Positions 1 through 31,278 of a stretch of DNA of 31,278 bases are shown in pieces (position 1 is the first letter of the stretch; every line of letters begins with the position of its first letter). Source of the stretch: a virus. The translations under genes were made by a program, and so were the position numbers. The notes beneath the pieces are model-generated. The model searched no databases. It had not been told where the DNA came from and saw only the letters and a list, made by a program, of their open reading frames with translations. Where the stretch lies: positions 1 to 31,278 of the IMG/VR virus record IMGVR_UViG_3300049046_000061. The stretch is one strand, 5' to 3'.

Positions 1-114
1 GATAGGTTCGGGGACGAAGTCTATGGTTGCGGGACGTGACATGTAGATACCCCAAATGATAAACATCATGAATATTACGACCAATACCCAGCCTTGAAAG
101 TTAGAGTCACTCAT
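1..114 (-). CDS. small membrane protein, cut by left edge
   Basis: The reading frame starts at an ATG at 112-114 and is still open at position 1, giving at least 38 residues. The N-terminus is MSDSNFQGW, followed by a strongly hydrophobic stretch (about residues 9-24, rich in V, I, F and M) and then a short polar tail with TIDFVPEP. This looks like a single-pass membrane microprotein. It begins 13 bases after the stop of the Cys-rich gene at 127-339, so the two are probably co-transcribed leftwards. If the window ends are joined, the frame closes after one more codon (CAA then TGA). No function is recognised. It is too short for a family call. Confidence 0.6.
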   Translation of the reverse strand, partial: MSDSNFQGWVLVVIFMMFIIWGIYMSRPATIDFVPEPI

Positions 115-126
115 GTGGTTAGTATA

Positions 127-339
127 TCATATATGAAACATAAAAGCATCTACCTGATCAGTCTCATAATACGCTCGCGGCATTTCCAATCTGTGCTGTA
201 TTAGGTACGCACACTCAAAATCAAACCACTCTTTTTCTAGTTGGGAAAAGCAATTTGCACAACACGCTTCCTCTGTTTTACGCCAATGCCCGTTCGCAAG
301 AATTCTGCCGCATTTTTCAAAATAACACGTTCTTTTCAT
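127..339 (-). CDS. Cys-rich small protein, putative zinc binding
   Basis: This is a 70-residue protein with paired cysteines: C5-x4-C10 and, after a short polar stretch, C26/C27-x2-C30. The spacing suits a small treble-clef or TRASH-like zinc knuckle. The arrangement resembles the minus-strand proteins at 8536-9393, so it may be a distant paralogue. A -10-like hexamer lies only 7 bases before the ATG and no Shine-Dalgarno is visible, so the mRNA could be leaderless. It is probably the first gene of the leftward late arm. Function is unknown; DNA- or protein-binding regulation is one guess. An overlapping plus-strand frame (255-482) looks like a shadow because it runs through the promoter region. 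Confidence 0.6.
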   Translation of the reverse strand: MKRTCYFEKCGRILANGHWRKTEEACCANCFSQLEKEWFDFECAYLIQHRLEMPRAYYETDQVDAFMFHI

Positions 340-345
340 TCCGTA

Positions 346-373
346 ATTCTACCAGATTGTCGAGCTATCACAA
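346..373 (-). promoter_or_regulatory. candidate leftward promoter (possibly leaderless)
   Basis: On the minus strand a -35-like TTGTGA (368-373) and a -10-like TAGAAT (346-351) are separated by 16 bases. Transcription would start at about the ATG of the 127-339 gene, giving little or no leader. This fits the lack of a ribosome binding site there. The match is moderate. Confidence 0.4.
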
Positions 374-420
374 AACCCCGTTATTAACAGTTTGTCCACA
401 GTTGAGCTTACTTTTTACCG

Positions 421-449
421 TTGAGTATGTAGACGCAGAGGAGTATAAT
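421..449 (+). promoter_or_regulatory. rightward early promoter, sigma70-like
   Basis: TTGAGT (421-426) and a perfect TATAAT (444-449) are separated by 17 bases. This is the best sigma70-type match seen in the window. Transcription would start near 456 and give a leader of about 97 bases with a hairpin and G runs before the replication gene at 553. Confidence 0.65.
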
Positions 450-552
450 ATCTTACATCACCGACCACCTCGTGTGACTTAGTACATAACTTCGAGCCTC
501 GTATCTCCAGCCTTCTCTCGAAGGGGTTGGGGATAGGGGGAACACTACCTAA

Positions 553-1224
553 GTGGAAAATGGATGGATAAAATTACATAGAAAACTGCTAGAGAATCCT
601 CTAGCCAAAAAACCTAACTATCTCGCTGTATGGGTATTTGTTCTTATGAACGCAAACCATGAGGATAAAGAGGTAATCTGGAACAAGGAAAACCGCATTA
701 TTAAGCGTGGCTCCTTCATCGGTTCATTGAGGAAAATAGCTGAACAATTCAGCATTTCCATCGCCACAGTGAAATATATAATTGACTACTTGGTTTCTGA
801 ACACATGATTGAACACCTCCCTACTCGTAAATTCTCAATGTTTACAGTCTTAAATTGGGATAAGTACCAACTCATTGAACACCAACCTGTAAACAAAGTT
901 AAATCAAAGTTAAATCAAAGTGAAACAACCAATAACTATAATAATGATAAGAAGGATAAGAATACACACACACCATCAGTTTCCTTTGAGTTGTTTTGGA
1001 ATCTCTACCCGAAGAAGGTTGAACGTAAGAAAGCCGAGGAAAAATGGGACAGACTTTCAGAGGATGTTCAAGGTAGGATTTTAGAGGATATTCCCAAACG
1101 TCAACTAGGCCGACAGTGGCAAGCGGGGTATATACCAAACCCCACAACTTACCTTAACGGGGAACGGTGGACTGACCAGATCGAGATGTCACCAATTAGC
1201 ACGGGTTCACTAATCTTAAATTAA
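553..1224 (+). CDS. replication initiator / helicase-loader-like protein
   Basis: The protein has 223 residues and two recognisable parts. The N-terminus (residues 4-16, GWIKLHRKLLENP) opens a winged-helix domain of the kind found in phage replisome organisers and DnaD-like proteins; the helix-turn-helix lies at about 57-88 and includes SISIATVKYIIDYL. A polar Asn/Lys linker (about 112-142) follows. The C-terminal part contains FWNLYPKK (148-155) and YIPNPTTYLNGERW (193-206), a pattern seen at the end of many phage replication proteins that recruit the host helicase. The start is GTG at 553, with a GGGGG run 12 bases upstream; no ATG fits better because the conserved motif begins at residue 4. 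It is the first gene of the early arm and likely brings host replication machinery to the phage origin. The window has no phage DNA polymerase or helicase. Confidence 0.8.
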   Translation: MENGWIKLHRKLLENPLAKKPNYLAVWVFVLMNANHEDKEVIWNKENRIIKRGSFIGSLRKIAEQFSISIATVKYIIDYLVSEHMIEHLPTRKFSMFTVLNWDKYQLIEHQPVNKVKSKLNQSETTNNYNNDKKDKNTHTPSVSFELFWNLYPKKVERKKAEEKWDRLSEDVQGRILEDIPKRQLGRQWQAGYIPNPTTYLNGERWTDQIEMSPISTGSLILN

Positions 1225-1226
1225 CC

Positions 1227-1649
1227 ATGTCTTTCAATTCACGCATTTACCTCAAGGGACTACAGAAAGCTCTTGTCACATCCAAAGTTAACGCCGAGGC
1301 GGTTGACCGAGTGTTCCATGATAAAAACGCCACACCTGACTTCCCGATCAAAATCGGCTCTCAATCGTTCACAAAGTCCCAAGTGAAGTTGGTAGAGATT
1401 GCTTCCGACGGGAGTGCCGAGGAGTCCCACGAGAATGACCGAGCAGCCTTTTACGAAGAAGAAAAGAAACAGCGAGCCGAACTTGTGGCTAAGCCCGCCG
1501 AGTACAAAGCTGGACTGCTCGACATGTTTTTCTACCTGTACAAATTCACTACAGGCGACGAACCTACCGCAGAGAAACTTTCCGAGGCTCGTAGTATCCA
1601 ACACAGATTCTTTATCGCCAACCCACAAAGAAAACCATCATCCCGATAG
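1227..1649 (+). CDS. hypothetical early protein, possible frameshifted 3' end
   Basis: This 140-residue soluble protein follows the replication gene after two bases, so it belongs to the same operon. It is rich in Lys and Glu with helical stretches (for example ATPDFPIKIGSQSFTKSQVK and a Glu/Lys helix at about 75-95), a hydrophobic segment DMFFYLYKF near 100-108, and a Lys/Arg/Ser tail. No family is recognised. Its tail (NPQRKPSSR) ends at 1649. A different forward frame then continues for about 30 residues with protein-like sequence (see 1595-1747), so the true C-terminus may lie further on if there is an indel or a programmed shift in the A-rich run 1627-1634. Confidence 0.65.
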   Translation: MSFNSRIYLKGLQKALVTSKVNAEAVDRVFHDKNATPDFPIKIGSQSFTKSQVKLVEIASDGSAEESHENDRAAFYEEEKKQRAELVAKPAEYKAGLLDMFFYLYKFTTGDEPTAEKLSEARSIQHRFFIANPQRKPSSR

Positions 1650-1747
1650 TTCGAGGAAAAAAGATTAACGGGTACGAGGCTGGATTCTTCCGCTTCGCTG
1701 AAAGTGCGGTGCGCCGTGACATGCAATTAGAACCTCTACGCCGTTAA
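1595..1747 (+). pseudogene. out-of-frame coding remnant or extension of preceding gene
   Basis: This open frame lies one base back from the 1227-1649 gene and has no ATG, GTG or TTG start in its useful part. From about 1631 it reads as plausible protein (TIIPIVRGKKINGYEAGFF, then an FAESAVRRDMQLEPLRR-type end) and stops at 1745-1747. It could be a -1 continuation of the preceding gene, a remnant of another gene, or an artefact of an indel in the AAAGAAAA tract. No canonical X-XXY-YYZ slippery heptamer is in register. Which of these holds cannot be settled here. Confidence 0.35.
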
Positions 1748-1764
1748 GCCGTATTATTCAAAAC

Positions 1765-1792
1765 TTATCCACAAGCTATACTATTGCATTAT
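1765..1792 (+). promoter_or_regulatory. DnaA box / promoter element, copy 1
   Basis: A perfect DnaA-box consensus TTATCCACA (1765-1773) begins an element that is repeated almost unchanged at 4496-4524 (shared cTTATCCACAAGCTA, then CTATTGC and ATTAT). Read as a promoter, TTATCC is the -35 and CATTAT (1787-1792) a weak -10 with 16 bases between. It sits just after a gene end and before the long leader at 1793-2009. It may be a host-DnaA-responsive promoter or an origin element. Confidence 0.45.
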
Positions 1793-2009
1793 CTATAGGC
1801 TATGCTAAGCTGTATACAGAACAGGAGTTTGAGACGAAAGGATAAGTGAGAAAGTCACAGTAACGACGGGATGGTTCAATCTGTCCCTATCGTGAATGAT
1901 AAGTACGGCTTGTCTTTTCTTCTTAGATTCTTGTCGAAGGGTCTAAATTATTAGCTTTGTGTCCTTCCTCCGCTCAACTCACAAGGCTGGGCGGCGAAAG
2001 GAAAAACCC
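1793..2009 (+). promoter_or_regulatory. structured leader RNA with predicted RBS pseudoknot
   Basis: No convincing gene fills this stretch; a 27-codon frame (1871-1954) is possible but weak. Near its 3' end, TAGCTTTGTG (1952-1961) pairs with CACAAGGCTG (1980-1989) in a 10-bp stem with two G-U pairs. Loop bases CCGC (1970-1973) pair with GCGG (1991-1994), and TCCTT (1962-1966) with AAGGA (1998-2002). That makes an H-type pseudoknot which buries the AAAGGA ribosome binding site of the gene at 2010. An upstream hairpin around GGGA/TCCC (1868-1892) is also possible. The fold resembles a translational switch; no ligand or known riboswitch class is recognised. Confidence 0.5.
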
Positions 2010-2123
2010 ATGATAGAAAAATTACGCGTGGACTTGTACGAGAGACAGAGAAACGAATTACCAGACGAGGTAGAAGTCGAACTACCCGAAAATAACGATG
2101 ATGAACATGAGCAAACTGACTAA
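2010..2123 (+). CDS. 37-residue acidic protein under leader control
   Basis: The ATG at 2010 follows AAAGGA with 7 bases between, one of the very few Shine-Dalgarno sites in the window. The product starts MIEKLRVDLYERQRNELPDE and ends in a highly acidic tail rich in Asp, Glu and Asn. It is short, soluble and without a recognisable family. It lies directly behind the predicted pseudoknot leader, so its translation is the likely target of that structure. Its 3' end overlaps the start of the next membrane microprotein. Acidic phage microproteins sometimes mimic DNA, but that is only an analogy. Confidence 0.55.
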   Translation: MIEKLRVDLYERQRNELPDEVEVELPENNDDEHEQTD

Positions 2124-2223
2124 CCTCATACAGAAATACCCAGAGAGGTATTACGCAATACTAGCCATTCTCGTCATCATCCTCACTATCGCTTTATCAA
2201 GTTACTTAAATTCACCACTATGA
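2098..2223 (+). CDS. membrane microprotein
   Basis: The frame encodes 38-41 residues depending on which of three close ATGs (2098, 2101, 2107) is used; 2107 gives MSKLTNLIQKYPERYY as the N-terminus. A single hydrophobic helix follows (AILAILVIILTIAL), with a short tail SSYLNSPL. It overlaps the end of the acidic gene before it and its TGA overlaps the ATG of the next gene, so the three are translationally linked. A single-pass inner-membrane protein is likely; no function is recognised. Confidence 0.5.
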   Translation: MMNMSKLTNLIQKYPERYYAILAILVIILTIALSSYLNSPL

Positions 2224-2390
2224 GAATCCATATATTTATCATGGACGAAGGAGACACGGTTCTCGTTGATCGCTCCTTTGGAGTAAGTGTTGATGTTGCG
2301 ATGAACGGGGACAAGGTTCCCAATGTCCCACACATCCAGCAAGCAGTTGAAGATATGGCGTGGGAAGCAGTTAACCCTAAAAAATTCTAA
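2220..2390 (+). CDS. hypothetical small protein
   Basis: This is a 56-residue frame whose ATG overlaps the stop of the previous gene (ATGA at 2220-2223). The sequence begins MRIHIFIMDEGDTVLVD, contains VSVDVAMNGDKVPNV and ends with an amphipathic helix around QQAVEDMAWEAVNPKKF. It looks like a compact alpha/beta protein. No family is recognised. The overlap and clean spacing to the next gene are the main support. Confidence 0.5.
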   Translation: MRIHIFIMDEGDTVLVDRSFGVSVDVAMNGDKVPNVPHIQQAVEDMAWEAVNPKKF

Positions 2391-2400
2391 AACAAAAAAC

Positions 2401-2625
2401 ATGATGAAGCATATTTCAGAATTTCTCCCGCCCTACAGCTCCTCAAACAATGCAAGGTCGATAGTTCTTAGTGCGATTGAGAAGGCAAATAAAATGCACA
2501 ACCCCTCGTATGATCTTCACGTCGAGGAGTTGAGCGGGCAACCAAATGATCGCAGTGCTTACGACTACGCAGGTAGTGAGCCTGAAAATCAGATCGAGCA
2601 TGACGAGTTAGTAAATAACAAATAA
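2401..2625 (+). CDS. hypothetical acidic protein
   Basis: The start is placed at the ATG at 2401 (MMKHISEFLPPY), because the longer frame from 2323 would run inside the preceding gene. The product has 74 residues with a central helix (SIVLSAIEKANKM) and an acidic C-terminal half (HVEELSG, YAGSEPENQIEHDELV). It lies five bases before the SSB-like gene and may be co-translated with it. No domain is recognised. Confidence 0.55.
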   Translation: MMKHISEFLPPYSSSNNARSIVLSAIEKANKMHNPSYDLHVEELSGQPNDRSAYDYAGSEPENQIEHDELVNNK

Positions 2626-2629
2626 TAAA

Positions 2630-3166
2630 ATGGCAATACCAAAAGATTCAGTGATACCTTCAGGTTCGAGTCAGTTCGCAAAGTTTCAGGATGGTAAAAA
2701 TCGTTTCAGAGTTTTATCAGACATGGTTCAAGGTTTCGAGGGATGGAAAAACAAAAAGCCATTCCGTCACGAAGGCGCAGAGTGCCGCATTTCTGATGAC
2801 CAAGTTGACCTCAACCAAAACGGCTTCCCCAACATAAATTATTTTTGGGCCATGGTCGTCTGGGACTACTCAGACAAACAAATCAAAGTTTTGGAAATCA
2901 CCCAAAAAACAATTATGAAGGTTCTTAAAGACTTGGAAGATTCAGCCGACTGGGGCGATCTTAAAAACTACGACATCGAAATTAACAAGGCCAAAGTCGG
3001 AGACAAAACCACCTACACGACACTCGGCGTTCCCCCGAAGCCTCTCGCACCTGAAATCGCCCAAGCCTACGAGGAGTCGGATGTAGACCTGAAAGCCCTT
3101 TTCAAAGGTGACTACCCGATGAAAGCAAAAAGTGATGACGTTGAAGCAAGCGGAATTCCTTTTTAA
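2630..3166 (+). CDS. single-stranded DNA-binding protein, phage type
   Basis: The protein has 178 residues. The opening (MAIPKDSVIPSGSSQF, then FQDGKNRFRVLSDMVQGFE) and the middle FWAMVVWDYSDKQIKVLEITQKTI match, from memory, a family of phage and CPR proteins with an OB-fold-like ssDNA-binding core. The C-terminus is acidic and ends in SGIPF, echoing the DDIPF tip through which bacterial SSB recruits partner proteins. Its place among early genes, after the replication initiator, fits a role in coating ssDNA during replication and recombination. It is not the canonical SSB family, so the call rests on overall pattern, C-terminal tip and context. Confidence 0.65.
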   Translation: MAIPKDSVIPSGSSQFAKFQDGKNRFRVLSDMVQGFEGWKNKKPFRHEGAECRISDDQVDLNQNGFPNINYFWAMVVWDYSDKQIKVLEITQKTIMKVLKDLEDSADWGDLKNYDIEINKAKVGDKTTYTTLGVPPKPLAPEIAQAYEESDVDLKALFKGDYPMKAKSDDVEASGIPF

Positions 3167-3171
3167 CCACC

Positions 3172-3480
3172 ATGAAAACACAAGCACAAATAAACGCGGC
3201 CAAAGGCCGAATAACGAAAGCTGAAAACGAGAAAAAGATACTTAGTGTTTGTGGATATGAGATTTGGCGCGACCCACTTAACTACACGACGGTCAAGAAC
3301 GGGAAAAACCTGTACTTTTCTACCTTCAAATTGGCGTTAACTAACATTAGAAACGAAATTGTAAAAGACAAACTGGCCGACTCAGAAAACCTAAATACCG
3401 TAATTGAGCGCATAGAAGCGGTTGATAAACGGTTTATAGATGCCCTTTCTAGGGCCGTGGCCGCGCTAGGTGCGCTCTAA
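3172..3480 (+). CDS. hypothetical early protein
   Basis: This 102-residue protein starts six bases after the SSB-like gene. It has a Lys/Glu-rich helical N-terminus (AKGRITKAENEKK), a short beta-like part (CGYEIWRDPLNYTTVKNGKN) and a helical C-terminal half (NTVIERIEAVDKRFIDALSRAVAAL). The start 'MKTQAQINAAKGRITKAE' is the only ATG in frame. No known family is recognised. The operon position suggests a replication or recombination accessory, without direct evidence. Confidence 0.6.
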   Translation: MKTQAQINAAKGRITKAENEKKILSVCGYEIWRDPLNYTTVKNGKNLYFSTFKLALTNIRNEIVKDKLADSENLNTVIERIEAVDKRFIDALSRAVAALGAL

Positions 3481-3489
3481 CTCAACAAG

Positions 3490-3876
3490 ATGGACAAAGA
3501 TACCACCCCAACATATTTCATCGCTCTACGGGGCAAATCAAATATTCCCGTTCCGCTTGAAATTGGCAAGAATTACGCAATCGAAGTGAAGGGTTCCGTA
3601 ACCCAAAAAAAGGAGGATGATAACTTTGACGGCTCGTCGAACATTTGCTGGAAGTTTGAACCCGTTGAAGTAGTGATCAAAGACGAACTCGGTACGACCA
3701 TCCGAGCCAAAGACCCTCGTAAAAATTCCCAGAAGTTCCGCTCGTATTTATTCAAGCTCTACAGTGATGAAGGTGTGACCGAAGATTTTGATGCTGTGTA
3801 CGACGCAGTGACACTCGAAGCTATGACGATCATGCCAGCACTGTTGAGAGCCGCACTAAAAAGATTACAGAAATGA
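3490..3876 (+). CDS. hypothetical early protein
   Basis: The protein has 128 residues: a beta-rich N-terminal half (YFIALRGKSNIPVPLEIGKNY, then ICWKFEPVEVVIKDELGT) and a helical C-terminus (AVTLEAMTIMPALLRAALKRLQK). It ends with an ATGA overlap with the HTH gene at 3873, which implies coupled translation. The first half could be a small OB- or SH3-like fold, but no motif allows a firm call. Confidence 0.6.
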   Translation: MDKDTTPTYFIALRGKSNIPVPLEIGKNYAIEVKGSVTQKKEDDNFDGSSNICWKFEPVEVVIKDELGTTIRAKDPRKNSQKFRSYLFKLYSDEGVTEDFDAVYDAVTLEAMTIMPALLRAALKRLQK

Positions 3877-4082
3877 AACCAAGTCAGACTGAACACATCC
3901 TTTTACTTCTCGTCCGTGACGGCATGGTGTCCAATTTCTACTGCATTGAGAATAAGATCACTCTTAGGTTGGCCGCGCGCGTGAAAGACCTACGAAACAA
4001 AGGATACTGGATCACGAGCCACAAGCAGAAGAACAAGGACTGTATTTACAAGCTGGAGTCGTTACCTGTAAATGCTGTATGA
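3873..4082 (+). CDS. small helix-turn-helix protein
   Basis: This 69-residue protein begins MKPSQTEHILLLLVRDGMVSN. It then shows a recognition-helix pattern LRLAARVKDLRNKGYWITSH, typical of the small phage HTH domain in which L-A-A-R-[IV]-x-D-L-[RK]-x-x-G is conserved (I recall this as PF14090-like). It probably binds DNA and could regulate the early arm. Both ends overlap neighbours as ATGA, linking it to the genes at 3490 and 4079. The strand-wing part ends in DCIYKLESL. Confidence 0.65.
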   Translation: MKPSQTEHILLLLVRDGMVSNFYCIENKITLRLAARVKDLRNKGYWITSHKQKNKDCIYKLESLPVNAV

Positions 4083-4510
4083 AGCGCACGAAGTTAAAAA
4101 AAAAGTCAGGCTTACGACGAAAGTCAAAGTTACCCATAAGCAAACTCCAACGTCAGATTTGGGAGTTGTGCAAACAGATCACCCGAAAGAAATATGGGAA
4201 CACCTGCTATACCTGCGGGCGGAGCGGACTTACAGGAAGCAACTGGCACACTTCACATCTCTGGCCGAAGGCCGCACTCGGAGCATACCTAAAGTACGAT
4301 CTTCGAGTGCTTCGTCCGGCTTGTTACCACTGCAATATAAATCTCGGAGGTAATGGAGCTGTGTACTACGCAAAGATGTTGCGAGAGATCGGTTTTTCTC
4401 AAATGAAAGAACTGGAAAGAGACAAACTGGTGTTAGTTAGGGCGTACGAACATTATGTGAAAGTTCTGGATGAGTACCAAAAGATATGCACAGACTTATC
4501 CACAAGCTAG
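4079..4510 (+). CDS. NinG-like recombination protein (HNH-type zinc fold)
   Basis: The 143-residue protein has a basic N-terminus (KRTKLKKKSGLRRKSKL). A Cys4/His core follows: CYTCG (C43, C46), NWHTSHLWPK (H57, H60), and LRPACYHCNINLGGN (C82, C85, N86). This matches lambda NinG-type proteins and HNH nucleases, with two CxxC pairs around an H-x-x-H and a C-N ending. NinG-like proteins act with phage recombination systems on branched DNA. The ATG overlaps the stop of the HTH gene. Its last codons (LSTS stop) are encoded within the DnaA-box/promoter element, so gene end and promoter overlap. Confidence 0.7.
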   Translation: MKRTKLKKKSGLRRKSKLPISKLQRQIWELCKQITRKKYGNTCYTCGRSGLTGSNWHTSHLWPKAALGAYLKYDLRVLRPACYHCNINLGGNGAVYYAKMLREIGFSQMKELERDKLVLVRAYEHYVKVLDEYQKICTDLSTS

Positions 4511-4524
4511 GCTATTGCTATTAT
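4496..4524 (+). promoter_or_regulatory. DnaA box / extended -10 promoter element, copy 2
   Basis: TTATCCACA (4496-4504) is a perfect DnaA box. As a promoter, TTATCC is followed after 17 bases by TATTAT (4519-4524), preceded by TGC as an extended -10. About 27 of 30 positions match the element at 1764-1792. It would start RNA near 4531, about 20 bases before the gene at 4550. Confidence 0.55.
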
Positions 4525-4549
4525 ACACAGACCGTAATAAAATATAGAT

Positions 4550-4729
4550 ATGAAACCAGGACAAAAGGTACAGACATATGTGAAAGACTTAGCAGGAAGG
4601 AAGCGTTACAAGGCCACGGCTGTTATCAAAGAAGCAGTAAAACATGCAAACTTCGGTAACGACTACATTGTAGGAGATATAAAGGTCGAAGGAACTATGA
4701 AAGTAAGACTCGTTAAAGCAATAAAATAA
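4550..4729 (+). CDS. small basic protein
   Basis: The frame encodes 59 residues beginning MKPGQKVQTYVKDLAGRKRYKA and ending MKVRLVKAIK. It is basic and beta-rich (GDIKVEGTMKVRLV), as in a small SH3- or KOW-like barrel, which is only a shape impression. It is the first gene after the promoter at 4496-4524 and starts without a Shine-Dalgarno. No family is recognised. Confidence 0.55.
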   Translation: MKPGQKVQTYVKDLAGRKRYKATAVIKEAVKHANFGNDYIVGDIKVEGTMKVRLVKAIK

Positions 4730-4730
4730 T

Positions 4731-4907
4731 ATGGACGATAAATCAGCAATACTAGGGTTCATACTGGCTACATTGTTTTTTATGGTACTAGCATTCGTTT
4801 TTGAAGGCAAGACGGTTCCTGGAACATGTAGCTTCTCAACCGATGTTGAAGAAGGGGCCCATTGTGAGATAAAAGGACAATCTTTAATGCAAAAACTTTT
4901 TTACTAA
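4731..4907 (+). CDS. small membrane protein with two cysteines
   Basis: The product has 58 residues. It has a short polar N-terminus (MDDKSAIL), one hydrophobic helix (about residues 7-24, GFILATLFFMVLAFVF) and an outside-type segment with two cysteines (GTCSF and AHCEI) that could form a disulfide. It ends MQKLFY. It begins one base after the previous stop. A single-pass membrane protein with an exported, disulfide-bonded domain is likely; superinfection exclusion is a possibility without direct evidence. Confidence 0.5.
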   Translation: MDDKSAILGFILATLFFMVLAFVFEGKTVPGTCSFSTDVEEGAHCEIKGQSLMQKLFY

Positions 4908-4908
4908 T

Positions 4909-5082
4909 ATGACTATATCACAAGAAAGCGTAAGCATCATACGGGACGAGAAAGGAGTCATTACACACATAGTGATAAATGACATAACCTCCCGTCACAC
5001 CTTGATCGGAGAGTGGAATGAGCTATCACTTGAAGAAGCCGCCGAATTACTAGAGAAAGGAATTAAATCACCAAATATATGA
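4909..5082 (+). CDS. hypothetical small protein
   Basis: This is a 57-residue frame, MTISQESVSIIRDEKGVITH then IVINDITSRHTLIGEW, ending in a helix rich in Glu and Leu (LSLEEAAELLEKGI). Its TGA overlaps the ATG of the 5079 gene. The pattern of beta strands then an acidic helix suggests a small folded protein. No family is recognised. Confidence 0.5.
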   Translation: MTISQESVSIIRDEKGVITHIVINDITSRHTLIGEWNELSLEEAAELLEKGIKSPNI

Positions 5083-5468
5083 AAGAAATATTCAAACTGG
5101 ATGAATGGATCGAGAGTGTGATTATTAACGACAAGGAGGTATCGAGTGACTTTACGTTGGTATTAAAAAGTGGCGAGAAGATTGCATTCAGTACCTACCA
5201 CAGCCAAGACTGTTGTGAGTCTGTATATGCTGACTTCACAGTATTGGAGTATGCAAAAAAAGAATTGGAAGGTAAAAAGTTTGGAAGTTTTGCTATTACG
5301 GGGGTCGATTCTATGGGTTTCCTTCTTCATTTCGGAGATAAGAAGTTCTTTATTCCTTGCTACAACCATCAGAACGGTTACTACAGTAGCGATCTTCATC
5401 TCATTGTGAAAAAGGGAAACACTGAAACTAAAATTGATATTAGTAATCTAACTGAGTCAGGAGAGTAA
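5079..5468 (+). CDS. conserved phage protein with H-x-Q-D-C-C-E core (DUF7448-like)
   Basis: The protein has 129 residues. The distinctive segment YHSQDCCESVYADF at about 40-53 follows a strand with SGEKIAFS. From memory this H-x-Q-D-C-C-E-x-V core is characteristic of a small phage protein family (DUF7448-like) of unknown function, possibly metal binding. The rest is beta-rich, with FGDKKFFIPCYN and a polar end. It is the last gene before the large folded RNA at about 5470-5890 and overlaps the gene before it as ATGA. Confidence 0.65.
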   Translation: MKEIFKLDEWIESVIINDKEVSSDFTLVLKSGEKIAFSTYHSQDCCESVYADFTVLEYAKKELEGKKFGSFAITGVDSMGFLLHFGDKKFFIPCYNHQNGYYSSDLHLIVKKGNTETKIDISNLTESGE

Positions 5469-5469
5469 C

Positions 5470-5890
5470 CAAGCTCCGCCCGTAAGCTAAGAGAGGGGAA
5501 ATGTTCTTTACAAGGAGGTTGGTAGGGTGACTCTGGATGTTAGACCTTAGCGGGCAATCCTAACTGCAGTTAACCCAGAAACGACTGGGTAGAGTCACCT
5601 GCCAATCTCTCTATTAAGAACCTGTCACGGGAAGTATATCGCTACAAAGAAGATTGTTTGGGCCATTGCCGAAAGTAGCTAGGCATCCAAACGGTTGCGA
5701 CGTGACTATACGAGTCTACCGTGGGACTTAAAAAGTCCAGAGGTCTCGTCAAATCGTCGCCTTCCCGACACAGGTTCGTAGTAGACATGGTAATCAGCTG
5801 GGGGAAGTAGTTTAAGTGAACAAAACTACTCCAACACTGACGAGTGAATGGAGTGACGCGTGGGTCATACCTGCCTTCCCCACCTGCTTA
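5470..5890 (+). ncRNA. large structured RNA, class not recognised
   Basis: This 420-base non-coding stretch is dense with helices. GGAGGTTGGTA-(G)-GGTGACTCT (5514-5534) pairs with 5591-5610 in about 20 bp with one bulge, extended by GTTCTT (5503-5508) with AAGAAC (5616-5621). AACCTGT and CGGGAAG (5619-5634) pair with CTTCCCG and ACAGGTT (5761-5776), 14 bp around a 2x2 loop. Inside lie GTTTGG/CCAAAC (5656-5692) with TGCC/GGCA, GCGACG/CGTCGC (5697-5760), ACGAG/CTCGT (5710-5749) and GGACTT/AAGTCC (5724-5738). Then GGGGAAG (5801-5807) pairs with CTTCCCC (5875-5881) around two hairpins. No T-run terminator follows, so it may also be a long leader for the genes at 5893. I do not see group I intron, RNase P, tmRNA or hammerhead cores. 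Confidence 0.7.
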
Positions 5891-5892
5891 TC

Positions 5893-5946
5893 ATGAAAAT
5901 CATCAAATTTATTATAGAGTACTTATTAAAAAACTGGATTTTATGA
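5893..5946 (+). CDS. possible 17-residue leader peptide
   Basis: A short frame begins four bases after the 5470-5890 RNA and encodes MKIIKFIIEYLLKNWIL, a hydrophobic amphipathic peptide. Its TGA overlaps the ATG of the next gene (ATGA at 5943-5946), the arrangement used by most real gene pairs here. It could couple translation of the next gene to ribosome passage, or be a toxic membrane peptide. The short length keeps confidence low. Confidence 0.35.
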   Translation: MKIIKFIIEYLLKNWIL

Positions 5947-6170
5947 AGAAAAGAAAACATCTATCAGCCCTGTTTTACGAAATGGGAAATGAGTATATCT
6001 ATCTTGCTGGCATGGGAGAAGCCCTTGCTACCGCAGAGAAGGAGGGCGTCGAGGAGATCGTAGTTACCAAATCCCAGTTTGAACAGGTCAAAAGATATAT
6101 GGCCATGAGTGCTATCTGGAACTGGGACAAGAAAACCTTTTGGGGTATGACGTTCGTAATAGAAGAATAA
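5943..6170 (+). CDS. hypothetical small protein
   Basis: The start is set at the ATG at 5943 rather than the longer frame from 5844, because the longer one would run through the structured RNA. The product has 75 residues, MKKRKHLSALFYEMGNEYIYL, then a helix AEKEGVEEIVVTKSQFEQVKR and an aromatic end (AIWNWDKKTFWGMTFVIEE). No family is recognised. It is the first full gene downstream of the structured RNA. Confidence 0.6.
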   Translation: MKKRKHLSALFYEMGNEYIYLAGMGEALATAEKEGVEEIVVTKSQFEQVKRYMAMSAIWNWDKKTFWGMTFVIEE

Positions 6171-6174
6171 AACA

Positions 6175-6369
6175 ATGAAGAAAAAAACGCTCCCGAAGAA
6201 CTGGGGAAAGATGAAAGACGGCTCTGTGTTTGGAGAGGATAAGAGGTTGGATAGTATCAACCTTGAAATCACGAAAATAAGGCACGCTATACTGATCATT
6301 GCCTCGAATACCGTCCATCAGATTGGAGAAGAAAATTGTAAACTAATAGAAAAACTACTACTCAAATGA
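6175..6369 (+). CDS. hypothetical small basic protein
   Basis: This 64-residue protein starts MKKKTLPKNWGKMKDGSVF and contains a long helix (INLEITKIRHAILIIASNTVHQ) before a basic tail ending KLLLK. It lies four bases after the previous gene and overlaps the next as ATGA. It is basic and helical, perhaps nucleic-acid associated. No family is recognised. Confidence 0.5.
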   Translation: MKKKTLPKNWGKMKDGSVFGEDKRLDSINLEITKIRHAILIIASNTVHQIGEENCKLIEKLLLK

Positions 6370-6710
6370 AGAAAAAAACTAAGAAGGTGGTGGACTATAA
6401 ATCCTGTCCTTCAAAAAAGGAACTGCTCAAATCTCCCACTAGGAAATGGGATGGTAGTGACATGCACATTGCAGTCATCGGGGTTACACGCGTGAATGGA
6501 CAGAAGGAATACGAGATCGCCGCTTATCCTGACGACATCTCAACCTTTTTCCCAAAGGTTCCAGAAGTGTCCTTCAACTGCGCTCTGGTGCGCATGGATT
6601 GTTACTACCCAAGTGGGGTTCTTCAGTACCACGGGCGGGGCAAATTCAAAGTGTCGGACGCATTATCGAGCATAGACATTACCTTTGAACCCGACAAACC
6701 TAACCTCTAA
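6366..6710 (+). CDS. hypothetical protein
   Basis: The protein has 114 residues with a Lys-rich N-terminus (MKKKTKKVVDYKSCPSKKELL) and then a beta-rich domain (HIAVIGVTRVNGQKEYEIAAY, VSFNCALVRMDCYY, YHGRGKFKVSDALSSIDITFE). Three scattered cysteines do not form a clear metal site. It starts within the previous gene's stop codon (ATGA). No family is recognised. Confidence 0.6.
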   Translation: MKKKTKKVVDYKSCPSKKELLKSPTRKWDGSDMHIAVIGVTRVNGQKEYEIAAYPDDISTFFPKVPEVSFNCALVRMDCYYPSGVLQYHGRGKFKVSDALSSIDITFEPDKPNL

Positions 6711-6716
6711 ACCACT

Positions 6717-6899
6717 ATGAACAAACTACCAAATACACCATGCCGTAAATGCGGCGGAGACACTAAGTTAACTTTCATTTCAAGCTCAGGGATGGACATA
6801 ACGCCCACAGGATTGAAGCGTACATGCCTGCGTTGCGGGTACGGGGAGTTTATAAAAAGTCTTGATGAGGGTGACAACAAGGAGTTCGCTAAAGAATAA
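6717..6899 (+). CDS. zinc-ribbon microprotein
   Basis: This 60-residue protein carries two CxxC knuckles, CRKCGG near residues 9-14 and CLRCGYGEF near 37-45, separated by a strand-rich segment. This is a classical zinc ribbon. Such proteins bind nucleic acid or polymerase subunits, or simply fold around zinc. It is followed five bases later by another Cys-rich gene, forming a run of Cys-containing microproteins from 6717 to 8483. The target is unknown. Confidence 0.65.
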   Translation: MNKLPNTPCRKCGGDTKLTFISSSGMDITPTGLKRTCLRCGYGEFIKSLDEGDNKEFAKE

Positions 6900-6904
6900 C
6901 CACT

Positions 6905-7210
6905 ATGACACTAGAATCACATCAAATAATAAAACAATTTATTCACCTCCTTCGAGGGCATACATGGAAACTCTTAAATTCCGGAGTAAAAGTCGAGTGC
7001 ATTCAGTGTGGAAGGCTACAGGAGTGTTGTCCTGACCAAATAAATCACAAGAATAAGTACATAAGATGCAAGGCACGCAACCTCAGAGTAGAAAAAGAGG
7101 AACCCCCGAAAAAGGATATTGTCTTTCCAAATGAATGGTGTCAGTTATGTACTAAGTACGGTGCTGATCCTTCCTGTGTTAAACACGCCCCGCCCGGGTA
7201 TTCAAGATAA
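6905..7210 (+). CDS. Cys-rich protein with two knuckles
   Basis: The protein has 101 residues with two Cys groups. In the middle is VECIQCGRLQECCP with a later YIRCKARN. Near the end is NEWCQLCTKYGADPSCVKHAP, a C-x2-C-x7-C-x2-H pattern. The last group is closely echoed by EEWCDICESPDGGCP in the gene at 7506, suggesting duplication. It is likely zinc binding. The N-terminus (MTLESHQIIKQFIHLLRGHTW) is helical. No function is known. Confidence 0.55.
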   Translation: MTLESHQIIKQFIHLLRGHTWKLLNSGVKVECIQCGRLQECCPDQINHKNKYIRCKARNLRVEKEEPPKKDIVFPNEWCQLCTKYGADPSCVKHAPPGYSR

Positions 7211-7214
7211 TATT

Positions 7215-7502
7215 ATGACCACAGAACAATCAAAAGAAGAGATAATGAAGGAGCTGCAGGAGAATTTTCGGCACTGTATGATGCCAGAGGACTATATAGC
7301 CCTGGGAAAGTTTCTCTCTACCGCCCTCGACACCCATGCTCAGTACGAGGTAGAGAACTTCAAGAAGGAGTTGAAAACAAAAATGCAAACCATTGAGTAT
7401 CCCAAGAAGTCCCCAGATGAGAACGAACAGGATTATAGAAAGCGAAAACGTGGTTTCCAGTTGGGCAAGAGTAAGTTTATAAATATCGTAAGCTCTCGTT
7501 AA
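7215..7502 (+). CDS. hypothetical helical protein
   Basis: The start is set at the ATG at 7215 (MTTEQSKEEIMKELQENF) because the longer frame from 7119 overlaps the previous gene. The 95-residue product is highly charged and helical, with a basic C-terminal part (PDENEQDYRKRKRGFQLGKSKFI). It has no membrane segment. The gene sits among the Cys-rich microproteins. No family is recognised. Confidence 0.55.
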   Translation: MTTEQSKEEIMKELQENFRHCMMPEDYIALGKFLSTALDTHAQYEVENFKKELKTKMQTIEYPKKSPDENEQDYRKRKRGFQLGKSKFINIVSSR

Positions 7503-7505
7503 AAC

Positions 7506-7655
7506 ATGGAAAACATAATAGAAAATGCAGAGAAATTGAAACATCCACAAAGTCCACTCGGTGAGGAATGGTGTGACATATGTGAATCGCCAGATGGTGG
7601 ATGTCCGTTTAATAACGGGATTGATGTTGTTATCACCCTAATCACAGAAAAATAA
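7506..7655 (+). CDS. Cys-rich microprotein
   Basis: The frame encodes 49 residues beginning MENIIENAEKLKHPQ. Its centre is GEEWCDICESPDGGCPFNNG, with three cysteines in the same spacing as the C-terminal knuckle of the 6905-7210 protein (NEWCQLCTKYGADPSC). This looks like a stand-alone copy of that knuckle. It lies three bases after the previous gene and one base before the next. It is probably metal binding; the function is unknown. Confidence 0.5.
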   Translation: MENIIENAEKLKHPQSPLGEEWCDICESPDGGCPFNNGIDVVITLITEK

Positions 7656-7656
7656 G

Positions 7657-7923
7657 ATGGAGACACTTATTGAAAAAATGAAGATCGACGCAGAGGACTA
7701 CGGCCAATATCACGGCGAATTCTGTCCTGTGAATATGGAAGACCCTGACGAATGTGACTGTGAAGAGATGAAGTTTGTAAAGCAGTTTACCGAAGAATGG
7801 ATGGGCAAGGTAAATGAATGGTGGGTTGAGATGGCAAAAGCTCATCGTCCGCACTGTACTCCGTCGGGGAATAAACTGCTGACAGCTATGATGGGAAAGA
7901 AGAACCGTAACCTAAAGAAATAG
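7657..7923 (+). CDS. acidic Cys-containing protein
   Basis: This 88-residue protein contains HGEFCPVNMEDPDECDCEEM, with three cysteines and many acidic residues, then Trp-rich helices (EEWMGKVNEWWVEMAKAH) and a basic end. The Cys spacing parallels NYCHFVNSNKNHPCNCIV in the next gene (7926), so the two may be diverged copies. Metal binding is likely. No family is recognised. Confidence 0.55.
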   Translation: METLIEKMKIDAEDYGQYHGEFCPVNMEDPDECDCEEMKFVKQFTEEWMGKVNEWWVEMAKAHRPHCTPSGNKLLTAMMGKKNRNLKK

Positions 7924-7925
7924 CC

Positions 7926-8255
7926 ATGCCCCCACAAAACATTATAGAGCAAGTTATGCGAGAGTTTGAGGAGACAGTGCTTCACGAGAACTACTGTCAC
8001 TTCGTCAATTCGAACAAGAACCACCCTTGCAACTGTATCGTCACTTCATCTAAAAGAAAGCTGTTAATCGCCATCACCACTGTCCTCCTTGAAGCAAGAA
8101 AGCTGATTGGGGAGGGGAAAGACCCTACAATTCTCGGCGGGATTCTTGGCCCCCAAGATTACCAGAGAGGATTTACGATGGGGAGGCACCAAGGCTTCAA
8201 CTCCGCCATCTCCCGTAGCCAAGAAGTGATAGATGCTTTAATAGGTAAGAAATAA
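7926..8255 (+). CDS. Cys-containing protein related to its neighbour
   Basis: The protein has 109 residues: a helical N-terminus (NIIEQVMREFEETVLHENY), then YCHFVNSNKNHPCNCIV, and two later helices (KLLIAITTVLLEARKLIGEG and the end SRSQEVIDALIGKK) around QDYQRGFTMGRHQGFNSAI. The C-x12-C-x-C spacing resembles the gene before it. The end FQLGKSKFIN in 7215-7502 and FTMGRHQGFN here also look alike. A family expanded by duplication is likely; the role is unknown. Confidence 0.55.
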   Translation: MPPQNIIEQVMREFEETVLHENYCHFVNSNKNHPCNCIVTSSKRKLLIAITTVLLEARKLIGEGKDPTILGGILGPQDYQRGFTMGRHQGFNSAISRSQEVIDALIGKK

Positions 8256-8259
8256 ACAA

Positions 8260-8397
8260 ATGAAGAAAGAAAAACAAAGACCAAGAGATGAAATCACTGC
8301 GCAAAGTGATAACTACAACTACGGGGCAACCCCACGTTTTATACTTGAAGTACTGCTTGATATTCGCGATCTTCTCGTTACCTTAACTAACAAATAA
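8260..8397 (+). CDS. small protein
   Basis: This 45-residue frame begins MKKEKQRPRDEITAQSDNY and ends in a helix FILEVLLDIRDLLVTLTNK. The second half could be a coiled-coil or oligomerisation helix. The gene starts four bases after the previous stop, and the next ATG follows after two bases, which supports it despite its size. No family is recognised. Confidence 0.45.
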   Translation: MKKEKQRPRDEITAQSDNYNYGATPRFILEVLLDIRDLLVTLTNK

Positions 8398-8399
8398 CC

Positions 8400-8483
8400 A
8401 TGACCACCTGTAAATGTCCCTGTATGTGGTGTCCGCAAGGCAAGCATGAGATGTGCGGGTTTGATAGACTGGGCGATGTCTAA
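8400..8483 (+). CDS. 27-residue Cys-rich microprotein
   Basis: The frame MTTCKCPCMWCPQGKHEMCG, then FDRLGDV and stop, contains five cysteines and one histidine in 27 residues. The density of metal ligands and the position right after the 8260 gene suggest it is a real zinc-binding peptide rather than chance. It is the last gene of the early arm, 25 bases before the bidirectional terminator. Confidence 0.4.
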   Translation: MTTCKCPCMWCPQGKHEMCGFDRLGDV

Positions 8484-8508
8484 GGGAATAACACTAGAGT
8501 AACAAAGA

Positions 8509-8533
8509 AAGCCACCGTAGGGGTCGGTGGCTT
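8509..8533. terminator. bidirectional terminator between converging arms
   Basis: AAGCCACCG (8509-8517) pairs with CGGTGGCTT (8525-8533) in a 9-bp stem with a 7-base loop. It lies between the end of the plus-strand early arm (8483) and the end of the minus-strand late arm (8536). The flanking AAAG and CTTGTCT are only short runs, but the position fits a shared terminator. Confidence 0.7.
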
Positions 8534-8535
8534 GT

Positions 8536-8751
8536 CTATAGATGCCGTGAGAGCGCCCGAAGCGTGTCATTGGCGTCGTGGATCGCGCGGTCTAGCGAGT
8601 GAAGGGCTGTGTGTACGCGCCATAAGGCATGTTTCGGGCAACAGTAATACACCTTATCTTCTGGGTTCCCAAAGACCGGAAACGGTATGGTGGACGGCGA
8701 CTGGCTGTCTATTTCCCTTTTACAGTCTGGGCTGTCACATCTGACTATCAT
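8536..8751 (-). CDS. TRASH-like zinc-finger small protein A
   Basis: This 71-residue protein carries VRCDSPDCKREID near the N-terminus and VYYCCPKHALW near residue 37, giving C-x4-C and C-C-x2-H ligands as in small TRASH/MYM-type zinc fingers. A helical C-terminal half follows (HSLDRAIHDANDTLRALSRHL). AGGAGGT lies 4 bases before the ATG, an unusually strong ribosome binding site here. It is the last gene of the late arm, and three such zinc proteins sit together. Possible roles include late regulation or blocking a host factor, without direct evidence. Confidence 0.6.
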   Translation of the reverse strand: MIVRCDSPDCKREIDSQSPSTIPFPVFGNPEDKVYYCCPKHALWRVHTALHSLDRAIHDANDTLRALSRHL

Positions 8752-8755
8752 AATT

Positions 8756-8762
8756 ACCTCCT
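8756..8762 (-). promoter_or_regulatory. strong Shine-Dalgarno for 8536-8751
   Basis: On the minus strand AGGAGGT is followed by AATT and the ATG. Nearly all other genes in the window have no such site, so this is a notable exception shared with the two zinc genes upstream. Confidence 0.7.
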
Positions 8763-8770
8763 AAAACCAC

Positions 8771-8797
8771 CTTATAGAAGTCACCTAGGGAAGTCAA
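8771..8797 (-). promoter_or_regulatory. candidate promoter for zinc gene A
   Basis: TTGACT (8792-8797) and TATAAG (8771-8776) lie on the minus strand with a short spacer of 15 bases, between the terminator at 8828-8856 and the gene start at 8751. The hexamers are good but the spacing is below the usual range. Confidence 0.35.
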
Positions 8798-8827
8798 CCC
8801 AGCTGTCCCCAGTTTTTCCACATAAAG

Positions 8828-8856
8828 CAAAAAGCCACTGTGTAAGCAATGGCTTT
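8828..8856 (-). terminator. rho-independent terminator, minus strand
   Basis: AAAGCCA and TGGCTTT (8831-8837 with 8850-8856) form a 7-bp stem, followed on the minus strand by TTTTTGC. It insulates zinc gene A from upstream transcription and would end the candidate small RNA at 8828-8886. Confidence 0.65.
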
Positions 8857-8886
8857 CGGCTTTCCCAAATGACTAGCCTATCCGCC
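8828..8886 (-). ncRNA. candidate small RNA between two terminators
   Basis: An extended -10 (TGG then TAGAAT, 8892-8900) lies on the minus strand just after one terminator (8906-8944) and just before another (8828-8856). A transcript from about 8885 would be about 58 nt, ending in the terminator hairpin. No frame of note is encoded. This is inferred from signals alone. Confidence 0.35.
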
Positions 8887-8891
8887 CCTGC

Positions 8892-8900
8892 ATTCTACCA
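8892..8900 (-). promoter_or_regulatory. extended -10 promoter candidate
   Basis: The minus strand reads TGG-TAGAAT, an extended -10 with five of six core bases. No good -35 is seen. A similar TGG-TATAAT is used in front of the portal operon (29465-29473). Confidence 0.35.
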
Positions 8901-8905
8901 CATAA

Positions 8906-8944
8906 GAAAAGCCCCGAACACTGTACCAATAAGTGTAAGGGGCT
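8906..8944 (-). terminator. two-part hairpin terminator, minus strand
   Basis: AGCCCC (8910-8915) pairs with GGGGCT (8939-8944), and inside it ACACT with AGTGT across a 2x2 loop. The minus strand continues with TTTTCTT. It lies after the zinc gene pair 9020-9393. Confidence 0.65.
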
Positions 8945-8979
8945 GTGCCTATGGTAGCTTGGTCGGCACTGAAAGCGTA

Positions 8980-8996
8980 CCCCTCAGAAGCGAGGG
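8980..8996 (-). terminator. hairpin after zinc gene pair
   Basis: CCCCTC (8980-8985) pairs with GAGGGG (8991-8996) around a 5-base loop. No T run follows on the minus strand, so it may be an mRNA end-stabilising hairpin rather than a true terminator. Confidence 0.4.
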
Positions 8997-9019
8997 GCGA
9001 CGGAAGTAGTAGGCAACCG

Positions 9020-9202
9020 TCAATTGTGTGAGTGGCGTATAGCCAACGGTGAGCTTTTGTGCGGAAACTCTTTTGGCACTTCTTTCAAATGGTTGCTGAG
9101 GCAAAGCAGACAGCAGAAGGTCTTGCCTTCATACATGACTGCCCTGTTCACAGGAACCCGTAGACGACAGCGCTGATAGTGGCACTGAATTACGTCGCAC
9201 AT
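9020..9202 (-). CDS. TRASH-like zinc-finger small protein B
   Basis: The protein has 60 residues. MCDVIQCHYQRCRLRVPVNR gives C-x4-C-x4-C near the start, and TFCCLLCLSNHLKEV gives C-C-x2-C-x3-H, so four or more ligands are present as in a TRASH-like finger. The C-terminus is polar (PHKSSPLAIRHSHN). GAGGAGG lies 7 bases upstream of the ATG, within the end of the 9190-9393 gene, which it overlaps by 13 bases. It is the middle member of the three-gene zinc cluster. The function is unknown. Confidence 0.6.
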   Translation of the reverse strand: MCDVIQCHYQRCRLRVPVNRAVMYEGKTFCCLLCLSNHLKEVPKEFPHKSSPLAIRHSHN

Positions 9203-9393
9203 AATAACCTCCTCATCTCGCGGATCTCCCCGCGATGCTGTTCAAGGGTCTTCACGAACACACGATTGGCATGTGTCATTTGAACCCAAAAGTTACGGTG
9301 GCGCGACGAACAGAAGCACTCGTCTCCTGATCGCCAGACCACAATGAGGTCGTGTAGTGGCTCGCCGCAAAACGAACATGTACGTTGTTTCAT
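9190..9393 (-). CDS. TRASH-like zinc-finger small protein C
   Basis: The start is placed at the ATG at 9391-9393 because AAAGGAGT lies just before it; a longer frame to 9426 lacks such a site. The 67-residue product reads MKQRTCSFCGEPLHDLIVVW, then DECFCSSRHRNFW, giving C-x2-C and C-x-C-x3-H ligands. It ends with a helix (TLEQHRGEIREMRRLLCAT). It is the first of three related zinc proteins, co-transcribed with 9020-9202. The role is unknown. Confidence 0.6.
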   Translation of the reverse strand: MKQRTCSFCGEPLHDLIVVWRSGDECFCSSRHRNFWVQMTHANRVFVKTLEQHRGEIREMRRLLCAT

Positions 9394-9395
9394 AG

Positions 9396-9403
9396 ACTCC
9401 TTT
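9396..9403 (-). promoter_or_regulatory. Shine-Dalgarno fixing the start of 9190-9393
   Basis: The minus strand reads AAAGGAGT, TC-like spacing and then the ATG at 9393. The site decides between this start and a longer frame beginning at 9426. Confidence 0.65.
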
Positions 9404-9433
9404 CTTAAAGAACACTCGGCAATCATGTCGAGG

Positions 9434-9499
9434 GAGTAGGAGATGAAAAAGCGATTTACAATTGCGGCTTAATCTCCTACTCGCCCAACACGAGGGCGA
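9434..9499 (-). terminator. double hairpin after the holin gene
   Basis: TCGCCC (9481-9486) pairs with GGGCGA (9494-9499) directly after the holin-like gene. Next to it, an 11-base perfect inverted repeat, GAGTAGGAGAT (9434-9444) with ATCTCCTACTC (9472-9482), encloses a 27-base loop. The two share bases 9481-9482, so they may be alternatives. There is no strong T run, so this could be terminator, attenuator or processing site between lysis genes and zinc genes. Confidence 0.45.
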
Positions 9500-9504
9500 T
9501 GGGG

Positions 9505-9753
9505 TTACTCGCTATATCTAGCCCGAACAGCAATAACAATTTTCTTTACGATTCCGTAAAGCGTCCACACTGATGAGATGGCTGCGCCGAGTACGACTGC
9601 CATCTGAGTAATTGTCTCTGACGCAATTTCAAAACCCATCTGTTGAGCAATAAAAATGATTAGGGTAGATGCGCCAATAATAATTCCCTTAACTGTATCC
9701 GCAAGCTTCTGTGGGTCTTCACTCGAACTTAATGCGCCAAATTTTCTGTTCAT
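9505..9753 (-). CDS. holin-like protein
   Basis: The start is placed at the ATG at 9751-9753 (MNRKFGALSSSEDPQKL); the longer frame to 9792 would overlap the endolysin gene. The 82-residue product has two hydrophobic segments, GIIIGASTLIIFIAQQM (about 22-38) and ITQMAVVLGAAISSVWTLYGIV (about 48-70), followed by a basic tail (KKIVIAVRARYSE). Two membrane helices with a charged end fit a class II holin that opens the membrane for the endolysin encoded just upstream (9758-11047). No Shine-Dalgarno is seen. Another small membrane protein is possible, but context favours a holin. Confidence 0.65.
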   Translation of the reverse strand: MNRKFGALSSSEDPQKLADTVKGIIIGASTLIIFIAQQMGFEIASETITQMAVVLGAAISSVWTLYGIVKKIVIAVRARYSE

Positions 9754-9757
9754 ATTT

Positions 9758-11047
9758 TTATATACACTTAAAATAATAAATTTTATAACCACCCTTGTTC
9801 CTGTACCTCAATATCCAACTTTCCAGCGTGTAGTTCTCGATAAACTGACCCGTCGCTGATGAGTTCGACATGATCTTCAAGTCCTTGCCGAAGATACCGA
9901 CATGACCGTTTTTAATTGGCGTATTGGCAAGCTCTGAGAACCCTGTAGGACTAATGATGATGTTCCCTGGTTCTGGGTCAGTGACTCGTACAAACTTATC
10001 CGCCCGATCGACCATAGCGGCAAAGCCCCTGGTAGTGGAAAGTCCTGGAGTCTCAATGTACTCACCAAAGGCTTTGAAGTATATTTCGTTTACAGTCTCC
10101 ATACAGCCGAGTTCATCGGGCGCGGCGTCATTAGGTGAGGCATCTGTGCCTAAACAGGCTACTGCGGTCTCGTATAATCGCTCACGGGGTGATTTTGGAG
10201 GTGGGGTTGGTGTAGATACCGTCACAATTACGTCGGGAACCTTCGATCTCGGCCTGATCGAGGCTACCACTTTTTTTATGAGTTCAATGAGCCATGAGTC
10301 CTTTTTTACAACAGGTTCTAGGGAGTACCTTTTACAGTAGTAGATATTGTGGTCGGGGTGTAGGATTTTTAATGAATGATCGTAGGAGTCAAACACCTTC
10401 CAAAATGTTTCGGTGATTGTCTCCTTTCCTACGGTCACGATCTTGTCTGTATATCCATACGCCATGCACCAGTGAGTGTTCGGTAGTCCACGGTCTACAT
10501 AGATGCCGTCCTCCTCAAACCACGCTGTCACGGAGACACCGAGAGGTGAATACTGTAGCGCTTGCTTCATCAGTTGCACACGGGTCTTTTTGTCTACATT
10601 TGTAAATACCCATTCGTGACCGAAGTTCCACTTTTTTAGCCATTCGCCGCCTTTTGTAAGGTCGTCTTTTGAGGGTGGTGTAGGTGTGCAGAAAGCCTCA
10701 AAAGTATCAGGCATAGTCCGATTAGGAATGAGGCCCACTTCCCTGATAGCGTCACATACAGCATGAGGGTCTGCACCAGGTGGTCTGACAGGGACAGTAT
10801 TATAAATGTATTTCTCGTCGTAGTTGGGTTCAATCCCAGTCAACCGACTTTCCAGTACCTCAAGGGCGTTCTCGGTTCCCCATACGGTGCAGCCGTAGGT
10901 TTCGTATTTCTCCGCCTGTGGCTCGTATAAAGGAAGGTACTTATCCCACTGGCCGTCGGGCTGTAAGATCGTCTTAGGCAGGCTCGTAAAGCCTCCTAGG
11001 ACGTAGTGTGTAGCTTTGAGCTTGGGTTCTATAAAGCCGTAGTTCAT
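9758..11047 (-). CDS. two-domain endolysin: papain-like and NlpC/CHAP-like
   Basis: This 429-residue protein appears to have two cysteine-peptidase-type domains. The N-terminal one has YGCTVWGTENALE (C53 as nucleophile), NTHWCMAYGY (H192) and a following Asp/Asn region KVFDSYDHSLK (D220), as in papain-like C1/C39-type peptidases. A Pro/Thr linker (about 279-288, PTPPPKSP) leads to a C-terminal domain with LGCMETVNEIYFKAF (C315) and NGHVGIFG (H382), as in CHAP or NlpC/P60 amidases. Such enzymes cleave peptidoglycan peptides. It sits between a coiled-coil/TM protein (11044-11259) and a holin, forming a lysis module. Two catalytic domains in one lysin, one papain-like, is uncommon; it could instead be a virion-associated lysin. 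No signal peptide is seen. Confidence 0.7.
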   Translation of the reverse strand: MNYGFIEPKLKATHYVLGGFTSLPKTILQPDGQWDKYLPLYEPQAEKYETYGCTVWGTENALEVLESRLTGIEPNYDEKYIYNTVPVRPPGADPHAVCDAIREVGLIPNRTMPDTFEAFCTPTPPSKDDLTKGGEWLKKWNFGHEWVFTNVDKKTRVQLMKQALQYSPLGVSVTAWFEEDGIYVDRGLPNTHWCMAYGYTDKIVTVGKETITETFWKVFDSYDHSLKILHPDHNIYYCKRYSLEPVVKKDSWLIELIKKVVASIRPRSKVPDVIVTVSTPTPPPKSPRERLYETAVACLGTDASPNDAAPDELGCMETVNEIYFKAFGEYIETPGLSTTRGFAAMVDRADKFVRVTDPEPGNIIISPTGFSELANTPIKNGHVGIFGKDLKIMSNSSATGQFIENYTLESWILRYRNKGGYKIYYFKCI

Positions 11048-11259
11048 AGTCCTGAGAATAGTTTAGCGAGTAATGAGATGTTTGCCGCCCCGATGCCCCC
11101 TACTACAATCAGTCCTCCCGTCACCGTCCATCGCCATTTTTCAAGGGATGTTACACGGCCGTTGGTTTTAATGGTCTGGTCTTTAATCTCCCGCAGAGTG
11201 TCTTTTATTTCTGAAAAGTGCATGTCTGTTTCTCTTTTTGAATATGGTGTATCGCTCAT
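11044..11259 (-). CDS. coiled-coil plus TM lysis accessory (XhlA-like)
   Basis: The 71-residue protein has a charged helical N-terminal part (SEIKDTLREIKDQTIKTNGRVTSLEKWR) and one C-terminal membrane helix (VTGGLIVVGGIGAANISLLAKL). This layout is typical of XhlA/hemolysin-type proteins of phage lysis cassettes. The stop overlaps the endolysin start as ATGA. It may help the holin or anchor the lysin at the membrane. Confidence 0.6.
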   Translation of the reverse strand: MSDTPYSKRETDMHFSEIKDTLREIKDQTIKTNGRVTSLEKWRWTVTGGLIVVGGIGAANISLLAKLFSGL

Positions 11260-11283
11260 ACTGGTTAATTGATAAGTTGGTAA

Positions 11284-13188
11284 TTAGTCCTCAAGAATAA
11301 GTGCAAAGCCTGCCGTCCCCTGTGAGGTTCCTCCCCATGTCCAAGCCATAGACTGATCGGCCGCATCATCCCAGCCTGATTCCACTCGGCGCACACCAAG
11401 GGAACCAGTAGTAGTCTGGCCTAATGCCGCCCACCCAGCCTCAACAGTCATGTCGATGTTGTTCTCCAGGACTTGAGAAGCGTATGTAGCATCTCCTGCC
11501 CCTGGTGTACCTCCAACGGTTACGGTACGTGAAGTGACTCCACTTCCTCCGGCGGTATCTACCGTAAGGCCAGAGTCAGGCGTGACCGCATTCAGTCCAA
11601 GAGCCTGATCTATCACCCAGCCAACTTCTTGAACAGTACCTACCCCCGTCTGTTCGATTGAGACTTGTCCACTTCCTGAACAACTTGTACCGCGATAAAG
11701 CCAGACTCTACGCCTTGATGCAAAGGTTTCTGTACCCAATTTTGTCCAAGTGCAGACATTCGAGATGGTGAGTGAATCTGGCGGGACACTACCGGAAAAT
11801 GACATACCAATCGTGAGGTAAATAACTGAATCGGCAGCAGGTGAAATGGAACCTGTGAGTTGAGGGTCACTGGTGCCTGTATTTGCTGTAAGGTTGGCTA
11901 CAGAGATAGGCACGTTTCCTGACGCTTGCTCTATCGTCGTCCCTATCCCGACAGGTGCGTTGATGACCACGGGGGCGTTTATACAGACGAGGGCAGAGCA
12001 GGAGTAGCTAGGGTCGGCGGAGGCCGCTGTATAGGTAGCGTACATTGCACCTGCGATTGTTGCCTCTTTTGTACCTCCGGCTGTAGCAGGAAGGTCTGCC
12101 GTTTCATAGTAAAGATCAACACCGGCGGTTACGTCATACCAAAATTCACTGTTGGAATTTTTCTCCGCACCCCAATACTTCGTGCTGGCAGAAAGGGCGT
12201 AATTAAACGCCACAGGGTTGGTATAAAACTGCTTAGTTGTCGCGCCAAATGTCCACGTTGCGGCATCGACTACGAGACGGTTCACAGGATCATCTGCACC
12301 AGCATCAGAGTACAAGCCAAAACGGACAGTTCCGCCTGAAGTGGTTGGTGTGTAACATAAAGAGAGATTAGTCAGAGTGTTGGTTCCTGTAGGGCTGTTG
12401 GCCGACAATTCTATATAGTTGGTGTTGGTATAGGCACTTCCGGTAAGATTTGCTCCGCAAGCAGTCGTTCCGAACGTCGGGTCAACAGTGACGGGGTACA
12501 CGGCATTTTCAGCCCATACAGGATCAACCGTAGCCGTGAGTACGCCATTGATAAAAGACACGTCGTCTATCCACTTCTCGTTTCCTTCGGCGTCAATGGC
12601 TTTGAGCCTGTAGATGTGGCCGAACTTTCCGGTCTCGTAGTTTGTTTCTCCTAAAATATGGTCTCTTTTGGTTTTATGATAGACCGCAAAGGAGTACGGA
12701 ACGTTTTCTGGTTGGTAGTATCCTTTAGCAACCTGTTCTTCGGACAAAGGTGGCTGAAGAAAAAAGTCATAATTCTCCCAACCATCGAACTCAAATTGAA
12801 GCATGGTCGTTTCAGGCTGTTCATTCCATACCACCTCGAACTCAATGCCGTTCACATCCCCTTCGGCGGCCTGGACGACATTTTCACCTGAGAGGGGGTA
12901 TGCGTGTACTTCGGTTGATCCTTGCTTCCATTCAATCCGATTAGACAACAGTGGTCGATTTCCTCGGCCTTTCACCGCCTTGTGAGAGATGGCGAGTGTT
13001 GCTTCATCGTTCCACTTGGAGATCACGACTTTAGGCTCGGACTTCATCATCTGTATTTTCGTGTCGGCAATCTCCATGCGGTACTCCTCTCCTGTATCGT
13101 GGTACGGGTTTATTTGTGCATCAGTCATAGCGCCAAGACTGGCGATTGAGACTATCCCTATGGCTGTGATGGTTAATTTCTTATTCAT
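11284..13188 (-). CDS. secreted Ser/Thr-rich surface or fibre protein
   Basis: The protein has 634 residues. The N-terminus MNKKLTITAIGIVSIASLGA, with a TDAQ site after it, looks like a cleavable signal peptide. The first third (about 30-240) is a mixed domain with DATLAISHKAVKGRGNRPLL and repeated VYPVTVDP-like ends, a kind I associate with CPR surface proteins. The rest is rich in Ser, Thr and Gly with beta-sandwich-like strands; it ends in a tryptophan/glycine-rich domain (SMAWTWGGTSQGTAGFAL). It starts two bases after the stop of the large fibre (13191). A signal peptide on a gene in the virion cassette is odd: the product may be displayed on the host surface or exported before lysis. No enzymatic motif is seen. 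Confidence 0.6.
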   Translation of the reverse strand: MNKKLTITAIGIVSIASLGAMTDAQINPYHDTGEEYRMEIADTKIQMMKSEPKVVISKWNDEATLAISHKAVKGRGNRPLLSNRIEWKQGSTEVHAYPLSGENVVQAAEGDVNGIEFEVVWNEQPETTMLQFEFDGWENYDFFLQPPLSEEQVAKGYYQPENVPYSFAVYHKTKRDHILGETNYETGKFGHIYRLKAIDAEGNEKWIDDVSFINGVLTATVDPVWAENAVYPVTVDPTFGTTACGANLTGSAYTNTNYIELSANSPTGTNTLTNLSLCYTPTTSGGTVRFGLYSDAGADDPVNRLVVDAATWTFGATTKQFYTNPVAFNYALSASTKYWGAEKNSNSEFWYDVTAGVDLYYETADLPATAGGTKEATIAGAMYATYTAASADPSYSCSALVCINAPVVINAPVGIGTTIEQASGNVPISVANLTANTGTSDPQLTGSISPAADSVIYLTIGMSFSGSVPPDSLTISNVCTWTKLGTETFASRRRVWLYRGTSCSGSGQVSIEQTGVGTVQEVGWVIDQALGLNAVTPDSGLTVDTAGGSGVTSRTVTVGGTPGAGDATYASQVLENNIDMTVEAGWAALGQTTTGSLGVRRVESGWDDAADQSMAWTWGGTSQGTAGFALILED

Positions 13189-13190
13189 AG

Positions 13191-15785
13191 TTAATTACAT
13201 GTACCAGTCCCAAATACCCACGCCGCACCGACAAGATAGACACACCGCATTACTCCGGCAGAATCCAGTCCCTCAAACTGGAGCTTCTGCATACGGATAG
13301 TTGAGCTTGCTGCGGTTGTGGAAGGGTCGGGGCCGAGGTTCAGTATTTTGGCTGTTGATGAGGTGGCTATGGAAAGCGAGGGGTTGCCTGTTGGATTAAC
13401 TTGTATGGCGGGGTTGGTAGTCGTTGCGCCCGTTGTTGGAGAGGATGTAGCGAAATAGAGGATACCGTTTTTGTTTCGAAAATTCCATTGAGCTGAGGTC
13501 AGGCTTCCGTCGGTCAGGGTCAAATTCTGACCCGTTGAGGTAGCCAGGGTAAAGAGGTAGTTGGAGAAAGGTGTGGTCGTACCAAAGGCGGCGTTTTGCA
13601 CCGTATTGTTGTAGTAGAAGATTGACGAGTCCAAGGTCGTTGCTCCTGAGTAGTACGAAAGTCTGTTGGTCGTACCAGAATTGATCGTGCCTGAACCCCC
13701 TGCACCGCCCACACACACGTTATTGATTGAGAAACAACCGCCAGAGAGGTTTATGCCCCGTGCGAAGGTGGATGTGGCGGAAGTACCAGTGATATTCAAG
13801 TAGGTTCCTTGTATGCCTCCAGCAAAGGTGGAGGTCGCAGTTGTTTCGCCCCGTATAGTCGTAGTGGCTGTTCGGCCTACAAAGATGCCGTCCAGTGCCG
13901 AGAATGACGTGGAAGAAGCGGATACAAATGTCTGCAAGCCTGTCCATGAGTTTGAACGGGTGAAGTCTATAGCTGCGGTGCGGGCGGTGCTGCCGTTATA
14001 CGCACCAGCAGAGGTAAGTCCTGCCCCGATGGTCAGATCAGCCAAGTTGGAACCGAGGGCGATGCCGGAAATCGTGGAGTTTGCCAACATGGTGTTTGAG
14101 ATCGCTCCCGCATCTACCGTACAGGTAGTACCATTACAGGTGAATGAACCAAAGTCCGAGGCTGAAAGGTTGTCAGGGTCAATGGCGTTCGCGGTGATTT
14201 GTTGGGTTGAGAGCGAAAGATAGTCTTCACCGGCGAGGGTTACTGCTGCGTGAAGCTCCGAGTCGCGGGCGATAGTTGAGGCTATCGAAAGCGCGTCACC
14301 TGTCAGCACGATTTCCGCATCACCAGCAAGGTTTGTCTCGCTTGAAATATCAATAGATGTACCAAGATCAGATGTGACGTTTCCTGCGGAGTACGTTAGA
14401 CCGCTTGAGAAAGTGGTAGTAGCTGACCATGTCGGGGCCAGTCCTGCACCGCGGGACATAAGGGTGTATCCAGCTGTGCCCTGGGAGTTATTGCCATCAT
14501 AAATCTGGCCCAAGAGGGTGAGCTGTGTAGTTGAAGCACGATCAAAGACGTTTCTGCCGCTCCAAGTGTTTATATCAGAAAGTAAGGTTGATGAAGCTGT
14601 AGTGTCTACCGGCCATGAAGTTCGGCAATCCGCAGTAAGACAGAGCGAAGTAGCCGAGAGAACTGTTGTGGATGCGTTCGACACTGTAAGAACGTTTGTT
14701 GCATCATTATAGGTAAATGCCGCCTCTGCCCCCACATCACTCGCGGAAGTGCCGTAGATGACGTAGGTATCTGCAATATCCGTTGAGGTGGCAAGGCCAG
14801 CACCGCCTGAACCCGACGAATCTGTACCGTCACAGAGTCCTGCACCACCAGTAATTGAAACGCAGAAGTCATCCCATGAGTTACCCGTTACACCGCCGAA
14901 GGTGAGGAATCCTGTGGTGTTCAGTCCTGCGGTTTCAAGGCGGGGCAAGGTTGAGGTCGCCGTGGTCGTTGTGGCAGTGAAATGAGAGGCTACTGTTTCA
15001 CCTACCACAGAGAGCTTGGCGTATGGAGTGGTAGTGCCGACGCCGACATTGCCGTTATACATCACGTTAAACATCGAGGCATTGGTGCTGCTTGATACCC
15101 TGAAAGAATCGCCCGTACCATCGGCGTTGTTGGTGACGTTGAACAGTACATTGGTTGTGTTCAGCCTACCTACAAAGTTCGTGGTTCCAGCCCCGTTTGC
15201 AAAAAAGAAGTAACTGCCTGTGCCTGTCGGGTCTTGGAAGAATTGAGTACGCATCGAGTCAGTGTTAATCAGCCCGCTTCCATCTGCATTGCTGAAATTC
15301 CCGTTAGTGGCTATATCCCCACTGCTGTTCACGGTAAGCTGCCCACTACCGACATTCAGCGCCCCTGCATAGGCTGTACCTGAGACAGTCTGTGAGGTCG
15401 ACGACGCGTAGGGGAAGGTTGAGGCGGTAGAGGTTGTGGCGGTGAATTTGGCGGCTACTACTTCACCTACTACAGAGAGTTTGGCGTATGGTGAAGAAGT
15501 TCCAATACCTACATTTGATGAGCCTGTGAAATATATGGATGTAGGATCGGTGGAAGAAGCCCAGCCAGTGCCGGAGCCACCTCCGCCCGCAGCACACGTG
15601 TCCCAGATATTATTCGTTCCGTCTGTAGATAGGCAGTCCCCGTTACTTGGGCCAGTTGCAAGTTGGAGTGAGATGAACGGATCGCTAAATGCCCCGAAAG
15701 TCTGTGCTTTGGGTATATGACTTAAACCAAACCATCCGCCGACGGATAGGGTTAGAGCTATGATGGAAGAAATTAAATAATTCAT
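13191..15785 (-). CDS. large repeat-containing tail fibre / surface fibre
   Basis: This is the longest protein, 864 residues. It begins MNYLISSIIALTLSVGGWFG, a signal- or anchor-like segment ending near AQTFG. A Gly-rich spacer leads to repeats beginning SNVGIGTSSPYAKLSVVGE (about 90-108), with a second copy NVGVGTTTPYAKLSVVGE near 245-262. The rest is built of Ser/Thr/Ala 'ATST'-type strands, likely a trimeric beta-helical fibre. The end (around GVMRCVYLVGAAWVFGTGTC) has the look of a short closing domain seen in CPR fibres. It lacks the conserved endosialidase-chaperone core that I would recognise. It is the strongest pointer to a Patescibacteria host. It may bind the host or be displayed by it. 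Confidence 0.65.
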   Translation of the reverse strand: MNYLISSIIALTLSVGGWFGLSHIPKAQTFGAFSDPFISLQLATGPSNGDCLSTDGTNNIWDTCAAGGGGSGTGWASSTDPTSIYFTGSSNVGIGTSSPYAKLSVVGEVVAAKFTATTSTASTFPYASSTSQTVSGTAYAGALNVGSGQLTVNSSGDIATNGNFSNADGSGLINTDSMRTQFFQDPTGTGSYFFFANGAGTTNFVGRLNTTNVLFNVTNNADGTGDSFRVSSSTNASMFNVMYNGNVGVGTTTPYAKLSVVGETVASHFTATTTTATSTLPRLETAGLNTTGFLTFGGVTGNSWDDFCVSITGGAGLCDGTDSSGSGGAGLATSTDIADTYVIYGTSASDVGAEAAFTYNDATNVLTVSNASTTVLSATSLCLTADCRTSWPVDTTASSTLLSDINTWSGRNVFDRASTTQLTLLGQIYDGNNSQGTAGYTLMSRGAGLAPTWSATTTFSSGLTYSAGNVTSDLGTSIDISSETNLAGDAEIVLTGDALSIASTIARDSELHAAVTLAGEDYLSLSTQQITANAIDPDNLSASDFGSFTCNGTTCTVDAGAISNTMLANSTISGIALGSNLADLTIGAGLTSAGAYNGSTARTAAIDFTRSNSWTGLQTFVSASSTSFSALDGIFVGRTATTTIRGETTATSTFAGGIQGTYLNITGTSATSTFARGINLSGGCFSINNVCVGGAGGSGTINSGTTNRLSYYSGATTLDSSIFYYNNTVQNAAFGTTTPFSNYLFTLATSTGQNLTLTDGSLTSAQWNFRNKNGILYFATSSPTTGATTTNPAIQVNPTGNPSLSIATSSTAKILNLGPDPSTTAASSTIRMQKLQFEGLDSAGVMRCVYLVGAAWVFGTGTCN
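14945..15515 (-). repeat. two diverged fibre repeat units
   Basis: Within the large fibre, coding DNA for G-[IV]-G-T-[ST]-[ST]-P-Y-A-K-L-S-V-V-G-E occurs at about 15414-15515 and again at about 14945-15053. The protein identity is high while codons differ (for example at the GTSSP and GTTTP positions), so the units are old duplicates, not recent copies. Confidence 0.6.
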
Positions 15786-15794
15786 GTGTATATG

Positions 15795-16478
15795 TTAAGT
15801 TCCTATATATTTAACCTCGAAATCCTTGCCTGAATAGGCGGCTGGTAATGCGGTACTGAATGTGATGGTTCTGTTTACATAGGTGAAGTTGGGTAACTGG
15901 GCTATCTGTTCCCCGTTCAAGGTGAAGCCGAATATCCACCAGATGTTGTTTTTAACAGTGTAGGTGGTATTCACCCCGTTTATAACTCCAACAGGCTCCT
16001 CGGTATGGGCGATGCTCTTGAAGGCAAAGGCTACTCCTGCGGCGGATGTTCCTCCTCCTCGTGGTTTAGAGGTTGCCCGTTCGACTCTCTTAATTTCATT
16101 TTTAACTTGGGTAATATCTCCCATAATCTCATCAACTAAATCCGATGAAACATCTTGACCGTCCTTGCCGTTCTTCCCGTCTTTTCCATCCTTACCATCT
16201 TTTCCTGGTGTGCCCTTATCCCCTTTATCCCCTCGATCTCCCTTTTCACCTTTCGGGCCTTGTGAGCCGTCCCTACCGCTCTCCCCATCTCTACCATCCT
16301 CGCCGTCCTTTCCTTTTATCCTGTCCAATACGTCGTTTATTCCAGGGGAGACTTCTGACTTTATATCGTCAATCTTCTGTTCCAGCTCGAACAAGTATTG
16401 GAGAATGGCGACGTTACCCCTTTCATCAAGGTCAGTGAGTTTCTTGAATTTCTTTTGTTTTTGTTCTAGTGGGTTCAT
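15795..16478 (-). CDS. collagen-like fibre protein
   Basis: The protein has 227 residues: a helical N-terminus (about 1-50), 18 uninterrupted Gly-X-Y triplets at residues 56-109 (for example GKDGEDGRDGESGRDG), a short coiled-coil segment (about 112-140, DLVDEIMGDITQVKNEIKRV) and a C-terminal beta domain ending TALPAAYSGKDFEVKYIGT. Collagen-like stalks are common in phage fibres and form trimers. It probably links a base to a receptor-binding head domain and precedes the large fibre in the operon. Lys/Asp-rich triplets with no Pro-rich tracts suit a bacterial-type collagen helix. Confidence 0.75.
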   Translation of the reverse strand: MNPLEQKQKKFKKLTDLDERGNVAILQYLFELEQKIDDIKSEVSPGINDVLDRIKGKDGEDGRDGESGRDGSQGPKGEKGDRGDKGDKGTPGKDGKDGKDGKNGKDGQDVSSDLVDEIMGDITQVKNEIKRVERATSKPRGGGTSAAGVAFAFKSIAHTEEPVGVINGVNTTYTVKNNIWWIFGFTLNGEQIAQLPNFTYVNRTITFSTALPAAYSGKDFEVKYIGT

Positions 16479-16566
16479 TGCTTATTGGCTTAGGTTGTGG
16501 TATAAGGTTGAGGTGATTTATCCAATTATCTTCATAGTCATCCTCATCATTTACTTCGCTTGGCAT
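16432..16566 (-). CDS. small acidic protein overlapping both neighbours
   Basis: A 44-residue frame starts at the ATG at 16564-16566 with MPSEVNDEDDYEDNWINHLN and ends KEIQETH. It overlaps the end of the gene at 16547-17884 by 20 bases and the start of the collagen gene by 47 bases, bridging the 68-base gap between them. The acidic, non-repetitive composition looks coding, but overlaps on both sides make it uncertain. The opposite strand also has an open hydrophobic frame here, without a good start. Confidence 0.4.
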   Translation of the reverse strand: MPSEVNDEDDYEDNWINHLNLIPQPKPISNEPTRTKTKEIQETH

Positions 16567-17884
16567 TTGGGGAAGAGCGAGGCTGACTTGTAAGAACACG
16601 CGCCGCTGGCTCCAACTTTTGAACGAGCGAACTTGCCTTACCTCCCAAGGCTGGTGTTTTACTCAGTAATGCCCCAACCTTTCCACTCTTTGATGCAAAG
16701 TTCATCAGAGTCAAGGCTAATGCCCTTGGCTCAAGCGAGGCCGCCGAGAGAGTAATAATGTCTTTCAGAGAGATCGCCGAGTTTCTGTCTGCTACAGGAA
16801 TCCTTCTTATGAGAGCGTTCATTACTGGAATGAGCTTGGAAATCTCTTTGTTTATCTCCCTGACTCCTGCGGGGCTTTCCTTCTCGATTTGAGTCTTTAG
16901 CTCGTTATAGAATGTGTTGTAGACCTTCTGGCTGGCTGTCGCCTCTGGCGTCGGGACACCGAATGTCCAAGCGCCGAAATGACCCGAAGCACGCTTTACT
17001 ACTTGTGCCTCTGGGATAGTGACTATGCCGTTTGCACCGGCTACCGTTGAAACTTCGCCTCTTAACTTTTCGATAGCGTTCTCCATTTGAGAGTTAGACC
17101 CGAAGTTTTCAAGCTTATTGCCCAACAATCTTCGGGCAGTATTTTCATAGGCTTTATTAAGGTCAATCGAGCTGTTACTTGCTGACAGCTTGGCGTTCAA
17201 CTGTCCCGAAAGCTCGTCTAGTTTCTGGTCAGTCTTTTCAAACGTCTGCTTCAGTGAACCACCTAGGTTGTATTTTTTGACAGTCTCTATGCTAAATCCG
17301 TCCTTTACGTCTGCTTGTGACGGCTTGATTATGGATGTCTGTATTTTGTCTCCAGCCTTTCCGAAAAGGTTTGAGAGTCCACGAATACCCTTCGCCGCCC
17401 CTCCAAACGCGGCACCTGTTGCCACTCCGATAGTTCCACCAATTGCGGTGTCCTTAATAATTTGCCCTGCACTGTTATTGTCACCCAACGACTTTCCGCC
17501 AGAAGACAAGCCTCCAATTAAGCCGAATTGACCAGCTTTACCTAGAACAGTCTTTGCACTACCCGCCCCACCCCCAGCGATTGTTGAACCTATTCCTAAA
17601 CCAGCCGCAATTGATTCACGAGGATTCTGTAGAGGCGATGCTTTGCCAAAATAACCATAGTCGTACTCCTTAGTCGTAGCCTCGTTTACACCACTCTGGG
17701 TAGGTGAGCTAAGAATCCCTGGAATTGAGCGGAAACTTGACGCTACCTTTAAGAAAGGGTTTGCAATTCCTTGGGCTACCGACTGAATGAACCCAGGCTT
17801 CTCCTGTTGAGGTTCAGGTTGCACAAACGCATCCAGGGATGGGCGTGGTGTCGTTCCTACAAATGAATCAAGTGGTGGTCTCAT
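16547..17884 (-). CDS. putative internal virion / DNA-ejection protein
   Basis: The protein has 445 residues. The N-terminus has a twice-repeated [PS]-L-D-[SA]-F-V motif (RPPLDSFVGTTPRPSLDAFV). A long glycine/alanine-rich hydrophobic region at about 85-175 (AGLGIGSTIAGGGAGSA, AIGGTIGVATGAAFGGAA) resembles glycine-zipper segments that insert in membranes. The C-terminal part is helical and charged. It lies next to another large internal-type protein (17884-19734), whose last base is its first. This pairing is typical of podovirus ejection proteins, which form a channel for DNA after adsorption. No lysozyme-like motif is seen. Confidence 0.55.
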   Translation of the reverse strand: MRPPLDSFVGTTPRPSLDAFVQPEPQQEKPGFIQSVAQGIANPFLKVASSFRSIPGILSSPTQSGVNEATTKEYDYGYFGKASPLQNPRESIAAGLGIGSTIAGGGAGSAKTVLGKAGQFGLIGGLSSGGKSLGDNNSAGQIIKDTAIGGTIGVATGAAFGGAAKGIRGLSNLFGKAGDKIQTSIIKPSQADVKDGFSIETVKKYNLGGSLKQTFEKTDQKLDELSGQLNAKLSASNSSIDLNKAYENTARRLLGNKLENFGSNSQMENAIEKLRGEVSTVAGANGIVTIPEAQVVKRASGHFGAWTFGVPTPEATASQKVYNTFYNELKTQIEKESPAGVREINKEISKLIPVMNALIRRIPVADRNSAISLKDIITLSAASLEPRALALTLMNFASKSGKVGALLSKTPALGGKASSLVQKLEPAARVLTSQPRSSPNAKRSK

Positions 17885-19734
17885 TAGTGTGAATTTAAGT
17901 AGCTTTGTATTTCCTCATCTGAGTATCCTGCGGCCTTTGCAGATTGAGCATCAAACGGTTTACCGCTGCTCGTCGTAGTCCCGCCCGTCGTTCCTGTTTG
18001 ACCTTCGGTCACGTAACTTCTTAAGAACTTCCCTCCATCGCTCCTGCCCGTAAGGTCGTTAATCTGTCGTGTATATTCTCCGTACTGTCTTTCGTAGCTG
18101 ATTTTTGATGAATTGTACTTCTGCTCGATGGTTTTCTTGATGTTTGTTCTTGCCGTCTCAGAGAGGAAGCCTGTACCTGCGATAGCTTGAGTAACCGCCT
18201 TTCCGTAAGCACTCACCCATGATTGGGCATACTTCTGGGCAGTTGCATATTCGCCTTCACGAACCACTGAGCCTGGGTCAAGAGTCTTTGCGAGGGAGTA
18301 TATGAGTGCCTGGTCATCTGCAGGGTTCTTGGTCTTAGTATCAATGGATTTAGCGAAGTTATATCCGTCTTGTATTGTGGCGAAGTTTTGTATAGTAGGT
18401 TCAGAGCCATACTTGCTTACGACTGACCTGACAGCGGTGGCTGTCCCCGTGCTAAGCCCCGAATAAAGTTGTGGATTCTCACCTGGTATAATTGTTGCTT
18501 CTGTTGCCTTTGTAGCGTACTTACCAGCCGCCCTTGCTACGCCCATCTTGTCTGTAGCACGTTCGATGGCGTTTATTACATTGATCGGTGCTTTCTGTGA
18601 GTAGGCCATGTTGAGCATTTCAGCCTTGTAGTCAATAAGCTCATCTTCCTGTTTGTATGCACGGTCATTCTCCTTAATGAGTTTGTCAGCTTGGCGCTTT
18701 TCCTTTGCTTCGAGGGAGTTGTAGATTATGTTGAACAGACCGGAGTTGTAGTCGTGTTGAGATTTGATCTGTTCCTTTTTCATGTCGGTAAGCTCTGTCA
18801 GATAGCTTTGAGCCAGCTCTAAATCACCCTGTAGGCTTGCTACGTGAGCTTTGAGAGGCAGTGCACGGATGGCGGCGTTGTAGTTGATGGCGTACTCCTG
18901 TTGGCCGTAGACTGTCTCCGTCACGCCCTCTACAGCGCCCTGCTTCCTTAGATTCAGAAGGTCTGTGTTTTGCTTTGCAATTATCGCGTTCAGCTCTGCC
19001 GTAGGAGCGAGTAGGGCTTCTTTAATCCGTCTCCTATCCTCTTGAGCTTGTCTTACTTCGGGGTCATCATACACATCCGTCGGTTCACCCATGACCTGTT
19101 TATAGAGATTGGCCTTTTCATTGATGATGTCCTCGTCGGACTTCTCGTCCTTTACCAATTCAAATGTTCCGTCGTCTTTTCGGGTGTAATATCCTGCCAT
19201 GTTTCCCGCTAGGTCGGTAGTGTCGGTTTTACCAGGATTCACTGATGTTGGTGCGGAAGGCATGGTATAGCTAGCCCCGCCGCTAGACAATCCACTTGTA
19301 GATGAACCCGCCAGAGAACTTGCGGAAATTGTTTGCGAGAAAGTGGGGTTAGTAAATGCCGAGGCCTCAAAGCCTGATGAAAAGCCCGGCTTGACTGCGC
19401 TTCCGCTACTTCCAGACTTTTGAACGCCTGCGCTAATCGTAACTGGGAGTTTTGGTGCTGGAGCGTAGACAGCTTTCCCTGAAATGGAAGTCATATTTGG
19501 CGCTTTCCCACTCCCCGTTGGTATAGGTGTGTAGTTCTGTCCGTAAGCCAGTGTTACGGGGTTTGTGGCGGGATTTGCGGCGTATTTAGCCTGTAGAGCG
19601 TTGTTGACTGGATTGTTGTAGTCTAACCCCCCAAGAGAAGCGGTTTGAGAGCCGCCCGTCACTTTGTTGTAGGCGCTCTTAACCGATGATACAACCTTCG
19701 ACACCGCTTTTTTAATTCTTGAGACGATTTTCAT
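17884..19734 (-). CDS. putative internal virion protein, long helical
   Basis: This 616-residue protein has a basic helical N-terminus (MKIVSRIKKAVSKVVSSVK), a low-complexity Ser/Ala/Pro region to about 170, and long charged helices in the middle (about 200-380, including EVRQAQEDRRRIKEALLAPT and LEAKEKRQADKLIKENDRAY). It ends with a short domain AAGYSDEEIQSYLNSH, a tail motif I associate with such virion proteins. The rod-like helices and the neighbouring ejection-like protein suggest an internal core or ejection role. It starts after an AT-rich 34-base gap with no Shine-Dalgarno. It could instead be a tail-assembly protein. Confidence 0.5.
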   Translation of the reverse strand: MKIVSRIKKAVSKVVSSVKSAYNKVTGGSQTASLGGLDYNNPVNNALQAKYAANPATNPVTLAYGQNYTPIPTGSGKAPNMTSISGKAVYAPAPKLPVTISAGVQKSGSSGSAVKPGFSSGFEASAFTNPTFSQTISASSLAGSSTSGLSSGGASYTMPSAPTSVNPGKTDTTDLAGNMAGYYTRKDDGTFELVKDEKSDEDIINEKANLYKQVMGEPTDVYDDPEVRQAQEDRRRIKEALLAPTAELNAIIAKQNTDLLNLRKQGAVEGVTETVYGQQEYAINYNAAIRALPLKAHVASLQGDLELAQSYLTELTDMKKEQIKSQHDYNSGLFNIIYNSLEAKEKRQADKLIKENDRAYKQEDELIDYKAEMLNMAYSQKAPINVINAIERATDKMGVARAAGKYATKATEATIIPGENPQLYSGLSTGTATAVRSVVSKYGSEPTIQNFATIQDGYNFAKSIDTKTKNPADDQALIYSLAKTLDPGSVVREGEYATAQKYAQSWVSAYGKAVTQAIAGTGFLSETARTNIKKTIEQKYNSSKISYERQYGEYTRQINDLTGRSDGGKFLRSYVTEGQTGTTGGTTTSSGKPFDAQSAKAAGYSDEEIQSYLNSH

Positions 19735-19768
19735 TTTAGTTATTGTTAATTATATATCATTGATGAGC

Positions 19769-20047
19769 TTATATTTGACTGCCGACGAGCGTGAACGTAG
19801 CTGGACTTGCCACGCTTCCTGCTACCGTGCAAATGTATAACACCCCGGCAATCCCGATAAGGTCGTTAACTTCCGCCACCGAAGGCGGAGTCGAGTAGCT
19901 CGGAACGTTCAGTCGTGTCGTAAAGACGCTATCCTTGTTGAAGGTCTGGCTACTTGAAAAGTTGTTCTTATAAAAAGATTGGGAAAGTGCATCTACAGTA
20001 GTCTGTAGTTTTATAAATTCTTCCTTTGTGACGTATTCTTGTTGCAT
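19769..20047 (-). CDS. small structural protein, hypothetical
   Basis: The product has 92 residues: a short coiled-coil N-terminus (VTKEEFIKLQTTVDALSQSF) and a beta-rich C-terminal half (LIGIAGVLYICTVAGSVASPATFTLVGSQI). It may be a short fibre or adaptor that trimerises through the N-terminal helix. It lies one base after the propeller-like gene. No family is recognised. Confidence 0.5.
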   Translation of the reverse strand: MQQEYVTKEEFIKLQTTVDALSQSFYKNNFSSSQTFNKDSVFTTRLNVPSYSTPPSVAEVNDLIGIAGVLYICTVAGSVASPATFTLVGSQI

Positions 20048-20048
20048 G

Positions 20049-21551
20049 TTATTTTGTCGTTAAAGGCGTAGCTATGAATGAGTACCCTGTAATCTCCGCA
20101 CCACCTGTGCTTTCTATCCTAAATGTCACTTCCTTGTGGGTAGCAAAACTTGCTCCCGTACTTTCAATGTTTAGAAACGTCCTAGAAAGCGCCCCGACGG
20201 TGCTTAGCGTCCCTATCGTAGTAAAACTGGTATCGGAATTATTCTTGTATTTAACTGTTACCGCTCCGCCTGTAGGAATGGGAGCGGTGTGTATCTGAAA
20301 CTCGTCGAGCTTCTTTGTAAGAGCGGGCGCACCTGAATCGTATATCTGGCTTTCATACACGGACGTAAAAGCGTAGGTAGCGGCGTCGTGGGTCTTGTCT
20401 ACGCTTCCGTCTCCGCTATGAGCGATGAAGAAGTAATTGGCTGCAGTTCCAAATCCCTGAATGCCTGATGTGTTAATGTTTTCATCAATGATGTCGAGGG
20501 TTAAAGAGAAGCTATAGCCGCTATTCTTTCTTCCAAACGACCAAATACCTTCGTTGTAGGTAGTTCCTGCGGAGTTGGTCATAATCTTGGCCGCCCAGAA
20601 TAGACGGTTGTTCTTAACCGCTTTTGAAGTAGGAATGGTCTTACCTGTAAGAGCTTGGGTAAATATCTCTTTGAGTACCTGTGCCGCGCCTCCCGTGTAC
20701 CCCCGGACGATCATAGACCCCTTACCTGCCCCCGTAGCGTTATTCAAATAGAGGTCAGAGACACCTACCAAAAGACCCTCGACCACTTCGAGAATGCGTA
20801 AATCCCCCTCACCCCAGTCTACCGTCTCGGCAAAAAGGTCAGACGATAGGTTCCAAATGAATACTTTAGACTGACCGTTAAATGATGACTTGGGTGAACA
20901 GCCGATAGCCATGTAGCTTCCGTAGTTCGCCAGAGAAGTGATCTTATAGGTATCAGGTACAGTTTTAGCACTGTCGGTCACCGTGCCCCCTGGTGCAATT
21001 CTTACAATGACGTTGTTGTATGCCATATACGCATTACCGTCGGCGGCGATGATGCCGTTTGCTACCGAGGTAATCGTCGCTCCTACTGTGGCGGCAGCGT
21101 TCGTGATACTCGGAGAGCCTGAAAGCACTCCCCACTTAAAGAGCGAAGTAGTACCCTGAAAACCCCAGAGATAGTCCTTGTATTCAAAGAAACAGCCGTT
21201 TAATACTGCCCCGTTACCCTCGGATGAGGCAGGGAGAGTCCATTCACCTGTAGTAGCGTCGGCCTTATAGACTATCTTGGTCAATCCTCCACTGGTCTGC
21301 CCTAGACCATAGAGCTTTGTTGAAGCTGAGGCATAGACGGAATCCCTCACCAAGTATTGTTTTAGGTCGGTAGCCGATACGCTTGTTTCTGTGTCAGTTT
21401 CGAGTGACCTGTAAGGAATCAACCTATTAGGCTGGGAGAAGATGTCGAAGTGACGAGTTATTTGAAACTCGTTAACGGAAGGTTTGCGCGGGTCATCAGA
21501 GATGCCTCCATTAAAGTTACGTATTGTAGTTGTAATGGGTTTGTAGGACAT
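20049..21551 (-). CDS. propeller-like tail protein
   Basis: The protein has 500 residues. The N-terminal segment NFNGGISDDPRKPSVNEFQITRHFDIFSQPNRLIPYRSLETD is of a kind I recall from small phages, and the rest is beta-rich with repeated W-G and Y-strand elements (YKDYLWGFQGTTSLFKWG, YGSYMAIGCSPKS, NNRLFWAAKIM), suggesting blades of a beta-propeller. The C-terminal domain (SDTSFTTIGTLSTVGALSRTF...) looks like a beta-sandwich. A role in the tail tube or hub of a short-tailed phage fits the position. No catalytic residues are apparent. Confidence 0.55.
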   Translation of the reverse strand: MSYKPITTTIRNFNGGISDDPRKPSVNEFQITRHFDIFSQPNRLIPYRSLETDTETSVSATDLKQYLVRDSVYASASTKLYGLGQTSGGLTKIVYKADATTGEWTLPASSEGNGAVLNGCFFEYKDYLWGFQGTTSLFKWGVLSGSPSITNAAATVGATITSVANGIIAADGNAYMAYNNVIVRIAPGGTVTDSAKTVPDTYKITSLANYGSYMAIGCSPKSSFNGQSKVFIWNLSSDLFAETVDWGEGDLRILEVVEGLLVGVSDLYLNNATGAGKGSMIVRGYTGGAAQVLKEIFTQALTGKTIPTSKAVKNNRLFWAAKIMTNSAGTTYNEGIWSFGRKNSGYSFSLTLDIIDENINTSGIQGFGTAANYFFIAHSGDGSVDKTHDAATYAFTSVYESQIYDSGAPALTKKLDEFQIHTAPIPTGGAVTVKYKNNSDTSFTTIGTLSTVGALSRTFLNIESTGASFATHKEVTFRIESTGGAEITGYSFIATPLTTK

Positions 21552-22498
21552 TATCGTGAATATGAAGCGGCAATGAACTCAAAGTTGTTCTGTGCGGCCG
21601 TTGAGTTATTAGATGTTGAAAACTGGGCTAGGGCTGATGCGGTATCTGGCAAATTAGTCGCTAGATTTGTTGCCGATGACCAAGTGCCGCCATTTTTTCT
21701 CCAGTAGTAGTCAATGCTAGATGAGCCGTTTATTTTCAGCATTACGTCTACTTGGTCTGTAGTCGCAATTGTTGTTAAAGCGGAACTTGCAGTTTCTGTT
21801 GAACCATTACCTTGGGTTGCATACAAAGAAGCTACACCCGCCGCCGCTAATACCTTAAATCCACAATGGTCAGTAGTATATGTGTGCCCCGTGCCATCCT
21901 TAGTCACAACACCCAAACCCATATACGAACTGCCAGTAGTACCTATTGTATTTTGATAAAACGACGTTGCAAACACTGGACTTCCCGCAAAAACATTTCC
22001 AGCGGCTAGACTAAATATATTCATTGTAACTCCTGCCGCACGTCCTCCTGTAGCCGAGGTTTCCAGTATTAAACCTGTTGCAGAATAAGAGTTTGTTCCT
22101 GAATTATTTATTGCAGTGAATCGTGCCGCCGTTTCAAATAATGTACTAATAACCAACATTTTAGGGGCGAGACTTGTTCCGCTTAATTTTGCTGGCGTAA
22201 CAACTAATTTAGCCCCTGTGGCCCCTGTAGCGGTTCCAGCGATCATTTCTGCGTCAGTAGCCTCCTCAACAAGTCCTTTCACTGTTTCCGAAGCGTTTGC
22301 TCCTACAACACTATCGGTATATGCCTTCGCCGCTTTTTGGGTAGCTACTTTCGCATCAGAGTTGGCAGCCATTGCCGTATCTGTATCGAGTACCGAAGTC
22401 TCCATCTTATCTGTATTAAGATTAGAGAAGTTGGTGTTTATGTCTGTACGGCTGTTCGTGATGAGATCAGTCGATTGTATTGTTACGATAGTACTCAT
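21551..22498 (-). CDS. tail fibre with phage-type repeats
   Basis: This 315-residue protein begins MSTIVTIQSTDLITNSRTDIN, with a 'NTNFSNLNTDK' stretch common at the start of fibres. It then has ATDAEMIAGTATGATGAKLVVTPAKL (about 92-117), a phage fibre repeat that alternates Asp/Ala and Thr. The C-terminal half is a beta-rich, jelly-roll-like head (TDQVDVMLKINGSSSIDYYW..). The stop abuts the propeller gene start and its ATG overlaps the stop of the 22495 gene. It is a likely host-recognition fibre or spike. Confidence 0.6.
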   Translation of the reverse strand: MSTIVTIQSTDLITNSRTDINTNFSNLNTDKMETSVLDTDTAMAANSDAKVATQKAAKAYTDSVVGANASETVKGLVEEATDAEMIAGTATGATGAKLVVTPAKLSGTSLAPKMLVISTLFETAARFTAINNSGTNSYSATGLILETSATGGRAAGVTMNIFSLAAGNVFAGSPVFATSFYQNTIGTTGSSYMGLGVVTKDGTGHTYTTDHCGFKVLAAAGVASLYATQGNGSTETASSALTTIATTDQVDVMLKINGSSSIDYYWRKNGGTWSSATNLATNLPDTASALAQFSTSNNSTAAQNNFEFIAASYSR

Positions 22499-22689
22499 GA
22501 TGGTTTGTCGAGGTTAGTAATAACCGTTGTCGGTCTAGCCGTCGGTGTTATAAACGACCCTGACTCTGCCCATGTGCGGGTCTCTGCCGCCCACGTAGTA
22601 GTGATGATGGCCCACGTCTCACCAGACGGAACCCTGGTGGTATTCGTGATAGTTGTCGTAGGTCTGTCTGTGTTTGTAATTACCGTCAT
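22495..22689 (-). CDS. Thr-rich small repeat protein
   Basis: A 64-residue frame with two similar halves: MTVITNTDRPTTTITNTTR and later TPTARPTTVITNLDKPS, separated by a Trp-containing segment (GETWAIITTTWAAETRTW). The ATGA overlap with the fibre gene supports it as real. The tandem R-P-T-T-x-I-T-N motif suggests a short repeated strand that may attach to the fibre. No family is recognised. Confidence 0.5.
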   Translation of the reverse strand: MTVITNTDRPTTTITNTTRVPSGETWAIITTTWAAETRTWAESGSFITPTARPTTVITNLDKPS

Positions 22690-22690
22690 A

Positions 22691-23419
22691 TTAGAAAGAT
22701 GTGTTTATGTACCGAATCTCCTGTGAGGGAGTAAAGACTACTTCTTCATCGGGGTTTCGATTCTCAAAATACTGTATTACTCTCGCTTCTTCCCTTTGTC
22801 TTTCTGCGGCCAATACTGCCGTATTCGGTAGACCCAGTGTAAAAGCACCGTCATAAGCCGAAGCGATGACATACCCTCTGTGAAGTACAGGGGCCACACC
22901 TGGAGCCGTGGTAGTGCTTGCAGAAGTAAAGACTGGTGGCATACGCTGGAAGTAGAACTTTAATCCTGCTGAAACTGTCGCGGAAGGTTTCTTGTCCAAC
23001 CTAATGATGTTATCCGAAATCTTGTCGTACTCCGTAGGGTCTCCCGTATCCTGTCCGAAAGTAGAAATGTCGTAAGTCTGGTCATTTCTGTCGGTAGGAA
23101 TGAGTTTTTCATACCTACCATTTCTTAGGATAGAAATGCCTAAAAGGGTGAGGATTGCGTTACCTTGTAAATCGGTGAGAAAGGCATAATCCGATTGCGC
23201 TGCTGTGAGAGTGGCTGTGCCTTCGGGGAGTTTTTCATGATTCGTGTTGTCCCACTGAAATCTTTTATCTGCGCCAATTGCATAACCCGTTACAAAGTCA
23301 TCCCAATTATTTACAGAGTTAACTACTTTGGCGATAGGCCACTGTGTAGAGTCAACGCCCATCATAGAGATGGTCTGCTGGAAGATTCCTGTGTTAGTTA
23401 CATTAAAGGGGATAGACAT
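22691..23419 (-). CDS. putative neck / head-tail connector protein
   Basis: The protein has 242 residues, beginning MSIPFNVTNTGIFQQTISMMG. It contains DSTQWPIAKVVNSVNNWDDFV, DKRFQWDNTNHEKLPEGTATLTAAQSDYAF and a helical C-terminus (LAAERQREEARVIQYFENRN). The order after MCP and before fibres, and the W-x-D/N pattern, fit a tail tube or adaptor protein of short-tailed phages (gp11- or gp4-like role); this is from context and not a firm family match. Confidence 0.5.
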   Translation of the reverse strand: MSIPFNVTNTGIFQQTISMMGVDSTQWPIAKVVNSVNNWDDFVTGYAIGADKRFQWDNTNHEKLPEGTATLTAAQSDYAFLTDLQGNAILTLLGISILRNGRYEKLIPTDRNDQTYDISTFGQDTGDPTEYDKISDNIIRLDKKPSATVSAGLKFYFQRMPPVFTSASTTTAPGVAPVLHRGYVIASAYDGAFTLGLPNTAVLAAERQREEARVIQYFENRNPDEEVVFTPSQEIRYINTSF

Positions 23420-23420
23420 G

Positions 23421-24059
23421 TTATTTTGTGGTTACAAATGATTCCTCTGGCGGAGCTTGATAAACGAATTCCCCTAAATGGCCCACTGGAATGGTGGGGT
23501 CACAATATACAGATATTCCAGCAGCTCTGGCTTTTGCACAAAATGTCCCGTCTTCTCCGTTCTTAACTTGACCATTCTTGTCTACCGTGAAGGCAAAGTA
23601 AGGAGCTTTGATCGTCTTAAAGACACCCATGTTGATCAGAGCAACGCCCGTACCGACGAAGTAAGCCTCAAAGAGCGTATTAGGTATTCTCATCTCAAAA
23701 GCGGTGTGCCTGTCGGGGTGCATGTACTCGCCCTTAGAATCCATCAGGCCGACTGTAGAGGAGGGGGGGAGGCATCTTGAGTAGGAGTTGACCCCAACGA
23801 TGTCCCTGTGAGCGTTTAGGAGCCTTTGAAGGGTGTCTGTAGGGAAAGTCATGTCATCATCTACGAAGAAAAGGTAGTCTGACTGGTTTCTTTGAGCTTG
23901 GATGACACAGTAGTTCCTATTCTCCGCGATGGTGTAGCCGCGCTCTGCTACGAGAACACGAAAGTCGATGTCTTTATGAAAGTTCACCAAGTCTAAAAGA
24001 CACTGGACTGTTTTGGGTCGGATTCCTCGATTTGTACAAACTGCAAGTGTGATTTTCAT
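23421..24059 (-). CDS. GT-A type glycosyltransferase
   Basis: The start is taken at the ATG at 24057-24059 (MKITLAVCTNRGIRP), nine codons inside the longest frame. The 212-residue product has a Rossmann-like opening, AERGYTIAENRNYCVIQAQ, then DYLFFVDDDMTFP at about 61-73, a D-x-D-type metal and sugar-nucleotide site. Near the end GEDGTFCAKARAAGISVYCDP and VGHLGEF provide the E-D acceptor-side residues typical of family-2-like transferases. There is no membrane segment. It lies inside the structural cassette next to Ser/Thr-rich secreted proteins, so it could glycosylate virion or surface proteins. The substrate is not visible. Confidence 0.7.
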   Translation of the reverse strand: MKITLAVCTNRGIRPKTVQCLLDLVNFHKDIDFRVLVAERGYTIAENRNYCVIQAQRNQSDYLFFVDDDMTFPTDTLQRLLNAHRDIVGVNSYSRCLPPSSTVGLMDSKGEYMHPDRHTAFEMRIPNTLFEAYFVGTGVALINMGVFKTIKAPYFAFTVDKNGQVKNGEDGTFCAKARAAGISVYCDPTIPVGHLGEFVYQAPPEESFVTTK

Positions 24060-24120
24060 GTTTAATTTGCTAATCCCTGCCCCCAAAGGAGCAGAGTTAG
24101 AAAACTAAGCTGTCGATAAG

Positions 24121-24732
24121 CTAGTTCACTATGAATTTCGCGTTACATCCACCTGTCGGACTAAATACGTTCGTTACCCCTCCTTTCATGTTAACTACCA
24201 AGTAGTTATTAGGCGGGAAGATCACAGCATCGGCCGCAATCGCTGTGGTCGAAGCCACAATGGTTGCCTTAGCATTTGCTGCAATCAAATATGTTGACCC
24301 TATCTGCGTAGTCGTTGCACCTGTATTTACTGACCTTGCAAAGTCAACAATACTTGCGGTGGTCGAACTTACATCAAACTTTGCAGAAGCAAAGACCAAT
24401 GTACTTGTCGAGTAAGGGCTTTTAATCGAACAGACCGTAGTGGTTGCCTGATTGAACCTCACATTACGCGGAGCGCTGATGACACCGTTATCGTTGTAAT
24501 AGTCGAAGAATGAATCAGGACCAGCTACCGAACCGAGAGTCGGTGAAGGGGTTACGGTGCGAACGGTAGTGACACCGTCAACTCCATTCCTTCCTGGAAC
24601 TCCTTGCTCACCTTTTGGGCCTTGAGGGCCAACTGGCCCCTGTGACACTGGATTAGAGCGAAACCCCAAACCTACTCCTATGATTGCGATGATCGCCACC
24701 ACAATCAGTCCCACATTGTATGATTTAGTCAT
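24121..24732 (-). CDS. membrane-anchored collagen-like protein
   Basis: The protein has 203 residues. A hydrophobic N-terminal segment (residues 8-24, GLIVVAIIAIIGVGLGF) is followed by a short Gly-X-Y region (31-53, QGPVGPQGPKGEQGVPGRNG) and a Thr-rich beta domain with two Cys (VCSIKSP and GGCNAKF) that may pair. The look is of a host-type envelope protein. It is directly downstream of MCP and next to the glycosyltransferase, so it could be a displayed surface protein or a decoration. It shares the anchor-plus-domain style with 26457-26882. Confidence 0.6.
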   Translation of the reverse strand: MTKSYNVGLIVVAIIAIIGVGLGFRSNPVSQGPVGPQGPKGEQGVPGRNGVDGVTTVRTVTPSPTLGSVAGPDSFFDYYNDNGVISAPRNVRFNQATTTVCSIKSPYSTSTLVFASAKFDVSSTTASIVDFARSVNTGATTTQIGSTYLIAANAKATIVASTTAIAADAVIFPPNNYLVVNMKGGVTNVFSPTGGCNAKFIVN

Positions 24733-24760
24733 GTTGTGATTGTGATTTTAATGGTTGCGA

Positions 24761-25654
24761 TTAAGGCGTTGCGACGTTTACGTCAAAGAGCAAGGCTGTA
24801 AGACCTGCCTTCGGGTTAAAGCCGTAGTCCAAGCGAGCTTCCCAGCTTACGCCAGAGAGCGGACCATCAGCACTGACTGCGTTCGGATTGAAGTGAATCT
24901 TTCCGTAAGTAGACTTCAAGAGTCCTACTTGCTGGAGTTTGCGTACCCCTGCGAACACATGGTTTGCAGTGTGAGACTCGGAGACGTAGTGGAATACGCC
25001 GAATGCGTACTTACCAATGCCGTCTGCATCCATGATGCCGTCTCGGAGAGCCTGGTCAGCAAAGGTGTAACCCTGTGCAGCCATTGATTCTTCGAGCTTC
25101 TCGAAGTCCTCTGGCCTCCAAACGATGAAGATGCCGTTTCTGCGTGCGAGCTTCGTACCCTTAGCCTTGATAATCTCACGCTTGATAGCGCGAGTGATGT
25201 TGTCGACGTTGGCTACCGAGACAGTGATCTGTCCAGTACCGAGGCCGAGCGCACCACCACCTGTATCACCGAAGTCTGTCCAACCAGCGAACTGTGCAAG
25301 GACCAAGTCCTCGACACGCTCGTTGATAAGGTCGCCCTGACGTGCGCCGTGTTCTGCTGCGCTTGCGAGTGAACCCTGTGCGAGGTCTGCACGGTCTTGG
25401 AAGACTGACACAATATCCATCGCATTGATGGTCAGAGTGTCGTTAGTAAGAGCAAAGTCGGAGTGGGTGTAAGCCGTTCCGCGTGTTCCTGACTGGAGCG
25501 AATATTCCGTAGACATGTACGGGAGATTCAAAATCTGCGTGTCTGAATAGATCACTTCGCAAATCTCTTTCCAGTTGGTCGGACCTGTAAGACGGTCCTG
25601 CAACTTGGTTGCCCACACTTGCTGGTATGTACCAGTATTGTAAGTATTAGCCAT
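24761..25654 (-). CDS. major capsid protein, HK97-like
   Basis: The 297-residue protein starts MANTYNTGTYQQVWATKLQD and contains typical features: an N-arm, a SDTQILNLPYMSTEYS beta region, an E-loop-like GTRGTAYTHSDFALTNDTLTI, a spine-like helix (NVDNITRAIKREIIKAKGTKL) and an A-domain with GIFIVWRPEDFEKLEE and VKY-like strands. Its place just after an acidic scaffold and after the portal gene is the usual head-module order. About 33 kDa is a usual size. No protease is seen, so maturation may rely on the scaffold leaving rather than cleavage. Confidence 0.75.
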   Translation of the reverse strand: MANTYNTGTYQQVWATKLQDRLTGPTNWKEICEVIYSDTQILNLPYMSTEYSLQSGTRGTAYTHSDFALTNDTLTINAMDIVSVFQDRADLAQGSLASAAEHGARQGDLINERVEDLVLAQFAGWTDFGDTGGGALGLGTGQITVSVANVDNITRAIKREIIKAKGTKLARRNGIFIVWRPEDFEKLEESMAAQGYTFADQALRDGIMDADGIGKYAFGVFHYVSESHTANHVFAGVRKLQQVGLLKSTYGKIHFNPNAVSADGPLSGVSWEARLDYGFNPKAGLTALLFDVNVATP

Positions 25655-25689
25655 TAATATTAGTTAGAGTTCTTAATGGCCGAACTGTT

Positions 25690-26256
25690 CTATTTGGTTG
25701 AGACTGATGGCCCTTGAAAGAGGGGTTTTACCTCCTCGGCTGTGATAGCGTCGATGACCTTGTTCCTAGTGGCGAAGTCGTCGGGCATTACACCCGTTTC
25801 CTTGAACTGCGCTACTGCATAGTCAACGTCCGTTACTCCAGTCTGACTCGATCGGTTCTTCCCTTTGACTACAGAGTTGGCGGTTTCCTTCGCTTCTCTA
25901 AGAGAGGCCAAATCCTGGTTAAAGAATTTGTTTTCTGCGAGGTCGAGGACTGTTTTACCATTTGCTATGTATTCACGGGCAAGAGCGATCTCATCCTTTC
26001 CTTTGAGGCCTACCATCGAGTTGAGGTAAGCAATCGCACCCAAATCTAACTCGTTCGGCTTGGAAGATGTCTTAGCTTCTTGGTCGAGGCCGTGCTTCTT
26101 TCGCAAGCGTGCGGCTCTGCCTTCGAAGTATTCGATCTCCTCCTGTGGGGTTCTTTTAGGCTTCTCCACTACTGGAGTTTCCTCGGTGTTCCCCTCTCCC
26201 GCTTCGTTAGTGTCTTCCGTGTCGTTAACGATAACTTCACCTTCGTCATTTTCCAT
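25690..26256 (-). CDS. putative scaffolding protein
   Basis: The 188-residue protein has a strongly acidic N-terminus (MENDEGEVIVNDTEDTNEAG) and long charged helices (EEIEYFEGRAARLRKKHGLD), and ends AEEVKPLFQGPSVSTK. This and its position immediately before MCP are typical of scaffolds that assemble the procapsid and then leave. It follows a terminator pair and likely has its own promoter (26303-26311). Confidence 0.65.
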   Translation of the reverse strand: MENDEGEVIVNDTEDTNEAGEGNTEETPVVEKPKRTPQEEIEYFEGRAARLRKKHGLDQEAKTSSKPNELDLGAIAYLNSMVGLKGKDEIALAREYIANGKTVLDLAENKFFNQDLASLREAKETANSVVKGKNRSSQTGVTDVDYAVAQFKETGVMPDDFATRNKVIDAITAEEVKPLFQGPSVSTK

Positions 26257-26302
26257 ATAAAATGTATAAATTATTTATTCGATTGCTTGTATCGAGAAGC
26301 AT

Positions 26303-26311
26303 ATTAAATCA
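26303..26311 (-). promoter_or_regulatory. candidate promoter for scaffold-MCP unit
   Basis: The minus strand reads TGA-TTTAAT, an extended -10 with five of six bases, 47 bases before the scaffold ATG. The -35 is weak. Because two terminators precede it, some promoter is expected here. Confidence 0.4.
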
Positions 26312-26330
26312 CTTTAACGGTGAGTGAGAA

Positions 26331-26362
26331 CGAAAAACCGACTGCTTTGTGAGCAATCGGTT
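26331..26362 (-). terminator. rho-independent terminator, minus strand
   Basis: AACCGATTGCT pairs with AGCAGTCGGTT (26336-26346 with 26352-26362, one G-U), then TTTTT on the minus strand. It ends transcripts from the genes at 26457-29088. Confidence 0.75.
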
Positions 26363-26378
26363 GATGTCCTAGGTATGG

Positions 26379-26443
26379 AAAACTTCTACATAAACCACAT
26401 CTAGGGCATCGGCCGATTGCCCCAAAACATGTAGAAGTTTTTT
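26379..26443. terminator. 13-bp bidirectional hairpin with inner palindrome
   Basis: AAAACTTCTACAT (26379-26391) pairs perfectly with ATGTAGAAGTTTT (26429-26441). The loop contains a second stem, GGGCA/TGCCC (26404-26422), around the palindrome ATCGGCCGAT (26408-26417). The plus side ends in TTTTTT. It is unusually elaborate for a terminator and lies just before the terminator at 26331-26362. Confidence 0.6.
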
Positions 26444-26456
26444 AATTGTCAGAGAA

Positions 26457-26882
26457 CTACTGCCACGTAATCGTACTCGTTCCTATGTTCGTCGAACCCG
26501 TACACACCGCCAAAAGTCCCCTATTGAATACTACGTTAAGCGGATAAGCGCCTTCTGCAAGCGAAGCGGGAATCGTGATATCCATGACTGTTGAGGTTGC
26601 ATAGTGACCGTGATTAGTGGACGTTGCATCAACCAGTCGAATTGACCCTGCTGTTTCGGTAAGGATAATAACTGAACTCAACGTTCCAAAACCATTCTTT
26701 AAGAGCTTCTGACGCGGCCCACCTGCGGCGCAGGTCGCATCCCAAGTAGAATCGGTAGACGTGGCAATGTTGTCGTTAACAGCATTACCAACTTTAAGGC
26801 CTTCTCCACTCTTTGGAACAATGAAATAAACCCCGATTAAGACCAGAACCACTGTTACTATTGTAGATAATACGTTTTTCAT
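26457..26882 (-). CDS. membrane-anchored small surface protein
   Basis: The protein has 141 residues: a hydrophobic N-terminal anchor (residues 4-23, VLSTIVTVVLVLIGVYFIVP) followed by a polar, Thr-rich beta domain. This includes STWDATCAAGGPRQKLL, HGHYATSTVMDITIP and a second Cys in AVCTGSTNIGT. The composition and 'ATST' style match host-type secreted proteins. Its stop lies before two terminators, so it ends a transcription unit. The function is unknown; surface decoration or exclusion is possible. Confidence 0.6.
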   Translation of the reverse strand: MKNVLSTIVTVVLVLIGVYFIVPKSGEGLKVGNAVNDNIATSTDSTWDATCAAGGPRQKLLKNGFGTLSSVIILTETAGSIRLVDATSTNHGHYATSTVMDITIPASLAEGAYPLNVVFNRGLLAVCTGSTNIGTSTITWQ

Positions 26883-27241
26883 TCTGTTGGATTATTTTTA
26901 ATATCTGTATCCTGTTCGACCTTTTTGATCTCTTTCATCTCCTCGATCTCGCTGAATCCTGACTCAACCAACTGTACTGCGTAGGTCAGCGCGCGGATAT
27001 TCTGACCCAGTTCCTCATCCGTTCTGTCAGACTTCCCTTGGGCGGCGGGCCATGCGAGGTTGAGAGCGTAGTTTATGTTTCCTTTGAAGGGTTCGCCCTT
27101 CTTAAATGTGCCGTGAGCGAGAGCGACGGCCAGTACATACTTCTTGACGGCCTCAAAAGCCATCTTGTCCTGAGCAAAAGCGATAACCTTGTCCAGTTCT
27201 ATCTCATTCAATACTTCTTTACTTAAATTTTGTGCGTCCAT
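26879..27241 (-). CDS. hypothetical helical protein
   Basis: This 120-residue protein is largely helical (NEIELDKVIAFAQDKMAFEAVKKYVLAVALAHG), with a central loop GEPFKGNINYALNLAWPAAQ and an acidic/Lys-rich C-terminal tail. It overlaps the next gene as ATGA. It lies between portal and scaffold, where small head-completion or host-interaction proteins often sit. No family is recognised. Confidence 0.55.
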   Translation of the reverse strand: MDAQNLSKEVLNEIELDKVIAFAQDKMAFEAVKKYVLAVALAHGTFKKGEPFKGNINYALNLAWPAAQGKSDRTDEELGQNIRALTYAVQLVESGFSEIEEMKEIKKVEQDTDIKNNPTE

Positions 27242-27251
27242 AGTTGTGTAT

Positions 27252-27257
27252 ATTATA
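27252..27257 (-). promoter_or_regulatory. perfect -10 hexamer at portal gene end
   Basis: TATAAT on the minus strand overlaps the portal stop codon, 11 bases before the next ATG. No good -35 is seen at normal spacing; TTAACC at 15 bases is the best. Confidence 0.3.
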
Positions 27258-29088
27258 CAGCAGTTGGCTGTTGGTTAATAGGTTGAGCTTGCGCCATCGG
27301 TGACATCGGCTGCATCCCCTGTTGCATCGGTGAAGGAACGGCCTGACTGATTCCGTACTTCATCGGACTAAATCCGCTACCTTCAAGTATCTGGTTAAGA
27401 AGGCTTGAGAGTTCTCCGTCTTGGCGGATGGCTTGGATAGCTCCGGGAGTAAAGAGGATTCTGAAGAGGGCGTTGAGCTTGCTGACGTTCTCTGCGAGGT
27501 TCTTTTGCTTGCCCTTGATGGAGACTTCCACATCAAGCGGCAGACTTTCAAAGTCACCCTTCACAATCTCCATAAAGCGCTTATTACCCCCTGCCATGAA
27601 CATTTCCTTCATCTGAACCTTCATTGCGTCTACATCCTCTTTGGTGATGAGGTTTCCTGAAAGGATGGTCTTTTTAATGACCTTATTGGATTCGTTGTTG
27701 ATGATTCTTTCGGCGAAGTCCTGTAGTTCATCCAATGACAAATCCTCTAACCACTTGTGGTCGTTGTTTATAGCGGAAGCGAGGTGAGGAATGACCCAAT
27801 CTCTGTATATCTCCTGCCAGAAGGCCGCAATCTGTCCCTGACGATACTCATGTATCCCCACACCCTGTGAAGTCACAATCTCTGTCGTACCGAGTGGCGT
27901 ACCTGATACGGGATTAAGTCCTAGCTGTGGGTCTGATGCTGAACCAATGGTACGAGCTACTTGTTCCCACTTGTTCGTAAAGTTATCGAAAGCGGTCTTG
28001 TTGATAGGCTGAATCACTACCTGCTCAAGTGTGCCGTCGCCATCGAGGTCAAGAATGGTTCCCTGCTTAATGTTGGCGAAGTTGTTAGAAGCAGCAATCT
28101 TCTTCTTGTTCGTTTTAAGGACTACTTTAGAGACAGCTTCGAGCATTTGAGACACCTGTAGTTCGGAGTAGTTCGTCCAAATCTGTGCATGGAACAGCTC
28201 TTCTATTCCACCACGTCCGCATGCCCTGCCGTGAATTGGGTCACGCTTTAGCGCCTTGAAGATGGTTTTTGAGCGCTTGCCCTTAAAGAGACACACACCG
28301 ATTCGCGTTGTGTTGTCTAAGGGCGAGAGATAATAAGTAACAATGTGGGTCTGTAACGTATATTTGCCTGTATCCTGCCACTCCTCGCCTAGCTTCTCTC
28401 TACCAAGCCAGCTTTCAGGGAACATTCCTTCGAGTTCATAGCCAGTGACATACTTACCAGGTGTCTCAACTGTAGCTTCATCAGCTGGGTCAATACACTT
28501 GGACATCTTCGCCATCATCACTACACGATCAACTTCTTTTGGATACCACTTGCCCTTCATGTCTAAGAGTTCTGATACCGATAGGTGGTGTTTCAAACAA
28601 ATAGGGCCAGACATTACATCTGTCTGGTCACAAAAGGCAATCTGTTGGAGTTGGACGATCTCTGGGCGCACTTCGTTGACGTTCTTTACCAGAGTAAGTC
28701 CGTAGTCAAAGTAACTCTCGACTGACTCATCAATAGCAGTATCAATCTTGTTCTCTTTAGCCCACCAGTTATGAAACTTACGCGCTATAGCGGACTTATG
28801 ATAGTGGTCTGGGTTGTCTACATAGATCTCTGCGTCTTTTACGTCAAAGCCTTCGGAACGGACGTTGACGTTACGAATGGGTAAGATGATGTTGTTGAAG
28901 GGACGGCGGTAGTCTTGTGCGCCTTGATAGAAACGGGAATTAAGAAGCGTAAAAGAGCGATCAACGTGCTCTCTCATATTCCAGTCTCTCCAGTTCGTGG
29001 CTAAGGGGACTCGTGTAGTCTTGTAATCACTCTCCTGTTGGAGGATATAGGTGTAAATCTCTGGGATTTTCTCTGCTACTTCTTCCAT
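27253..29088 (-). CDS. portal protein
   Basis: The 611-residue protein has the length and order expected of a portal: it follows the terminase genes and precedes scaffold and MCP. It contains a helical, charged N-terminal part (for example WNMREHVDRSFTLLNSRFYQGAQDYRRPF), a central portion (YHKSAIARKFHNWWAKENKIDTAIDESVESYF) and a long C-terminal helical region (EDVDAMKVQMKEMFMAGGNKR) with a Met/Gln/Pro-rich end. Portals form the dodecameric DNA gate at one capsid vertex. The long Gln/Pro tail and wide N-terminal wing are typical of podovirus-type portals. It overlaps the preceding 29088 gene by one base. Confidence 0.7.
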   Translation of the reverse strand: MEEVAEKIPEIYTYILQQESDYKTTRVPLATNWRDWNMREHVDRSFTLLNSRFYQGAQDYRRPFNNIILPIRNVNVRSEGFDVKDAEIYVDNPDHYHKSAIARKFHNWWAKENKIDTAIDESVESYFDYGLTLVKNVNEVRPEIVQLQQIAFCDQTDVMSGPICLKHHLSVSELLDMKGKWYPKEVDRVVMMAKMSKCIDPADEATVETPGKYVTGYELEGMFPESWLGREKLGEEWQDTGKYTLQTHIVTYYLSPLDNTTRIGVCLFKGKRSKTIFKALKRDPIHGRACGRGGIEELFHAQIWTNYSELQVSQMLEAVSKVVLKTNKKKIAASNNFANIKQGTILDLDGDGTLEQVVIQPINKTAFDNFTNKWEQVARTIGSASDPQLGLNPVSGTPLGTTEIVTSQGVGIHEYRQGQIAAFWQEIYRDWVIPHLASAINNDHKWLEDLSLDELQDFAERIINNESNKVIKKTILSGNLITKEDVDAMKVQMKEMFMAGGNKRFMEIVKGDFESLPLDVEVSIKGKQKNLAENVSKLNALFRILFTPGAIQAIRQDGELSSLLNQILEGSGFSPMKYGISQAVPSPMQQGMQPMSPMAQAQPINQQPTAV

Positions 29089-29423
29089 TAGAATCTTCGA
29101 CTTATTTTCTCGCTAAAGAGTGCAATGAGATCAGGCTTGATTGAGAGGTTCGAAAAGATGCGGCGGGCTTCTGCTGACTGCCATATCTTCTGTGTAACAT
29201 CATCTCCTATACCGAGGCGAATGATTACTTTGGTCTTAATCGCTCCTATCGGGAACAGTGGTGAGTTAATGAACTCTGCAATAGCTTCGGGCAGACTATT
29301 TGCGTCAGTCTTAAAATGTGTATCGTTTACGAGGACTTCAAAGCGCACGTCACCTACTTTCTTTGCTACTTTCTTTGTCACCTTCTTCGGCTTAGACACC
29401 TTTGCTTTTTTTTCTTTAGGCAT
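29088..29423 (-). CDS. small basic protein between terminase and portal
   Basis: The protein has 111 residues with a Lys-rich N-terminus (MPKEKKAKVSKPKKVTKKVAK), then a mixed domain (VRFEVLVNDTHFKTDANSLPEAIAEF, KTKVIIRLGIGDDVTQKIWQS) and a helical end. The N-tail suits DNA or RNA contact; the rest resembles a small alpha/beta domain. It follows the extended -10 promoter at 29465. Its function in packaging is a guess from position. Confidence 0.55.
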   Translation of the reverse strand: MPKEKKAKVSKPKKVTKKVAKKVGDVRFEVLVNDTHFKTDANSLPEAIAEFINSPLFPIGAIKTKVIIRLGIGDDVTQKIWQSAEARRIFSNLSIKPDLIALFSEKISRRF

Positions 29424-29464
29424 TTAATTTTGATTAGTTCTCCTAATTGGAGTTACATGGCATA

Positions 29465-29473
29465 ATTATACCA
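29465..29473 (-). promoter_or_regulatory. extended -10 promoter before portal operon
   Basis: The minus strand reads TGG-TATAAT, a perfect extended -10, between the end of the terminase gene and the 29423 start. TTGACA lies upstream but at 12 bases, too close to act as a normal -35. A near-palindrome CTCC/GGAG follows and could be an operator. Confidence 0.55.
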
Positions 29474-29497
29474 CGAGGTACTTGTCAAACACAACAG

Positions 29498-30835
29498 TTA
29501 CTCCGCAGGGTTAACATTAGTATCTTGTAGTTCAGGTGTGTATTCATCCTCATCATTCGTCATCTTGTGTTCGACAAGAGCTGTGTATCTGAACATGTCG
29601 GCGGCATGTGACGCCCAATCATGTAATGGTTCATCTTTGTATTTTAATAGTTTGTCATCCCACACTTTACGATAGTTTCGTAGGGCAGAGAGAGCTTGTT
29701 CGCATTTAGTTTCGTTAATGTACACTCTCGGCCACATCAGTCTTACTTTCAAGATGCCGTCAGCTACTCCGATCATTGGCACACGTTCAAACTTAATGCC
29801 AATCTTCTCTGCGGTCTGTTGCACAGTCATGCCAGTTGATATTTCCCTCTTGCCTACATCGAATGGGGCAAAGTGCTTACCGAATCTGTACTTGTCATCA
29901 ATAGTTCTCTGTCTGAGCATGGCCGCGTAGTGGTCTAGCCCCATTCCCTCATTCTGGTAGTAGTCAATCATTCGGATATCAGTGGAGGTGCGCTGGTAGA
30001 ATCCTACAGACATTGAGTCATCAATACCCAAGTCCCATACCGTGTGAACCAAGAGCAGTGCGTCATGTGGCACGAGCTTGATTCTTCCTTCACGTTTAGC
30101 CTGCTCAATCTCTAGTGTGTAGTAGGCCCCTTGTATTACTGGGTCATCCCAACTTCCGTCGCGCCACGCCTCACGTAGCCCGTCAGGGAGGCCGTCCAGG
30201 AATGACTTGTATGACGGGTCTTTGGAGAGATGCGGGTTATCTGACAATCGAGAGGGTATGAAGATACGCTTTAGTCCTGTCACTGGGTCAATGGTGATTA
30301 TTGGTTTATTGGGTGTCCCTTGTATCCCGAAGCGTTTACGCACCCATGCAAAGCCAGGGCCGTCTGGGTTGCAGTTTGAGATAATACAAGGACGTAAGTT
30401 GGGTACAGTTGAGCGACACGAGGCAACCAGTCTCAAGTAGTTCTCCTCACGTGGTATCTGGGTCAACTCCTCAATGAGCATCTTCTGATATTCGTGTCCT
30501 TGATATTTTTGGTAAGCGTCCTTGTCGTTTAGATGTCCTGTTACAATCTTTGCTCCCGACTTGTTCTTAAATTCACCTGGACTACCCACCTTCTCAAATC
30601 CCTGCCCACGGTACCATCGGTCTGCACGATCTACCCAGTCTCTTAGGTCTGTTGCTTCTTTTCTGATAACTAACGCTCGATAAAGTGGGTTGTCTTTGTC
30701 GTAGAGTAGGCACATCTGCCCTGCATCTGTTTTCCCTCCTCCGCGAGAACCGCCAAAAAGAATCTCGTAGTATTCGCCTGAAGCTACGGCTTTGAGGAAT
30801 TCATATTGTGGCCCGTCATTTGGTTTCCACTCCAT
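29498..30835 (-). CDS. terL: terminase large subunit
   Basis: This 445-residue protein has a clear ATPase and nuclease. Walker A is GGSRGGGKT at 28-36, Walker B MLIEELTQ at 119-126, and a coupling motif SNCNPDG at 153-159. The RNase H-like nuclease shows VWDLGIDDS (D268), FAPFD (D326) and DWASHAADMFRY (D406/D413). TerL pumps DNA into the procapsid through the portal and cuts it at the end. The start is taken at the ATG of MEWKPNDGPQ; its 5' end overlaps the gene at 30816 by 20 bases. The overall form fits the headful-type terminases of short-tailed phages, although cut-site strategy cannot be read from sequence. Confidence 0.9.
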   Translation of the reverse strand: MEWKPNDGPQYEFLKAVASGEYYEILFGGSRGGGKTDAGQMCLLYDKDNPLYRALVIRKEATDLRDWVDRADRWYRGQGFEKVGSPGEFKNKSGAKIVTGHLNDKDAYQKYQGHEYQKMLIEELTQIPREENYLRLVASCRSTVPNLRPCIISNCNPDGPGFAWVRKRFGIQGTPNKPIITIDPVTGLKRIFIPSRLSDNPHLSKDPSYKSFLDGLPDGLREAWRDGSWDDPVIQGAYYTLEIEQAKREGRIKLVPHDALLLVHTVWDLGIDDSMSVGFYQRTSTDIRMIDYYQNEGMGLDHYAAMLRQRTIDDKYRFGKHFAPFDVGKREISTGMTVQQTAEKIGIKFERVPMIGVADGILKVRLMWPRVYINETKCEQALSALRNYRKVWDDKLLKYKDEPLHDWASHAADMFRYTALVEHKMTNDEDEYTPELQDTNVNPAE

Positions 30836-31067
30836 CGGGTTTAGCAGGTAGATACACGATACTCTTTAGCTCTGCTCCGTCTTGGCCTGTGTGTTCATTC
30901 AATCGAGGAAGAAGGTTAGCGGACATTTTCAATAGGACAGCTTTTTTATATTCACTCCATGTTTTGACATTTTCGTCATCGTTAAGGACAAGCAAAAGAG
31001 ATTCGAGTCCTTTAGATCGAACTTCTGCCGCTTTTTGTAGATCATTGAAGCCTGGGTTTCTTTTCAT
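30816..31067 (-). CDS. candidate small terminase subunit
   Basis: The 83-residue protein is helical and charged (KRNPGFNDLQKAAEVRSKG, then NVKTWSEYKKAVLLKMSANLLPRLNEHTG) and lies immediately before TerL with a 20-base overlap. Size and position fit a small terminase, which binds the packaging site and regulates TerL, but no HTH is obvious. An adjacent regulator is the alternative. Confidence 0.5.
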   Translation of the reverse strand: MKRNPGFNDLQKAAEVRSKGLESLLLVLNDDENVKTWSEYKKAVLLKMSANLLPRLNEHTGQDGAELKSIVYLPAKPDGVETK

Positions 31068-31071
31068 AACT

Positions 31072-31239
31072 TTATTGACAGGTTAGTAATTCTGTTGTCC
31101 TTATTTCACAAGGGGCGTTGTGGTAACACTTGGAGTGAGCGTAGCCTTTCACGTAAGACACATTACATGAACCGAGTCCGCAGTGTACGCACGGGGCTGT
31201 TTCAGGAATGTAGTCTTTACCTGGCATTGGAGTTTCCAT
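31072..31239 (-). CDS. Cys-rich microprotein before terminase
   Basis: A 55-residue frame starts at the ATG at 31237-31239, METPMPGKDYIPETAP, then CVHCGLGSCN and HSKCYHNAPCE, giving about six cysteines and two histidines in two groups. It ends 4 bases before the candidate small terminase. The style matches the Cys-rich microproteins at 6717-8483 and 127-339. It is probably zinc binding; the role is unknown. Confidence 0.5.
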   Translation of the reverse strand: METPMPGKDYIPETAPCVHCGLGSCNVSYVKGYAHSKCYHNAPCEIRTTELLTCQ

Positions 31240-31278
31240 GAAGATGTTACTTCATTTTCTTCATCATCATGGTCATTG

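Follow-up and report, generated by a model that had tools for sequence, protein, structure and literature searches.

Viral mimicry of tRNA is known above all from plant RNA viruses. A review covers viral tRNA mimicry (PMC5723415). The tRNA-like structures of plant RNA viruses lie at the 3' ends of RNA genomes. GOLLD and ROOL are large structured phage RNAs which are often found near tRNA genes and whose function is unknown (PMC12286853). The tmRNA, which also occurs in phages, has a tRNA-like end domain and a pseudoknot replacing the anticodon arm. An RNA element sharing features with each of these was found in a viral DNA of 31,278 nucleotides (IMG/VR record IMGVR_UViG_3300049046_000061, positions 1 to 31,278), the whole of which is called the window here. 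The best overall explanation, with a probability of about 0.6, is that positions 5618-5777 are a member of an unrecorded phage RNA family built on a tRNA-Leu body. The identity and structure of this module are close to certain; the functional part of the explanation is tentative, at somewhat less than even odds. Searches of open-access papers turned up no description, and the family seems to be unrecorded, while viral tRNA mimicry as such is already known.

The module shares viral tRNA mimicry with the plant virus structures but is a separate element of DNA phages and carries no CCA. It resembles tmRNA in the tRNA-like domain and the pseudoknot but has a Leu-type D-arm, no recognised tag reading frame, no CCA and no match to tmRNA models (cmscan, ARAGORN). 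Neither GOLLD nor ROOL matched by its Rfam covariance model, and the conserved core here is tRNA-like and only about 160 nt long; the comparison with GOLLD and ROOL made in the first-pass annotation holds in spirit only. The likeness to tRNA-Leu (Rfam RF00005) lies in the D-arm TGGCGGAATAGGTAGACGC, the T-stem and T-loop residues and an implied L-shaped layout. The anticodon arm, CCA, 7-bp acceptor and unsplit T-loop of tRNA-Leu set it apart from the module. The features of the locus are as follows.

5079..5468, + strand, upstream gene encoding a DUF7448 protein (Pfam PF24240, E 1.4e-6; homologue in L002)
5466..5895, + strand, gene-free structured stretch (shuffle z -6.3; operon ORFs absent on this strand)
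5478..5609, + strand, domain 1, predicted by folding
5478-5491 with 5546-5555, + strand, predicted pseudoknot of domain 1
5515-5535 with 5590-5609, + strand, predicted long helix of domain 1
5574-5589, + strand, predicted hairpin of domain 1
5618..5777, + strand, tRNA-like module, the conserved core (R1 match 5627-5768)
5618..5634, + strand, 5' strand of the base ('acceptor') helix, GAACCTGT CA CGGGAAG, pairing with 5761-5777
5641..5645, + strand, 5' strand of predicted pseudoknot helix S1, GCTAC, pairing with GTAGC at 5675-5679 (pseudoknot search)
5652..5662, + strand, 5' strand of predicted pseudoknot helix S2, pairing with 5686-5696 directly before the T-stem (topology enriched in relatives)
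5697..5702, + strand, 5' strand of the T-stem, GCGACG, pairing with CGTCGC at 5755-5760 (covaries in relatives)
5703..5754, + strand, split T-loop, T54 being position 5703 (motif kept in more than 100 viral contigs)
5704-5748, + strand, stem-loop inserted in the T-loop, GACTATACGAG...CTCG, with an inner helix 5711-5714/5745-5748
5749-5754, + strand, remainder of the T-loop after the insert, TCAAAT
5761..5777, + strand, 3' strand of the base helix in the fold, CTTCCCG AC ACAGGTTC, with no CCA end after it
5801..5881, + strand, domain 3, GGGGAAG/CTTCCCC around three hairpins, predicted by folding
5801-5807 with 5875-5881, + strand, predicted closing helix of domain 3
5943..6170, + strand, downstream small gene with no family match

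The + strand of 5466-5895 folded at -162.7 kcal/mol against a mean of -125.6 (sd 5.9) for dinucleotide shuffles (z -6.30), and none of 100 shuffles folded as well. The claim of the first-pass annotation that pairing here is far above chance was borne out. The minus strand folded less strongly (z -4.07). In a scan by 150-nt steps the three parts of the stretch ranked among the most structured spots of the window, and a few other intergenic places were equally structured. Folding energy alone is therefore insufficient as a case. All the helices named earlier were recovered in the fold and given coordinates, and the competing pairings noted at 5616-5621 are real. One partner open to AAGAAC is GTTCTT at 5503-5508; alternatively, its GAAC can join the base helix GAACCTGT/ACAGGTTC. 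The pairing of 5478-5491 with 5546-5555 is a predicted pseudoknot because 5546-5555 sits in the loop of a GTTAG/CTAAC hairpin. The structures of domains 1 and 3 are purely thermodynamic predictions. These two domains flank the module; no homologue was found for either, and domain 1 was absent from the relatives.

The stretch had been described as without a gene, and indeed no ORF of the flanking operon entered 5469-5892 on the + strand. Both neighbours are encoded on the + strand, as is the stretch itself, and small downstream genes begin at 5893 and 5943. The upstream DUF7448 gene ends at the same position as its relative in L002 and is thus not an interrupted exon. A group I intron was rejected on this ground and in the absence of an Rfam match. 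A scan of the window for promoters and terminators gave nothing beyond chance level. The covariance search of the stretch against Rfam matched no known class at gathering score, the best being a chance 19-nt snoRNA match (E 2.9), and ARAGORN called neither a tRNA nor a tmRNA in the window. When all 430 nt were compared with phages by BLAST, chance matches alone were returned. The neighbouring genes have relatives (L002-L034), but no similar RNA was present at those loci. L002 and L006 do have structured gaps, which were rejected as homologous RNA, being AT-rich repeats.

Other structured places were seen in the window. Situated between two late genes, the most strongly folded 150-nt step was 26326-26475 (z -5.7 on the + strand, -4.65 on the minus strand). 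Its end is formed by a terminator-like stem, AACTTCTACAT/ATGTAGAAGTTTTTT, seemingly interlocked with a second long helix. The intergenic places 1801-1950 and 9376-9525 had z values of about -4 and were unmatched by the tRNA-like model. The region 8551-9000, around small minus-strand genes, was highly structured on both strands (z -3.5 to -4.1). The window also encodes a large protein on the minus strand (13191-15785) with repeats such as GTSSPYAKLSVVGE. Repeats of this type occur in Patescibacteria and their phages, and the host of the window phage may belong there.

Relatives were found for the module part of the stretch. Comparison of the 430 nt with 35 related virus records gave two short colinear matches, both in G011; a short match in G018 was rejected as it falls inside a gene. 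The G011 place reads GTGGGG, TGGCGGAATAGTAGACGC, about 90 variable nt, ATGCAAGGT, GACTATACGAGT...ACTCG and TCAAATCCTTGCCCCCAC, and is tRNA-Leu-like. GTGACTATACGAG and CTCGTCAAATC are common to the window and G011 and lie at the same place between the T-stem strands. A scan for the pattern GACTATACGAG N22-52 CTCGTCAAATC matched 55 viral contigs and nine genome contigs, with which the window element has GTGACTATACGAG and CTCGTCAAATC in common in the correct T-stem and base helix frame. The genome contigs come from bins labelled Pseudolabrys, Melioribacter, Acidobacteria, Brocadia, Cytophagales, Pirellulales and others. The pattern fixes 22 bases, so the matches are not due to chance, and nearly all possess the T-stem and base helix. 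Relaxed scans gave 103 and 82 stretches. The 3' part of the motif was CTCG(T/G)CAAATC in these, and its 5' part varied (TGACTCTA, TGACGATA, TAACTATA or GACAGATA). Taken over the pattern scans, the split T-loop module was present in more than 100 viral contigs.

An uninterrupted T-loop, TGCAAAT, was found in L093, L085 and Weissella phage WC29P3, and also in plasmids of L. paracasei, L. plantarum and E. faecalis (pKUB3006-2). The relatives in the Weissella phage and the plasmids are unannotated (L271 1496-1622, L273 694-791, L275 694-801 and L274 from 694). In the sequence record of WC29P3, OP172841, the element occupies about 10,269-10,395. The existence of such relatives makes the insert an expansion at one exact site. 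The split T-arm was not found by BLAST in cultured phages and plasmids; its conserved blocks of 15-16 nt are below the reach of BLAST, and the count of occurrences in cultured phages is a lower bound.

Several copies may occur in one phage, for example four R1 matches in G036. Two equally scoring copies in this phage (L176 4136-4352 and 6885-7101) suggest a recent duplication. Phage contig L100 carries 33 tRNA genes with several tRNA-like elements adjoining. Arrays of odd tRNA-like elements were seen at about 5030-5422 of L231 and at 3690-3835 of L085. They include one element with a D-loop insert, one tRNA-Leu-like element whose anticodon arm has about 75 nt, and units arranged in tandem with GGGGACAG/CTGTCCCC as the closing pair of strands.

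Only the middle third of the stretch (5618-5777) is demonstrably conserved; its tRNA-like nature and its homologues were missed in the first-pass annotation. The model R1 was built from alignment A1, which holds 34 members and excludes the window. R1 matched 5627-5768 at 51.3 bits (E 3.4e-12, R1 E-values resting on a short calibration), and the runner-up place in the window reached 7.4 bits (9350-9493). Scores over 100 loci ran from about 27 to 118 bits for members, and the window grouped by score with D-arm-diverged members such as L126, L094, L147 and L133.

From the outside in, the family order is base helix, D-arm, variable domain, (A)TGC, 6-bp T-stem, T54, insert, (T/G)CAAAT and T-stem. 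The base helix has 7-8 nearly invariably paired steps and often extends to 20-26 bp beyond a weak spot. In the window it has 15 bp interrupted by a 2x2 internal loop; a 7-bp acceptor with N-CCA was seen neither there nor in relatives (up to 26 bp), and CCA is absent. The D-arm with the tRNA-Leu sequence directly follows the base helix in most members and is missing in about 10%. The window has TATATCGC where the canonical sequence is TGGCGGAA, and lacks the tRNA-Leu D-arm, so the elbow contact is not assured in this member. It carries the split T-loop motif on a T-stem and base helix that defines the family. The T-stem covaries, and T54 and (T/G)CAAAT are kept with the insert between them. Genuine tRNA-Leu genes of the same data set carry a TTCGA loop, and their CCA is encoded. 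No anticodon arm with a 7-nt loop was found; the variable domain stands there and is best fitted by a pseudoknot.

The named structure was paired in 98.7% of the cells of A1, and pairing fell to 38-47% when the alignment was slid by one to three columns. Double changes numbered 143 cells compared with 38 in shuffles, and the covariation score was 0.545 (0.146 shuffled, at most 0.135 slid). Changes on both sides occurred in 12 of the 21 pairs. All four Watson-Crick types occur among the base helix pairs, the D-stem exchanges C-G for U-A, and the T-stem exchanges A-U for G-C among others. The covariation by which the earlier helices were to be judged was present in 5628-5634/5761-5767 and in the T-stem. 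The inner helix CGAG/CTCG was invariant in A1 and gave no covariation. Since the search patterns prescribed the ends of the insert, conservation of these ends is partly ascertainment; covariation hence lends this helix no support. A check free of fitting set the base helix register from the D-arm motif alone (n = 89), and 96% of cells paired compared with 35-56% when slid. The earlier suggestion of a new class of phage RNA is supported for the 5618-5777 part of the stretch. This part belongs to no Rfam family, its homologues in unrelated phages number more than 100, and the base helix, D-stem and T-stem all show compensatory changes.

The family also tends towards a pseudoknot. Among 69 members with a short variable domain the crossing topology had a mean score of 18.5 against 8.8 in shuffles, nested pairing 11.9 against 7.8 and sequential pairing 10.6 against 6.8, the excess being larger for the crossing topology than for the other two. 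In the window GCTAC/GTAGC crosses an 11-pair helix, an arrangement equalled by 1 of 1000 shuffles. The pseudoknot of each individual member is a prediction.

The arms are exchanged wholesale on a fixed scaffold. In the pairs L090/L209, L091/L098 and L105/L249 the flanks are 92-99% identical and the arm sequences unrelated, while D-arm, T-stem and insert ends are retained. The base helix differs as well in L105/L249. In L139/L148 the arms have diverged by slow drift, and a 7-bp helix of the variable domain changed from GGACGAG/CTTGTCC to GGATGAG/CTCATC, which is compensatory by inspection. Together these cases indicate that arms are usually retained and sometimes replaced outright. Blocks shared among several copies per phage would permit such exchange. 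Pairing between the two variable arms was not above that of mismatched partners. Complementarity of the variable arms to their own phage locus showed no excess, and an antisense guide to that locus was rejected.

The commonest neighbour gene cluster within 6 kb was present at 13 of 107 loci, and a shared neighbour gene was rejected since none exceeded this count. The genes recurring near the elements are of the ordinary kind for the early region of a phage. Among them are putative genes for a YopX-like protein, for nucleases of the HNH and NinG types and for a single-strand annealing protein. A NinG-type nuclease gene is among the window genes (Pfam). In L091 and L098 the module lies within a larger RNA-like region that starts about 300 nt before the element and stretches to 360 nt after it. 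The pair GTTCATGCAGTTAAATGG/CCATTTAACCGCATGAAC closes this region; the stem bases in it, such as CTGCTAGTAGTA/TACTACTAGCAG, are constant and the tips exchanged. The motif CTACTAGCACCATRCGCT was seen again in L123, L126 and L130, as was GGCTTTCGAGCC in L123 and L149. The region and the recurring motifs are perhaps a larger RNA class.

It is highly improbable that the module represents a phage tRNA-Leu gene that has degenerated or carries an intron, in which the T-loop insert would be an intron whose removal restores a normal T-loop, and the remainder decay. The D-arm identical to tRNA-Leu, the insert at one exact site that is missing in the TGCAAAT relatives, and the R1 matches to apparent host tRNA-Leu genes (30-42 bits) would suit such a gene. 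Its anticodon stem and encoded CCA are nevertheless absent, the uninterrupted relatives likewise have no anticodon arm, and the base helix runs far beyond 7 bp with compensatory changes; decay does not preserve covarying helices. ARAGORN and Rfam RF00005 called no tRNA in the elements examined, namely those of the window, L085, L090, L091, L098 and L271. An archaeal bulge-helix-bulge intron at the T-loop was rejected by inspection, the sequence being unfitting. It is doubtful, though better than unlikely, that all 420 nt make up a single large ornate RNA of the GOLLD or ROOL sort with the module as one arm. Homologues of domains 1 and 3 were not found, many relatives seem to consist of nothing but the module, and a GOLLD or ROOL match is absent. 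Domains 1 and 3 are strongly folded too, however, the L091/L098 module lies inside a larger region with conserved stem bases, and the 150 nt just upstream was structured in 36% of relatives compared with 12% of controls.

The element lies inside an operon, shortly before a ribosome-binding site in the window and many relatives, and base helices of at least 20 bp would be RNase III substrates. These points and the competing pairings at 5616-5621 speak for a processing site or leader that acts in cis in the early transcript and would control the downstream genes by cleavage or an AAGAAC switch. Such an element is unlikely, given that different phages have unrelated genes downstream, the Weissella element is followed, ahead of the next gene, by a terminator-like hairpin and a T-run of its own, and the arms are hypervariable. 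A cis-acting leader role in particular is unlikely because the neighbour genes differ, and the regulatory leader for the genes at 5893 put forward in the first-pass annotation is disfavoured, as relatives adjoin unrelated genes. With differing neighbour genes and no arm-locus complementarity, an independent trans-acting RNA fits better than a leader of one gene.

The best guess for the tRNA-Leu-bodied family is a trans-acting tRNA mimic whose specificity would be set by the variable arms. The RNA is probably co-transcribed with the early operon, since it is on the same strand as both neighbours with no terminator between. Long duplexes are substrates of RNase III, and this enzyme may release the RNA by cutting the base helix, a step proposed from the anatomy. 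In the released RNA the acceptor-like helix would stack on the T-stem, and the D-arm and T-loop sequences of the tRNA elbow are retained in most members. A hypervariable domain, mostly a predicted H-type pseudoknot, stands in for the anticodon region, and the T-loop accommodates another hypervariable stem-loop, inserted behind T54. The tRNA elbow is a common recognition surface. Given its tRNA shape, the body would serve as the binding site of a tRNA-handling protein from the host or the phage, and the RNA would act in trans. The exchangeable arms would set specificity or evade recognition, as in a host arms race. A more speculative reading, which we regard as rather improbable, is a phage-wide class in which a fixed tRNA-Leu-shaped scaffold shows two interchangeable hypervariable arms, exchanged among phages through recombination at the conserved scaffold blocks and selected by a tRNA-handling host factor. 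If true, it would be the equivalent, in RNA, of variable loops borne on a constant framework.

If the main explanation is right, a tRNA mimic is common in phages and invisible to genome annotation. Its arms would change faster than the surrounding DNA, a pattern that usually marks direct host contact. With R1, over 100 examples and, in Weissella phage WC29P3, a relative that is in culture, a bench test of the benefit of tRNA mimicry to phages would become feasible.
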